Part shown: piece after piece, positions 1 to 57,712 of the stretch
How the letters are laid out: each line of letters starts with the position of its first letter
How positions within the stretch are numbered: position 1 is the first letter of the stretch
Assembly: GCA_002706885.1 (NCBI GenBank)
Contig: PAKY01000079.1
Span: forward strand, 1 to 57,712
Reading direction: 5' to 3'
DNA length: 57,712 nucleotides
From: Phycisphaerae bacterium
GTDB taxonomy: Bacteria; Planctomycetota; Phycisphaerae; Phycisphaerales; UBA1924
Notes under the pieces: generated by a model
The model's input: the letters and a program-made list of their open reading frames with translations, nothing else
The model's database searches: none
What the model was told of the DNA's origin: nothing
Translations under genes and position numbers: made by a program

Positions 1-641
1 CGGGCGTCGACCGGGAGCGTGGTGACGCCCGGGTGGACGTTCGCGTCATTGTTCGTCGTCGGTTGCCACGCGCCGGGGATGCGGGCGCCGCCGCCGTTGT
101 CGATCGTGAAGTCCGCGTTGTCGGCGTCCCACTCGAGGTACGGACCCGTGCCGATCTGCACAAGGCCGACCTCGCGAACCGCGTCGGCGAGTCGGTTCAC
201 GCCCATGAGATTGGGGAAGCTGCCGATGAGGCGGTTGTGGGCGCCGAAGCCCGTGCTCTGCCAGGTGAACGTCGTCTCCCACAGCAGCGAGCCCGACGCG
301 ACCCACGCGTCGTTCGCGTCCGAGGGCTGTGGTGACCCCGTCGGGGCGCCGACGGCGTTGTAGCTCGCGACCGGTTCACCGTTGTTGATCGCCGCCAGAC
401 GACCGAAGCCCGGATCGCGGAGGATCGCGCGGAGACCGGGGGCGCCGTCGCCGTCAAAGAGCATCGCCTCGACGCTCGCCGCCACGCCCGTCGCCGCGAT
501 GGTTTCGCTGGACTGGCGCTGCTGGGCGATGACGACCGGGAAGACCGCCGCGAGGCCGAGCAGACCGATGCCGAGCACCAGGACCGCGAGGAGCACCTCG
601 ACGAGCGTGAAGCCGTTGCGAGATGTGTTTCCGGGGGTCAC
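1..641 (-). CDS. Prepilin-like protein, PilV/GspI type (3' end beyond window)
   Basis: The gene starts with GTG at 641, overlapping the stop of the upstream prepilin gene by four bases (GTGA), and runs off the left edge, so only about 213 residues are visible. After a short leader the protein has a prepilin peptidase/methylation motif, GFTLVEVLLAVLVLGIGLLG, with the processing Gly, the +1 Phe and the Glu at +5, followed by a hydrophobic helix. The rest is a soluble domain I do not recognise. The sequence shows a class III-type signal. By family knowledge such proteins are minor pilins or pseudopilins processed by PilD. It is the last gene visible in the pilus/secretion operon. Confidence 0.85.
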   Translation of the reverse strand, partial: MTPGNTSRNGFTLVEVLLAVLVLGIGLLGLAAVFPVVIAQQRQSSETIAATGVAASVEAMLFDGDGAPGLRAILRDPGFGRLAAINNGEPVASYNAVGAPTGSPQPSDANDAWVASGSLLWETTFTWQSTGFGAHNRLIGSFPNLMGVNRLADAVREVGLVQIGTGPYLEWDADNADFTIDNGGGARIPGAWQPTTNNDANVHPGVTTLPVDA

Positions 642-1954
642 CGGACCACCTCCCGCAGGTCGCCCGACACCGGATCGACCGTGAAGATCTGCGCCGCGGG
701 CGAGTCCGGGAGTTCGGTCCCCCCGCGTCCGAGGTCGAAGAGCTGACCGTTGAAGTTCGTGTCGCCGTTGATCCACTGGTTGATGCGCTCCCTCGCGAGC
801 TGCTCGTCGCCGTTGAACGCCGAGAGCACGCCCGAGCGATACGCCACGCCCCCGCCGCTGGCGGGTGGGCCGGTGTCGAGCGCGATCTGGCCGTTCTTCT
901 CGAACGGCTCGTAGAGCGAGTTGGTGATCGCGTTCACGCCCGTGCCACCGATCGCGTTGGCGAGCTCGGTGGTGCGGTAGACAGAGACGCGGGAGACAGG
1001 CGCGCACAGCACCGTGTCGTTCGAATAGAGGCCGATGAGCAGCGCGCGCTTCACGCGCCGGCGATCGCGGCTCGGGTCGACGCCCCAGTAAGCGTCGGCC
1101 TCGGCGCGGAGGACGGTCCGCGCCCAGTCGTACGCCGAGTCGGCCTGTTCGGCTCGCCACCAGTCACGCGGGGCGCCGCTCGCGACGTCGGGCGTGACCG
1201 CGGGCTGGTAGTCGGACTGGAGGTGCAGCGCGGGACGCGGATCCACGACCAGCACGGGCGGACCGGAGAGCACGAGCTTGCCCGTGCCGCCCTCGAAGCG
1301 GAGCATGAAGCTCTGGCGCGGGGTGCCGCGTTCCGAACCGCCGCTCACGACGGTGGCGCCGCCCGGATCGGTCGGGTCGTAGTGCCCGCTCTCGGGCGCG
1401 ATCCAGTTGCCCTCGAGCTTGGCGGTGACCGGGACGCCGTTGGGGTCGCCGTTGCCTCCGTAGAGGTTGCTGTCGTACCAGACGGGCTGCTCATCTTCGC
1501 CGATCGTGCCGAGGGGCTGCAACGAGTACGGCGCGGCGAAGCCACGCACCTCGAACGCTTCGGCGAGTTCGAGCACCGGGGCGTCGGGGATCGGCGCAAA
1601 GACCTCCCGGCGAACGATGGGCTGGTTGTTGAGCACGCCGTCCTGGTAGGGGTCGTAGGCCTCGTCGAAATCGTCGAGATCGCCCGCCTTGATCGCGATG
1701 AGGATGCGGATGGGACCGCCCTCGTCGCGGAGGAAGACCGCGGCGACGTCCGACCCCTCGCGCTGGGCGAGGTCGCGGGCGATGGTCGCGCCGCCGAGCA
1801 CGGCGTTGGACGAGAGCGACGCCTGCGACGACCGCACGAGGCCCGTGATCGCGGGGGTCGCGATGGTGATCACGATCGCCGCGATCGAGAGAACGACGAA
1901 CAGCTCGATCAGCGTGAACGCGTGGCGGGAGATGTGGCTGCCTGTCGGCCTCAT
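638..1954 (-). CDS. Large prepilin-like (pseudopilin) protein
   Basis: This 438-residue protein begins with a short basic leader and the type IV prepilin motif AFTLIELFVVLSIAAIVITI around residues 12-31. Here an Ala replaces the usual processing Gly, while Phe+1 and Glu+5 are kept. The rest is a large globular region without a recognised domain. Most pilins are 130-200 residues, so this is about twice the normal size, a pattern often seen in planctomycetes. It lies 4 bp downstream of the preceding prepilin gene and overlaps the next one, so the three are surely co-transcribed. The likely role is a minor subunit or adhesive tip of a pilus or type II secretion pseudopilus. Confidence 0.8.
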   Translation of the reverse strand: MRPTGSHISRHAFTLIELFVVLSIAAIVITIATPAITGLVRSSQASLSSNAVLGGATIARDLAQREGSDVAAVFLRDEGGPIRILIAIKAGDLDDFDEAYDPYQDGVLNNQPIVRREVFAPIPDAPVLELAEAFEVRGFAAPYSLQPLGTIGEDEQPVWYDSNLYGGNGDPNGVPVTAKLEGNWIAPESGHYDPTDPGGATVVSGGSERGTPRQSFMLRFEGGTGKLVLSGPPVLVVDPRPALHLQSDYQPAVTPDVASGAPRDWWRAEQADSAYDWARTVLRAEADAYWGVDPSRDRRRVKRALLIGLYSNDTVLCAPVSRVSVYRTTELANAIGGTGVNAITNSLYEPFEKNGQIALDTGPPASGGGVAYRSGVLSAFNGDEQLARERINQWINGDTNFNGQLFDLGRGGTELPDSPAAQIFTVDPVSGDLREVVR

Positions 1955-1958
1955 GAAA

Positions 1959-3110
1959 TCAGCGTCCTACCTGCACGACGTTGTCCGACTGCGCCAAGGT
2001 CTGGAGCTCGATGAGCACGTCGTCGTACTCGGAGTCGCCCGGGCTCGGGAGGATGCCGCCGCGCCCGGTCGCGGTCGCAAGCACGTCAATCGGCTCGGTG
2101 CCGAAGACGCCGTCGGCGCCGGCGCCAACGATGGCCCAGCGGGCCGAGCGGAGCTGCGCGTTCCCGAGCGTCGGGTCCGCGGTGACGGGCTGACCGCCGT
2201 CGTACTGCTCGAGCGCGAGGCGGAACGCCGCGGGGTCGAGCAGCACGCGCGGGATGTTGAGCTCGATCACGTTGTCGAACGCGCCGAGGCGGTCGCCACG
2301 CTCCCAGCGGTAGTAGCGGTAAGACTTGCCGTTGCGATCGACGATGGCGCGGAGGTAGTCCTCCTGGCCCGAAGGGAGCACCGCGTCGGCCTCGGTCCGC
2401 CCGTGCTCGACGTACTCGATCGGATCGATGTACTGCGGGTCGAGCGTGGCGCCTCGGCTGTCGGGATCGAAGAACGGGTCGAAGCGCTGGCGGACGCGGG
2501 CGGCGCCGCGGGGGTTCGCGCTGGTGTCGGTCTCGACGCCGCGGAAGCCGCCCGTGCGTTCGACCTCGACCATGCCCGGGCCGTCGAGGCCGTCGACGGC
2601 GGAGCCGAGGGCGCCGACGAGGTAGTACGAGAGGCTGAACTTGCTGTACCGCTCCTCGGGATAGTCCGACGAGTACGCGAGGGCGCCGAGGTCCACCGAG
2701 TCGCGTCCGCGGAGGAAGCTGTCGGTCTCGGGGGCGCCGCGGTTATAGACCGCGGGAATCCATCGCCTGACGCCCGTCGCGAGCTCGTAGCTCTGCTCAT
2801 CGATCGGGCTCGAGAGGTACGGGAAGCCGCCGACGAGCGGGAGCGGGCTTCGGAGCGGCGCGCCGTCGTGGACGAGGGGGAGCTCGAAGCCGAACTCGGA
2901 GCGGAAGACCTCCGCGCCCGCGGCCATCGCGCGGACGTTCGCCTCGCCCGCCTGGCGCTGGGCGATGACGCCCGAGGCGCGCATGGCGACGATGAGCATG
3001 CCGATCAGCAGCCCAATGATCAGGACGCTGAAGAGCACCTCGGTGATCGTGAAGCCCGGACGCTCCGGGCCCCGTTCGATCCTGGCGGCGATGTCTGACA
3101 CTTCGGTCAT
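1959..3110 (-). CDS. Prepilin-like (pseudopilin) protein
   Basis: This 383-residue protein has a long, about 18-residue charged leader and then the prepilin motif GFTITEVLFSVLIIGLLIGM, with Gly-1, Phe+1 and Glu+5 all present. A hydrophobic helix follows and then a region typical of pilin stems (VIAQRQAGEANVRAMAAG). The C-terminal part is unrecognised. It is the first of three prepilin genes downstream of the GspF-like platform gene, separated from that gene by about 70 bp. PilD processing and membrane insertion followed by assembly are expected from the family. Which subunit it is (major or minor) cannot be told from sequence alone. Confidence 0.82.
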   Translation of the reverse strand: MTEVSDIAARIERGPERPGFTITEVLFSVLIIGLLIGMLIVAMRASGVIAQRQAGEANVRAMAAGAEVFRSEFGFELPLVHDGAPLRSPLPLVGGFPYLSSPIDEQSYELATGVRRWIPAVYNRGAPETDSFLRGRDSVDLGALAYSSDYPEERYSKFSLSYYLVGALGSAVDGLDGPGMVEVERTGGFRGVETDTSANPRGAARVRQRFDPFFDPDSRGATLDPQYIDPIEYVEHGRTEADAVLPSGQEDYLRAIVDRNGKSYRYYRWERGDRLGAFDNVIELNIPRVLLDPAAFRLALEQYDGGQPVTADPTLGNAQLRSARWAIVGAGADGVFGTEPIDVLATATGRGGILPSPGDSEYDDVLIELQTLAQSDNVVQVGR

Positions 3111-3178
3111 GTCGCTCCGTTCACGCCGGGCGTGTCGCGTCTGTGCGATCGGTCCGGCGCTCTTCGCGGCGTGGCGCC

Positions 3179-4483
3179 TTAGAGACCGCCGCTGTTGAGG
3201 CTCTCGATCATCTTCACCATGGGCATGAACATCGCCACGACGATCGTGCCGACCATGCCGCCGAGCACGACGACCATGAGGGGTTCGAGGAGGCTGACGA
3301 GGGAGGCGACGGCGACGTCGACCTCTTCGTCGTAGTTGTCCGCGATCTTCAGGAGCATCGCGTCGAGCTCACCGGTCTCCTCGCCGACGTCGATCATGTT
3401 GATGACGATGGCGTCGCACGTCTTCGATTCGCGGAGGGGCTGCGCGAAGCTCTCGCCCTCGCGGATCGAGTCGTGCGCCTTCTGGAGGGCGCGCTCATAG
3501 ACCCAGTTGCCGCTGGTTTCCTTGGTGATCGTAACGGCCTCGAGGATCGGGACGCCTGCGCCGATGAGGGTGCCGAGGGTCCGGGTGAAGCGAGCGATCG
3601 TGGTCTTGCGGATCAGGGTGCCGAAGATCGGGGTCCAGAGCATGAGCACGTCGGTGACGGCGCGGCCCGGACCGATCTTGCGGATGAGCCACCAGACGAT
3701 CGGGGCGCAGGCGAGCGAGCCGATTACGACGACGGCGCCGAAGCCCGGGAACGGGGCGCCCGGGAAGTTGCCCGCGACCCAGTTGCTGGTGTTGATCAGC
3801 CAGATGGTCAGCCCGGGGAGCTCGACGCCGAAGTCGTTGAAGATCTCCTTGAACTGCGGGATGATGAACACCATGATGCCCGTGAGGATCAGGACCGCGA
3901 TCAGGACGACCACGATCGGGTAGACCATCGCGCCCTTGATCTTCCTCTTGAGGCGTTCGGCCTTCTCCATGAACTCGGCGAGGCGTTGGAGGATGACGTC
4001 CAGAACGCCGCCGATCTCGCCCGCGTTGACCATCTTGACGTAGAGCATGTCGAACGCGGCCTTGTGCTTGGCCATCGCGTCCGAGAGCGACGAGCCGCCC
4101 TCGACCTCTTCGCAGACGCCGCCGAGGACGTTCTTCATGACGCCCGGCTTCTGCTGCTGTTCGAGGATCTGGAGGCTCCGGAGCAGGGGGAGGCCGGCGT
4201 CCTGGAGCGTCGAGAGCTGGCGGGTGAAGAGCGTGAGCTGCTTCTTGGAGACGCCGCCGATGGCGATCGATCCGCCGCTCTTCTTTTTCTTCTTCTTCGC
4301 GGGCGAGGCGGCGTCGGCGCCCCCACCATCCTTCTTGGACGATTTGGTCTGCTTGACCTTCGTCGGGAAGAGCTGCTGGGACTTGATCCGTGCGATCGCG
4401 TCCTCGCTCGACGTGGCCTCGATGGTGCCCTTCTGGGGCTTGCCCGTCGAGACGTTCAGGGCTTCGTATGAAAACGTCGGCAT
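3179..4483 (-). CDS. Type II secretion / type IV pilus platform protein, GspF/PilC family
   Basis: This 434-residue inner-membrane platform protein is a normal length for PilC/GspF. It starts MPTFSYEAL, the usual N-terminus of the family, followed by a lysine-rich linker (residues about 55-70). Two T2SSF domains follow. Predicted membrane segments lie near residues 200-225, 245-270 and 395-425; the last contains the family-like EPLMVVVLGG. The protein couples the cytoplasmic ATPases to pilin insertion. It is between the assembly ATPase gene and the prepilin genes, an order that fits a complete pilus or secretion locus. The family assignment is firm; whether the machine is a pilus or a T2SS is open, although the PilT gene nearby favours a retractile pilus. 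Confidence 0.95.
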   Translation of the reverse strand: MPTFSYEALNVSTGKPQKGTIEATSSEDAIARIKSQQLFPTKVKQTKSSKKDGGGADAASPAKKKKKKSGGSIAIGGVSKKQLTLFTRQLSTLQDAGLPLLRSLQILEQQQKPGVMKNVLGGVCEEVEGGSSLSDAMAKHKAAFDMLYVKMVNAGEIGGVLDVILQRLAEFMEKAERLKRKIKGAMVYPIVVVLIAVLILTGIMVFIIPQFKEIFNDFGVELPGLTIWLINTSNWVAGNFPGAPFPGFGAVVVIGSLACAPIVWWLIRKIGPGRAVTDVLMLWTPIFGTLIRKTTIARFTRTLGTLIGAGVPILEAVTITKETSGNWVYERALQKAHDSIREGESFAQPLRESKTCDAIVINMIDVGEETGELDAMLLKIADNYDEEVDVAVASLVSLLEPLMVVVLGGMVGTIVVAMFMPMVKMIESLNSGGL

Positions 4484-4562
4484 TCTTGCTTGCTCCCGCG
4501 GGGCTTACGTCGCCCCGGTCGGCGTCTCTTCCTTTATCCCGTCCGGTCCGCGATCGGTTCGA

Positions 4563-6296
4563 TCAATCCTCGCCGAGCGTTTCGCGGAGGACCTCGTCCA
4601 CCGACGTCACGCCCTCGTAGATGGCGAGCAGGCCGCACTCGCGGAGGCTCCTCATCCCCCGGCGCCTGGCGTGTTCACGCAGCACGGCCGTGCTCGCTTC
4701 CTTCATGATGAGTTCGCGCATGTTGTCGTCGAGCGACATGATCTCGAAGAGGGCCATCCGGCCCTTGTAACCACCGCCGACGCGATCGGTCCGTCCCGGC
4801 CTCGAGAACTTGCGGTCGCCGATCTCCTCCCGGGTGATCTGGAGCTCCATCAGTTCCTCGTCGGAGGGGACGTAGAGCTCCTTGACCGCGGGGTCGAGGC
4901 GGCGAACGAGACGCTGGGCGACGATGCCCTCGATGGTCGCGGTCAGGAGGAACGGCTCGATGCCGAGGTCCACGAGACGGATGATCGAGCTCGGGGCGTC
5001 GTTCGTGTGGAGGGTCGAGAGCACAAGGTGGCCGGTCAGGGAGGCCTGCACGGCGATCTGGGCGGTCTCGAGGTCGCGGATTTCACCGACGAGGATCACG
5101 TCGGGGTCCTGACGGAGGAAGGAGCGGAGCGCCTTGGCGAAGGTGAGCCCGACTTCGTCGTTGACCTGCACCTGGCAGAGGCCGTCGATGTCGTACTCGA
5201 CGGGGTCTTCGGCGGTGAGGATCTTGGTCTTGATGTCGTTGAGGTGGGCGAGCGCGGCGTAGAGCGTGGTGGTCTTGCCCGAGCCGGTCGGGCCCGTGAC
5301 CACGACGATGCCGTTGGGCTTGTGGATGAGGCCGAGGGTCTTGTTGAAGTCGTCCTCGCGCAGGCCGACGCGGTCGATGCTCAGCTCGACATTGGAGCGG
5401 TCGAGCACACGCATCACGACGCTCTCGCCGTAGATGGTCGGGAGGACGGCGACGCGGAGGTCGACCGGGAGGCCGCCGACCTTCAGTTCGATGCGGCCGT
5501 CCTGCGGCAGGCGGCGTTCGGCGATGTCGAGCTCGGCCATGACCTTGACGCGGCTGGTGATGGCGGAGCCGAGGTGCTTGGGCGGCGGGACCATTTCATA
5601 GAGGACGCCGTCGATGCGGTAGCGCATCTTGAACTCGTTCTCGAACGGCTCGAAGTGGATGTCGCTCGCGCGGTCCTTGATGGCCTGAAGGAGCACGAGA
5701 TTGAGGAGTTTGACGACCTGGTTGTCGTCGGCGGCCTCCATGACGGCGTCGAGGTCGATCGAGGCGTCGGAGTGCTCGCCGAGGGAGGCGAAGCGCTCGT
5801 CGCCCGCGAGGGCGCTGACGACGTCGACCATCGACTCGGACTTGGAGAAGTGCTCCTTGATGAGCCCCTCGATCGCGTCGGGGTCCCCCACGACCGCTTC
5901 GACCTTGAAGCCCATGAGCAGGCGGAGGTCGTCGACGGCGTGAAAGTTATCCGGGCTCTTGAGGGCGACCTTCAGCCGCTTCGTCGCCTTGTCGTACTCG
6001 ATCGGGAGGACGTGGTAGGTGTTCACGTTCTCGGCGGGGACGGCGTCCAAGGCGTCCTGCGGGATCGTGATCTTGGAAACGTCCACGTACTTCATGCCGG
6101 CCTGGCCGGCGAGAGCCTCCTGGAGATCGAGCTGGGTGATGGTTCCCATCTCGACGAGGATCTCGCCGATCTTCTTGCCGGCGGCGGACCCGTCCTTTTG
6201 CTTGGTGAGGCCTTCATGGACCTGTTCGCGCGTGCACTTGCCGAGCTTGACGAGCACGCGCCCAAGCTTGCGACCTTTGAGTTCGGAAGGGTCCAT
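4563..6296 (-). CDS. pilB: Type IV pilus assembly / GspE-type ATPase (PilB-like)
   Basis: This 577-residue hexameric secretion ATPase has an N-terminal MshEN/GspE-N region (residues about 1-150; MshEN domains bind c-di-GMP in some relatives) followed by the T2SSE motor domain. Walker A GPTGSGKTTTLY lies near residue 335, and the Asp box and Walker B regions (VILVGEIRDLETA) and His box (LVLSTLHTNDA) are intact. No tetracysteine zinc motif is visible; most PilB/GspE proteins carry four Cys between the Walker motifs, and here that stretch has none. The gene is followed at 80 bp by the GspF gene. It is one of two such ATPases in this operon; the other is at 7657-9378. Confidence 0.93.
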   Translation of the reverse strand: MDPSELKGRKLGRVLVKLGKCTREQVHEGLTKQKDGSAAGKKIGEILVEMGTITQLDLQEALAGQAGMKYVDVSKITIPQDALDAVPAENVNTYHVLPIEYDKATKRLKVALKSPDNFHAVDDLRLLMGFKVEAVVGDPDAIEGLIKEHFSKSESMVDVVSALAGDERFASLGEHSDASIDLDAVMEAADDNQVVKLLNLVLLQAIKDRASDIHFEPFENEFKMRYRIDGVLYEMVPPPKHLGSAITSRVKVMAELDIAERRLPQDGRIELKVGGLPVDLRVAVLPTIYGESVVMRVLDRSNVELSIDRVGLREDDFNKTLGLIHKPNGIVVVTGPTGSGKTTTLYAALAHLNDIKTKILTAEDPVEYDIDGLCQVQVNDEVGLTFAKALRSFLRQDPDVILVGEIRDLETAQIAVQASLTGHLVLSTLHTNDAPSSIIRLVDLGIEPFLLTATIEGIVAQRLVRRLDPAVKELYVPSDEELMELQITREEIGDRKFSRPGRTDRVGGGYKGRMALFEIMSLDDNMRELIMKEASTAVLREHARRRGMRSLRECGLLAIYEGVTSVDEVLRETLGED

Positions 6297-6370
6297 TCTT
6301 TCACCGCCTTGTCGCGTGCTCCGCGACGCTGTGGAAGCCTATTCGCACCGGGATGGGGCGTGTTTTGACA

Positions 6371-6400
6371 ATCCTACTTCAAAATCCAGGCAAAGATCAA
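6371..6400 (-). promoter_or_regulatory. Candidate sigma-70-like promoter for the PilB-like ATPase gene
   Basis: Read on the minus strand, TTGATC (6400-6395) and TAGGAT (6376-6371) are separated by 18 bp, about 75 bp upstream of the ATPase start. The 190 bp between the PilT-like and PilB-like genes is clearly more AT-rich than its surroundings. This suggests a second promoter inside the pilus locus. The call rests on motif match only. Confidence 0.4.
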
Positions 6401-6487
6401 TAAGACAGTCGGTATGTGTCGCATTCTGCGCACAGAGACGAAGATAAATGCAAATAAACGCCTACCGCCGGGGCGGCGGAGATGAAA

Positions 6488-7606
6488 TCACTCTTCATCG
6501 TCCTCGCCGCCAAGGAGTTCAGGGCGGCTGATCTGGCCACCCGCCGCGAGGACCTTGTCACGGAGGCCGGCCTGGTTCTTGCCCTTGTCGATCATGTCCT
6601 CGGCGCTGATCCAGCCCTTGCTGTAGAGCGACCAGAGGTGGTCGTCGAGGAGCTGCATGCCGTAGCGCTTGCCGGTCTGGATCATCGAGTCGATTCGGAA
6701 GCTCTTGTTGTCGCGGATGAGGTTGGCGATGGCGGGGGTGATGACGAGGAACTCGTAGGCCGCGACGACGCCCTTGATGTCCACGCGGCGCATCAGCACC
6801 TGGGAGAGGATGGCGATGAGGGCGGTGGAGAGCTGGACACGGATCTGGTTCTGCTGGCTGACGGGGAAGGCGTCGACGAGTCGGTCGATGGTCTTGGCGG
6901 CGCCCGTGGTGTGGAGGGTACCAAACACAAGGTGACCGGTTTCGGCGGCTCGGACGGCGGCCTCGATCGTCTCGAGGTCTCGCATTTCGCCGACGAGGAT
7001 GACGTCCGGGTCCTGTCGGAGGGCGCGGCGGAGGGCTTCGGCGAAGCTCGGGACGTCGCTGCCGACCTCCCGCTGGTTGACGATCGACTTCTTGTGGTAG
7101 TGGTAGTACTCGATCGGGTCTTCCATCGTGATGATGTGCCGCTCGAGGTACTGGTTGACGTAATCGATCATCGTGGCGAGCGAGGTGGTCTTTCCCGAGC
7201 CGGTTGGACCGGTGACGAGGAAGAGACCTCGGGGCCGTCGGATGAGGTCCTTAACCATGTCGGGGAGGCCGATCTGGTCGAAGGTCAGCAGCTTGGTCGG
7301 GATCTGTCGGAGGACGATCGCGAGGTCGCCACGCTGACGGAAGACGGACACTCGGAATCGGGCGGCGTCGCCGTACGCGAAGCCGAAGTCGGAGCCGCCT
7401 TCTTCCTGGAGTTCCTGCTGGTTCCGCTCGGGCGTGATCGACTTCATGAGCGTGACCATGTCGTCGCTGTCGAGGACCTTGGTCTGCAGGTTGCGCAGGC
7501 CGCCGTGCATGCGGATGGTCGGCTGGCGCCCCACGGTGAGGTGGAGGTCGGCCGCGCCGAGCTTGACGACGGTGTCGAGGAGCCGGTCGATCTGCATCGT
7601 TGACAA
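6488..7606 (-). CDS. pilT: Type IV pilus twitching/retraction ATPase PilT
   Basis: This 372-residue protein has the typical PilT length. The N-terminus (IDRLLDTVVKLGAADLHLTV) is the PAS-like domain seen in PilT. The motor domain has Walker A GPTGSGKTTS near residue 133, the Asp box, Walker B region VILVGEMRDLET and the His box HLVFGTLHTTGA. The AIRNLIRE-type PilT signature appears as AIANLIRD. The family powers depolymerisation of the pilus and hence twitching. The C-terminus is acidic. It lies between two assembly-type ATPases in the same orientation, about 50 bp downstream of the first. Confidence 0.94.
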   Translation of the reverse strand: MSTMQIDRLLDTVVKLGAADLHLTVGRQPTIRMHGGLRNLQTKVLDSDDMVTLMKSITPERNQQELQEEGGSDFGFAYGDAARFRVSVFRQRGDLAIVLRQIPTKLLTFDQIGLPDMVKDLIRRPRGLFLVTGPTGSGKTTSLATMIDYVNQYLERHIITMEDPIEYYHYHKKSIVNQREVGSDVPSFAEALRRALRQDPDVILVGEMRDLETIEAAVRAAETGHLVFGTLHTTGAAKTIDRLVDAFPVSQQNQIRVQLSTALIAILSQVLMRRVDIKGVVAAYEFLVITPAIANLIRDNKSFRIDSMIQTGKRYGMQLLDDHLWSLYSKGWISAEDMIDKGKNQAGLRDKVLAAGGQISRPELLGGEDDEE

Positions 7607-7656
7607 AGTGCACCACCTTCCGGGCGCCCGGGTCGGCGCCGATCAGCTCTGGTCAA

Positions 7657-9378
7657 TCAGTCCTGTTCGGAAGCCACCTGGCTGACGCGGGCGATCTCGT
7701 CGGCGGTCGTGACGCCGTTGAGGACCTTGATCTTGCCGTCGTAGACGAGGGGCTTCATGCCGCCGGCGAGGGCGGCGCGCCTGAGCTCGGCCACGGGGGC
7801 GAGCTTGAAGGCGAGGTCGCGGATCTCGGCGCTCATCATCATCATCTCGAAGACGCCTTTTCGTCCCTTGTATCCGCCCGGGGCGGCGTCGCAGGGGACG
7901 GGCTTGTAGACCTTGCCGAGGGCTTCTTCGACGGTGAGATCGATGAGGCTGAGGTACTTGGGGTCGAGGTCTTCGCGCTCGGCCAGCTTCTTCGAGGGGT
8001 CGTAGAGGACTCGGATGAGTCGCTGCGCGAGGATGGCCTGGATCGAGCTGGCGACGAGGAAGGGCTTGATGCCCATGTCGATCAGTCGGGTGATGGCCGA
8101 GGGGGCGTCGTTGGTGTGGAGGGTCGAGAAAACAAGGTGGCCCGTGAGGGCGGCCTGGATCGCGATCTCGCCGACTTCACGGTCTCGGATTTCGCCCACG
8201 AGGATGATGTTGGGGGCCTGGCGGAGCATCGATCGGAGGATCGAGGGGAAGCCGAGGCCGATGTCGTCGCGGACCTGGCACTGGTTGATGCCTTCGAAGT
8301 TGTATTCGACCGGGTCCTCGGCGGTGATGATCTTGCGGTCGGGTCGGTTGAGGACGTCGAGGGCTGAGTAGAGGGTGGTTGTCTTGCCCGAACCGGTCGG
8401 GCCCGTGACGAGGAAGATGCCGTTGGGGCGGCGGATGATGCGGTTGAAGGTATCGAGGTTCTCGGGCTCGAAGCCGAGGTTTGAAAGGCCGATGCGGACG
8501 GCGTCGGGGCGGAGGATACGGAGGACGACGCTTTCGCCGTGGTAGGTCGGGCAGGACGAGACGCGGTAGTCGATGTCGACGTCGTCGACGTTGAGCTTGA
8601 TGCGGCCGTCCTGCGGGACGCGCTTCTCGGCGATGTTGACGCCCGCGAGGAGCTTGAGGCGGCTGAGCATGGCATTTTGCATGCGCTTCGGGAGGTTGTC
8701 ACGCTCCATGCAGACGCCGTCGATTCGGTAGCGGAGGCGCACGCGGTCGCCCATGGGCTCGACGTGAATATCGCTCGCTCGCATCCGCACGGCCTCGGAG
8801 AGGATGCGGTTGACGAGACGGACGACCGGTGAGTCCTCGCCCGTGACGTCGATGGACTTGTCCATCGAGCGATCGACGGAGCGGTCGATGGTCCGGTCGA
8901 TCGAGTCGGTGACGAGGGACTGATCGCTCGAGACGGCGGCGGTGCCCTGCTGGTGCTGCTCGAGGAAGCGGCGGATCTGGGCGCGGCTCGCCATGTGGAG
9001 GTCGAGCTCGGTGTTGAGGCGGAAGCGGAGGTTGTCGAGCAGTTCGAGGTTCATGGGGTCATGGACCACGAGCTTCATCTTGCCGTTCTGCTTGCCCATG
9101 GGCAGAACGTGGTACTTCTTGATGATGCCCTCGTCGATCGCCTTGAGGTCGATCTGGTCGGAGACGCCCGCGGCGGCGAGGTCGACGTAGGGGAGCTTGA
9201 ACTGCTCGGCGAGGGCCTTGGAGACCTGCTCCTCGCTCGCGAAGCCCTCGTCGATAAGGGACTCGCCGAGGCGTTTGCCGGACTTCTTCGCGACCTTGAC
9301 AGCCTTCTCGATCTGCGCGGAGTTCGCGACCCCCCAGCCGACCAGAATCTCGCCCAGCTTCTTCTTGCTTCGTGCCAT
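7657..9378 (-). CDS. Second GspE/PilB-type secretion ATPase with MshEN domain
   Basis: I place the start at 9378, where MARSKKKLGEILVG aligns with the usual MshEN beginning; the open frame extends upstream to 9561 but encodes unlikely sequence. The 573-residue protein has an N-terminal MshEN domain (LGEILVGWGVANSAQIEKA), a serine-rich linker with repeated DRTIDRSVDRSMDKS-like units near residues 155-185, then the motor domain with Walker A GPTGSGKTTTLY near residue 326 and VILVGEIRDREV-like Walker B (here IILVGEIRD). It is the first gene of the leftward pilus operon and a paralogue of the ATPase at 4563-6296. Two assembly ATPases could serve separate machines or alternate states. Confidence 0.92.
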   Translation of the reverse strand: MARSKKKLGEILVGWGVANSAQIEKAVKVAKKSGKRLGESLIDEGFASEEQVSKALAEQFKLPYVDLAAAGVSDQIDLKAIDEGIIKKYHVLPMGKQNGKMKLVVHDPMNLELLDNLRFRLNTELDLHMASRAQIRRFLEQHQQGTAAVSSDQSLVTDSIDRTIDRSVDRSMDKSIDVTGEDSPVVRLVNRILSEAVRMRASDIHVEPMGDRVRLRYRIDGVCMERDNLPKRMQNAMLSRLKLLAGVNIAEKRVPQDGRIKLNVDDVDIDYRVSSCPTYHGESVVLRILRPDAVRIGLSNLGFEPENLDTFNRIIRRPNGIFLVTGPTGSGKTTTLYSALDVLNRPDRKIITAEDPVEYNFEGINQCQVRDDIGLGFPSILRSMLRQAPNIILVGEIRDREVGEIAIQAALTGHLVFSTLHTNDAPSAITRLIDMGIKPFLVASSIQAILAQRLIRVLYDPSKKLAEREDLDPKYLSLIDLTVEEALGKVYKPVPCDAAPGGYKGRKGVFEMMMMSAEIRDLAFKLAPVAELRRAALAGGMKPLVYDGKIKVLNGVTTADEIARVSQVASEQD

Positions 9379-9644
9379 GCTTTCGCTGCTCTCGGTGCTT
9401 CCGTCGGCGCGTCGCGGCGCCGGGTGTCGCTCTCTGGTCCGTGCGGGGGCGTACGCTAACGCGGCGGACCGCGGCGTGCTTCGAACGGGTCGAAAGCGTC
9501 GCGAGACCCACGCGACACACGACGCCGTAGCCAATTCCTGCGCCACCGGGCGCGGGGTCACTATAGGATGCCGTGCTCGGCGCTACGTCGCCCGGGCCCG
9601 CTCGGATCCGATCACGACGCCAGAGTTCCGGACAGCCTCACAAC

Positions 9645-10346
9645 ATGCGACAGCCACGTCTTCTCATTCCCGCGGGCCCGACGCACGAGCCGATCGACGC
9701 GGTCCGTTTCCTCGGAAACCGCTCTTCGGGCCGCCTGGGCGTGGCGCTGGCGGATGAAGCCGCCCGTCGGGGGTGGTCGGTGACGCTTCTGCTCGGGCCG
9801 ACGCCTCTTCGTCCGAGTGAGAATGGGATCGAGCTTGTGAAGTATCGTTCATGCGCCGATCTCGAGGCGCGGCTCGGCGAGCAGCTTCATCAACATGAAA
9901 TCCTCGTCATGGCCGCGGCGGTTTCGGACTACCGCCCCGTCGCGGGGCAGGCTGACCCGTTCGGCAAACGCCGACGGGACGCGGATCGGATGACGATTGA
10001 GTTCGAGCGGACGCCGGACTTGCTGGCGGGGTGTTCGGCGCGGCGGAAGCCCGGTCAGATGCTGGTGGGGTTTGCGCTCGAGCCGCGTTCTCGGATGCTC
10101 GAGTCGGCGAGGGAGAAGCTCGAGCGAAAGGGAATCGACCTGATCGTGGCGAACCCGCTCGAGACCATGGAATCGGAAACGATCGACGCGACCCTCCTGG
10201 CGACGGGCGAGGACGAGCCGATCGCAACGACGGGCTGCGGGATTGACAAGCCTGCGTTCGCGGCTTGGCTGCTGGATCGCATTGAGGAAGCGCGTGAAGC
10301 AAACGCGCGGAAGGGTGGAGCGAGGCGTGATGCAGCGACGGCCTGA
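9645..10346 (+). CDS. coaB: Phosphopantothenate-cysteine ligase (CoaB), stand-alone
   Basis: This 233-residue protein matches the C-terminal (CoaB, DFP) half of CoaBC. The N-terminus has PAGPTHEPIDAVRFLGNRSSG, the nucleotide-binding loop and the NRSSG motif of the family, and later MAAAVSDYRP and the GFALEP segment corresponding to GFAAET in CoaBC. The enzyme joins phosphopantothenate to cysteine using a nucleoside triphosphate in coenzyme A synthesis. The flavin decarboxylase half (CoaC) is absent here and must be encoded elsewhere. The start at 9645 begins directly before the conserved motif. The gene is divergent from the pilus operon and overlaps the next gene by 17 bp. Confidence 0.9.
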   Translation: MRQPRLLIPAGPTHEPIDAVRFLGNRSSGRLGVALADEAARRGWSVTLLLGPTPLRPSENGIELVKYRSCADLEARLGEQLHQHEILVMAAAVSDYRPVAGQADPFGKRRRDADRMTIEFERTPDLLAGCSARRKPGQMLVGFALEPRSRMLESAREKLERKGIDLIVANPLETMESETIDATLLATGEDEPIATTGCGIDKPAFAAWLLDRIEEAREANARKGGARRDAATA

Positions 10347-11973
10347 CCGACGCCCGGGCGGGCGACCGCCGTCGGGCCCGCGCGGACCGAGACCGCCCTA
10401 CGGAGCGCCGAAGCAGGAGCGTCGCGAGCCGGATGCGCCGCCGGGGTTCCGCGTGATCGAGGCGGATGACGACATCGTCGTGGTGGCGAAGCCCGCGGGG
10501 ATGATTTGCCACTCGCCCGACGGGCCGGGGCAGCGATCGAGGCCGACGGCGATGGATCATGCGATCCGCGCGGTCGGTGGGCGGCGCGGGGCGACGTTGT
10601 ACCCCGTGCAGCACCTCGACCGAGACGTGAGCGGCGTGCTGGCGTTTGCGCGTTCGCGCGACGCGGCGGTGATGATGAGCGAGTCGTTCCGGACGCGTCA
10701 GGCGGGGCGGGCGTACACGGCGCTGGTCTGCGGGCGGCCCGGGGTGTCGGACGACACGACGATCGACGTCGGGTATGTCGGGACGGTGCACACGATGCTG
10801 GTCGAGAATCGGCGGGGCGTGATGGACGCCATGCCGATCGGCTCCGAGCTCTCCGATGCGCAGTCCGGGTATGAGGACGCGAAGCATTACCGCGCGGTCA
10901 CGCACTACCGGGTGAACAAGCTGGGTGAGGCGTTCACGCTGCTTCGGATCAACGCGGAAACGGACTACCCGTTCCAGATCCGGGCGCACCTGGCGTCGAT
11001 CGGTTGCCCTGTCGCCGGTGACAAGGCGTACAGCGCGCCGCACGACCCGATTTCGCGGGTGGCGCTGCACCTCGGGCAGATCAGTTTCCTGCACCCGCGG
11101 ACGAAGCGGGAGGTGCGGTACATCGACGCGGCGCCGCGTGAGATCGCCAAGGCGCTGGACTGGGTCCCCGGGAAGGACACGGGCGGCGCGGGTTGGGACG
11201 AGGTCGCGGACTGGTACGGGGCGTTGCTCAGCGAGGGCAAGAGCGATCTGCATGAGAACGTCGTGTGGCCCGGCGTGACGCGGCTGCTTGCGTTGCAGGA
11301 GGGCGAACGGGTCATCGATGTCGCGTGCGGGCCGGGCGATCTGGGGCGGATCGTGATGGACGCCGGGGCGACCTACGCGGGCGTTGACGCGAGCGCGAAG
11401 CTGATCGAGACGGCGGGCGAGCGGCTCGGCGGCGACGCGACGCTCGCGGTCGCGGACGCGACGACGATGTTCGACGACGGCTCGCTCGACGCGGAAGCGT
11501 TCGGGGCGGGGTCGTTCGACGCGGCGGCGTGCGTGCTCGCGCTCATGAACATCGGCGATCTGGCGGGGGCGGCTCGTTCGCTTGCTCGGGCGGTCAAGTC
11601 GGACGGGCGGGTCGTGGTGGTGCTGCTGCATCCGGCGACGCGGTCGCCGCGTTTGAGCTCGTGGGCGTGGGACGTATCGGGCGAGCGGCCGAGGCAGTAC
11701 CGGCGGCTCGACGCGTACCTCGGTGAGCAGGATCTCTCGATCGTCATGAACCCGGGCGCGGTCTCGAAGGGCGACGAGCCCGTGACAACATCGACGCACC
11801 ACCGCCCGATCTCGACGTACGTGAACGCGCTCTCGGACGCGGGGCTGCTCGTCGATCGGGTTGAGGAGTGGGTCAGTCACCGGAAGAGCGATTCGGGGCC
11901 GCGGGCGGAGGAAGAGAACCGCGCTCGCGACGAGTTCCCGATGTTCCTGGCGATCCGCGCCGTCAAGCGCTGA
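10330..11973 (+). CDS. RluA-type pseudouridine synthase fused to a class I methyltransferase
   Basis: This 547-residue protein has two enzymes in one chain. After a basic Arg/Pro/Gly-rich leader (residues 1-35), residues about 40-285 match the RluA pseudouridine synthase family. The active-site motif reads YPVQHLDRDVSGVLAF; the catalytic Asp (D97) is present, but the usual HRLD arginine is His95. Residues about 295-547 are a class I SAM methyltransferase with motif I VIDVACGPGDLG near residue 328, and motif IV region FDAAACVLALMN. The substrates are probably RNA. The ATG at 10330 lies within the end of coaB and follows a GGAG/GAGG stretch. I have not seen this fusion named, but could not search. 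Confidence 0.85.
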   Translation: MQRRPDRRPGGRPPSGPRGPRPPYGAPKQERREPDAPPGFRVIEADDDIVVVAKPAGMICHSPDGPGQRSRPTAMDHAIRAVGGRRGATLYPVQHLDRDVSGVLAFARSRDAAVMMSESFRTRQAGRAYTALVCGRPGVSDDTTIDVGYVGTVHTMLVENRRGVMDAMPIGSELSDAQSGYEDAKHYRAVTHYRVNKLGEAFTLLRINAETDYPFQIRAHLASIGCPVAGDKAYSAPHDPISRVALHLGQISFLHPRTKREVRYIDAAPREIAKALDWVPGKDTGGAGWDEVADWYGALLSEGKSDLHENVVWPGVTRLLALQEGERVIDVACGPGDLGRIVMDAGATYAGVDASAKLIETAGERLGGDATLAVADATTMFDDGSLDAEAFGAGSFDAAACVLALMNIGDLAGAARSLARAVKSDGRVVVVLLHPATRSPRLSSWAWDVSGERPRQYRRLDAYLGEQDLSIVMNPGAVSKGDEPVTTSTHHRPISTYVNALSDAGLLVDRVEEWVSHRKSDSGPRAEEENRARDEFPMFLAIRAVKR

Positions 11974-12001
11974 CGAAGTCCGACGAGGCGAAGGAGGCCC
12001 C

Positions 12002-12601
12002 ATGCCCGCCGTCAACTCCACCATGCTGCCGCTTGGGACCGAGTGTCCGCCGTTCGAGCTCGCCGACTACGGCGTCGACGGGCGAGGGGGCGGGGCGAAG
12101 GTGAGCCGCGCCGATCTTGAGGGCGCGCCGGCGTGCGTGGTCATGTTCATCTGCAACCACTGCCCGTTCGTGAAGCACATCAACGCCCAGCTCGCCGCTT
12201 TCGGTCGCGACCTGGCGTCGCGCGGCGTGAGGGTGGTCGCGATCTCCTCGAACGACATCGAGACCCACCCGGACGATGCGCCGGACAAGATGGCGGCGAA
12301 CGCTGTCGAGAACGGGTTCACATTCCCCTATCTCTATGACGGGACGCAGGCGGTCGCGAAGGCGTTCCGCGCGGCGTGCACGCCCGACTTCTACGTGTTC
12401 GACAGGGACCTGAAGCTCGCGTACCGCGGGCAGCTCGACGACACGCGTCCGAACGGAGGGGCGCCATCGACGGGGCGGGATCTGCGCGAGGCGGTCGAGG
12501 CGACGCTTGCGGGTGACGCGTCGTCGATCGAGCAGAAGCCGAGCATCGGGTGCAACATCAAGTGGAAGGCTGGGAACGCGCCGGAGTATTTCGGGGGGTG
12601 A
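12002..12601 (+). CDS. Thioredoxin-fold redox protein (AhpC/TSA-Redoxin family)
   Basis: This 199-residue protein is preceded by a strong Shine-Dalgarno (AAGGAGG) seven bases before ATG. The redox motif CNHCPFVKH near residue 50 marks the thioredoxin-like family often annotated as AhpC/TSA or alkyl hydroperoxide reductase-like; these share the CNHCPxV motif rather than the classical WCGPC. A conserved TPDFYVFD segment (cis-Pro region) follows near residue 125. No signal peptide is evident, so it is likely cytoplasmic. A peroxide or thiol role is expected from the family; the partner is unknown. It ends convergently with a GNAT gene 27 bp away. Confidence 0.88.
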   Translation: MPAVNSTMLPLGTECPPFELADYGVDGRGGGAKVSRADLEGAPACVVMFICNHCPFVKHINAQLAAFGRDLASRGVRVVAISSNDIETHPDDAPDKMAANAVENGFTFPYLYDGTQAVAKAFRAACTPDFYVFDRDLKLAYRGQLDDTRPNGGAPSTGRDLREAVEATLAGDASSIEQKPSIGCNIKWKAGNAPEYFGG

Positions 12602-12628
12602 GGATTCAGCCCGAACTCGCGAGGGCGG

Positions 12629-13252
12629 TCAGGCTTGGTCTGCCCCAGGCTTGCGCCAGGGGCTTGTTGATTGTTTCCAGTCTTCGATGGTGAGGGCGTA
12701 GCGTTCGTGGTCGCGCCAAACGCCCGCGATTTTGACGTAGCGTGGTGAGTAGCCCTCGAGACGGAAGCCCGCGTTGAGCGCGGCCTTCTTGCTCGGCTCG
12801 TTGTCGGGGACGATGTTGCAGCTCACGCGGTGGAGGCCCATCGTCGTGAAGCAGTGGCGCAGGCCGAGGCGGAGGGCGTCGGACATGAAGCCCTGTCGGG
12901 TTTGGTCGGCGCCGATCCAGTAGCCGAATCGGCCAGACTGGAGCGGACCGCGTTCGACGGCGCCGATGCTGAGTCTGCCGACGATCGCGCCGTCGGTTGC
13001 GCGGCAGATGAACAGGCGTTGCTGCTCGTCGACGCCGTGGAGCCGGCACTCGAGCTCAAACGCGTCGCGTCCCCACGCGTCGAAGCCGGGCCTTGGAAGC
13101 GGCTCCCAGCGTTCGAGGTGCTCGCGGCTGTCGCGGCGGAGCTTGATGAACTCGGCGCGGTCGGAGGCGGAGGGCGGACGGAGGTAGACGCGTTCGCCTC
13201 GCTCGACGATCGTGGCGTCGGCCAGATGATCGCGGGGCGACTCAATAGTCAT
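12629..13252 (-). CDS. GNAT-family N-acetyltransferase, RimJ/RimL type
   Basis: This 207-residue protein has a GNAT fold of the RimJ/RimL class. It starts with a strand typical of the class (RVYLRPPSASDRAEFIKLRRDS), then IVGRLSIGAV, and the acetyl-CoA-binding region GFMSDALRLGLRHCFTTMGLHRV, followed by NEPSKKAALNAGFRLEGYSPR, which is characteristic of RimJ. The family transfers acetyl groups to N-terminal or side-chain amines, often of ribosomal proteins; the actual substrate is not known. Its start overlaps the end of the upstream membrane-protein gene by 11 bp, which suggests an operon with that gene and yceI. Confidence 0.9.
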   Translation of the reverse strand: MTIESPRDHLADATIVERGERVYLRPPSASDRAEFIKLRRDSREHLERWEPLPRPGFDAWGRDAFELECRLHGVDEQQRLFICRATDGAIVGRLSIGAVERGPLQSGRFGYWIGADQTRQGFMSDALRLGLRHCFTTMGLHRVSCNIVPDNEPSKKAALNAGFRLEGYSPRYVKIAGVWRDHERYALTIEDWKQSTSPWRKPGADQA

Positions 13253-14183
13253 AGTCGTACTCGTCGGACGGGTTCATTGCCTCGACGAGTTCTGGTACGG
13301 CGCGAGCAACCTGGCCGCCGAGGATGATCATCGCGGGGATCGCCGCGATGACGACTCGTGTGAACGGGCCTCGTTTCTTGAGCGGCGGGAGCAGGCAGGC
13401 CGCTGTCGCGAGCGGCGCGGCGAGGATGAGGGCGAACATGAGCCACTGCTCTGTGTGGCCGAGCCAATTGGCGAAGACCGCGAGGGTGGCGACGAGGACT
13501 GCGGTCGCGGCGCCGAGGCCCGGTATCGGAGGGGCGCTGATCTTGACGAACGGCGCGATCGATGCAAAGGCTGCGATCGCGAACACGCCGAGCAGGAAGC
13601 CCGCGGGGGCGCCCAGGACGATCGGCGCGTTGGCGAATCCCTGCGTGGCGCCGAGGGCGCCGAATCCGATGAGGCAACTCATCGCGGCTGGGACGGACCA
13701 GTTGGGCCATCGCTTCGCGCCCGCTTCGAGCGTGACGGCGGCGACCGCGGCGTAAAGGCCAACGCCGACGATCACGAGCCATGTCGTTGCGGTCGGGAGC
13801 ACGCTGTCGGAGAGCGGCTCGATGAATGCCCAGGCGCCGAAGCCCGCGGCGAGAGATGCAAGCGGCGCGGCGAGGAACCATCGGCGCGCAATGGGAGCGG
13901 CGCCGAGGAGGAGCCCCACCACCGCCGCCGCGACGGCGACCGCGGGGAAACGCTGGGTGACGTTTCGTGGCCAGAGTTCGAGGCCAGACTGCCAGACCCA
14001 CGACCCAACCAACACGGCGAGCCCCGTGAGCGCGGGTATGACCCATGCGAACGTGACGCGGCGTAAGCCCTCCCGGCGTTTGCGCGGGGCGACCGCCGGG
14101 AGGGCGAAGAGGGCGAGGGCCGATGCGACGATGCCCGCGAGAAGCGGGACGCCGACGGCGATGGCGACGTGTTGGGCGTCCAT
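13242..14183 (-). CDS. Polytopic membrane protein of unknown function
   Basis: I do not recognise this 313-residue protein. It is almost entirely hydrophobic, with about ten likely membrane-spanning segments rich in Ala, Gly, Val and Leu, beginning at the N-terminus (AIAVGVPLLAGIVASALALF). The C-terminus is a short acidic/tyrosine tail (PSDEYDYDY). A GAGG Shine-Dalgarno lies about eight bases before the ATG. It sits 12 bp downstream of yceI and overlaps the GNAT gene, so it probably belongs to the same transcript. No catalytic or transport motif is evident. Confidence 0.75.
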   Translation of the reverse strand: MDAQHVAIAVGVPLLAGIVASALALFALPAVAPRKRREGLRRVTFAWVIPALTGLAVLVGSWVWQSGLELWPRNVTQRFPAVAVAAAVVGLLLGAAPIARRWFLAAPLASLAAGFGAWAFIEPLSDSVLPTATTWLVIVGVGLYAAVAAVTLEAGAKRWPNWSVPAAMSCLIGFGALGATQGFANAPIVLGAPAGFLLGVFAIAAFASIAPFVKISAPPIPGLGAATAVLVATLAVFANWLGHTEQWLMFALILAAPLATAACLLPPLKKRGPFTRVVIAAIPAMIILGGQVARAVPELVEAMNPSDEYDYDY

Positions 14184-14195
14184 GGTGACGCCTCG

Positions 14196-14873
14196 TTACT
14201 TCTCGGAGCCCTCGACGCCGAGGGTGATGCGGACGGTGTTGCCGAGCGGGCCACCGTCGCCGCGATCCGGCGGGAGGTAGGTGGTGATGCCGAAGTCGCT
14301 CCGCTTGATCTCGAACGTCGCTTCGAAGCCCTGGACCTTCTTGCCGCGCATCTCGCCCGAGCCGCCGTACTCGACGGTCGCGGTGACGGGGCGGGTCTCA
14401 CCCATGAGGGTCAGGTTTCCCGTGAGCTCATACATGTTCTCGCCGCCCTTGGCGGTGAACCCGGTGCTCTCGAAGGTCGCCTCGCCGTACTGGCGGGCGT
14501 TGAAGAAGTCGGAGGCCTTGAGATGGTCGTCGCGCTTCTCGTTGCCGGTGTCGACGCTGTTCATGTCGATCGTCGCGCGGAAGAAGCTGTTCGAGGGGTT
14601 CTCCTCGTCGATGAAGAACTCGCCGTCGCCCTTGTTGAATCGGCCCCAGAAGAAGCCGACGCCGGAGTGACGGATACGGAACAGGACGACGCTGTGGACG
14701 CCGTCGACCTCGTAGACGGTATCGGCGGAGGAGGTGGTCGCTGCGGCGAGAGAGCCGGCGGCGGCGGCGGTGTTGATCGCGAGCGGGCCCCAGGCGGCGC
14801 TGGCCCCGAGCAGACCGACGGCGAGCAGCGAGCCCGCGACGACAGAAATCCTGTTGCGGATCATGCGTTTCAT
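14196..14873 (-). CDS. Secreted YceI-family lipid-binding protein
   Basis: This 225-residue protein has a signal peptide (basic start, hydrophobic core to about residue 25, Ala-rich end) and then a YceI-like beta-barrel domain. Diagnostic stretches are YEVDGVHSVVLFRIRHSGVG, the WGRFNKGDGEF strand, DDHLKASDFFNARQYGEATF near residue 115 and the GNLTLMGETRPV strand. By family knowledge YceI proteins bind polyisoprenoids or fatty amides in the periplasm. It is followed closely by a membrane-protein gene and is divergent from the FG-GAP gene at 15060. Confidence 0.93.
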   Translation of the reverse strand: MKRMIRNRISVVAGSLLAVGLLGASAAWGPLAINTAAAAGSLAAATTSSADTVYEVDGVHSVVLFRIRHSGVGFFWGRFNKGDGEFFIDEENPSNSFFRATIDMNSVDTGNEKRDDHLKASDFFNARQYGEATFESTGFTAKGGENMYELTGNLTLMGETRPVTATVEYGGSGEMRGKKVQGFEATFEIKRSDFGITTYLPPDRGDGGPLGNTVRITLGVEGSEK

Positions 14874-15059
14874 CCCTTTCCACCGCCCCCCAATATGGCC
14901 CGCGCTTCGTCGCGCACGGCGAGAATCATCGGCGGCATGCTCCGGACAGTATTCGCGAACGGCGGCGCGGTCGAGGTTCTTCCACGGGTGGCAAGTTTTC
15001 CTGAGCCCGCACCGACGCGGGTCGAAGGTGGTATACCACCTCGCAAGGAGCGATTGAGG

Positions 15060-16232
15060 ATGATTGGCGTTTCCGGACTTCTTACGATTGCTTGCGCAGC
15101 TCAGCCCTCGTCCCTCGGGGTCGGGCCCTATGTCGATGTATCGACCTCGGTCATCCCGGTGGGCGCGACCGCGTCGAAGTCGTCCGCGGTCGCGATCACC
15201 GACGTGACGGGCGATGGCGTGGCGGACATCGTTGTCGCGTGCCGGTTTGCCCCGAACGTGCTGCTTGTTGGTGGCGACGGACCGTTTACCTATGCGCGGG
15301 GAGCGTTCGGAGCGTTTGCTCTGCGCGATTCGTCAGCGGTGGCGGTCGGTGACGTCGACGGCGACGGATTGCCGGACGTGGTCTTCGCGAGTGAGGCGGA
15401 TCGGGTCGACGAACTGTTTCTTGGCGACGGCGACGGCTCATTTGCGGACAAGAGCGATCGCATCGCGGGCGGCGCCTTTTCGCGAGCGGTGCTGATCGCG
15501 GATGTCGACGATGATGATGACTCGGACGTGCTCATCGGTGGTGGCGGACCGTTCCGGGCGCTGCTGAACGACGGCGGCGGCGTTCTAACGCGTGATGACG
15601 TCCTACTTCCGCAAATGGATGGCGTGGCTCAGGCGTTCGCGACGGGCGATGTTGATGGCGACGGGGACGTCGATCTCGTGATTGGCTGCGCAGACGACAA
15701 TCGACTCTTTGTGAACGCGGGTGGCGGTCGGTATGTCGATGAGTCCGCCGAGCGGCTGATCCTTCGCGATGACGGGAGCGAGGACACGCGCGACGTCGGG
15801 CTGTTCGATGTCGACGGCGACGGTGACCTCGACCTGTTCTTCGCGAACGCGGGTCGAGACTCTCAGGCGAACCCGCGAAACCGGCTGCTGATCAATGACG
15901 GGACGGGTTGGTTCACCGACGAGTCCGAAGCGCGCCTGCCGACGCTGGGCGTCTATACCCAGTCGTCGGCGTTCGGCGACCTCGATGGGGATGGCGACCT
16001 GGACCTTGTGCTCGGCAACGCCACGAGCGGGTTCGGCACGAGCACCATCCCTGTTCAGGTGTGGGTGAATGACGGCAAGGGCGTCTTTGAAGATGTCACG
16101 GTGCAGGTTGTCCCGCGCCTCCCGATGGTCAGTGCCGCGGATGTCGCGATCGCTGACCTGAACGGGGACGGGACGCTCGATATCTACGTCGCGAACCAGT
16201 CCGGCGCCGACCGCGTGCTCGTGAAACGCTGA
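15060..16232 (+). CDS. Secreted FG-GAP/VCBS repeat protein
   Basis: This 390-residue protein starts with ATG at 15060, nine bases after an AAGGAG site. The N-terminal 15 residues (MIGVSGLLTIACAAQ) form a short apparent signal peptide. The rest contains about seven FG-GAP/VCBS blades, each with an Asp-rich calcium-binding loop: DVTGDGVADIV, DVDGDGLPDVV, DVDDDDDSDVL, DVDGDGDVDLV, DVDGDGDLDLF, DLDGDGDLDLV and DLNGDGTLDIY. Seven blades would close an integrin-like propeller. The family is extracellular or surface-bound; binding partner unknown. There is no ASPIC/UnbV tail visible. Confidence 0.9.
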   Translation: MIGVSGLLTIACAAQPSSLGVGPYVDVSTSVIPVGATASKSSAVAITDVTGDGVADIVVACRFAPNVLLVGGDGPFTYARGAFGAFALRDSSAVAVGDVDGDGLPDVVFASEADRVDELFLGDGDGSFADKSDRIAGGAFSRAVLIADVDDDDDSDVLIGGGGPFRALLNDGGGVLTRDDVLLPQMDGVAQAFATGDVDGDGDVDLVIGCADDNRLFVNAGGGRYVDESAERLILRDDGSEDTRDVGLFDVDGDGDLDLFFANAGRDSQANPRNRLLINDGTGWFTDESEARLPTLGVYTQSSAFGDLDGDGDLDLVLGNATSGFGTSTIPVQVWVNDGKGVFEDVTVQVVPRLPMVSAADVAIADLNGDGTLDIYVANQSGADRVLVKR

Positions 16233-16268
16233 CTTCGGTTGGCGTTGCCCCCCGTCGAAGGGGGACAC

Positions 16269-16351
16269 CGCCGCTCCCCATTGCTTGTGCTGTCCCGGAC
16301 CGATGGAACGGTCGATAAGGCAAGACAGCAACAGGACAAAGGGGAGCGGCG
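16269..16351 (+). promoter_or_regulatory. Structured 5' leader that hides the H-NOX ribosome binding site
   Basis: The 11 bases 16269-16279 (CGCCGCTCCCC) are the exact reverse complement of 16341-16351 (GGGGAGCGGCG), which hold the Shine-Dalgarno and end just before the ATG at 16352. Inside lie two more perfect stems: TGCTGTC 16288-16294 with GACAGCA 16324-16330, and GACCG 16298-16302 with CGGTC 16309-16313. A separate C5/G5 hairpin is upstream (16249-16264). The nested stems are seen directly; a role in translational control is inferred. Confidence 0.6.
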
Positions 16352-16894
16352 ATGAAGGGTGTCGTCTTCACCGAGTTTCTCGGTATGGTCGAGCGGGCTC
16401 ACGGCCTGGACATGGTTGACGAGTTGATCGAGACGACGTCGCCCGCGAGCGGCGGTGTCTACGTCAGCACGGGCACCTATGACCACGCGGAACTCGCTGC
16501 GATGGTCGTGGAACTGAGCAAGCGGACAGGCACACCCGTTCCGGATCTGCTTCACGCGTTCGGGAAGACCCTGTTCGGGCGGTTCGTCGAGTCGTTCCCG
16601 AATTTCTTTGAGGGGAAGACGTCGTCGTTCGATTTCCTGCGGACGGTCGACACGTACATCCATGTCGAGGTGCGGAAGCTCTATCCTGACGCAGAACTCC
16701 CCCGGTTTACGTGTGACGAGCAGTCGGACGGGTCGATGGAGATGGTCTACCAGTCGTCGAGACACCTCGAGGACCTCGCTCACGGGCTGATCGAAGCGAG
16801 CATCGAGCACTTCGGCGATGAAGCGAAGGTGGTCAGGCGCCTCGGCGACGACGGGTCGGTCATCTTCGGGCTGCATCCACGCATCGTCGCCTGA
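16352..16894 (+). CDS. H-NOX (haem NO-binding) sensor protein
   Basis: This 180-residue protein has the length and motifs of bacterial stand-alone H-NOX proteins. The proximal haem ligand is His104 in VDTYIHVEVRKLYPDAELP, and the haem-propionate motif YxSxR is Tyr133-Gln-Ser135-Ser-Arg137. The N-terminal helices begin MKGVVFTEFLGMVE, as in the family. These cytoplasmic proteins bind NO (or O2 in some clades) and change the activity of a partner encoded next door. Here the neighbour, 18 bp downstream, is a hybrid histidine kinase, the classical partner. The Tyr of the distal pocket that marks O2-binding members is not evident, so NO is the likely ligand. Confidence 0.95.
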   Translation: MKGVVFTEFLGMVERAHGLDMVDELIETTSPASGGVYVSTGTYDHAELAAMVVELSKRTGTPVPDLLHAFGKTLFGRFVESFPNFFEGKTSSFDFLRTVDTYIHVEVRKLYPDAELPRFTCDEQSDGSMEMVYQSSRHLEDLAHGLIEASIEHFGDEAKVVRRLGDDGSVIFGLHPRIVA

Positions 16895-16912
16895 TCCTTC
16901 GGAGTGGCCCTG

Positions 16913-18268
16913 ATGCCGGACGAGACCGTCAGCCGCAGATCGTTTGATCGCGAGAGAGCCTCGCGCTTGGAGGCGGAGCGTCTGCTCGAAGAGAAGTCCC
17001 GGGAGCTCTATTTCGCGAACGAGAAGCTTCGGGAGGCGAACAGGGAATTGGAGCGGCGGATCGACGACGCGACGGCAAGGTTGCGCGGCGCCCTCGCGAA
17101 CGCGCGGGCGGCGAGCGAGACGAAGTCGGCGTTTCTGGCGAACGTCAGCCACGAGGTGCGCACGCCGCTGACGGCGATCATCGGCTTCACGGAGCTTGCG
17201 CTCAAAGACCCGGGCGTCGTCGGCACGTCACGCGATTGGCTGACCAAGGTCCGTCGGAACGCCGACCATCTGCTCGAGCTCCTGAACGATGTCCTCGATC
17301 TCTCGAAGATAGAGGCGGGCGAGATGCACATCGAGCGGATCGCTGTCGACCCGTGTGAACTCGCGGTGTCGGTCGTCGACCTTGTCCGGCCGCTCGCGGA
17401 ACGGAAGGGGTTGCCGATCGAGGTCTCGATCGACCAAGCCGTGCCGCGACGGATTGCGTCGGACCCGCTCCGGTTGCGACAGATCCTGACGAATCTGCTC
17501 TCCAACGCGATCAAGTTCACCGACGAGGGCGGCGTCTCGATCGCGGTGTGCGCGGTCGGTGATGATCGGATCGCGGTGACGGTCTCGGACACCGGGATCG
17601 GCGTCGCGCCGGACAGGCTCGAGTCGATCTTCGAGGCGTTCTCGCAGGCGGACGAGAGCACGACGCGACGGTACGGCGGCACGGGGCTCGGGCTCGCGGT
17701 GTCCCGGGCGATGGCGACACTCGTCGGAGGTGAACTGACGGTTGAGTCAAGCTGGGGCGTCGGGAGCAGCTTCACGCTCAGCGTTCCGGCGAACACGATC
17801 GGCTTACCCGCAGTGGATCCCGCGGCGGCTCGTCTGAACGGCGGCAAGGGGAAGGTCGCGGACGATGCGCTCGCAGGGCAGCGGGTGCTGGTCGTTGACG
17901 ACGTGGAGGACAACCGCGTCCTCATCGAGGCGTTGCTCGAGAGCCGAGGCGCGCGTGTGGTCTGCGTGGTCGACGGTAGGCAGGGGATCGACGCGGCGCT
18001 CGATGCGCGGGACGCGGGGCGGCCGTTCGCCGTGGTGTTGATGGACGTGCAGATGCCGGTGCTGGACGGGCACGACGCGACAAGAAAGCTCCGCGAGGTG
18101 GGCTACGACGGATGGATCGTGAGCCTTTCCGCGAACGCGATGGCGGGCGACGCGGAGCGGAGCCTTTCGGCCGGATGCGACCGGGTCCTCTCCAAACCGA
18201 TCGATGGGAGGCGATTGATCGCGACGTGCGCAGAGCTTGCGTCGCGGAGTCGGTCGCTCGCGGCGTGA
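16913..18268 (+). CDS. Cytoplasmic hybrid histidine kinase, probable H-NOX partner
   Basis: I choose the ATG at 16913 because GGAG lies eight bases upstream; a GTG at 16904 is possible. The 451-residue protein has no membrane segment. Residues about 10-65 form a coiled coil, followed by HisKA with the phospho-acceptor His80 in NVSHEVRTPL, HATPase_c with the N box and DTGIGV and GGTGLGLAVS boxes, and a C-terminal receiver with Asp378 in LMDVQMP and the conserved Lys in LSKPID. The layout matches HnoK-type kinases regulated by H-NOX. No HPt or output protein is nearby, so the next step of the phosphorelay must lie elsewhere. Confidence 0.93.
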   Translation: MPDETVSRRSFDRERASRLEAERLLEEKSRELYFANEKLREANRELERRIDDATARLRGALANARAASETKSAFLANVSHEVRTPLTAIIGFTELALKDPGVVGTSRDWLTKVRRNADHLLELLNDVLDLSKIEAGEMHIERIAVDPCELAVSVVDLVRPLAERKGLPIEVSIDQAVPRRIASDPLRLRQILTNLLSNAIKFTDEGGVSIAVCAVGDDRIAVTVSDTGIGVAPDRLESIFEAFSQADESTTRRYGGTGLGLAVSRAMATLVGGELTVESSWGVGSSFTLSVPANTIGLPAVDPAAARLNGGKGKVADDALAGQRVLVVDDVEDNRVLIEALLESRGARVVCVVDGRQGIDAALDARDAGRPFAVVLMDVQMPVLDGHDATRKLREVGYDGWIVSLSANAMAGDAERSLSAGCDRVLSKPIDGRRLIATCAELASRSRSLAA

Positions 18269-18278
18269 ACTCGCTCGG

Positions 18279-19859
18279 TCATTCCCATTCGATGGTCGCG
18301 GGCGGCTTCGAGCTGATGTCGTAGACGACGCGGTTGACGCCGCGGACCTCGTTGATGATGCGGTTGCTGATCGTCGCGAGGACGTCGAAGGGAATGCGGG
18401 CCCAGTCGGCGGTCATGAAGTCCTGCGTCTCGACGGCGCGGACCGCGACGACGCTCTCGTAGGTCCGCCCGTCGCCCATCACGCCGACCGAGTTCACGGG
18501 CAGGAGGACGGCGAAGACCTGGCTGGTGCGCCGGTAAAGCTCGGCGGCGACGATCTCTTCGAGCACAATCTCGTCGCAGTCGCGGAGTATGCGGAGGCGT
18601 TCGGGGGTGATATCGCCGAGAACGCGGACCGCGAGGCCCGGCCCGGGGAAGGGGTGTCGCCAGATGATCTGGTCAGGCAGGCCGAGGACCTCGCCGAGCT
18701 TGCGGACCTCGTCCTTGAAGAGTTCGCGGAGCGGTTCGATGAGCTCGAAGCCGAGTTCCTCCGGCAGGCCGCCGACGTTGTGGTGGAGCTTGATGTTCGC
18801 GGCGTTGCCCGCGTGGCCATGGCCGCTCTCGATGACGTCGGGGTAGAGGGTGCCCTGGGCGAGGTAGCGGACGTCGTCGAGGTCGTTCGACGCTTCCTTG
18901 AAGACGTCGATGAAACGGTGTCCGATCCGCCGACGCTTCTCCTGCGGATCGACGATGCCTTCGAGATCGGAGAGAAACGCGTCGGAGGCGTCGACAACGC
19001 GGATGTCCATCGAGAGATGATCGCGGAAGGTCGTTTCCACGAGATCTCGCTCGTTCTTGCGCAGGAGCCCGTTGTCGACGAACACGCAAGTGACGCGGTC
19101 GCCGATCGCGCTGTGGAGCAGTGCGGCGGCCACGGAGCTATCGACGCCGCCCGAGAGCCCGCAGAGCACGCGTCCGCCGGCCGCGACCTGCTCGCGGATG
19201 CGTTCGCGTTCCGACTCGGCGAAGTTGGCCATGCGCCAATCGCCCGAGCAGCCGCAGATCTCGTAGACGAAGTTGCGGATGAGGTCGATGCCGTGGGGCG
19301 TGTGCGTGACCTCTGGGTGGAACTGCACGCCGTAGAAGCGACGGTCCGGGTCGGTTGAACGCACGGCGGCATTGGGGCAGCTCGGCGTGACGGCAATCGG
19401 TTCGAGGCCGGCGGCGGCGAGATCACTGACCTGGTCGCCGTGGCTCATCCACACGGTTGTGTGATCGGGGATGCCCGTCAGGAGTCCTCCGGCGGTCTTG
19501 ATGTCGAGAGCGGCGCGGCCGAACTCGCGTCGCCCGGCCTGCTCGATGTTGGCGCCCATCACCTGGCAGGCGAGCTGCATGCCGTAGCAGATGCCCAGGA
19601 CGGGGATGCCGAGGTCGAGGATGGCGGGGTCGCAGCGCGGGGCGTCGTCGAGGTACACGCTCGCCGGCCCACCCGATAGGATGATGCCCTTGGGCCGCAT
19701 GTCGCGGAGTTCATCGACCGATACGGAAGGGCTGACGAGGACGGAGTAGGCGCCGGACTCGCGCACGCGTCTCGCGATGAGCTGTGCGGTCTGTGAGCCG
19801 AAATCGAGGATCGGTATCACGTCCTGATGCGGAGACGGGGTTTGCATCGAGGGGTCCAT
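18279..19859 (-). CDS. guaA: GMP synthase (glutamine-hydrolysing)
   Basis: This 526-residue enzyme converts XMP to GMP with glutamine and ATP. The class I glutamine amidotransferase domain at the N-terminus shows [18 protein letters not shown], the nucleophile Cys in [11 protein letters not shown] and the His/Glu pair in [10 protein letters not shown]. The ATP pyrophosphatase domain has the PP-loop [12 protein letters not shown], and the C-terminal dimerisation domain ends TIEWE as in nearly all GuaA. Length is normal. Two ATG codons lie at 19859 and 19847; I keep the first, with little to choose between them. It converges on the hybrid kinase gene with a 10 bp gap. Confidence 0.98.
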
Positions 19860-20279
19860 TCAACGGCGGGGCGTCGGACGCGTGCTTCGGATCGGGAGAA
19901 ACGGGAACGTTACGCGCGGCTGGTTCGCTGGTCGATCGTCTGTCTCACGACGGTGTTGGTCGGAGGTTGTTTTTCGACGCCGACGGGGTTTGACTCGCCC
20001 GACCCAAATGAACGGCTCCGCGCGATACTCGGCTCTCGCTCCGAACCGGATGCGCAGGCCGTCCCGGAACTCGTTGATCAGCTCGAGGCGACCGACCCGG
20101 CGGCCCGTATGCTCGCGATCCGGGCGCTCGCCGAAAGAACAGGCTCAACAAGGGGATATCATCATTCCTCCCCGGAGGTCGAGCGGGCGGCCGCGGTTGA
20201 GCGGTGGCGGGAGTGGGTACGGGATCAGGGCTATTCGGGGGGCGTTGTCGAGGATCGGTCGGCGGTCGAATCTCGGTAA
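19827..20279 (+). CDS. Small putative lipoprotein with HEAT-like segment
   Basis: I do not recognise this 150-residue protein. A basic N-terminus (residues 1-35) is followed by a hydrophobic stretch and lipobox LVGGC, so a lipid-anchored periplasmic protein is likely. After that, [27 protein letters not shown] is a single HEAT-repeat-like helical pair. The start is uncertain: the ATG at 19827 lies 33 bp inside the divergent guaA, no good Shine-Dalgarno is seen, and the long basic leader is unusual. It is followed one base later by the RsbW-like gene, so they are probably co-transcribed. Confidence 0.6.
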
Positions 20280-20280
20280 C

Positions 20281-20790
20281 ATGCCCGGGACCGGGGAAGC
20301 CGGACGCAATCGCATGGAAGAACGCCCACACATCCGCATCGAGCTCGTGAGCGACCCGATCTATCTGAGCGGGGCGAGGGAGCTCGTCGGATCGGTGGCG
20401 AGGCGTCTCGGCTTCGATGATCGGCAGTGTTCGAAGATCGTGCTTGCCGTCGACGAGGCGTTGTGCAACGTCATCCGTCACGGCTACGACCGCGCGACCG
20501 ACAAGCCGATCTGGGTCGAGATCTGGCCGCTGCGCACGGGCGGCGAGATCTCGGGCATGCGGCTCCGCATCGAGGACGAGGCGAAGCAGGTCGACCCGTC
20601 GCGGATGCGTGGGCGGGAGCTTTCGGATATCAAGCCGGGTGGGCTCGGCGTTCACATCATCCGCGAGGTGATGGACGAGGTTGTCTACGAACGCCGTCCG
20701 GAACGAGGGATGCGGCTGACGATGCTTAAGAAACTGACGGCGCCGGGGCGCAAGGACAAGGCCACGGCGGCCGCAGAGGGGGTCTCATGA
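20281..20790 (+). CDS. Anti-sigma factor / RsbW-type serine kinase-like ATPase
   Basis: This 169-residue protein (157 if it begins at the ATG at 20314) is a GHKL-fold ATP-binding protein. The N box VLAVDEALCNVIRHGY and the G boxes IEDEAKQVDP and GGLGVHIIREVMDEV are typical of RsbW/SpoIIAB kinases. It overlaps the STAS-domain gene by four bases (ATGA), the classic anti-sigma and antagonist pair. By family knowledge the kinase binds a sigma factor and phosphorylates the STAS partner. No sigma factor gene is close, so the target is unknown. Confidence 0.88.
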   Translation: MPGTGEAGRNRMEERPHIRIELVSDPIYLSGARELVGSVARRLGFDDRQCSKIVLAVDEALCNVIRHGYDRATDKPIWVEIWPLRTGGEISGMRLRIEDEAKQVDPSRMRGRELSDIKPGGLGVHIIREVMDEVVYERRPERGMRLTMLKKLTAPGRKDKATAAAEGVS

Positions 20791-21134
20791 CCGGGGAAGA
20801 GTGGATCAGCGTCGAGCAGACGGGCGACAACGCGGTCGTCCTGGCGCCGTCGGCGGACATCGACATGAGCCGCTCGCCTGAGTTCCGCGCGGCGATTCAA
20901 GAGGCGTTCCGCACGCGGGGCGTTACGAGGGTGGTCATCGACCTGGACGGCGTGGGTTACATGGACAGTTCCGGTCTGGCGACGCTCGTCGAGGCGATGC
21001 GGACGAGCAAGAGCCAGTCGACGCCGATGGTGCTGTGCGGGATGAACGAACGCGTCCGCGCGATCTTCGAGATCGCCAGGCTCCACCAGTTCTTCACGAT
21101 CACTGACACGCGTGACGCCGCGATGAGCACCTGA
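20787..21134 (+). CDS. Anti-anti-sigma factor, STAS domain (RsbV/SpoIIAA-like)
   Basis: This 115-residue protein is a single STAS domain. The phospho-site region reads LDGVGYMDSSGLATLVEA, with Ser61-Ser62 in the DSSGL motif phosphorylated in RsbV and SpoIIAA. It starts inside the stop of the kinase-like gene (ATGA overlap) and runs 18 bp short of an MlaE permease gene. Partner switching with the upstream kinase is the likely role. STAS proteins also accompany MlaE-type transporters (MlaB), so a role in that transporter is a second possibility. Confidence 0.9.
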   Translation: MTGEEWISVEQTGDNAVVLAPSADIDMSRSPEFRAAIQEAFRTRGVTRVVIDLDGVGYMDSSGLATLVEAMRTSKSQSTPMVLCGMNERVRAIFEIARLHQFFTITDTRDAAMST

Positions 21135-21151
21135 CGCCCCGATCCGCCCGC

Positions 21152-22024
21152 ATGGCCGAACAGCAGCAGACACGATCCGCCGACCGCTCCTTCGACCGTC
21201 CGGGTCCTCTGGCGACGGTCGTGCTCGCGCCGATCGGTTTCATCGGTCAGCGCGTTCTCTCATTGCTCGATCGGATCGGGGGCGCCCTCCTGCTGTTCCT
21301 GAACGGGGCGGGTTGGGTGTGGCGGAGCTTCACGGAGCGACGCGTCCGACTCGGCAAACGGGCGATCGTGAGCCAGATCGTCCGCGTGGGCGTGCGGTCG
21401 ATCTTCATCGTCTCGCTCGTGAGCGGTGTGGTCGGGATGATTCTCGCGATCCAGCTCGCGCCGCCGCTCGACGAGTTCGGGCAGCGACCGCTGGTCGCGA
21501 ACATCATCGGCGTGGCGGTGCTACGCGAGCTCGGCCCGCTGATCGGCGCGATCGTGTTGACGGGGTTCGCGGGTGCGTCGATCGCGGCGGAAATCGGAAC
21601 GATGGTCGTGAGCGAGGAGATCGAGGCGCTCGAGGCCCACGCCCTCAACCCCGTTCGTTTCCTCGTGGTTCCGCGGGTGATCGCTTCGATCATGAGCATG
21701 ACGGCGCTCGGGGTCATCGCGAGCGTCGTCGCGATCGCGATGGCGACGCTCGTTTCCGTCACGCTCCTCGAGATCCCCTACCCGGTCTTCATGGGCAACC
21801 TCAAGGCGCAGGCCGGCATGGCGGACTTCGTCAGCGGGTTCGTGAAGGGCGGCGTGTTCGGGCTGCTCATCGGCGTGATCGCTTGTCACAACGGCCTCGC
21901 GGTCACGGGCGGCGCCGCGGGCGTCGGGTCGGCGACGACGAACACCGTGGTGCATTGCGTCGTGGCGATCATCTTCGCGGACCTGGTCTTCACCGCGATC
22001 TTCTTCGCGATCGGCCTGGTCTGA
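21152..22024 (+). CDS. MlaE-family ABC transporter permease
   Basis: This 290-residue membrane protein has the MlaE/YrbE domain. Signature stretches are QLAPPLDEFGQRPLVANIIG, LRELGPLIGAIVLTGFAGASIAAEIG and TMVVSEEIEALEAHALNP, the usual core of MlaE proteins, with five or so membrane segments. Such permeases move phospholipids or related lipids between the inner and outer membrane with MlaF ATPase and MlaD, neither of which is here. About 50 residues precede the core. It probably shares a transcript with the STAS and kinase genes. Confidence 0.92.
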   Translation: MAEQQQTRSADRSFDRPGPLATVVLAPIGFIGQRVLSLLDRIGGALLLFLNGAGWVWRSFTERRVRLGKRAIVSQIVRVGVRSIFIVSLVSGVVGMILAIQLAPPLDEFGQRPLVANIIGVAVLRELGPLIGAIVLTGFAGASIAAEIGTMVVSEEIEALEAHALNPVRFLVVPRVIASIMSMTALGVIASVVAIAMATLVSVTLLEIPYPVFMGNLKAQAGMADFVSGFVKGGVFGLLIGVIACHNGLAVTGGAAGVGSATTNTVVHCVVAIIFADLVFTAIFFAIGLV

Positions 22025-22034
22025 TGGTGGCGGG

Positions 22035-23033
22035 TCAGCGTCGATAACCGCTCGGGTGCTCCATCGCCGAGTAGGCCTCGCGGAGCAGCGACATGCCGAG
22101 GAAGCCGCTGACGGCGAGCCCGGACATCACCAACGCCTCCTTGATCGCCCCCGTCGCGTAGAGCCAGACGCAGGCGTAGAGACAGAGCCAGAGCGCGCCG
22201 TAGCGGGTGACCTTGTCCGCGGCTCGGGCGCCCATGCCGGTTGAGCGGACGCGCCGGACGGCGATCATGACAAACAACCCCGCGAGGACGACCTGGGCGC
22301 CGATCGCGACGACCGGCACGTCCGCTGGCCAGACTGCGGCGAGGGTGTCGCGTTCGGCTTCGGGGGCTCGCGATCGCATCACCGCGATCATGGCGACCGA
22401 GAGACCGAGCCAGCTCGCAACGGCGAACGCGATGGCCCGACGGCTGATGGGAGGGCGTTTGCGTCCGATGAAGTGGGCCGCGGCGTTCACCCCGAGGGCG
22501 TGTGTCATGACCAGCCACACGGGCCAGAGGAACCGGAGGCCGATGTTCGGCGTGAGCATGTGAGCCGCGTAGACGACCCCGATCAGGAGCATGCCGATCG
22601 CGGGGATCCGGGTGCCGACGACATTGAACGCGAGCGCGGCGAGGGCCGCGACGCCCACGAGCCCGACCGCCACCGAACCGAAGACCGAGGCGCCGAGAAC
22701 GGACGCGATCAGCGTGATCGCGACCACGACCGACGCGGTTTCGGCCCCGATCTGGCCAGCGCTGATGGGACGGTCGCGGTGGAACGCCCGATCTCGGGAG
22801 GCGTCGACCACGTCGTTGAGGCACGCGGAGAAGGCGTACAGAGCTGACCCCATCACCGCCCCGCTTGCCAGGAGGATCCAAAGGGGGGTGTCGGCGTACG
22901 CCTCCGGGCAACTCCGCGGCTCTTCGGCGCGTGTCCACAGGATCACGAACCACACGTTCGCGACCGCCGCGAACGCGGTGGAGAGCCTGGAGAGGCGGAG
23001 AACGCCGATGAGTCGGAGCAGCCAGGGTCGCAC
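22035..23033 (-). CDS. UbiA-family prenyltransferase
   Basis: This 332-residue membrane protein has the first Asp-rich motif NDVVDASRD near residue 70, followed by RDRPISAGQI, the conserved region of UbiA-family enzymes that bind prenyl diphosphate with magnesium. A second Asp motif is less clear; the equivalent region at residues about 185-215 lacks an obvious DxxxD. About eight or nine hydrophobic segments are present. Members attach isoprenoids to aromatic acceptors in quinone, haem or lipid synthesis; a specific reaction cannot be given. It starts 50 bp from the divergent ribH gene. Confidence 0.85.
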   Translation of the reverse strand: MRPWLLRLIGVLRLSRLSTAFAAVANVWFVILWTRAEEPRSCPEAYADTPLWILLASGAVMGSALYAFSACLNDVVDASRDRAFHRDRPISAGQIGAETASVVVAITLIASVLGASVFGSVAVGLVGVAALAALAFNVVGTRIPAIGMLLIGVVYAAHMLTPNIGLRFLWPVWLVMTHALGVNAAAHFIGRKRPPISRRAIAFAVASWLGLSVAMIAVMRSRAPEAERDTLAAVWPADVPVVAIGAQVVLAGLFVMIAVRRVRSTGMGARAADKVTRYGALWLCLYACVWLYATGAIKEALVMSGLAVSGFLGMSLLREAYSAMEHPSGYRR

Positions 23034-23082
23034 GACGGGCCATGCTACCCGCGGACCAACCGACGGGGTCTACCATCGGCGC

Positions 23083-23622
23083 GTGAGTGACTCCCCGACC
23101 CCATCCGTCTGCATCGCGGTCAGTGTGTACAACGCCAGCGCAACCCGAGCGATGCTCGAGGGCGCCGAGCGGGCGTTCGCCGAGCGGGGTGGCGATCCGA
23201 CCCGCCTCGCCGTTATCGAGACCGCCGGGGCGTTCGAGCTCGCGAGCATCGCGGGCGCGGCGGCGAGGACCGAGCGGTACGACGGCGTCCTGGCCATCGG
23301 GTGCATTGTCCGCGGCGAGACCGACCACGACCGCTACCTGGCCCACGCGATCGCGAACGCCCTCGCCCTGATCCCCCTGGAGACGGGCGTCTGCGCGTCG
23401 TTCGGCGTGCTCACGGTCAGCACGCCCGAGCAGGCGACCGCCCGCGCGGGCGGACCGCAGGGAAACAAGGGCTACGACGCGATGAACGCGCTGCTCGACG
23501 CGATCGGCGGGCGTGACGCGTTGCGGAACAACAAACCCGGCAGCGCCGCGCCGAGGTACACGATCGAAGGCGGCGTGACCCACGACAAGGTGGGCGTTCC
23601 GCAGAAGGAGGGCGCCGTCTGA
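23083..23622 (+). CDS. ribH: 6,7-dimethyl-8-ribityllumazine synthase
   Basis: This is the penultimate enzyme of riboflavin synthesis. The 179-residue protein, from a GTG at 23083, has the family landmarks: TAGAFELASIA (GAFE), GCIVRGETDHDRY with the active-site His, and SFGVLTVSTPEQATARAGG followed by QGNKGYDA. It is about 20 residues longer than usual at the C-terminus, with a tail (RYTIEGGVTHDKVG) of unknown purpose. The stop overlaps the nusB start by one base (TGATG). RibH next to NusB is a common order across bacteria. Confidence 0.94.
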   Translation: MSDSPTPSVCIAVSVYNASATRAMLEGAERAFAERGGDPTRLAVIETAGAFELASIAGAAARTERYDGVLAIGCIVRGETDHDRYLAHAIANALALIPLETGVCASFGVLTVSTPEQATARAGGPQGNKGYDAMNALLDAIGGRDALRNNKPGSAAPRYTIEGGVTHDKVGVPQKEGAV

Positions 23623-24086
23623 TGGCCACCCCACGGGATATCAGGCGCCTTGCGCTGCTCGCCCTCTACCAGATCGACGCCCGCGGCGAGCCGGACCTCG
23701 AGACGATCCGGGATTCTCTCGCCGACGCGCTCGACGTCGAGGACGACGTCGACGGTGGTCGGTTCATCGGTGAGGCCGTTCGATTCAGCGACAGGGAGTA
23801 CGAGAAGGCCTTTGCGCTCGCCTCGGAGGCCTGGGAGGCTCGCCGCGACGCCGATCGCGCGGTCGCCGAGGCCGCTCCGACGTGGCCTGCCCACCGCCAG
23901 GCGCCGATCGATCGAGCCATCCTCAGGCTGGGGTATTACGAACTCACGCTCCGCGCGGCTCCCGCTCCCGTGGTCATCAACGAGACCGTCGAGCTCGCGA
24001 AGGTCTTCAGCGCCGAGAAGTCGCCGCGGTTCATCAACGGCGTCCTCGACACCCTCGCCCGGGCGATTGCTGGCCAGTCGGCGTAG
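23622..24086 (+). CDS. nusB: Transcription antitermination factor NusB
   Basis: This 154-residue RNA-binding protein has the NusB fold signatures RDIRRLALLALYQID at the N-terminus, then PIDRAILRLGYYEL, VVINETVELAKVFS and KSPRFINGVLDTLAR. NusB works with S10 in antitermination at rRNA operons. It starts one base inside the ribH stop, a translational coupling, and is followed 27 bp later by ftsY. Confidence 0.96.
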   Translation: MATPRDIRRLALLALYQIDARGEPDLETIRDSLADALDVEDDVDGGRFIGEAVRFSDREYEKAFALASEAWEARRDADRAVAEAAPTWPAHRQAPIDRAILRLGYYELTLRAAPAPVVINETVELAKVFSAEKSPRFINGVLDTLARAIAGQSA

Positions 24087-24113
24087 CGGCTCGGCCCGGC
24101 TACCCTCTCCGCG

Positions 24114-25040
24114 ATGGCGATGCTCAAGGGAGTTTTCGGCAAACTCAAGCGAGGCCTCGAGAAGACGCGACGCGGCTTCGTGGACGGCCTGCGCTCGATG
24201 GTCACGGGCCGCAAGCTCGACGACGCGCTGATCGACGACCTCGAGGCGCGTCTGATCCAGTCCGACGTGGGCGTGCAGGCGACCCGCCGCCTCATCGAGC
24301 GGATCCGCGCCGACTACAAGGCAGGGAAGCTCAAGAAGGGCGAGGACGTCCTCGACCACCTGAAGACTGAACTCAAGGCGATGTGGCCCGAGGCCGACCG
24401 TGCCCTGGCGAAGGCGACCGATGGGCCGACGGTGATCCTGGTCACGGGCGTCAACGGCGCTGGGAAGACCACGAGCATCGCCAAGCTCTGCGCCACGCTC
24501 CGAGCAGACGGAAAGAGCGTTCTGCTCGGCGCCTGCGACACGTTTCGAGCCGGCGCGGTCCGACAGCTCGAAATCTGGGCCGACCGCCTCGGCGTCGAGA
24601 TCGTCCGAGGTCAGTCGGGCGGCGACCCCGCGGCCGTGGCGTTCGACGCGGTCAACGCGGGCATCTCTCGCGGCGTCGATGTCGTGATTCTGGACACCGC
24701 CGGTCGCCTGCCCACTCAGAACGGGCTGATGGACCAACTCGGCAAAATCGCCCGCGTTGCGGGCAAGCGGATCGAGGGCGCCCCGCACGAAACGCTCCTG
24801 GTCGTCGACGCCACCACGGGCCAGAACGCGGTCCGCCAGGCCGAGGCCTTCGGTCAGGCGGCCGGCGTGACGGGCATCTTCCTCGCCAAGCTCGACGGAA
24901 CGGCCAAGGGCGGCGTTGTGATCGCGATCCGCGAAGCGACCGATATCCCCGTCAAGTACGTCGGCTTCGGCGAAACGCCCGACGACGTCGAGCCGTTCGA
25001 CCCCGAGAGCTTCATCGACGCGATGTTCGCCCTCGACTGA
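24114..25040 (+). CDS. ftsY: Signal recognition particle receptor FtsY
   Basis: This 308-residue SRP receptor GTPase has a helical N domain (residues about 1-95) with the ALLEADV-like motif reading LIQSDVG, then the NG domain: P-loop GVNGAGKTTSIAKL, DTFRAGAVRQLE, DTAGRLP, and TKLDGTAKGG-type G4 reading AKLDGTAKGG. The C-terminal GVGE-type segment is KYVGFGETPDD. The acidic A domain of E. coli FtsY is lacking, as in many bacteria. It targets ribosomes translating membrane proteins to SecYEG. It is the last gene in the ribH-nusB-ftsY operon. Confidence 0.97.
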   Translation: MAMLKGVFGKLKRGLEKTRRGFVDGLRSMVTGRKLDDALIDDLEARLIQSDVGVQATRRLIERIRADYKAGKLKKGEDVLDHLKTELKAMWPEADRALAKATDGPTVILVTGVNGAGKTTSIAKLCATLRADGKSVLLGACDTFRAGAVRQLEIWADRLGVEIVRGQSGGDPAAVAFDAVNAGISRGVDVVILDTAGRLPTQNGLMDQLGKIARVAGKRIEGAPHETLLVVDATTGQNAVRQAEAFGQAAGVTGIFLAKLDGTAKGGVVIAIREATDIPVKYVGFGETPDDVEPFDPESFIDAMFALD

Positions 25041-25115
25041 GCAAGCACAGATCCGGTCGGATTTCCCGCGTCCACGCCGATCTGATCCGGTAGACGCCCA
25101 GCGGAGACCAATCAC

Positions 25116-26552
25116 ATGAGACCCGCCACCCCCATGCACCGCATTGTTCTCGGACTCACCACCGCGACCGTCGTTCTGAGCGGCTGCGCGACGAGCCACG
25201 CCGCGATGACCGAGGCCTCTACTACGCGCGAGGTCGCGGCCGACTATGGCTCTATGCTCGCCGAGGCCGTTCGGACCGCCAAGCCGATCGTCATCGAGAT
25301 GCTTGAGAGCGACGAGATCGACCACGTCGAGCCGCAGGGCTACACCGTGCTGTCCGATGATGCATTCGCCGAACGGATCGCCGTCGATCTGATCACGCGA
25401 ACGCCCGACCGCCCCGAGGACGACGGCGCCCGGATCGTTGTGGACCAGGCGATGGAACGCGGCCTTGAGGAGACCGGCGAGCGTCTGACCTACTTCTCCC
25501 CCACCACCGGCTGGGTCGCGGTCCGAGCGTCGGGCATGGAAGAACTCGCCGCAGACGCGAAGGCTGCTGGGATCGCCTTCGAGCAGGCGCTGATCCCCTA
25601 CGGCGCCATCGTCTACGCCGACGCGGGGCAGTCGTCGCTTGTCGAGCCGGTCGGGCTGACGCGACGTCACCTGCTCGATGACGAACGGTTCGACATCATC
25701 CGCGGCCTCGGCGACGGCATCTCCGCCTACACCGCCCGCCGCACCGCGCGCGACGCCGGTGGCGACGAGCTCGCCGACTTCTTCGCCACCCGCCTCGAGC
25801 AGAACCGCGAGAACACCGCGGGCGATCGACGCGTGCAGGGTCTTCGCTACGTCGATGGGATCGTGTCCACAACGGACATCGGCGAGGAGATGAAGACGGT
25901 CTGGAACGCGTTCTTCAACCCGCCCGAGAAGCTCGACCCGGCGTACGCCCCGGGCAGCGGCGCGAGCGTGTTCAAGCGGCCGCTGAGCGCCGTCGAGCCG
26001 CTCCTTCCGGGCGACAACTGGAAGTGGCTCGAGCGCAAGGAGCCGCCGGACAGCCCACGAGCGTTGCTCGTCGCGATCAACCGCCCGATCCGGCTCGTCA
26101 CGCAGCCCGACCAGGATCGCCTGCGGGTTGACCTGACCGACGCCGAGTACTTCGGCTGGATCGACAGCACGGTGACCCCTTCGCGCGTGCTGACCATCAG
26201 CGTGCTCCGGTACGAGAACGAGCAGGCGGCGATCACGGCCCGTCCCGCGCTTTCGGGCGCCCTGAACGGCGCTTTCGCTCGCCTGACACAGGGGGTGGCG
26301 CAGGAGGACCGTCAGAGCCCGCGGGCTCTCAACGTCGACGGACACAACCTCATCACCCAGGCAAACGTCCATGACGCCCGCGGGACACCGCGATCGAGCG
26401 CCGTCGCCGCGGGCCGCATCGGCGATTCGCTCGTGATCATCAGCCTGTACGGTGATCCGGATGACTACCTCGTGGCGGACGATCTGCTTCCCGAGGTGGT
26501 TCGTCGAATAGCATCGATTTCGGCGTCCGCCGACGAAGACTCGGACAATTAG
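25116..26552 (+). CDS. Lipoprotein of unknown function
   Basis: This 478-residue protein has a signal peptide and lipobox LSGC near residue 24, so it is probably anchored in a membrane by lipid. I recognise no domain in the mature part. It is rich in acidic residues and has stretches such as IVYADAGQSSLVEPVG. ATG at 25116 or at the seventh codon (25134) could be the start. It overlaps the convergent MscS gene by four bases. No partner genes are evident. Confidence 0.75.
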   Translation: MRPATPMHRIVLGLTTATVVLSGCATSHAAMTEASTTREVAADYGSMLAEAVRTAKPIVIEMLESDEIDHVEPQGYTVLSDDAFAERIAVDLITRTPDRPEDDGARIVVDQAMERGLEETGERLTYFSPTTGWVAVRASGMEELAADAKAAGIAFEQALIPYGAIVYADAGQSSLVEPVGLTRRHLLDDERFDIIRGLGDGISAYTARRTARDAGGDELADFFATRLEQNRENTAGDRRVQGLRYVDGIVSTTDIGEEMKTVWNAFFNPPEKLDPAYAPGSGASVFKRPLSAVEPLLPGDNWKWLERKEPPDSPRALLVAINRPIRLVTQPDQDRLRVDLTDAEYFGWIDSTVTPSRVLTISVLRYENEQAAITARPALSGALNGAFARLTQGVAQEDRQSPRALNVDGHNLITQANVHDARGTPRSSAVAAGRIGDSLVIISLYGDPDDYLVADDLLPEVVRRIASISASADEDSDN

Positions 26553-28480
26553 ACCACGTCGGACGCGCCCGTCGCGCCGCCCTCGCGACGCGAGAGGCCC
26601 TCGACCCCAACGCCGCCAAAGCTCACGGCGCCGGGTGTGGTTGAACGCCACCGCGCGTTTGCTGTGATCGCCTGCGCCGCCTCGACGCCGAGTTGACGCG
26701 AAGCGATCTCCGCGCTCGATCCGGGCGTCGGCGCGGGTTCGTGATCGTCGCCGTCCTCTCGCTGGAGATGGATGGTCTGCGTCGGGAACGCGAACGAGAC
26801 GCCGACCCGATCGGCCAGCCGGACGATGTCGATCATCAGGCGGTGCCGTTCGCGCAGCTCGGTGCTCCAGTCCGGACACTCGTGAAACGTGTAGAGCAGG
26901 ATGTCGAGCGAGTGCTCGCCAAACCCGTTGAGCCACACGTGGTAGCTGTCCTTGCGCGTGTACGGATGGACCCGGATGAGTTCACGAACGCCCTCGCAGA
27001 ACGCCTCGATCTTCTCTGGCGGCGTGTCGTAGCGAACCGCGAGCGTCGATGTAAACCGCCTGTACCGGCGCCGCCCGTAGTTGTCGACCGTGGCGCGGAC
27101 GAGCGACGCGTTCGGGACGGAGACGAGCGAGTTGTAGAACGTCCGGACCCGCGTCGAACGGACGCCCATCGCCTCGACGGTGCCCTCGACGTCGCCGATC
27201 TTCACCCAGTCCCCGATCTCGAACGGCCCGTCGAGGATGACCGCGATTGAACCGAAGAAATTCTCGATGGTGTCCTTGGCCGCGAAGGCGACGGCCAGGC
27301 CGCCGATACCGAGGCCCGTGAGCAACGGAAGAATCTCGAAATCGAGGCTCTCCGCGACGTAGATCGCCCCCACCACCACGATCAGCGTCTTCAGCGTCTT
27401 ACGGATCAGCGGCACGAGCACGTCGTCGACGCGTGTGGCGGTCCGGTGAGCATGGGCCTGGAGCCACGCGCCGATCAGATCGACGAGCCGGAACGCGGCC
27501 ATCACCGACGCGATCGTGAGCACGACTCGCGCCGAGACCGTGACGATCGCGAGCGGTGTGGGCGGGAGGCCGAGCGCGTCGATCGTCAGCAACCAGATGG
27601 TGGACGCGCCGAGAAGCCCGAAGGGCCACACCGCCGATCGGATCAGCGAACGGTCCCTGTCGATCCCGCGATGCCGATCGAGCCGCCCCCAGACAATCCG
27701 GAGGGTCAGGCGGATCATCAGGTCGACGAGGAACCCGAGGAACACGATCGCGCCGAGGCCGATCCACTGCCAGTACTCGACGGTGAGGAAGGCTCCCCGC
27801 TTCGACCAGTCGGGCATCCGCGCCCGGACCCAGAGATCGATTGTCAGCGGGACGCCCTCTGTACCGAACCGCTCGGGTAGCGACTCGAGATCGCGATACA
27901 GCTCGTTGACCGATTCGACCGTCTCGGGGCTGAACCGCCACTCACCCGCGTCATTCTTTGAGAGCGTGATCTTCGCGGAGGTGAGCGACGCGAATCGACG
28001 ATGCTCGACGATGTAGTCGGGTCCGTCGACCTGCGGAAAATAGACGAACCGGCTGGCGTCCGGGTCGTCCCTGAAAGCCGTGAAGTCGAACCAATAGTCG
28101 ACTTCCTTGATGCGGTTGAGAACCCGATAGAGCTTCCCCGCGACCGATTCACGCGCCACCCGACCCTCGATCGTGGTGAACGCGAAGCACTTCATCGCCT
28201 CATCGAGCGCCGCCGACCGCTCGGCGGTCGACTCGGCCGACGTCGCGGCGGTCATCGCTTCGAGATACGTCCGCATCGTTCGTGAGGGCGATTCGAGGTC
28301 GGGATCGACCGTCGGCGCCACGGGCTCGGCGGGGGTTTCGGCGCCCGGGGAGGTCGGGGGGAGCGGCGTGGCAACCGCCACGCCGGGCATTGCGATGGCG
28401 AGCAGAATGCTCAGAAGGAGCGCCAAAAGGGGGAGGGCGGAGCTCGTCGAGCATCGTCGTGCGTGTCGGGGGAAGGCCAT
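26549..28480 (-). CDS. MscS-family mechanosensitive ion channel
   Basis: I place the start at 28480 ([12 protein letters not shown]), which gives 643 residues and a signal-like hydrophobic start. A periplasmic region (residues about 40-215) precedes several membrane segments. The MscS core is clear: [22 protein letters not shown] with the Gly/Ala-rich pore helix, then [29 protein letters not shown], the beta domain, and SVPNASL. The C-terminal cytosolic domain and a tail of about 70 residues end the protein. These channels release solutes during osmotic downshock. It is large for MscS, as in extended MscK/MscM types. Confidence 0.93.
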
Positions 28481-28577
28481 GGGGGCCGATGGTAAGGCCC
28501 CGTGGCGATCGGGGCCTACCATGCGAGGCCGTCGGGCTTGGCGCCCGGGGCAATCCCCTCAGGAGTCGAAGACGTTC

Positions 28578-28805
28578 ATGGCGAAGCAGGACGACAAGTT
28601 CACCGTTGATGCGATCGTGGTCGAGGCGCTCCCGAACGCCATGTTCAAGGTGCAGCTTCCCAACGAGCAGAAGAGCGAGATCCTCGCGTACGTCTCGGGC
28701 AAGATGCGCAAGCACTACATCCGCATTCTGCCGGGCGACACGGTGACCGTCGAAATGAGCCCCTACGACCTCACGAAGGGCCGCATCACCTTCCGCGGCC
28801 GCTGA
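28578..28805 (+). CDS. infA: Translation initiation factor IF-1
   Basis: The 75-residue protein is a single S1/OB domain of IF-1: [20 protein letters not shown], then [20 protein letters not shown], and [13 protein letters not shown] at the end. All are the family's signatures. An AGGAG lies about 12 bases before ATG. It stands alone here, divergent from the MscS gene and followed by a region without clear genes. A hairpin at 28820-28847 follows the stop. Confidence 0.97.
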
Positions 28806-28819
28806 GAACGTTGCGAGTA

Positions 28820-28847
28820 GGTCACGCCCGCTCCCGCAGGCGTGACC
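28820..28847 (+). terminator. Hairpin after infA, possible terminator without a U tract
   Basis: GGTCACGCC (28820-28828) pairs exactly with GGCGTGACC (28839-28847) around a ten-base loop, 15 bp after the infA stop. The following bases (GCTACTTCAA) are not a U tract, so termination is uncertain. Confidence 0.4.
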
Positions 28848-28888
28848 GCTACTTCAACTCAAGGCCGACTTTCGCCGGCGTGGCTGCG

Positions 28889-29010
28889 TCACGTGCAGCC
28901 CGCTCCGAACAGGCTCAGGAACGCCACAACATCCGCGATATCGAGCGTCCGAACCGGGGCGGCGTGGGCGATTCGAGCGTCAGTGACGCCGGCACATCTC
29001 CCGAGGCGAG
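28889..29010 (-). pseudogene. Frame-shifted remnant of a GC-tail secreted protein
   Basis: Read on the minus strand, the stretch ending at the stop 28891-28889 encodes TLDIADVVAFLSLFGAGCT. This matches the C-terminal tail common in Phycisphaerae secreted proteins, usually preceded by AD-AAPFG. The PPRFG that should precede it is in another frame (ending near 28950), which implies one missing base. Nothing larger of the parent gene is seen upstream; a stop lies in the tail frame near 29036. I read it as a decayed 3' end. The tail match is from memory of the family, not from a search. Confidence 0.5.
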
Positions 29011-29095
29011 ACGATGCTCGGGGATGCGAGGAGCATCATCGATCCCGATGGGCTTCCTTCGCAAGCGAACGCCGCAACGGCAAATGAAGGCCGCG

Positions 29096-29293
29096 TCATA
29101 CGATCGGCGCCACCGTCGGCAGGCCGACGGGTTGATCGTTGTCCTCGCTCGCCCTGACCGGTTTGGTGTCGCGGTGACAGAGCGGGCATGAGCCGCCGCC
29201 GATCGCCAGAATCGCCAGAACCACGAGGAAAGCCACGCCACGCATGAGCGGCCGTGTTCGTCGAGCCGTGAGAACGTGACGACGCCGGGTCAC
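29096..29293 (-). CDS. Doubtful small protein with one hydrophobic segment
   Basis: This 65-residue reading frame starts with GTG at 29293 or ATG at 29245. It has a hydrophobic stretch GVAFLVVLAILAIGGGS then CPLCH, possibly a lipobox or metal site. No Shine-Dalgarno is seen and the region includes decayed sequence, so it may be a chance open frame. Confidence 0.2.
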   Translation of the reverse strand: MTRRRHVLTARRTRPLMRGVAFLVVLAILAIGGGSCPLCHRDTKPVRASEDNDQPVGLPTVAPIV

Positions 29294-29344
29294 GCGCCGA
29301 TGCGAGACGCAGCTTCCCGCTCAACGAGGCCACCCGCCGGCGAC

Positions 29345-29384
29345 TTGTCGAACCGACTATGCCAGACTAGAATTGTTCCAATCT
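29345..29384 (+). promoter_or_regulatory. katA promoter with an overlapping imperfect palindrome
   Basis: TTGTCG (29345-29350) and TAGAAT (29368-29373) are separated by 17 bp, a good sigma-70-like spacing, about 40 bp before the katA start. AGAATTGTTCCAATCT (29369-29384) over the -10 is an imperfect inverted repeat, ten of sixteen positions matching its reverse complement, and may be an operator. The region is AT-rich against the local background. Confidence 0.55.
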
Positions 29385-29412
29385 ATTCAGCAGTCATTAG
29401 CAGGGGAAAACC

Positions 29413-30948
29413 ATGACTCAGAAACCGTCCAGCGATCGCCCTAACTCGGGCAAATGCCCCGTCATGACCACCGCCGACGGCGCCCCGATCGGACGTCAGC
29501 AGTCCCTCACCGCGGGGCCGCGCGGACCGCTGCTCATGCAGGATGTTCAACTCCTCGAGCAGATGCAGCACTTCAATCGCGAACGCGTCCCGGAGCGCGT
29601 CGTGCACGCCAAGGGCTCGGGCGCCTACGGCACGTTTACCGTCACCAACGACATCTCGAAGCACACCAAGGCCGCGTTCCTCAACAAGGTCGGCAAGCAG
29701 ACCGAGGTCGTCGCCCGCTTCAGCACCGTCGCGGGCGAACGCGGCGCCGCCGACGCCGAGCGTGACGTCCGCGGCTTCGCCCTCAAGTTCTACACCGAGG
29801 AGGGCAACTGGGACATGGTGGGCAACAACACCCCTGTGTTCTTCGTCCGCGATCCCTACAAGTTCCAGCAGTTCATCCACACGCAGAAGCGCGACCCGAA
29901 GACCAACCTGCGTGACATGGACATGCAGTGGGACTTCTGGAGCCTCTGCCCCGAGAGTCTCCATCAGGTCACGATCCTCTTCAGCGACCGCGGCCGCCCC
30001 GTCGGCTACCGCCACATGCACGGCTTCGGCTCGCACACCTACAGCTTCATCAACGACGCGGGCGAGCGGGTCTGGTGCAAGTTCCACTTCAAGTCCAACC
30101 AGGGCTGCGAGAACCTGATGGACGAAGCGGGCGACAAGCTCATCGGCGAAGATCGCGAGAGCTCGCAGCGCGACCTGTTCGACGCCATCGAGCGCGGCGA
30201 GTTCCCCTCGTGGACCATGAAGGTCCAAGTCATGACCCAGGACCAGGCCGAGAAGTTCGAGAAGGACACCGGCTGGAACCCATTCGACCTGACCAAGGTG
30301 TGGCCGCACGCCGACTTCCCGCTCATTGAGGTTGGCAAGCTCGAGCTGAACCGCAATCCCGACAACTACCACGCCGAGATCGAGCAGGCGAGCTTCAGCC
30401 CCTCCGCCCTCGTCAACGGCATCGGCCCGTCGCCGGACAAGATGCTCCAGGCCCGCCTCATGAGCTACGCCGACGCCCACCGCTACCGCGTCGGCGTCAA
30501 CTACCAGCAGCTTCCCGTCAACAAGCCCCGCTGCCCCGTCATGACCTACCAGCGCGACGGCTTCATGGCCACCGCCGAGCAGTACAAGGACATGACCGCG
30601 AACTACTACCCCAACAGCCGCGAGGGCCAGCCCGCCCCCGACGAGCGCTACCTCGACCCCGCGTGGGACCTCGGCAAGGCGATCGTCGACCGCTACGACT
30701 CCGAGGTCGATCACGACGACTACACCCAGCCCGGCAACCTCTACCGCCTCTTCGACGACGCCCAGCGTGACCGCCTGACCACGCGCATCGCGGGCGTCCT
30801 CGGCCAGGCCCGCGAGGAGGTCCAGATGCGACAGCTCTGCCACTTCTTCCGCGCCGATGAGGACTACGGCAAGCGCGTCGCCACCAAGCTCAACATGAAC
30901 CTCGACGACGTCCTCGCCGGCGTGAACGGCGAACCCGCTCGCGTCTGA
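29413..30948 (+). CDS. katA: Monofunctional haem catalase
   Basis: This 511-residue catalase breaks down hydrogen peroxide. The N-terminus has the substrate motif [19 protein letters not shown] with the distal His; the distal Asn region reads [13 protein letters not shown]; the proximal haem Tyr lies in [19 protein letters not shown]-binding and core residues are conserved, and the length is typical of a small-subunit clade 3 catalase. No signal peptide. A clear promoter (29345-29373) precedes and a strong terminator (30977-31001) follows, so it is monocistronic. Confidence 0.98.
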
Positions 30949-30976
30949 CCGAACGTCGTCAATCTGAGTACCCGAG

Positions 30977-31001
30977 AGCGGCGCGAAAGCGCCGCTTTTT
31001 T
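30977..31001 (+). terminator. Rho-independent terminator of katA
   Basis: AGCGGCGC (30977-30984) pairs with GCGCCGCT (30989-30996) around a GAAA tetraloop, followed by a run of six T ending at 31001. It lies 28 bp after the katA stop. Confidence 0.92.
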
Positions 31002-31117
31002 GCGGGGCCCGGGTGACACATGCGTTCGTCTTTGACCGATCTCGATGGCCGCACAGGCGTCGATAGAATGGACGACGTCGACGACGCGTGCGTGGAATCT
31101 TCGTCCGGAGCCGTGCG

Positions 31118-31342
31118 GTGAGCAGCAGCACCCAGATCTACGTTGAACTCATCGACGAAGCGGTGCTCGTCTGGCGACCCGTTCAGGCCGTCCACCTCCG
31201 CGACAGCGTCTACCGCATCTCCACCCAGGATTACGACCGTGAAGACGAGACCTGGGAATTTGAACCGGGCGACGTTGTTCGATGCGAAAACGTCAACTCC
31301 TCGGACGGTCCCATCCTTGTAGCTATCGAAAGGGCGACCTAG
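31118..31342 (+). CDS. Small conserved-looking protein of unknown function
   Basis: This 74-residue protein starts with GTG at 31118, after a GGAG at a good distance. It is an all-beta-looking, acidic protein: TQIYVELIDEAVLVWRPVQA, then SVYRISTQDYD and EFEPGDVVRCEN. This pattern suggests an SH3-like or OB-like small barrel. I do not recognise a named family. It has no membrane segment. It stands alone between the katA terminator and a convergent gene. Confidence 0.72.
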   Translation: MSSSTQIYVELIDEAVLVWRPVQAVHLRDSVYRISTQDYDREDETWEFEPGDVVRCENVNSSDGPILVAIERAT

Positions 31343-31418
31343 ACCATCGCCGCGACGCCCCGTGTCGACTCAGGTCGTTCCGAACGGAAACACCGGCAAT
31401 GGGCCCCGACGACGCTGC

Positions 31419-32312
31419 TCAGACCCCCGCGAAGTCCACCGGCCGCGGCGCCCGAGTCGCCCCCGCGTCCAGAAGCTCCGCGGTATCTCCAAACGCCGCG
31501 TCTGCAATGGCGAGCGAGTCGAGTGCTTCCGCGAGCATGTCCGGCCCGGTCTCCACCGGCCCGATGCGACCATCCGCAGCGGCCGACCACGCGCGGTTCA
31601 CGGCCCGTTCGCCCTCCGCGAACCGGTCCATGATCCCCGCGAACTTCGCCAGCCCGTAGCGTCCGATCAACGCCTCCCGAGCCTCAGCGAACGCCGCGAG
31701 GTGCGACTGCTGAAGCTCGCCGAGCTCGTCGTTGACCAATCGAAGCGCCTCGCCCATGTCTTCCGCGTCCGGCGCCTTCGCGATCACGCGCTGCACCATC
31801 GCTCGCGCCGCCGCGATTGCTCCCGCGGGTGTTTCCTCGACCGCGACATCCTCTGACACCGCGTTCGCGCCCGAGATCCGACCGGCGAAGCGGACCAGGA
31901 TGCCGCCGACGATCAGCCCGCCACACGCGCCAAGAAACACGTACTTCGTCGACCACCGAGCCCAACTCCACGACGCGACCTTGACGCGACGGACGACCGG
32001 GCCCGCCGGATCATCGCCGATCATCGCTTCGACCGTCTCGGGCGTCAGCTCTGTCCCCGCTGGGAACAGAGGCGCCTCCGCGCCGTCACGTGCGACGAGC
32101 GGGCCCGCGTTGGAGGTTGTCCTCAGATAGCCGTTCGGCCCGACCTTCGGATCCTCGTCGGAACCGGTCACGCCCTCGCCCGCGCGGAACCACGCCGGGT
32201 CACCCTCCGCGGGCGCCACGGGCACGATGTACGACGTCGCCATCGCCACCGCGCCCACGCACAGCGACCCCCAGACGATGACGCTGCCGATGAACTTCAG
32301 GAAGCCCTGCAT
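31419..32312 (-). CDS. Membrane protein paired with the OPT transporter
   Basis: I do not recognise this 297-residue protein. It has an N-terminal hydrophobic segment (residues 5-27, IGSVIVWGSLCVGAVAMATS), an extracytoplasmic region to about residue 110, a second segment near residues 125-145 (YVFLGACGGLIVGGILVRF), and a helical cytoplasmic C-terminus rich in Ala and Glu. It begins 13 bp downstream of the OPT transporter gene, so the two are most likely co-transcribed and may act together. Confidence 0.75.
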   Translation of the reverse strand: MQGFLKFIGSVIVWGSLCVGAVAMATSYIVPVAPAEGDPAWFRAGEGVTGSDEDPKVGPNGYLRTTSNAGPLVARDGAEAPLFPAGTELTPETVEAMIGDDPAGPVVRRVKVASWSWARWSTKYVFLGACGGLIVGGILVRFAGRISGANAVSEDVAVEETPAGAIAAARAMVQRVIAKAPDAEDMGEALRLVNDELGELQQSHLAAFAEAREALIGRYGLAKFAGIMDRFAEGERAVNRAWSAAADGRIGPVETGPDMLAEALDSLAIADAAFGDTAELLDAGATRAPRPVDFAGV

Positions 32313-32325
32313 CGATCCGGTCCTC

Positions 32326-34989
32326 CTATCGCAGCAGATTCTCGCCGGCCAGGATGAAGATGTTGTACGTCAACGCGATGATGCCCTCGCCGACAATCAG
32401 GCCCGCCGCGAGCGGCACACCCCATTCCTCGACGAACCGCTTGCCCTTGGTCGCCGCGAGCACGATGTTCGCCACGCACCCGATCCCGTAGGTCGCGATG
32501 TAGTAGAACGGCAGGTAGACGCTCAGGCCGACGAGCACGCCGAGCCCCGCGAAGCTCCCAAGCCCCAGCAGCACACCGAGCACCGCGCCGCCCGCGTACA
32601 ACGCGTACGGCACGTCCCCGCCCTGCACACCCTCGATGACCGCCCGCAACGCATCGGCCTGCGGCGCGGGAATGTCCGTCCCCGGTCCGAGAGGAACCCC
32701 GTACTTCGCCTTCGTCACCGCGACGATCAGCAGCACCGTGCCCATGCTCACCGCGGGACCGATCCACACCAGGCTGAGTTCAGCGATCTGTTGCTTCGCC
32801 GGCTTCGAGCCGACGAGGTAGCCCGTCTTCAAGTCGCTCATCATGTCAGCGGCGAGCGTGATCGCGACGCACAGCGCCGCCCCGAGCATCACTGCCCCCA
32901 CGACCGCGCCCGAGCCCGCGAGCAGAAGCACCAGCACGACCGTGAGCAAAGCCAGACCCGAGATCGGGCTCCAGTCCGTCAAACCCGTGCACTGCGCGAT
33001 GATGATGCCCGCGAACCAGATCCACAGAACGCCGATCAACGCGATGATCGCCGCCCGAAGATGCGGGTCGAGCCCCGCGAGCAGACCGGGCTTGGCGTTC
33101 AATGTCGTCAGGAAGGCGTCACGCTCGACGTCCGTCCACTCGTTCTCCCACGTCGCCGCCGCGGCGTCGTCCGCGAACCCGATCGCGTAGCCCTTGTATG
33201 AGGCTGGATCGACCGACGTGTCGATCGCGATCTCACCCGCCGGCGCCGTCACGGGGCAGGTGGGATTGATCGGGCTCGACCCCGCGTTGTCCGCGGCGAG
33301 GAACAACGCTCCCGCGCCGATCAGGATCACCGGGATCAACACCCCGAACCCAAGTTCGGTCTTCCCGCCCGTGGTCTTCGCCTTCGGCGCCACCATGCTC
33401 TTGAGAGCGGCCCCGATCGAGGGCAGGCTTGATGCCACGCCCATCAACGCGCCGCCAAGGAGCATGCCGATGCCGAGCGGCCTATTCACCGCTTGGAACA
33501 TCACCCCAGGCGCCTCGTGCGCATCGATCGATTGCGGCAGCCAGCCCATCGAGAACGCGATCGGGTTGATCACGAAATACGCCAGCAAACCGCCCGCGAG
33601 CACCATGAACCCGGGCCGACCGGAGATGAACCCCGCGCCGAGCGCGAACGGCGCGATGCCGAAGATCAGCTCGAACTCACCCGGCAGGCCAAGCAGCCTG
33701 CTGAAGTAGAACTTGTCGTCGGTGACGTACTGATCGGGCCGCCCGTCGTGGTCATGATCATTGTCCGTGATGATCTCGTCGCTGTTCCGCTCGTAGTACG
33801 GTCGAAGGCGAAGGTTGAGATCCTGGTACCCCCAGAGCCGCGACGCGGCGTACCCGAACTTCGGGTTCCGCAGCGACTCCCAGTCCGGCGCCTCCTTGCC
33901 CTCGGCTTCCGGCGCTCCGGTGACCACACGGAACACCTGCTCGGCAAGGTCGTCGGAGAGGACCGCTCCGTCCGCCGCCGTCGCCTCGAGTTCGCTGGCG
34001 TCGGCGAGAGCCTGCGCCTGTGTCTCGATCTCGGACCTCGCGGCGACGATCGCCGCCGTGGCGTCGGCGATCGCGGTTGAATCGTCGGCTTTCCGCGCGG
34101 CCGACGCGGCGTCCTTCGCGTCCTCCAGCGATCGCTTCGACGCCTTCAAGGCCGCGACGAGACGACCCCGCTCCACGAGCGACGGCGGCGCCTCTCGAGC
34201 CTCGATGAGATCCCAGATCGCGAGCGTCTGCGCGATGCCCGCCTCGCCGATCCGTTCACGGTCGTACTGGTCGTCAAGCTTCTCGACGAGCTCGTCCCGC
34301 GTATCCGCCTCCAGCGGCCAGAAATCGATCTGTGCAAGCACCGTCGGCAGGTACAAAGCCGCGGACACCGCGATTCCGGCGAGCAGCACGACCGCCTTCT
34401 TCGCGCCGGCGCCGGGGCTCTTGAGGATCGTCGCAACGCCCGTCCCCGTCGGGAACCGGAGGCGATCGATATCGATCATCTGCTTGCGTAGCGGGATGAT
34501 GAACGCCGCGCCGAGGACTGCGCCCGCGGACGCCGCCAGCGCGATCCGCCAGAAGTCGATCCCGTTCCAATCGATCGAGAACCCGAGCAGGAAGAGCACG
34601 GGGAACGTGAAGATCACGCCGCTGTTCGACGTGTTCACGCTCGACCCGATGGTCTGAACGATGTTCGTCTCGAGGATCGTGCCCCGCCGCATCGCCTTCA
34701 GGATGCCGAAGCCCAGCACCGCGGAAATCGCCGATCCCGCGAGCGTAAAGCCGATCTTCAGGCCCGCGTACGTGATCGACGCGTTCATGATCAGGCCGAG
34801 CACCAGCCCCAGCACGACCGCGGCAACGGTGATCTCTCGATACCGACCAGGCACGCCCAGAGCAGGCGGCTCCACCCCACCGCTCCGACCGGGCGGCGTC
34901 GGCTGCGCCTCGGGTTCCGAGGCGGGCTCATAGGGCATCTGATCCGGGGCGGGGCCGATACCGGGGCCGCCGGCCGTCTCGTCAGACAT
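32326..34989 (-). CDS. OPT-family oligopeptide transporter with a large insertion
   Basis: The 887-residue protein is a member of the OPT superfamily. After an N-terminal Pro-rich cytoplasmic tail, the first transport segments are clear (ITVAAVVLGLVLGLIMN, GLKIGFTLAGSAISAVLG, and NTSNSGVIFTFPVLFLLG). Between segments, residues about 222-430 form a soluble, Ala/Glu-rich coiled-coil region ending with an Asp-rich loop DNDHDHDGRPDQ. The remaining membrane segments follow. OPT proteins import peptides or metal complexes, proton driven. The insertion is unusual. A membrane protein gene lies 13 bp downstream. Confidence 0.9.
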   Translation of the reverse strand: MSDETAGGPGIGPAPDQMPYEPASEPEAQPTPPGRSGGVEPPALGVPGRYREITVAAVVLGLVLGLIMNASITYAGLKIGFTLAGSAISAVLGFGILKAMRRGTILETNIVQTIGSSVNTSNSGVIFTFPVLFLLGFSIDWNGIDFWRIALAASAGAVLGAAFIIPLRKQMIDIDRLRFPTGTGVATILKSPGAGAKKAVVLLAGIAVSAALYLPTVLAQIDFWPLEADTRDELVEKLDDQYDRERIGEAGIAQTLAIWDLIEAREAPPSLVERGRLVAALKASKRSLEDAKDAASAARKADDSTAIADATAAIVAARSEIETQAQALADASELEATAADGAVLSDDLAEQVFRVVTGAPEAEGKEAPDWESLRNPKFGYAASRLWGYQDLNLRLRPYYERNSDEIITDNDHDHDGRPDQYVTDDKFYFSRLLGLPGEFELIFGIAPFALGAGFISGRPGFMVLAGGLLAYFVINPIAFSMGWLPQSIDAHEAPGVMFQAVNRPLGIGMLLGGALMGVASSLPSIGAALKSMVAPKAKTTGGKTELGFGVLIPVILIGAGALFLAADNAGSSPINPTCPVTAPAGEIAIDTSVDPASYKGYAIGFADDAAAATWENEWTDVERDAFLTTLNAKPGLLAGLDPHLRAAIIALIGVLWIWFAGIIIAQCTGLTDWSPISGLALLTVVLVLLLAGSGAVVGAVMLGAALCVAITLAADMMSDLKTGYLVGSKPAKQQIAELSLVWIGPAVSMGTVLLIVAVTKAKYGVPLGPGTDIPAPQADALRAVIEGVQGGDVPYALYAGGAVLGVLLGLGSFAGLGVLVGLSVYLPFYYIATYGIGCVANIVLAATKGKRFVEEWGVPLAAGLIVGEGIIALTYNIFILAGENLLR

Positions 34990-35132
34990 GTGTCGCTCCT
35001 TGCGACGACCGCCGCCCTCGTGGCGTCGATCGCGTCAGTTCGCCAATCGGAGCAACATACAGCAAGAGACGCGTCCGTGCCGCGACCCCGCTTGGAAACC
35101 GAGCCGCAAGAAGGGCTCGGTCAGAGGCGGAT

Positions 35133-35267
35133 TCAGACCGAGGTCAGCTTGCGACCGACGCGCCGACGACGGTTGAGGATCTTGCGACCGCTGCGCGTCT
35201 TCATCCGCGCGCGAAAGCCCGACTTCCTGATTTTCTTGATGCGGCTCGTGCGACGCGGATAGTGCAT
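35133..35267 (-). CDS. rpmH: 50S ribosomal protein L34
   Basis: On the minus strand 35267-35133 encodes a 44-residue basic protein, [20 protein letters not shown] at the start and [18 protein letters not shown] at the end, which has the L34 core [28 protein letters not shown] site lies nine bases before the ATG. The usual neighbours rnpA and yidC are not next to it here; instead an OPT transporter gene follows. It is short and easily missed. Confidence 0.96.
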
Positions 35268-35587
35268 GGCTCAGACCTCGATGCGATTTTCTTGATGCGT
35301 TTCAGAGAGCCCCAACTTTAGACGGCCCACCAGACGGAGTCGAGACCCACGAAAGGTCCGAAAGCCACCCGAAACCCAAAGGAGGCACTCGCACGGCAAG
35401 TCGATAGCTGGTAAGGTGTTGTCGTTCCACCCGATCGGACGGTCCGTCCCGCTCCTTCCAGCGGGCGCCACCCTGTCGAAACACGGCCATCGCCAGAAGG
35501 CCCACCGAGCCAGCGAACCGACGACGCCCCGTGTTTCGGCCATATCATCGCCCCCGGGACGCCGACCGCCCGTGACCGGAGTACACG
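35268..35587. other. Intergenic region between rpmH and rnc
   Basis: About 320 bp between divergent genes hold no supported coding frame. GATTTTCTTGATGCG, inside rpmH at 35229-35243, recurs exactly at 35285-35299, just upstream of the rpmH start. Promoters for both genes must lie here, but I cannot place them. Confidence 0.6.
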
Positions 35588-36352
35588 GTGACCGACCCCA
35601 CCAGAGACGCGCGACCTTCGGCCATCGCGATGCAAGAACCCGAGACCCTCGGAACGTCCTTCGATAACCCGGACCTCCTCGCGCTGGCCCTCCGCCACGC
35701 CTCAAGCTCCGAGTCACGGCTCGACTCCAACGAACGCCTCGAGTTCCTCGGTGACGCCATCCTCGGCGCCGTCATCTGCGAACGCATCTACGAGCTCTTT
35801 CCGGACCTGCTCGAAGGCGAGATGACCAAGATCAAGTCCACCGCGGTCTCACGTCGCACCTGCGCGAAGATCGCGACCTCGCTCAGGCTCGCCGATCAGA
35901 TGGATCTCGGCAAGGGCATGCTCATGCAGGCCCGCCTCCCGAATTCACTCGCCGCGGGCGTCCTTGAGGCGGTGATTGGCGCCATCTACCTCGACAAGGG
36001 ATACGCCGCCGCGCACGACTTTATCACCCCGCTCTTCGATCCCGTCATCGAAGCCGCGGCCATCAGCGGTCACCACCAGAACTACAAGAGCCTTCTTCAG
36101 CAGCACGCGCAGGGCGAGATGAACCAGACGCCCGTCTACCGAGTGCTCGCCGAGAAGGGCCCGGACCACGCCAAGGCGTTCCAGGTCGCGGTCGAGCTCT
36201 GCGGCGTGATGCACGAAGCAAGCTGGGGTCAGTCGAAGAAGCAGGCCGAGCAGCACGCCGCGCTCCGCGCGTTGGAAGCGCTCGGACTCGTCGAAGCAGG
36301 CGCCGACGGCGAACCCGTCCTCATCGACCCCGCCCGACCGCCGGAAAACTGA
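35588..36352 (+). CDS. rnc: Ribonuclease III
   Basis: The 254-residue RNase III starts with GTG at 35588, with GGAG six bases upstream. The catalytic signature reads NERLEFLGDAILGAVI, and the second acidic site EAVIGAIYLDKG, so all metal-binding residues appear present. The dsRNA-binding domain is C-terminal: NYKSLLQQHAQGEMNQTPVYRV and KKQAEQHAALRALEAL. It processes rRNA and other double-stranded RNAs. An imperfect hairpin between this gene and the convergent gene (36380-36402) may end both transcripts. Confidence 0.96.
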   Translation: MTDPTRDARPSAIAMQEPETLGTSFDNPDLLALALRHASSSESRLDSNERLEFLGDAILGAVICERIYELFPDLLEGEMTKIKSTAVSRRTCAKIATSLRLADQMDLGKGMLMQARLPNSLAAGVLEAVIGAIYLDKGYAAAHDFITPLFDPVIEAAAISGHHQNYKSLLQQHAQGEMNQTPVYRVLAEKGPDHAKAFQVAVELCGVMHEASWGQSKKQAEQHAALRALEALGLVEAGADGEPVLIDPARPPEN

Positions 36353-36424
36353 TATTGGGCGTGTACGACTTCGTGTGCCATGCCCACGCGCAGCGCGGGC
36401 ATGCCCTCCCGAACTCAACCGTTG

Positions 36425-37234
36425 TTACAGCCGCCCACTCATCACCGCGACCAGCGTCCCCACCGCGAGCACGCCGCACAGCATCACGGCAACGATCAAC
36501 CAGCGCTGACTCGATCGCACGAGACCCGCAAGCTCCTGCTCCCGCGCCGCGTCCGTTTCCCGCATCGATGAGATCGACTCACCGAGATCGCGTGTCGCCG
36601 TCGAAACGCCGTGCATCGATTCGCCGAAGGCGTTGACCGACGCCGCGAGCTCGCGTTCAGCCTCGCCCGACTTCTGGACCGCCGACTGCACGCTCATCAT
36701 CGCGGACGTCTGCTGCTGCGCCGCCTCGAGCTGCTGGATGGCCGTTTTCGACAGACGATCGGCAGTGGTCTTGGCGTCGACCTGGCCAGCCTTGGTCAGC
36801 TCAACGAGCTGCACGATCGCGTCCGCGACGCGTCGGTTCTGCTCCGCGAGCTCCGGCAAAGCATCGAGCTTCCGGCTCGACGCCTCGGCGATCGACATCA
36901 TCCGATCGGCGCGATCGCGTTGCTCATCGAGATGCCCGTCGACCTTGCGGACGAGCGTGAGCACCTCGGTGTAGTTCTTCTGAAGCTCGCCGATGAGCTC
37001 GGCGCGGTTCTTCGGAGCGACGATCGGCGCCTGCTCGCGACGCTCGCCGTCCGATTCGATCACGTCAGCGTCGATGTCGTCCATCGATCCGACCGCCATC
37101 CGAGACAGATCGTGACGCCCGCCGTGCGACGAACCGTTCGAGTCAGCGCCCGCGAAATCGTGCGGCGCGACAGGCTCGGTCGCCACCTTCCCGGACCCAC
37201 GGAACAGCCGAAAGATCGCCTCAACCACGCCCAT
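36425..37234 (-). CDS. C-terminally membrane-anchored coiled-coil protein
   Basis: This 269-residue protein is not a recognised family. The N-terminal 75 residues are low-complexity and acidic. Residues about 75-235 are a long coiled coil (NRAELIGELQKNYTEVLTLV to STATRDLGESISSM), and a single hydrophobic segment near the end (WLIVAVMLCGVLAVGTLVAVM) leaves a short tail. The pattern resembles the helical signalling part of methyl-accepting proteins or secretion-linked spacers. It lies 130 bp downstream of the large FtsK-like ATPase gene in the same direction, so it may be part of that module. Confidence 0.7.
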   Translation of the reverse strand: MGVVEAIFRLFRGSGKVATEPVAPHDFAGADSNGSSHGGRHDLSRMAVGSMDDIDADVIESDGERREQAPIVAPKNRAELIGELQKNYTEVLTLVRKVDGHLDEQRDRADRMMSIAEASSRKLDALPELAEQNRRVADAIVQLVELTKAGQVDAKTTADRLSKTAIQQLEAAQQQTSAMMSVQSAVQKSGEAERELAASVNAFGESMHGVSTATRDLGESISSMRETDAAREQELAGLVRSSQRWLIVAVMLCGVLAVGTLVAVMSGRL

Positions 37235-37366
37235 CGCTCACGTCTCCTTCCGTGCCCCCGAACGCATCGGGCCGGCCTCCTGCCACGCCCGCCGGTGTGA
37301 CCGCCTCCGGGCCACTGACCAGCCTAGATCCCGCTTCCGCAATCGGCAACGGCCCCGCGCCGCTCC

Positions 37367-40300
37367 TCAGCCCCGAAGCCGCTCCAGGAGCCCCGGATCG
37401 GGCATCCGATACGGTCGGAATTTCTCCAGCGTCCCCAGTTCTTCGTTGAACAGCAGCCCGCGATTCATCCCGAGCTTGCCCGCGGCGGGCGTGTCGATCA
37501 GGTTGCTCGAATCCGAGGCCCCCATCTGGAGCACCGCCCGCTGCTCGAACTCCCCGATCGCCTGCCGCGACATGATCCGCGTCAGGTTCGAGTAGGTGTC
37601 GCACCACACCACCGCGTGCAGCCCCAACGACGGCCCGTCACGCACAATGTCGGCGAACTGCTGAGAAGGGTCGGCGCCGGACGAATCGTCATCGTCCGAG
37701 GCGCTGAACGAGAAGTTGAACTCGTCCTCCTTCTTGCGAAGGGCCCGCAGCCGTTGGAGGCCGTGGACCATGAGCACGATCGGCGGATGACCCGTCGGAT
37801 CGGCGTCGCGACGCTCTCGCTCCGCGTCGAGTTCGCTCAGGACGCCCGCAGCATCTCGCGCCCCCACCACCTCGATGTCGACGCCGGTCACGTGCCGCGC
37901 CGACTCCGCGAGGTCGCCGAGCGATTCGGCGTCGGGGTCGTCGGGAGGAGTCGTGTCGATGAAGCGGATCGAGCCGCCGCGGGACTTCATCTGAGCCGCG
38001 AGCCCGAGCAGAGCAGAGCCCATCATCGCCCGGGACGTCTCGTCCTGTTGCCCGACGATGAGCAGGTTCGCCCCCGCCTGACGACTCAACGTACCCGCCG
38101 TCGCGTCCTTGATCGCTACCGGCTCGCCGAGCCACGCGAGCAGCGGCCCACGCCCCACGACGCCGCCCTCAGCCGGCGCCGCTTCGAGTGCTTCGGTGAG
38201 CAGGTGGTTCCGAGCGAGGTCGGCCGCGACATTGCCCTCGAAGACGATCTGGGGGTGCGGCGGCTCCCAATCGGATTTCGCGACGCGATCGCAGACCGCG
38301 TCGAGCGCCGCGTCGCGGTCGACGTCGGCGAGCCAAGCCACCTGGAACGGGTTGTTGCCTTCGAGCAGTCCGTTCGCGTCGTTGTAGATCGCCTCGCCCG
38401 GTCGGCTGAGCAGCCTCGCCGCGGCGTTGTCTTCGCTGAGGATGAGGTAGCTGTCGGTTTCCGAGCACTGCAGCGCGATCCTGACCGCCATCTGCCCCAC
38501 GGTGCTCCGCGCGAGCGTGTAGGCGCCGCTGAGGGTCTGGCTCCCGAGCAACACGTGCATGCCGAACGCGCGGCCCTGTCGGACGAGTCGGTCGAGCAGC
38601 AGCGCCGCGTCCTGGGCGATCGAGTCGTCCTCGGTAAAGAATTCCTGGAACTCGTCGATGATGAGCAGCACGCGGGGCAGATGCTCGTCGGGCGCCTCTC
38701 GCCGCGCCGCCGCGAGGGACTGCGCGCCGTGGGCACGGAAGAGGTCACCCCGCCGCTTGAGCTCGTTGTCGAGGCGTCGCAGGACGCTCAGGCCGAACTC
38801 GCGGTCGGACTCGACCGCCACGGCGCGGCAATGAGGCAGCCGATCGTCGGCGTAGGCCTTGAACTCGACGCCCTTCTTGAAGTCGACGAGGTAGAGCTCG
38901 ACCTCGCTCGGCGAATACCACAGCCCGGCGTTCGTGATGATCACGTGCAGAAGCGTGCTCTTGCCCGAGCCCGTCTTGCCCGCGATCAGGGCGTGCTGAC
39001 TCGTGCCGCGCCCGAGCATGAGGCGCTGGAGCTTGGTCGCACCGGCGCGTCCCACGCTGACCGAGAGTTCCTCCGACGCGTCGGCCGACCAGACGTCGCT
39101 GTCGTCGGGCGAGAGCCTGGAGAACGGCACCTCGACGCGCCCGGCGGTATGGGCGCCCTCGCCGATCCGATCGAGCAGATCGGCGATCTCAGCATCGTTC
39201 GGAGGCGTCTCAACAACGAGCGGGAGACCGTCGTAGTCCGCATCGTCAGGCGCGAATCCGTCGGCGCCGCCGTCGACCAGCACGCTCGCGCCGGAGCGGA
39301 GCGTGTCGTAGCTGATGGTGTCCGGGAGCTTTGCGGACGGGTCACCTTGAACGAGGGTGTAGACGCCGCAGCGAGGGCCGCTCTCGACGATGCTCGCGAG
39401 GCGTCTGGCCGCTTCGTCGCTGAAACCCTTCGGAAAGTCTGCGACCACGAGGAAGCGGTACGGCTCGGCGATCTCACCCGCCGCCGCGTTGTACGCCTCG
39501 ATCGAGTCGAACTCGTTGCGGAGGTACTTCTGGATCACCGTTTCCATGTGCTCGGTGAGATCGCTCAGCCGCTGTTCGATGTGGCGGAGTTCGGTCCAGA
39601 TCCGGCTGGTGACGAGCTTCTCGTCGTGATCCGCAAGGCGCATGAACCCCGCGAAGCTCTGCCCCAGGCCGACGGGGTCGATCATCGTGAAACGCGCCTT
39701 GCCGGGTGGGAGGCACGTCAGGAGGCGGAGCATCGCGTTGCGGATCGTCTCGAGACCGCGATCGCGGGTCGCGGGTCCTGAGAGAACCAGAAGCGACGAT
39801 GGCCCCGGGAAGTCGAGCAACGCCGGGGCGTCGAACGCCGGCGGAAGCTCGTTCATCATCTCGGGCTCGTCGGGAAGCCCCCCTTCGAGGCTCGCGACGT
39901 CGATGCTGTACCGCCCGTAAGCGATCGCGGGGAACAACTCGCTCGATAGCTCGGACGAACGGAGCGTCTCGGGCCACGATGGGCACGAAACGGCGGCCCG
40001 CTCGTTGACGAACGCGAGCTCGGTCGCGATCGACCCGTACCCCTCACGCCACGCGCGGCGGAGCGCATCGGCTCGCTCGACGCGACGTCGCTCCGCGACG
40101 TCGATCGCCTCGTCACGCTTCTTACTCAGAGCCGCGGACTCTGTCTCGAATTCGGAGCGGATCGAGGCCTCGCGATCGCTCGCTTCGGTCTCAAACCGCT
40201 GGGCCTCGGCCCGGTGTTCGGAATCGATCGACTCGGATTCCTCGCGGTGCTTCCGATCGACGGTCTCGACTTCACGCTCGCGTTCCTCGACGAGCTTGTC

Positions 40301-41338
40301 GACACGCTTGAGGTATTTGTCGCGCTGCTTGCTGACCTCGGTCTCGTGCCGCTCGCGGATTTCACGTTCGGCCTTGTTGCGGAAGGTCACCGCCGATTCC
40401 ACGGCCTCGTGGGCGAGAGAGCGGGCGTAGCGGAGGCGTTGCTCGATCGGCGCGACCTGGGCGCGCATGCGGGCGAGTTCGATGCGACGCGCGGGCCATG
40501 TCAGCAGAACGAGGACGGCCCCCCCGCCGAGGATCATGCCGCCGATCTTGGCCCCCTCGATCGCGTCCCCTTCGATCATGCCGACGATGAACCCGACGAA
40601 GATCGCCCCGATGAGCGCGAGCGCGATGACGCCGATCTGGAGCCCGTTCTCGAATAGCCAGTGGATCCACGCGATGCGGAGCGAGCGGTAGCGGGTCTCA
40701 ATGTCCTGTCGGAGCAGGATGAGGCGGTCCAGGGGCGGGGACTCTCCCTCGAACGCGATCCCGTGGTCCTCGTCGGGTTCGGCCTCGGTGTCGATCGGCA
40801 CGCGCCGCCCCGCGACGCGCCGGACCGCGCCCTCGAGCGCGAGGAGCGTTTCCAGCTCGGCCCGAGCTTCTCGACGGACGCGTTCGACCTCCTGCGACGG
40901 GTGCGATCGGCCCGCGTCGGTCACCGCTTCCGCAAGGAACTTCGCGTCCCGGAGGCCCTTCTCGGCCTTTTTCTGTGAGGCGTCGAGACGGGCGACAAGC
41001 GAGGTTCGTTCGCGTTCGTGCTTCGCCGTCGCTTCTCGAAGGCGGGCCTCGTACAGGGCCGACATCTCGGCGGACCCCCGTTGCCGTGCCTTGCTCGCCC
41101 GAGCCAGATCCTCGTCACGCTTCCGGGTCAGCGCGCCGAGCGAGGTTTCGTGTTCAGAGTGGGCAGACTCGGTCGCGGAGCGGTGGTCCTCCTCGATCGA
41201 TGCCTGTTCCTCGGCGCGGTATCGAGCGAGGTCGCGCAACGCTCGTACCGCCGCTCGGCACCGCTGCGCGACGGTGACCGGACCGGCTTCGGCGGTGTCC
41301 GCGACGGGGTTCAGATCTGGTGAGTCGGCGATGGTCAT
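37367..41338 (-). CDS. FtsK/EssC-like ATPase with coiled coils (type VII-like)
   Basis: This 1323-residue protein has coiled coils (residues about 35-150 and 300-425) around two membrane segments (232-256 and 264-283), then three tandem FtsK/SpoIIIE-like domains. Only the middle domain has an intact P-loop (GKTGSGKST, 787-795) and Walker B (LLIIDEF, Asp895-Glu896). The first (GPATRDRG near 515) and third (GQQDETSR near 1093) are degenerate. Three P-loop domains behind two membrane segments recall EccC/EssC of type VII secretion, but no FHA domain is seen. Upstream genes encode WXG-like proteins. A role in protein export is inferred; DNA pumping is less likely given the context. Confidence 0.85.
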   Translation of the reverse strand: MTIADSPDLNPVADTAEAGPVTVAQRCRAAVRALRDLARYRAEEQASIEEDHRSATESAHSEHETSLGALTRKRDEDLARASKARQRGSAEMSALYEARLREATAKHERERTSLVARLDASQKKAEKGLRDAKFLAEAVTDAGRSHPSQEVERVRREARAELETLLALEGAVRRVAGRRVPIDTEAEPDEDHGIAFEGESPPLDRLILLRQDIETRYRSLRIAWIHWLFENGLQIGVIALALIGAIFVGFIVGMIEGDAIEGAKIGGMILGGGAVLVLLTWPARRIELARMRAQVAPIEQRLRYARSLAHEAVESAVTFRNKAEREIRERHETEVSKQRDKYLKRVDKLVEEREREVETVDRKHREESESIDSEHRAEAQRFETEASDREASIRSEFETESAALSKKRDEAIDVAERRRVERADALRRAWREGYGSIATELAFVNERAAVSCPSWPETLRSSELSSELFPAIAYGRYSIDVASLEGGLPDEPEMMNELPPAFDAPALLDFPGPSSLLVLSGPATRDRGLETIRNAMLRLLTCLPPGKARFTMIDPVGLGQSFAGFMRLADHDEKLVTSRIWTELRHIEQRLSDLTEHMETVIQKYLRNEFDSIEAYNAAAGEIAEPYRFLVVADFPKGFSDEAARRLASIVESGPRCGVYTLVQGDPSAKLPDTISYDTLRSGASVLVDGGADGFAPDDADYDGLPLVVETPPNDAEIADLLDRIGEGAHTAGRVEVPFSRLSPDDSDVWSADASEELSVSVGRAGATKLQRLMLGRGTSQHALIAGKTGSGKSTLLHVIITNAGLWYSPSEVELYLVDFKKGVEFKAYADDRLPHCRAVAVESDREFGLSVLRRLDNELKRRGDLFRAHGAQSLAAARREAPDEHLPRVLLIIDEFQEFFTEDDSIAQDAALLLDRLVRQGRAFGMHVLLGSQTLSGAYTLARSTVGQMAVRIALQCSETDSYLILSEDNAAARLLSRPGEAIYNDANGLLEGNNPFQVAWLADVDRDAALDAVCDRVAKSDWEPPHPQIVFEGNVAADLARNHLLTEALEAAPAEGGVVGRGPLLAWLGEPVAIKDATAGTLSRQAGANLLIVGQQDETSRAMMGSALLGLAAQMKSRGGSIRFIDTTPPDDPDAESLGDLAESARHVTGVDIEVVGARDAAGVLSELDAERERRDADPTGHPPIVLMVHGLQRLRALRKKEDEFNFSFSASDDDDSSGADPSQQFADIVRDGPSLGLHAVVWCDTYSNLTRIMSRQAIGEFEQRAVLQMGASDSSNLIDTPAAGKLGMNRGLLFNEELGTLEKFRPYRMPDPGLLERLRG

Positions 41339-41383
41339 GCGATCTTGCAGCGTTCCGCTCCGGCGAGGCGTTCGAGACGACGA

Positions 41384-41602
41384 TCAGTCGGGCGCGGTCG
41401 CCCGATCCGCCCTGGCGGCGATCGACGCAAGGTGGTCCATGGCTTCAACCGCGGTCCGGATCTTCGGCGCGAGCGGCTCGAGGAACTCCGCCTCGTAGCG
41501 TCGTGCCACCTCGTCGTCCCAGTCGTAGCGAGCGCGTTGCCATGCCTCCTTCAGTTTCTTGGCTCCGTCCGCCACCATACCGCGACTCACGCTGAGGCTC
41601 AT
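41384..41602 (-). CDS. WXG-like small helical protein
   Basis: The 72-residue protein has two helices joined by a WDD turn: KLKEAWQRARYDWDDEVARR, then FLEPLAPKIRTAVEAMDHLA. The Trp-turn at residues 28-30, the length and the helical hairpin pattern fit the WXG100 superfamily, though Gly is replaced by Asp. It begins in the stop of the upstream coiled-coil gene (ATGA overlap at 41599-41602) and lies 45 bp before the ATPase gene. A secreted or structural partner of the ATPase is likely but unproven. Confidence 0.7.
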   Translation of the reverse strand: MSLSVSRGMVADGAKKLKEAWQRARYDWDDEVARRYEAEFLEPLAPKIRTAVEAMDHLASIAARADRATAPD

Positions 41603-42117
41603 TCAACTTCCTCCCGCATCTCACTCGTTTTGCGCCGTTTGGAGCCGATAGCCGCATATTCCTCCAGCGAACCTGCCAGACGGTCGAGCTCGGCGACCGC
41701 TCGGGGGAGGTCGGCGCTCACCGCAGACTTGAGGCTCTGGACGGCTCCCGAGAACTTTGTCTGCTCCTTGTCGAGCACGCGGATCCAGCGGCGGGTCTCC
41801 TCGTACTTCGACTCCGCCTCCTTGAGACGACGCTGGGCCTTCTCGAGCGCCTTGCGGTCGTCGACCGTCGCCCGCGCGTCCTCGCGGACGACCGCCTTGA
41901 TGCTGATCTCGCTCCGGGCGCGCTGCACCTCGTCATGGCGGACCCGGATCTGCTTCTTCCAGTAGGGGAGACGCTCGGAGCGGAGACGCTGGAGGACGCG
42001 CCCCGCGTCGGCCTCGGCGGAGGTCAGGGCTGCGTTGCAGGCCTCGGAGAACTCGACCAGAGCGGGTCGGAACCCCCGGAGGCTTTCGATCGCGTGCACC
42101 CGAGCCTTGTCCGCCAC
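41599..42117 (-). CDS. Coiled-coil protein of the type VII-like module
   Basis: I place the start at a GTG at 42117 with GGAGGG eight bases upstream; the frame extends further up but through another gene. The 172-residue protein is almost all helical and highly charged (QRARSEISIKAVVREDARAT, KALEKAQRRLKEAESKYEE). It is between the two WXG-like genes, 20 bp after the first and overlapping the second by four bases. Length and helix content recall longer type VII substrates or chaperones, such as LXG-associated helical proteins. Function is not known. Confidence 0.75.
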   Translation of the reverse strand: MADKARVHAIESLRGFRPALVEFSEACNAALTSAEADAGRVLQRLRSERLPYWKKQIRVRHDEVQRARSEISIKAVVREDARATVDDRKALEKAQRRLKEAESKYEETRRWIRVLDKEQTKFSGAVQSLKSAVSADLPRAVAELDRLAGSLEEYAAIGSKRRKTSEMREEVE

Positions 42118-42137
42118 GGCAGGAGCCCTCCGACGCC

Positions 42138-42410
42138 TCAACGCTGCTTGAGGTATTCCTCGATCCGCTCGGCCTTGCGCAGCAGGAACGGGATGTGCTG
42201 CTCGGCGGAGTCGCTGAACCGAGCGAGCGCTCGGAGCGTGTCCTCGAATTCCGATTGGAACTTGGCGTGTTCCTGATCCCGCCACGTCTGACCGAGGCTG
42301 ATCATCTGGCCCTGCATCTGGGCCATCGAGCCGTTGAGGCCCGTAAGGAACTTCTTGAGCGACATCGCGAAGTGTCGTAACTCATCGGGATCGACGACTG
42401 CCTTGGCCAT
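42138..42410 (-). CDS. WXG100-like protein
   Basis: The 90-residue protein has the WXG100 length and hairpin: helix 1 (LRHFAMSLKKFLTGLNGSM), a turn with SLGQTWRDQEHAKFQSEF around Trp43-Arg-Asp45, and helix 2 to the end (AERIEEYLKQR). The motif is WXD instead of WXG. A GGAGG lies before the ATG. It is the first gene of the leftward cluster with the large FtsK-like ATPase. By family knowledge WXG100 proteins are dimeric substrates or factors of type VII secretion. Confidence 0.78.
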   Translation of the reverse strand: MAKAVVDPDELRHFAMSLKKFLTGLNGSMAQMQGQMISLGQTWRDQEHAKFQSEFEDTLRALARFSDSAEQHIPFLLRKAERIEEYLKQR

Positions 42411-42505
42411 TCGGAGCCTCCAAGCGGGCAGCGCGATCGTGTGCGCCGCCTTGTTCAGGGTACGGACTCGATCGGAGATCGGTTCAACGGAAATGGCGCC
42501 AACGG

Positions 42506-43723
42506 TCAGGGCTGGTCATCCGCCGAGCCCTCGTTCGAGGGTTCTTCGGCTGGCGTGGTCGTCGGTTCATCCTCGCTGTCGTCCGGTTCGCCGGCGCTCG
42601 CCGCAGCTTCGGCGGCCTCGCGTCGCTTCCGTAGCGTCTGCTTCGACGCCTCGGAGACCAATTCCGAACGCGCGTGGCGGAATCGGTTGGCGGCGAACTC
42701 GGGCGCCTTGAAGGCAAACCCGCCGACGCGATCGTTCAGGTCGTTCGCCTGTCGCGCCGCCTCCTCCGTCGCGTCGTCAGCGGTCGTCGCGTCGAACGCC
42801 ATCCATGCTCCGCTGTCGTCCGCGGGAAACACGCGGACGCGGAGGCGGAGGCCGTCGTTCGAAATGTACGTGAGCGTCGTGAGCGGTTCGGTCGACGCGA
42901 TGTCGTCTGTCCGAGCGATGTCCACCGTGCGTAGGTAGTCGAGTGCGCTGGCAATCGACCCACCGAGCGTGAGTGAGGTCATCTCCTCGTTCTCGGCGAG
43001 CGTCTCAAGACGGAAAGGGATCACGTTCGATGGTCCGAGGGTCTGCTCGCCGTCGGGCGTCGGGATCAGCGTGTAGTCACCGTCGGGCCTTGTTACCTCG
43101 ACACGGGCGACGTCGGCGCGGCGCATCCGCACGATGGGATCGGGGACCCAACGCATCGGGTTGGCTTCGACGGCGACGACGCCCTCGACCAGGTAGGTCT
43201 GGTTCTCTCGGGCGTCGCGGAGGTAGAGCCGGGAGGTCTCCGCCTGGTACGTCGACCCGCCGACGATCGCGTCGGCCATCAGGTCCGAGCCGTTGTCGCG
43301 GGAGATCCGAATCCGCATGGGGCCCTCGCCCGGGCGGCCCTCGCCCGAGAACGGGTTGGGCTCGTTGAGGAACAGCGTTGCGTGGTTGGCCGGGTCGGCG
43401 GTCTTCGGTTCTATGACTCGGACCCTTGCGAGGCCGACGATGAGGCGGCGGAGCTTTTCACGCTCGACCGGAAAATCGCCGCGGACGGGCATGACCCAAG
43501 CGTCGCCATCGCGGCGGAACGCGAGTTGGCCGCGGTTGGTGATGATCTCGATGTGGTCGGCCGCGTCGGCGTTGTCGACGAGGACCGGGAAGACCAGGTC
43601 GCCCGCGCTCCGCAGCGATTCGTTCCCCTGCGTCGCCGCGTTCTGGCCCTGGACGACAAACCACGCGCCCGCGACCGCGGCGAGGCACACGACGAGCAGG
43701 AGGAGTAGCCACACCGGTTTCAT
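42506..43723 (-). CDS. DUF4340-domain membrane-anchored protein
   Basis: The 405-residue protein has one N-terminal membrane segment (LLLLLVVCLAAVAGAWFVV), then an extracytoplasmic DUF4340 region with repeated beta-rich units (EIITNRGQLAFRRDGDAW, FPVEREKLRRLIVGLARVRV). A Glu/Pro/Thr-rich C-terminus ends it. DUF4340 proteins follow GldG-like genes in Gld-type ABC operons, as here: the GldG-like gene is 21 bp upstream. Precise role unknown; a periplasmic partner of the exporter is likely. Confidence 0.88.
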   Translation of the reverse strand: MKPVWLLLLLVVCLAAVAGAWFVVQGQNAATQGNESLRSAGDLVFPVLVDNADAADHIEIITNRGQLAFRRDGDAWVMPVRGDFPVEREKLRRLIVGLARVRVIEPKTADPANHATLFLNEPNPFSGEGRPGEGPMRIRISRDNGSDLMADAIVGGSTYQAETSRLYLRDARENQTYLVEGVVAVEANPMRWVPDPIVRMRRADVARVEVTRPDGDYTLIPTPDGEQTLGPSNVIPFRLETLAENEEMTSLTLGGSIASALDYLRTVDIARTDDIASTEPLTTLTYISNDGLRLRVRVFPADDSGAWMAFDATTADDATEEAARQANDLNDRVGGFAFKAPEFAANRFRHARSELVSEASKQTLRKRREAAEAAASAGEPDDSEDEPTTTPAEEPSNEGSADDQP

Positions 43724-43744
43724 GGATTGCTCCTTCGCGAGGAA

Positions 43745-45739
43745 TCAGCCCTCGCCGCGGCGTCGATCGGCGCGGCGACGGATCGCTCGGAAGCCGCCGA
43801 GACCGAGGGCGAAGAGACAGAGGAGGGCGGGGACCATCGCGGTGTTGATGAGCATGACGCGGGTCTTGAGGTTCTCGATGTCGCGGCGGAGTCGGTAGAC
43901 CACCTCGCGTCGCCTCGTTCGGCCCTCGCCGCGGGCCCGCTGGGCGGCCTCGAGCTGCTCCTGCTGCTCGGGGGTGAGGTACAGCGAAGTGATCTCGCCC
44001 GAGTCGGTGCGTCCGCTCTGGAGTTCGGAGATGCGCTGTTCGGCCTCGCGGATCTGCTCGTTGACGAGTTCGGTCTCGGCGGCGATCGCGGTCTGCGCCT
44101 CGCGCTCCATCTGGTCGAGCTTGTCGAGCGGTCGGAAGACGCGGCCGCGAGCGCGGAGCGTGATCAGGTCGCCCGAACCGGCCATCTGGTCGACGATGTT
44201 CGTGACGAACGGTCCGCTGTCGCTGAACTGGTCGTAACCGAAGATCATCGAACCCGCGCGGATCTCGCGAACCCAGAAATCGTCGGCGATCAGGTCAACG
44301 TCCGCGACAACGACGATGTTGACAGGCGCCGAAGACTGCGAGAGGTGGCCACTCGTGTTTGCATCGGCGGGCGCCCTGTCCGATTCGGCGTCATCGGCGA
44401 CGCCATCGCTTTCGCTCTCGGCCTCGCCGTCGGTCGCGCCGCCGGGCGGGCCGTCCGGGAACGCGGAAGGGACGCTGTCGCCTCGGACGCGTGCGGCAAG
44501 GGTGAAGCGTTCACCCGAGGGGACGAACGTCGCCAGGAGGGCGTCCTGATCCGGGAGGACAGCGGCCTTCGCGGTCGGCACGGCCTGCGATTCGGCCGTG
44601 GTCCTGAGGAGAGGCTCGACATCGACCGGCGCGTCGCTCGCGACGTCGATGATGCCCGGGGTGCCGACCCAGATGTCGTTGAGCCGTCCCGTCACGGGGT
44701 CCTCGCGCGAGACGCGGCTGTCCTCGCCTTCGCCCGCGGTCAGGGCGAGGTACTGGAGCGCGGGGATGGTCCGGTTCTGCTGCTGGGACGGGAACTGGAG
44801 GGCGCTGCCGAGGTCGAGCGCGACGCGGTCCTCGCGGAGCGAGACGCCCCACGCCTCGAGCGTCGGGATCGTCTGGCTTGCGCGGTCGAGGCCGTAGACG
44901 GACATTGGCTCGCGGGGGGCGGCGCCGATGGGGTCGAGCTCGGCGGCGGGGTCGAGGAAGAACGCGGCGGGTCGACCCGCGAGGAGGTATTGGTCGATCG
45001 AGTAGAGGAGCGAGTCGCCGAGGTTCTTGGGATGCACAACGAGGAGCGCGTCGAGATCATCGGGGAGGGCCGCGGCCTGCTCGTCGATGCGGACGACGTC
45101 GAACTGCTGCTCGATCTCGGCGATGACGCGGAAGGGCTGCGAGCCGGGCTGACGGAGCGCCGGATTCGGCGGCTGGCCCTGAAGCTGGATAGGGGAGATG
45201 AGGCCGAGCGTGGGTCGCTTCGTGTTCGCGAGCCGATCGATGATCCGAGCGATCTCGAACTCGAGGAACTGTTCGAGCTGCGGATCCTGGATGTTGAAAA
45301 CGGGGATGAGTTCGCGTCCCTCGAGCGTGTTGGTCGCGAGGAGTCCGAGGAAGACGTTGCCGTCCTGCGTCGGCAGGGGCGTGAGGCCCTCGGCGATGGC
45401 TCGGTCCTCGGCCTCGCTGCTGGGCTCGGGGTCGATGACCTCGAGGATGACCTTGCCGTCGCTCGCGAGCTCGAACTGGCGGAGCTTCTCCTCGATGAAG
45501 TCGGCGCGGGCCGCTACGCCCGGGATGTCCTTGACGAGGCCGCGGGAGATGTAGAGGCGGAGGCGGATCGGCTCCGCGGGCGAGCGAGCGACGCGGCCCG
45601 CGGCCTCGCTCAGCGTGTAGATGCCCTGCTCGGTGAGGTCGATTCGGGCTCGGCCGAGCGTCGATGTCGCGAGCACGTTGATCGCCACGAACAGGACCGC
45701 GACGAGGAGAGTGACGATGAGTGTGGTCAGCTTGCCCAT
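43745..45739 (-). CDS. GldG-like ABC transporter auxiliary protein
   Basis: The 664-residue protein begins with a membrane segment (LIVTLLVAVLFVAINVLATS) and ends with another (INTAMVPALLCLFALGLGGF), with a large extracytoplasmic part in between. GldG-type features are RIDLTEQGIYTLSEAAGRV near residue 35 and VILEVIDPEPSSEAEDRA near residue 100. A Glu-rich insert is near residues 440-460 and a coiled coil (MEREAQTAIAAETELVNEQI) before the last segment. It follows the permease gene by 36 bp. In gliding Bacteroidetes GldG works with GldA and GldF; elsewhere such operons have an unknown substrate. Confidence 0.9.
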   Translation of the reverse strand: MGKLTTLIVTLLVAVLFVAINVLATSTLGRARIDLTEQGIYTLSEAAGRVARSPAEPIRLRLYISRGLVKDIPGVAARADFIEEKLRQFELASDGKVILEVIDPEPSSEAEDRAIAEGLTPLPTQDGNVFLGLLATNTLEGRELIPVFNIQDPQLEQFLEFEIARIIDRLANTKRPTLGLISPIQLQGQPPNPALRQPGSQPFRVIAEIEQQFDVVRIDEQAAALPDDLDALLVVHPKNLGDSLLYSIDQYLLAGRPAAFFLDPAAELDPIGAAPREPMSVYGLDRASQTIPTLEAWGVSLREDRVALDLGSALQFPSQQQNRTIPALQYLALTAGEGEDSRVSREDPVTGRLNDIWVGTPGIIDVASDAPVDVEPLLRTTAESQAVPTAKAAVLPDQDALLATFVPSGERFTLAARVRGDSVPSAFPDGPPGGATDGEAESESDGVADDAESDRAPADANTSGHLSQSSAPVNIVVVADVDLIADDFWVREIRAGSMIFGYDQFSDSGPFVTNIVDQMAGSGDLITLRARGRVFRPLDKLDQMEREAQTAIAAETELVNEQIREAEQRISELQSGRTDSGEITSLYLTPEQQEQLEAAQRARGEGRTRRREVVYRLRRDIENLKTRVMLINTAMVPALLCLFALGLGGFRAIRRRADRRRGEG

Positions 45740-45775
45740 GACGAGCGACTCAGCCCCCGCTTGTTCGGCGCGTTC

Positions 45776-46552
45776 TCACGAAGCCTTGTTCGAGTCGATG
45801 ACGCAGGTGTTGATGATCAGCAGGCCGCCGATCAGCGTGAGGAAGAAGATGACGGCGGGCGCCCCGATCACGCCGCGCTGGAAGCCGGCGAACTGGGTCA
45901 CGACGCTGAACTGATTGAGCGTGTCGGTGAGCCAGAGCGGCAGATCGGTCGGCGAACCGGCGTCCTGATCGAACCACGACGCGACGAACGCGACCGCCCC
46001 TGGAAGAAAGCGTGGGAGAAGGACGGCGAAACAACCGACCACGCTCAGCACGAAGGCGATGACCTGGCTCTTGGTCAGCGAGCTGAGGGCGGAACCGATG
46101 GCGAGGAATCCGCCCGCCATCAGGAAGCTGCCGAAGTAGCTCGCGGCGATCGCGCGGTTGTCGGGCTCGCCGAGCTGGTTGACGGTGATCCAGAGCGGGA
46201 AGGTCAGGGCGAGCGCGATCGCGGTGAACGCCCACGCCGCGAGGTACTTGCCCAGGACCGCCGCCCACGGCCTGATCGGAAGCGTCATGAGCAGCTCGAT
46301 CGTGCCGCTCCGCCGTTCCTCGGCCCACAGACGCATGGACAGCGCGGGGATGAGGAAGAGGTAGAGCCAGGGGTGGAACGAGAAGAAGCCCGTCAGGCCC
46401 GCCTGTCCGCGCTCGAAGAAGCTGCCGAGCCCCTCCGTGAAGGTGAAGACGCCGCAGAGCACGAGGAAGATCACGATGAAGACGTAGGCGACGGGGGTCG
46501 CGAAGTACCCGCCGAGCTCACGCTTCAGAACGGAAGTCATCGCGCCCATCAA
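45776..46552 (-). CDS. ABC transporter permease (GldF-like)
   Basis: The 258-residue protein has about six membrane segments and an ABC-2 permease pattern: LKRELGGYFATPVAYVFIVI at the N-terminus, LRLWAEERRSGTIELLMTLP (here MRLWAEERRSG) near residue 80, and GSFLMAGGFLAIGSALSSLT. The EERRSGTIELLMTLP stretch is a signature of GldF/NosY-type permeases. It overlaps the ATPase gene by four bases (ATGA). It forms the membrane channel of the exporter. Confidence 0.93.
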   Translation of the reverse strand: MMGAMTSVLKRELGGYFATPVAYVFIVIFLVLCGVFTFTEGLGSFFERGQAGLTGFFSFHPWLYLFLIPALSMRLWAEERRSGTIELLMTLPIRPWAAVLGKYLAAWAFTAIALALTFPLWITVNQLGEPDNRAIAASYFGSFLMAGGFLAIGSALSSLTKSQVIAFVLSVVGCFAVLLPRFLPGAVAFVASWFDQDAGSPTDLPLWLTDTLNQFSVVTQFAGFQRGVIGAPAVIFFLTLIGGLLIINTCVIDSNKAS

Positions 46553-47553
46553 CTCTCGCTCCCGCTGGTATCGCTCGATGCGGCGGCCGGCGTTCGATCG
46601 GCTGGCCGCGCCTGGGTGGTCGTGATGTCACGGAAGACCTCGTCGAGCTTGCCCTGCTCGACCGTGAACTCGTCGAGCGTGAGACCTCGCTCGCGGACGA
46701 CGCGTCCGACCTCCGGCGCGACCTGACGGCCGTTGATCGGGCGGACCCGGCAGACCATCGTCGCGCCCGCGGCGTCTTCGGAGCCGGACAGGCGTTCGAC
46801 GTCGGCGACGCCCTGCACGGAGCGGAGGGTCTCCATCAGCCCGTCGATCGCGCCGCTGACGCGGATGCGGACGGCGTTGTGGCCCGGGGCCCGCGATCTG
46901 AGATCACCCGGCGTGCCATCGGCGAGGAGCTTGCCTCGGGCGATGACGACGGCGCGGGTGCAGACCGCTTCGACTTCCTCGAGGATGTGCGTCGAGAGGA
47001 TGACGCACTTGCGGCCCGCCATCGAGCGGATCAACTCACGGACCTCGTGCTTCTGGTTCGGGTCGAGTCCGTCGGTGGGTTCATCGAGAATGAGGATGTC
47101 GGGATCGTGGAGGAGCGCCTGGGCCAGTCCGACACGGCGCTTGTAGCCCTTGCTGAGCGTCTCGATGGGCTGACGCATCACGCCGCGGAGCTGCGCGAGG
47201 TCTTCGACGCGCTCGATCGCGGACTTGGTCGCGGCGGCTGACATCCCGCGGACAGACGCGACGAACTTCAGGAAGCCCACCGGGGTCATGTCGGGGTAGG
47301 CGGGGGCGCCTTCGGGCAGGTATCCGATGACACGCTGCACATCGAGGGGATGCGCGACGACGTCGTGGCCGCCCACGCGAGCCTTGCCGCCGCTCGGGCG
47401 GAGGAAACCCGTGAGCATCTTCATCGTGGTGCTCTTGCCCGCGCCGTTGGGGCCGAGGAAGCCGAGCACCTCGCCCTTCTCGACCTTGAGGTCGATGCCA
47501 TCCACCGCTCGGATGGGTCCGAAGATCTTCTTCAGCTTGCTCGTTTCGATCAT
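46549..47553 (-). CDS. ABC transporter ATP-binding protein (GldA-like)
   Basis: The 334-residue protein has the full ABC ATPase: Walker A GPNGAGKSTTMKML, Q-loop near YLPEGAPAYPDM, signature LSKGYKRRVGLAQALLHDP, Walker B ILILDEPTDGLDP and switch His in ILSTHILEEVE. A C-terminal domain of about 100 residues follows, typical of ABC-2 family drug or gliding exporters. It is the first gene of the operon ATPase-permease-GldG-DUF4340. Confidence 0.95.
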   Translation of the reverse strand: MIETSKLKKIFGPIRAVDGIDLKVEKGEVLGFLGPNGAGKSTTMKMLTGFLRPSGGKARVGGHDVVAHPLDVQRVIGYLPEGAPAYPDMTPVGFLKFVASVRGMSAAATKSAIERVEDLAQLRGVMRQPIETLSKGYKRRVGLAQALLHDPDILILDEPTDGLDPNQKHEVRELIRSMAGRKCVILSTHILEEVEAVCTRAVVIARGKLLADGTPGDLRSRAPGHNAVRIRVSGAIDGLMETLRSVQGVADVERLSGSEDAAGATMVCRVRPINGRQVAPEVGRVVRERGLTLDEFTVEQGKLDEVFRDITTTQARPADRTPAAASSDTSGSES

Positions 47554-47704
47554 TGCGTCGGTTCACCCGTGCTTCGCCGTCGACCAGCGGAAGGTTCGGT
47601 CCGCCCACCTCCGGTAGCGGTGTCGAGGGGCAGAGCATACGCGTTGCCCCCCCGCGGCCTCAACGGCTTCGCCGGCGCGGATCGGACGGGGCTACCTTCG
47701 GGAC

Positions 47705-48478
47705 ATGACGCCATCTGACCCAAACCCGCCCGTTTCGAAGCCTTCCGCCGCTGAAGTTCTCGCCCTGCTCGAGAGCCACCGTTCGATCCGCGTGTACACC
47801 GATGAGCCGATCCCCCTCGAGGACGTCCACGCCGCGGTGCGCGCGGGACAGATGGCGTCCACGAGCTCGGCCGTACAGGCGTACTGCTGCATCCGCGTCA
47901 CGGATGCGGCGAAGCGGGCGGTCATCGCCGAACTCGCGGGCCCGCAGGAGAAGGTCCGGATCGCGCCCGAGTTCTTCGTGATCTGCGGCGACCATCGTCG
48001 CCACACGATCGCGGCGGAGCGGGACGGGCTGACGCGGGACGCGCGGCTCGAGGCATTCCTCCTCGCGGTGATCGACGCGTCGCTGTTCGCGGAGAAGATG
48101 GTCATCGCGTTCGAGGCGATGGGGTACGGGGCGTGCTACATCGGGGGTCTGCGCAACGACCTGCCCCGCGTGGATGAGGTTCTGGGGCTCCCGCCCGGCG
48201 TGTTTCCGCTCTTCGGACTGTGCGTCGGACGCCCCGCTCAGGACCCCGGGAGACGGCCGCGGCTGCCGATCGAGGCGGTACTCTACGAGAACGCGTGCCC
48301 TTCAAACGACGTATCTCTCGGCCATCTCGCGACCTACGACGACACATACCGCGAGTACCTCGATCTGCGAGGCGCCGACTCCAAAGCGTGGTCGGAGATC
48401 ATGGCGGGGCGGTTCAGCCGCGCGGAGCGGGAGAATCTGTCGGCGTACTACCAGTCCAAGGGCGCCCGATTCGACTGA
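47705..48478 (+). CDS. Nitroreductase-family NADPH-dependent oxidoreductase
   Basis: The 257-residue protein is a flavin (FMN) nitroreductase of the NfsA/Frp class. Motifs are SHRSIRVYTDEPI at the N-terminus with the FMN-phosphate Arg, ASTSSAVQAY, then AMGYGACYIGGLRNDL and FPLFGLCVGRP. It reduces nitro, quinone or flavin substrates with NADPH. Divergent from the ABC operon by 150 bp. It may share a stress theme with the MsrBA gene downstream. Confidence 0.92.
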   Translation: MTPSDPNPPVSKPSAAEVLALLESHRSIRVYTDEPIPLEDVHAAVRAGQMASTSSAVQAYCCIRVTDAAKRAVIAELAGPQEKVRIAPEFFVICGDHRRHTIAAERDGLTRDARLEAFLLAVIDASLFAEKMVIAFEAMGYGACYIGGLRNDLPRVDEVLGLPPGVFPLFGLCVGRPAQDPGRRPRLPIEAVLYENACPSNDVSLGHLATYDDTYREYLDLRGADSKAWSEIMAGRFSRAERENLSAYYQSKGARFD

Positions 48479-48663
48479 TCCACCGCTGGGAGCCACGGTG
48501 AAACCGGTGTTCAGGGCGCTTCGAACCCGGAAATAGAACCCGAGCGGAGCGCGTTTGCTCCGAGTCGTCGGCCCCATCGGGACCGATGTCCGTTTATCAC
48601 GCCACCATTTTCGTGCGGGAGGGTTTCTCGTACGATCAGATCGGCAGGATCGGGGCCCCGCTC

Positions 48664-49785
48664 ATGGCAGAGACCACCTCAGGCAACGCCGTCATCCGTC
48701 ACCCGATCGCGATCTCGCTGTTCGCGATCGGCTCGCTGCTGATTGCCCTCGCCGTCCGAGCAACCGCCTCGCGTTCACTGTCCGAGGAGTACACGATGAC
48801 CGAGATCGCCCACGCGTCCGCTGGGGGCGCCGAGGACACGGGCCCGCGCTATTCGAAGTCGGGCTACGACGTCACGCCGCTGACGTCGGACGAGATCAAG
48901 ACCCTCGCGAAGAACCTGACCGACGAGCAGCGTCAGATCCTGCTCCGCAAGGGCACCGAGCCCGCGTTCTGCGGCAACCTGCTCGACAACAAGAAGCATG
49001 GCGTATACGTCTGCGCCCTCTGCGAACTCCCCCTCTTCGGCGACGAGGCCAAGTTCGACTCAGGGACGGGGTGGCCGAGCTACGACCGCCCGATCGATCC
49101 CGCTCACGTCGCCTACCACGAGGACAAGAGCCACTTCATGACCCGGACGGAGATCACCTGTGCCCGCTGCAACGGCCACCTCGGCCACGTTTTCAACGAC
49201 GGACCGACGGACACGAACCAGCGATATTGCCTGAACTCCGCATCGCTGAAGTTCTACGAGGACGGAGAGAAGCGGCCCGCCCGTTCACAGCCCGTGAAGA
49301 CTGAGACCGCGTATTTCGCGGGTGGGTGCTTCTGGGGTGTCGAGGACCGGTTCCAGAACGTCCCGGGCGTGATCGACGCGGTGAGCGGCTACCAGGGGGG
49401 AACCAAGAAGGATCCGACCTACAAGGACGTCTGCTACACCGAGACGGGCCACGCCGAGAGCGTTCGGGTGACCTTCGACCCTGCGCGAGTCAGCTACCGC
49501 GAACTGCTCGAGGGCTTCTTCCGCATCCACAACCCCACGACGCTCAATCGCCAGGGTCCCGACGTCGGCACGCAGTACCGCTCGGCGATCTTCGCGACGG
49601 ACGACAAGCAGTACGAGCAGGCGAAGGCCTACATCGAAGAGCTCGCGGCGAAGGACCGCTACAAGGGCCGTGAGATCGTGACCCAGGTGAACCACATGGC
49701 CCCGTTCTATGAGGCCGAGGACTACCACCAGGACTACAACGCCAAGACCGGGCACGCGTGCGGGCTGCCGGCGTGGGATTCGTGA
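48664..49785 (+). CDS. msrAB: MsrB-MsrA methionine sulfoxide reductase fusion, membrane-anchored
   Basis: The 373-residue fusion has MsrB first and MsrA second. I choose ATG at 48664, which places a signal-anchor (AISLFAIGSLLIALAVRA) near residues 15-32; an upstream ATG at 48586 would add 26 residues. MsrB has zinc Cys pairs (CALC, CARC), FDSGTGWPSY and the catalytic RYCLNSASLKF. MsrA begins ETAYFAGGCFWGVEDRF with its catalytic Cys, and has GHAESVRVTFDP. The fusion repairs both methionine sulfoxide isomers, here probably outside the cytoplasm. The order MsrB-MsrA is the less common of the two fusion orders. Confidence 0.93.
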   Translation: MAETTSGNAVIRHPIAISLFAIGSLLIALAVRATASRSLSEEYTMTEIAHASAGGAEDTGPRYSKSGYDVTPLTSDEIKTLAKNLTDEQRQILLRKGTEPAFCGNLLDNKKHGVYVCALCELPLFGDEAKFDSGTGWPSYDRPIDPAHVAYHEDKSHFMTRTEITCARCNGHLGHVFNDGPTDTNQRYCLNSASLKFYEDGEKRPARSQPVKTETAYFAGGCFWGVEDRFQNVPGVIDAVSGYQGGTKKDPTYKDVCYTETGHAESVRVTFDPARVSYRELLEGFFRIHNPTTLNRQGPDVGTQYRSAIFATDDKQYEQAKAYIEELAAKDRYKGREIVTQVNHMAPFYEAEDYHQDYNAKTGHACGLPAWDS

Positions 49786-49803
49786 TCCGGGCCGGACTCG
49801 GAA

Positions 49804-51579
49804 TCACCCCCACCACCTCCGCCCCCACATCGCGAGGTTGAGCGCGGGCCAGGCGATGTTCCAGAGCCCGCCCGGGTCGCGAGTGAGCTGCTCGATTGCT
49901 TCGGGGCGGAAGACCGCGTTCACGAACGACGAATCGCGGAGCGTCTCCACCGCGTCGCCCACCCACGCCTGGAAGGGCAGCGGAAAGCTCGCCTTCGGGC
50001 GACGGACGATCGAAGGGGGAAGGTCGTTCGCGAACGCTTCGCGCAGCGCGATCTTGGTGTGCGACGCCCCGCCCGGATAAGCGATGAACTTGCGTTCCAT
50101 CGGCAACCCGGCGGCGTGGAGCGCGACGACCTGATCGGCGAGTGGCGTGCGGCCTTCGACGGAGGCCGCCATCGTCGAGGTGTCCAAACGGCGGAGCAGG
50201 CCCTCGAGGTTGATCCGCTGGTGCACGTGGCGGTGGGCGTCCAGGCGGGTAAGACCGCTTCGGACGCCGTCGCGGTAGACCTCGGCGTACCACGACCGGA
50301 GCTCCGCGTCACCACCAGCGGCGACGATGGCATCGTCGGTGAGCAGCGATGGCTTCATCGCGATCGGGACCCACGCCGCGGCCTGGAGCTCGAATCCGCC
50401 GCCGTCGGCCTCGTCGGGTGTCGTCTCGATCCATCGCTCGGCGCCAGCGAGCGAGAGCGAGTACCCCGCGAAGAGCTCGTCCGCCCCCTCGCCCGAGAGC
50501 GCAACCACGTTCCCTTCGCCTCGGAGCTTCTGAGCGACCGCGAGGATCGCCACCTCGTTCGGCGTGCTCAGCGGCGTGCAGAGGTGGTCGACGAGTCCCG
50601 CCCACTTCTCGATGAAGTCCTCGCGAGAGACGATGACCTCGGTGTGAACCGATCCGATCCACTCCGCGGCCTCGCGGGCGTATGAGAAATCATCGGAACG
50701 CTCCTCGGTGACGGCGCCGCTGCAGTATGTACGGAGGTCGGTCGCGCGTTCGGAAGCGACGCGGGCGATGGCCGAGCTGTCGAGGCCGCCTGAGAGCAGC
50801 GAGCAGAGCGGGACATCGCTCCGAAGGTGGGCGAAGACGGCCTCGCGAACCACGTCTCGGGTGTCGCCTTCGACCGACGCATGGTCGTCATCCCACCAAG
50901 ACGAGCGCGTCATCGCGAGTTCATCGCCGGACGCATCGATCTCGATCCACTCGCCCGGGCGAAGCGTTCGGACGCCTTCAAAGAGCGTTCGATCGTCGAG
51001 CGTCGTTCGGACGTTGGTGAGGTAACCGCTCGCCGTCGCCATATCTGGAACAGCGCCAACCGCCGGATGATCGAGAATCGCCCGAACCTCGCTCGCGAAG
51101 ACGATCTCGCGTCCGTTCAGGACCGTGAAATGCAGCGGTTTGATGCCGAGCGGGTCACGAGCCAGGACGAGGCGGCGGCGCTCCGCGTCCCAGGCGCCGA
51201 AAGCGTACATGCCGCGGAGTCGGCGTCTTGCCTCTACGCCCCACCTGCCGATCGCGAGAAGGACGGTCTCCGTGTCGCAGTCGCTCCTGGGTCGCAGCCC
51301 CTCGGAGGAGAGCGTCTGGCGGACGTCCGCGTCGTTGTAGAGCTCGCCGTTGTAGACAATCGTCCATCGCCCGTCCGGCGTGGACATCGGCTGACGGCCC
51401 GCGGGCGTGGGATCAATGACGGCGAGGCGGCGGTGGCCGAGGCCGACCCCCTCGCCCATGAACAGGCCGGCGTCATCAGGCCCCCGGTGAACGAGACGAT
51501 CACGCATCCGCGTGAGCACGCGTTCATCGATCGACAACCGGGTTCCAGAGGCAGCGACGACGCCGACGAGACCACACAT
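49804..51579 (-). CDS. asnB: Asparagine synthetase (glutamine-hydrolysing)
   Basis: The 591-residue enzyme starts MCGLVGV, with Cys2 the glutaminase nucleophile after Met removal. The glutaminase domain has RLVHRGPDDAG and VYNGELYND. The synthetase domain has SGGLDSSAIA and the ALSGEGADELFAGY stretch. It forms asparagine from aspartate, ATP and glutamine, or amidates another substrate: paralogues act in cell-surface or peptide synthesis. No linked pathway genes are visible, so the substrate is assumed to be aspartate. Confidence 0.93.
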   Translation of the reverse strand: MCGLVGVVAASGTRLSIDERVLTRMRDRLVHRGPDDAGLFMGEGVGLGHRRLAVIDPTPAGRQPMSTPDGRWTIVYNGELYNDADVRQTLSSEGLRPRSDCDTETVLLAIGRWGVEARRRLRGMYAFGAWDAERRRLVLARDPLGIKPLHFTVLNGREIVFASEVRAILDHPAVGAVPDMATASGYLTNVRTTLDDRTLFEGVRTLRPGEWIEIDASGDELAMTRSSWWDDDHASVEGDTRDVVREAVFAHLRSDVPLCSLLSGGLDSSAIARVASERATDLRTYCSGAVTEERSDDFSYAREAAEWIGSVHTEVIVSREDFIEKWAGLVDHLCTPLSTPNEVAILAVAQKLRGEGNVVALSGEGADELFAGYSLSLAGAERWIETTPDEADGGGFELQAAAWVPIAMKPSLLTDDAIVAAGGDAELRSWYAEVYRDGVRSGLTRLDAHRHVHQRINLEGLLRRLDTSTMAASVEGRTPLADQVVALHAAGLPMERKFIAYPGGASHTKIALREAFANDLPPSIVRRPKASFPLPFQAWVGDAVETLRDSSFVNAVFRPEAIEQLTRDPGGLWNIAWPALNLAMWGRRWWG

Positions 51580-51642
51580 CCGGCGGGATATCGACTGCGC
51601 CCGCGTCTGGACATCACCAGAGCGTTATCCGCAAGAACCCGA

Positions 51643-52119
51643 TCAAACCCAGATGTTGACGATCAGGGCGGGCTCTCGGAGCTTACCTGTCCACTCGCCG
51701 ACGGTGGTCGTGACGTTCTTGACCTCGCAGTCGGGGTGGGCGTCGAGCCATTCGTTGATCTGCTGATCGAGGAACTCGAGGCTGTCGCCCGTGAGTTTGC
51801 AGTGGAAGCTCTTGACGTGGACGGCGCCGACACCGGAGGCGCGAGGTCGACGTTTCCACTTGCTGTCCGGGGCAGCGACGTTGCCCTCGAGGCCCTGGCC
51901 GATGACGCGAATCTTTCCGCCGCGCATGTGGGGCGGCGGCGGAGGGGCGTCGGCGGTGTCGGCGACGAGCACCTCGGCCCCGTACTCATGGGGAGTGTTG
52001 TCTCGCGCCATCACTTCTTGCGGCCTGACGTGCTGGCGGGCGCCGTTCGGTTGCGTGAGGTCGAGTTCGTCGTCGAGCGGGTGGCCGTTGTGCGCGTGCA
52101 TGCCCGGAGAGTTGCTCAT
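51643..52119 (-). CDS. Hypothetical protein, 158 residues
   Basis: I choose the start at 52119 because AAAGGAG lies seven bases upstream. The N-terminal half is low-complexity, acidic and Pro-rich (ADAPPPPPHMRGGK). The C-terminal 60 residues look like a compact alpha/beta domain: VHVKSFHCKLTGDSLEFLDQ, INEWLDAHPDCEVKNVTT and REPALIVNIWV. I do not recognise a named family. No signal peptide. It is upstream of asnB in the same direction, 63 bp away, and could be its first gene. Confidence 0.75.
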   Translation of the reverse strand: MSNSPGMHAHNGHPLDDELDLTQPNGARQHVRPQEVMARDNTPHEYGAEVLVADTADAPPPPPHMRGGKIRVIGQGLEGNVAAPDSKWKRRPRASGVGAVHVKSFHCKLTGDSLEFLDQQINEWLDAHPDCEVKNVTTTVGEWTGKLREPALIVNIWV

Positions 52120-52299
52120 CAGTGGCTCCTTTCGGTCCCGACGCCTTCGGCCGGAAGGCGAGCTGTAGCAAAAGCGGAGCGCGCGATCGTCGCGCGCCGC
52201 GGTCGGCCGCGGAACACACACGCGGGTCGAGCCGTGAACACGGCCTCGTTCAAGCTATCAGAATCACGCCCGGTGTTCGATGGTCTATCGGGAAAACGT

Positions 52300-52707
52300 T
52301 TACAGGCCCGTGAGTTCAGTGAACGTCCATCGATCTTCGCTGGCAAAGATGCCCTGCCAACCTCGATTTCCCCCGGAATCGGCGATCTCGACTTCGACTC
52401 GTTCCATCGTTGCGAGCCGAAGGCGACACTCGAGTTTCCAGATTCGAGTGACCGTTCCTCGGCCGCCCGAGACCTCCCCCTCGAACTCGAGATACGCGGC
52501 GCGGTGGTCGGGCATGGCCGTGGCCTCAAACGGGCCCTCTGCCTCGATTGGATCGACTTCCGTCCGAAAACTCAGCAGTCGGTGTTCAGTTGAGGTATCC
52601 GGACGTTCGATGAGCCAGTCAAGATGCCACCCACCATCCGGGAGGATGTGGCGCAGAAGGACGCACACGGACGCGGGGGGACGGTCGCTGGTAGCATCTC
52701 TCACCAT
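52300..52707 (-). CDS. Probable LigD phosphoesterase-like (PE) domain protein
   Basis: This 135-residue protein resembles the small LigD 3'-phosphoesterase-like family in planctomycetes. The pattern is VCVLLRHILPDGGWHLDWLI, which recalls HDHPFLHWDLLLE, and MPDHRAAYLEFEGEVSGGRG, which recalls LPDHRLAYLDYEGPVSGNRG. The His/Asp residues that bind metal in active enzymes are only partly kept, so activity is doubtful. The match is from memory. It is divergent from the TPR lipoprotein gene at 52747. Confidence 0.6.
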   Translation of the reverse strand: MVRDATSDRPPASVCVLLRHILPDGGWHLDWLIERPDTSTEHRLLSFRTEVDPIEAEGPFEATAMPDHRAAYLEFEGEVSGGRGTVTRIWKLECRLRLATMERVEVEIADSGGNRGWQGIFASEDRWTFTELTGL

Positions 52708-52746
52708 TCCGAACGCCCCTGGACGACCAGACGAGAAGCAACGACC

Positions 52747-53430
52747 ATGACGAACTTCATCAAGAACAACCTACGCCCTGCCGCCCTCGTTGTCGCCTCG
52801 CTCGCTGTGGCCATGGCGACGGGGTGCGCTTCGAAGCCGTCGCTCGGTCAGATGCGCACGAAGGCGGACGTCGCCCTCGATCGGAACGACTACGCCGAGG
52901 CGGCCCGGTGGTACGAGCAGATCGCTGAACGCCGCCCCGGGTACGCGGATGTTCGCTTTCACCAGGGTCAGGCCTACCTCGGAATGAACGAGCCCTACAA
53001 GGCCCGGGAGTCGTTCGAGATGGCCGCCGACCTCGAGCCGGAGAACATGGCCTACCGCCAGGCGCTCGTTGACACCCTGATCTCGCTCGGCGACACCGAC
53101 GAGGTGTTCGCGGTGCTCGATCGGGACGAGATGCAGGCCCTCGAGGTCGACGCGGCTCTCGCTCGAGGCGACGCGGCGCTCGAACTCGGGCTCGCCGACG
53201 AAGCGGAACGCTCGTACAAGCTCGCCGCGTCGTGGGCCGAGCGAGAAGACCCCCGCCCCCACGCGAAGCTCGCCGAACTGTACCGCTCCATCGGTGACCG
53301 ACTCCGCGAGATCGAGCGTCTCCGGGTGCTGCTCTATCTGGACGCCGATAAGGAAGCGGTTGAGTCGCGACTCCGCGAGTTGGGCGAGATCCCCGGGCCC
53401 AGCCTCCAGATGCGCCCCGAAGACCTCTGA
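52747..53430 (+). CDS. TPR-repeat lipoprotein
   Basis: The 227-residue protein has a signal peptide and lipobox ATGC near residue 25. The mature part contains tetratricopeptide-like helical hairpins (ADVALDRNDYAEAARWYEQI, VRFHQGQAYLGMNEPYKARE, DAALELGLADEAERSYKLA). TPR lipoproteins usually scaffold envelope complexes. The partner is unknown. It precedes the ArsR-methyltransferase gene by 109 bp, which include a palindrome. Confidence 0.82.
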   Translation: MTNFIKNNLRPAALVVASLAVAMATGCASKPSLGQMRTKADVALDRNDYAEAARWYEQIAERRPGYADVRFHQGQAYLGMNEPYKARESFEMAADLEPENMAYRQALVDTLISLGDTDEVFAVLDRDEMQALEVDAALARGDAALELGLADEAERSYKLAASWAEREDPRPHAKLAELYRSIGDRLREIERLRVLLYLDADKEAVESRLRELGEIPGPSLQMRPEDL

Positions 53431-53501
53431 ATCGCGGAACAACGGACGCCCGGCGGCCTTTTGAGGGTTGTCGCGTGGACTGGCTGAAAATCGCTTCTAC
53501 A

Positions 53502-53525
53502 CTTCATCCGGATAAACGGATGAAG
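53502..53525. promoter_or_regulatory. Perfect palindrome, candidate operator of the ArsR-methyltransferase regulator
   Basis: CTTCATCCG (53502-53510) and CGGATGAAG (53517-53525) are exact inverted repeats around GATAAA. The site ends 14 bases before the GTG start of the regulator. The GATAAA spacer could double as a -10 element. A dimeric ArsR-type protein would be expected to bind such a site; the binding itself is inferred. Confidence 0.65.
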
Positions 53526-53539
53526 CGAAGCGATCGACG

Positions 53540-54559
53540 GTGACCGATACCCGAACCCTTTCCAATCTCGTTGGGCGACTGAACCTCTTGGGCGACAAGG
53601 CCCGCCTTCGGATGCTGCGCGTGCTCGTCCGGGAGGAACTGAGCGTCGGCGAGATTGCGCGGGTCTTGCAGTCGCCGCAGTCCACGGCGAGCCGCCACCT
53701 CAAGGTCCTGACGGATGGTGGGTGGCTCGTTCGGCGTCCGGAGCGGACGGCAACGCTGTATCGCCTTTCTCCCGAGGGACTCTCGCCTGGCGACGCCGCG
53801 CTGTGGGAGGTGTTGTCGACGCAGTTCGATGATTTGGAGGAGGCGGAGGCCGACGACCGTCGACTGCGCGACGTCCTTATGAGCCGGAGTAACGACAGCC
53901 TGAGCTTTTTCGGGCGGTTCTCGGGCGAGTGGGACGCGATGCGGGGTGAGCTGTTCGGCGAGGGGTTCACCTCGCTCGGTTTGCTGTCGCTGATTCCTGA
54001 ACACTGGTCGATCGCCGACATCGGGTGCGGAACGGGGAACGTGACCGCGCTGCTCGCGCCGCACGTCGAGCACATCTTTGCGATCGACCAGTCCCAGCCG
54101 ATGCTCGACGCCGCGAAGCGTCGGCTCTCGGCGGACGGGCTCCGGCACGCCAACGTGAGTTTCCATCAGGGGGCGGCCGAGTCCCTCCCGATCGAGCGCA
54201 AGAGCGTTGACGCGGCGGTCTGCTCGTTGGTCCTGCACCACGTCGTCGATCCGGTGGAGACCCTCGCGGAGATCGCGAGCGTTCTCCGGACCGATCGCGG
54301 CGGCGGCGTAGCGCTCGTCATCGACATGGAGCGGCATAGCCGCCGCGAGTTTCGCGACCAGATGGGCCACCACCATCTGGGGTTCGGCGCCGCGGAGATC
54401 ACCGACCACCTCGCTCGGGCGGGTTTCGGAGCGCCGCGATTTCTCCATCTTCCGAGCGATCCCACCGGCAGGGGGCCCGGTCTGTTCGCCGCCACGGCGC
54501 GGCTAGCGGGCTCGAGCGGCCCTGACGGCAATGGCAGGGCGAAGAACGGTTCATCCTGA
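53540..54559 (+). CDS. ArsR-type HTH regulator fused to a SAM-dependent methyltransferase domain (SahR-like)
   Basis: The 339-residue protein starts with GTG at 53540. Residues 1-100 are an ArsR winged helix ([20 protein letters not shown], then [19 protein letters not shown] as recognition helix). Residues about 140-320 are a class I methyltransferase fold with motif [15 protein letters not shown] and [15 protein letters not shown]. ArsR-methyltransferase fusions called SahR are known, as I recall, as regulators of the methyl cycle in Proteobacteria. The ahcY gene 60 bp downstream, with no promoter evident between them, supports this. The methyltransferase domain may only sense SAM or SAH. 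Confidence 0.87.
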
Positions 54560-54618
54560 CACCCATGAATTCCCGCGCGGCACGGCGCCGGACCGATTCA
54601 AGAGCACAAGGAGCACTC

Positions 54619-56112
<1,494 letters not shown>

Positions 56113-56147
56113 TTCGCGACGCGAATCGGTGCGTCTAGTCCATCCCC

Positions 56148-56178
56148 GGACCCGCCCTGCGGGTCCTTTTTTGTTTTT
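56148..56178 (+). terminator. Rho-independent terminator of ahcY
   Basis: GGACCCGC (56148-56155) pairs with GCGGGTCC (56159-56166) around a CCT loop, followed by a T-rich tract (TTTTTTGTTTTTG) from 56167. It lies 36 bp after the ahcY stop. Confidence 0.93.
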
Positions 56179-56235
56179 GTGAACGCTCCCCTGCTCGCTT
56201 CTCGGCTGACGACTGAGCAGCACAAGGGAGTCCAC

Positions 56236-57531
56236 ATGCAAACGTCAACGAACTTCACAGCAGCGTCCGGGGCGGAGCCGTTTCGCCACAACACCACCAT
56301 CGTCGCCCTGATGTCCGCAGAACTCGATCCGTTACCCCTTGTTCAGGGAGAGGGCGGATTGGTGAGCACAACGATCGGCGGCCAGGGATTTTCCGTTCCG
56401 TGGCTGGAGGCTTCGAAGGACGGGACGTCGGCCCGCGTTGGGCGGCTCGAGGGGCAGGTCGTGTTCGCGGGGCGCCCCTCGGTGCTGCCATACGGCCTCA
56501 ACGTTGTGATCGCCAACGAGTCCGACCGGAAGAATGCTCTCGCGTTCTCGAAGGTCCTGGAGGCCATCGGCGCCGGCGCGACCTTCGCGCCCGGTGTCGG
56601 GACGGCGATCGCGGTGGGCGTCGGCGCGATCGCGAAGTTGGTCGCCGCGCTCGGCGCCCGGGCGCAGGACGAGCGTGTGCTCGGTTCGTCGGGGCATCTG
56701 GGAACGACATCACACGCCGGGAAGAGCGGGTTCTTCGTCCTGGCGGGCACGCTGACCAGCCGCGTGGAGGGGCGGCACGTGAACAGCGACTTCGCGCACG
56801 AGGTCAGCGTGCGGACGGTTGGTCTCGTCGATCCTGCGCTTCCGCCAAAGACCAGGCGCGTGGCCGACGTCGTGCTGGAGGAGGCGTCGTGTTCATCGAC
56901 GCTGGACGACGCTAACGAGCGATACGACCGGCTTGCGCTAGAAGTGACGCTCGGGAGTGGCGAGGCCGCGGTGGCGTCGCGGATCAGTGTGCCGCGGGTA
57001 AAAGGGAGTGGCGCGTTCGCCTTTGACAAGGTCGGACCGCTGCCGCTCGGGACGGTGGAGCTTGGGCAAGCTTCGCCGATCGGTCTGTCGGCGACGCTGG
57101 TCGATAGCGGCAAGCTCTCCGACGACGAGCGAAAGGCGTTCCTGGCAGCCTTCCAGGGCATCGGGGCGGTGGCCGCCGAAGCGCAGGGCGGAAACACGGC
57201 GCCGACCGAGGCGATCGGCGCCGCGGTGCAGAGCGCCATCGCGTTCGCCCTTGAGACCTCGGAGCACACCCAGGCGTTCATCCGACGATCGACGCTTCTC
57301 GTGGCCGCCGACGCCTGGCCTTCGCCCGACACCGAGGCGGGGCGATGGCAGCGTGACGCGATGGCGCAGGCGGACATCGAACAGGTCCCCACAACAGAGG
57401 GGCGATGGCACCCGGTCGACGTCGAGTGCAGGGGACCCGTGAACACGGGATCAAAGCTGACGTACGGCGAACCCGCAACCATGAAGCTGCGGCTCCGCGT
57501 CCGCGTGCGGAGCGTCGAGAAGACCTGCTGA
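56236..57531 (+). CDS. Unknown protein with a long Gly/Ala-rich hydrophobic stretch
   Basis: I choose the ATG at 56236, which follows an AAGGGAG site. The 431-residue protein is not a recognised family. It lacks a signal peptide. Residues about 105-140 form a Gly/Ala-rich hydrophobic stretch (AIGAGATFAPGVGTAIAVGV and on), flanked by charged helices, a pattern seen in membrane-inserting hairpins. The rest is beta- and charge-rich, with a basic C-terminus (LRLRVRVRS). It follows the ahcY terminator, so it has its own promoter. No partner gene is visible. Confidence 0.75.
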   Translation: MQTSTNFTAASGAEPFRHNTTIVALMSAELDPLPLVQGEGGLVSTTIGGQGFSVPWLEASKDGTSARVGRLEGQVVFAGRPSVLPYGLNVVIANESDRKNALAFSKVLEAIGAGATFAPGVGTAIAVGVGAIAKLVAALGARAQDERVLGSSGHLGTTSHAGKSGFFVLAGTLTSRVEGRHVNSDFAHEVSVRTVGLVDPALPPKTRRVADVVLEEASCSSTLDDANERYDRLALEVTLGSGEAAVASRISVPRVKGSGAFAFDKVGPLPLGTVELGQASPIGLSATLVDSGKLSDDERKAFLAAFQGIGAVAAEAQGGNTAPTEAIGAAVQSAIAFALETSEHTQAFIRRSTLLVAADAWPSPDTEAGRWQRDAMAQADIEQVPTTEGRWHPVDVECRGPVNTGSKLTYGEPATMKLRLRVRVRSVEKTC

Positions 57532-57712
57532 GCTTCCTTCGCGAACGAAGTCCGATGGTGGCGTCGCTCCGTTCGACGCGGAACGAGTCGGGCAACGGGT
57601 CGACCGAGGTCGGTTCGCGAGAACGTCGACCTCGCAAACCGCACGGGGGTTGTACGGAGGCGCCGCTCTCCCCGAAGCGGAGAGCCGTCAAAGCGGCTCG
57701 AGCGGCGGGGCA
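57532..57712. other. Right-edge intergenic sequence with hairpin
   Basis: No supported gene. GCTCTCC (57665-57671) pairs with GGAGAGC (57679-57685); no T tract follows, so its role is unclear. Confidence 0.4.

What the first reader, a model, noticed from the sequence alone, without database searches (positions are those of the whole stretch)
36425..42410. Candidate non-canonical type VII-like secretion module
In one direction lie a 90-residue WXG-like protein (Trp43-Arg-Asp), a 172-residue coiled-coil protein, a 72-residue WXG-like protein (Trp28-Asp-Asp), a 1323-residue three-domain FtsK/EssC-like ATPase and a C-tail-anchored coiled-coil protein. Spacings are 20 bp, a 4-bp overlap, 45 bp and 131 bp. 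WXG-like proteins beside a tandem FtsK ATPase are the core of type VII secretion, but EccB, EccD, EsaA, mycosin and FHA genes are absent, and both turns read WXD, not WXG. A diderm planctomycete would need a different envelope route.
Basis: partly seen in the sequence, partly recalled or inferred. Interest (0 to 1): 0.78.

Follow-up and report, generated by a model that had tools for sequence, protein, structure and literature searches.

The report
Minimal type VII-like secretion cassette
Four adjacent genes in a planctomycete encode a stripped-down relative of the type VII protein-secretion machine of Gram-positive bacteria: two tiny hairpin proteins with an invariant Trp-x-Asp turn, a coiled-coil protein and a membrane-anchored motor. 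The kind was noted in passing in 2012, but the conservation, the motif and the membrane anchor shown here look undescribed.

Summary
The genes are at the stated coordinates and are conserved as a unit: of 93 distinct planctomycete loci, 84 carry all three small genes directly upstream of the ATPase and 9 carry none. The 90-aa protein passes Pfam's WXG100 cut-off. The 72-aa protein is modelled as a helical hairpin with its motif in the turn. The motif is WxD in 84/84 copies of both proteins. [quoted passage not shown] its best structural match is the type VII motor EccC. WXG90 occurs in 15/15 ATPase-bearing genomes and 0/25 without it.
Two corrections. The C-tail-anchored fifth gene is not part of the module (one relative in about 114 loci). 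The kind is not new: Zhang et al. 2012 mention planctomycete 'solo WXG' with a three-FtsK-domain ATPase, and H. pylori HP0062/HP0066 is a known minimal example with WRD.
Apparently new: the invariant WxD pair, a transmembrane hairpin in 98/103 ATPases (absent from five plasmid relatives), and a coiled-coil gene in the slot that holds nuclease-tipped proteins in Helicobacter and Caballeronia, here without a recognised toxin. Export is the best explanation, but it is inferred.

The parts
42138..42410 (-). WXG90: 90-aa WXG100-family helical hairpin with W43-R-D45
   Evidence: Pfam WXG100 2.4e-7; profile best PDB match HP0062 2.2e-12; 24/24 orthologues match PF06013
42276..42284 (-). WxD codons of WXG90 (Trp43-Arg-Asp45)
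   Evidence: WxD in 84/84 loci
41599..42117 (-). Coiled-coil protein, 172 aa, GTG start; relatives 162-379 aa, the long form with a C-terminal Imm33-like domain
   Evidence: Alignment A3; PF24719 in 7/23, best 5.8e-9; present in 84/93 loci
41384..41602 (-). WXG72: 72-aa WXG-like helical hairpin, W28-D-D30 in the turn
   Evidence: AlphaFold2 pLDDT 95, helices 3-27 and 31-69; nearest folds Esx proteins and HP0062, Z about 8, not discriminating; weak sequence link to WXG100
41513..41521 (-). WxD codons of WXG72 (Trp28-Asp-Asp30)
   Evidence: WxD in 84/84 loci
37367..41338 (-). EccC/EssC-like ATPase, 1323 aa: N-terminal coiled coil, TM hairpin, second coiled coil, three FtsK-like domains
40499..40630 (-). 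Predicted transmembrane hairpin of the ATPase (residues 237-280)
   Evidence: hydropathy; two or more segments in 98/103 planctomycete ATPases, no such pair in five plasmid relatives
38339..39106 (-). Middle ATPase domain (residues 745-1000), the only one with intact Walker A (GKTGSGKS) and Walker B (LLIIDEF)
   Evidence: 29-sequence alignment

Best explanation
This is a stand-alone, minimal type VII-like secretion cassette: two small WXG100-type hairpins (WXG90, WXG72), a coiled-coil protein and an EccC/EssC-like ATPase. Shown by computation: homology of WXG90 and the ATPase, the hairpin model of WXG72, the gene unit, and the membrane hairpin. Inferred: the ATPase sits in the inner membrane by its TM hairpin, with its motor domains in the cytoplasm, and forms a hexamer as its relatives do. 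Only the middle domain hydrolyses ATP; the flanking degenerate domains hold or gate it. [quoted passage not shown] The cargo here carries no recognised toxin, so the exported protein is more likely a binding or structural protein than a weapon. No outer-membrane component is encoded nearby, so that step is open.
For: Four-gene unit in 84/93 distinct loci, all or none. WXG90 in 15/15 ATPase-bearing and 0/25 ATPase-lacking genomes. WXG90 is above the WXG100 cut-off; its profile fits HP0062 (2e-12) and EsxB (4.5e-8) structures. WXG72 model: hairpin with WxD in the turn. ATPase model (pLDDT 86.8) best matches EccC over 928 columns, E 2.8e-31, against 2.7e-15 for FtsK. TM hairpin in 98/103. The same cassette on Helicobacter and Caballeronia plasmids has a WHH nuclease with an SMI1 neighbour, or a long coiled-coil protein described in CoCoNuT loci as nuclease-tipped, in the coiled-coil slot. 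Purifying selection.
Against: No direct evidence of secretion for this lineage. TM-less relatives sit in TerY-P/CoCoNuT loci, where a non-classical role has been proposed. No LXG proteins in 15 genomes, only one WXG100 gene in this genome and no coiled-coil paralogue, so few candidate cargoes. The coiled-coil protein's relation to LXG or toxin N-termini is positional; sequence support is weak. The WXG72 fold match does not stand above designed hairpins.
Confidence: 0.58

Rival explanations
1. A membrane-tethered machine that does not secrete: the motor uses WXG hairpins as adaptors to remodel or gather coiled-coil partners at the inner membrane, in stress response or defence, as proposed for relatives in TerY-P and CoCoNuT loci.
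For: Relatives without TM segments lie in TerY-P/CoCoNuT operons, and the Caballeronia plasmid copy sits between VWA genes with CARF, kinase and phosphatase genes. No recognised toxin or LXG cargo in planctomycetes.
Against: Planctomycete cassettes stand alone: no neighbour family recurs beyond 9 of 111 loci and those seen are ordinary. The TM hairpin is conserved. WXG100 proteins of characterised systems are secreted (established knowledge).
Confidence: 0.25
2. A toxin-delivery system whose toxins are encoded elsewhere or unrecognised; the coiled-coil protein is a shared carrier, and its Imm33-like tail in the long form marks a toxin-immunity history.
For: WHH nuclease plus SMI1-family gene in the same slot in Helicobacter; Imm33-like domain in 7/23 coiled-coil proteins.
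Against: No LXG in 15 genomes; one WXG100 and one coiled-coil gene in this genome; lengths of 162-379 aa leave no room for a large toxin.
Confidence: 0.1
3. The ATPase is a DNA translocase and the small proteins are its regulators.
For: FtsK motor domains score as high as EccC for a single domain (Z 30.8), and profile scores on that domain overlap.
Against: Separate lineage from FtsK in the tree (97/91 for FtsK, 94/90 for this group). Three tandem domains match EccC far better as a whole. No FtsK gamma domain found by Pfam. The genome has its own FtsK. Linkage to WXG100 genes.
Confidence: 0.05

Closest known systems
Stand-alone 'solo WXG' systems with a three-FtsK-domain ATPase (Zhang et al. 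2012, PMC3482391, table footnote; Anantharaman et al. 2012, as cited in PMC11090510)
   Same: WXG protein plus ATPase with three FtsK/HerA domains, only the middle one active; planctomycetes named
   Different: The footnote gives no genes, second hairpin, WxD motif, coiled-coil partner or TM hairpin; it calls them mobile, whereas these cassettes stand among ordinary, varied neighbours
Helicobacter pylori HP0062/HP0066 'WXG100 secretion system' (PMC3397514, PMC4978471)
   Same: WXG90 is closer to HP0062 than to any other solved structure; HP0062 has WRD; beside an FtsK/SpoIIIE gene
   Different: The Helicobacter plasmid ATPase examined is 823 aa with no TM pair, and a nuclease gene lies between the small genes; HP0066 itself was not examined
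EssC-like operon in type III-A CoCoNuT loci (PMC11090510)
   Same: Central ATPase domain active, N-terminal coiled coil, two WXG100-like proteins, coiled-coil protein
   Different: Described without TM helices and with a nuclease-tipped coiled coil, between VWA genes
T7SSa/T7SSb and T7SSc-j (PMC11217815)
   Same: EccC/EssC motor, WXG100 protein, small WXG-like partners
   Different: No EssB (EccB not found, control silent); ATPase is a separate lineage; WxD not WxG; diderm hosts; PMC11217815 treats only Gram-positive phyla

Membership tests
Type VII secretion systems (broad sense) | WXG100-family protein | tested here: met
   WXG90 over Pfam's gathering score; below the stricter NCBIfam TIGR03930 cut-off
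Type VII secretion systems (broad sense) | Membrane-bound EccC/EssC-type tandem ATPase | tested here: met
   Fold match to EccC, TM hairpin; but a separate branch from EccC in the tree and below NCBIfam EccC cut-offs
Type VII secretion systems (broad sense) | ATPase-dependent export of the WXG100 protein | not testable with these tools
   needs an experiment
Type VII secretion systems (broad sense) | WxG motif in the turn | tested here: not met
   WxD in 84/84 of both proteins
T7SSb | EssB/YukC | tested here: not met
   0 of 15 genomes; B. subtilis control rings
T7SSb and most T7SSc-j | EsaB/YukD | tested here: not met
   absent from this genome; in 5/15 cassette genomes it lies in another operon
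T7SSa | EccB | tested here: inconclusive
   0 of 15, but no control genome rang
T7SSa | EccD, EccE, mycosin | not tested
   no such gene recurs in the neighbourhood; genome-wide search not made
Stand-alone WXG / three-FtsK-domain systems (Zhang 2012) | Three FtsK-like domains, only the middle one active | tested here: met
   Walker A/B intact only in the middle domain across 29 sequences; three domains in the model
Stand-alone WXG / three-FtsK-domain systems (Zhang 2012) | Solo WXG protein beside the ATPase, outside a full ESX locus | tested here: met
FtsK/SpoIIIE DNA translocases | Position in the FtsK clade | tested here: not met
   separate clade; single-domain tree with several long branches
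FtsK/SpoIIIE DNA translocases | C-terminal gamma DNA-recognition domain | tested here: not met
   no such Pfam match

The most novel reading that the evidence does not exclude
Planctomycetota carry a separate, vertically kept subtype of type VII secretion: a membrane-anchored motor with only a pair of WxD hairpins and a toxin-free coiled-coil cargo, working in a diderm envelope without the EccB/D/E or EssA/B parts. It would be the smallest such exporter and a model for the ancestral core.
Probability: 0.35. Interest if true: 0.75.

Novelty: new variant of a known kind. Interest (0 to 1): 0.52.

Why it matters
Type VII secretion is usually described for Gram-positive phyla and mycobacteria. A four-gene, membrane-anchored version found across a diderm phylum, with a strictly conserved WxD turn and no recognised toxin, would show what the motor and its hairpin partners can do without the accessory parts. 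It is testable in cultured planctomycetes such as Singulisphaera acidiphila, where the scan found the cassette.

Tried and rejected
1) Fifth (C-tail-anchored) gene as a component: one relative, in L073, among ~114 loci; dropped. 2) The upstream ABC/Gld-like operon as a partner: same order only in the window, L072 and L074; dropped as local synteny. 3) YukD as a distributed component: 18/150 class genomes, 13 of them with the ATPase, mostly in one family, in a separate operon in the five loci examined, absent from this genome; rejected as a required part. 4) Defence-family scan with PADLOC: only generic FtsK/HerA and coiled-coil hits. 5) LXG cargo: none in 15 genomes. 6) Homology of the coiled-coil protein with plasmid toxin N-termini: only a Rhodococcus protein scored (3.7e-7 against 26 sequences), the others at noise level; not claimed. 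7) Which EccC domain the active one corresponds to: the sequence search aligns it to an early stretch of the 4nh0 construct, while the whole-chain fold alignment runs all three domains along EccC 431-1315; left open. 8) Anantharaman 2012 could not be read.
Full report
Observation. The 172-aa gene begins with GTG. The 90-aa protein (WXG90) matches Pfam WXG100 at 2.4e-7, over the curated cut-off; NCBIfam's WXG100 model is matched below its cut-off. The 1323-aa protein matches FtsK_SpoIIIE, and its best NCBIfam models are EccCa, EccCb and EssC, all below their equivalog cut-offs. WXG90 is the only WXG100 gene over the cut-off in this genome assembly, which is 91% complete.

Conservation. A search of 150 genomes of the class found the ATPase in 49, and 39 of 294 sampled genomes of the phylum have it. 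A scan of species genomes gave at least 580 relatives, the best 80 nearly all Planctomycetota, with one Lentisphaerae-labelled contig. I called genes around 35 loci and then 80 more. Among 93 distinct loci with at least 2 kb upstream, 84 have WXG90, the coiled-coil gene and WXG72 directly before the ATPase; the other nine have none of the three there. In at least one of these (G084) WXG90 lies about 185 kb away, and in L063 WXG-like genes lie downstream. No other neighbour family recurs in more than 9 of 111 loci. WXG90 occurs once in each of 15 ATPase-bearing genomes and in none of 25 ATPase-lacking relatives. In close pairs dN is far below dS. So the functional unit is four genes. The C-tail-anchored fifth gene has a relative only in L073 and is left out.

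The small proteins. In 84 of 84 loci the turn of WXG90 reads WxD (WRD 72, WQD 9, three others), and in 84 of 84 that of WXG72 reads WxD (WND, WDD, WRD and others). The profile of WXG90 fits best the solved H. pylori HP0062 (2.2e-12), ahead of EsxB and EsxA. HP0062 has WRD and lies with an FtsK/SpoIIIE gene (PMC3397514). WXG72 has no Pfam match by itself; 4 of 23 relatives match WXG100 weakly, best 0.00073. AlphaFold2 gives helices 3-27 and 31-69 at pLDDT 95, which puts W28-D-D30 in the turn. The nearest folds are mostly Esx proteins and HP0062 (Z about 8, 1.7-1.9 A), but designed hairpins score nearly as high. The WXG-like reading of WXG72 therefore rests on the invariant WxD at the turn plus the fold, not on fold scores alone.

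The motor. Walker A and B are intact only in the middle of three FtsK-like domains, in all 29 sequences aligned. The model of residues 462-1323 (pLDDT 86.8, pTM 0.79) matches EccC best over its whole length (E 2.8e-31), with EssC following and FtsK at 2.7e-15; for the middle domain alone FtsK and EccC are tied. On a tree of that domain the planctomycete ATPases group with ATPases from Rhodococcus, Caballeronia, Helicobacter and Deinococcus plasmids, most of them beside WXG-like genes (94/90), apart from FtsK (97/91) and from EccC (96/92); several branches are long and the root is arbitrary. Two hydrophobic segments near residues 190-310 occur in 98 of 103 planctomycete ATPases and lie between two charged, coiled-coil-like stretches. 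The five plasmid relatives lack such a pair, in line with the report that CoCoNuT-linked homologues have no TM helices (PMC11090510).

The coiled-coil protein. It is 162-379 aa long in two size classes. Long forms carry an Imm33-like domain (PF24719, 7 of 23, best 5.8e-9). In the Helicobacter plasmid the same slot holds a 340-aa protein with a WHH nuclease domain, followed by an SMI1/KNR4 gene; in the Caballeronia plasmid it holds a 436-aa coiled-coil protein, in a locus like those described as carrying a coiled-coil nuclease. Whether these are homologous to the planctomycete protein is not shown. I infer a cargo or carrier role by position.

Missing parts. EssB was not found in 15 genomes, with a working control; EccB was not found, but the control was silent; LXG was not found. 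YukD is absent from this genome and, in the five loci examined, lies in a separate operon.

What is known. Zhang et al. [quoted passage not shown] The CoCoNuT paper cites Anantharaman et al. 2012 for stand-alone WXG100/FtsK operons. The H. pylori pan-genome paper calls WXG and FtsK a minimal T7SS, with HP0062 and HP0066. The survey of T7SSc-j covers Gram-positive phyla only. In the open library I found no account of the WxD invariance, the second hairpin in planctomycetes, the TM hairpin or the all-or-none unit; subscription papers were not searchable.

Verdict. A real, conserved, type VII-like module and a membrane-anchored, apparently toxin-free variant of a kind already flagged. Protein export is the most likely function (0.58), a non-secreting membrane machine the main rival (0.25).

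Noticed in passing
L178-L182 (around the YukD hits): Some Phycisphaerae have a conserved operon of a YukD-like ubiquitin, an E1/ThiF-like protein, a JAB/MPN-like protease, a multi-TM protein with an apparent FHA end and an E2-like protein with HPNI...TICVG, beside Wzc-like polysaccharide genes. Assignments are by eye apart from YukD.
   Followed up: partly
window 42506-47553: An ABC-2/Gld-like exporter operon (ATPase, permease, ABC_transp_aux, DUF4340) runs directly into the cassette in the same direction; the same order is seen in L072 and L074 only.
   Followed up: partly
L152:4734-9136: Helicobacter sp. plasmid pNHP190012_1 carries the cassette with a WHH nuclease and an SMI1/KNR4 gene between the two small genes, which looks like a toxin-immunity version.
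   Followed up: partly
L153:4555-17371: Caballeronia plasmid pSBC2-5 carries the cassette between VWA genes with CARF, PP2C and kinase genes, as described for CoCoNuT/TerY-P loci.
   Followed up: no
L063 (reverse strand, 5716-7965): A rearranged locus: the ATPase is followed, not preceded, by two WXG-like genes, a 351-aa gene and a WXG72-like gene.
   Followed up: no
coiled-coil genes of L035, L041, L044, L053, L057 and other long forms: The long form of the coiled-coil protein often ends in an Imm33-like domain, unusual on a presumed secretion cargo.
   Followed up: partly
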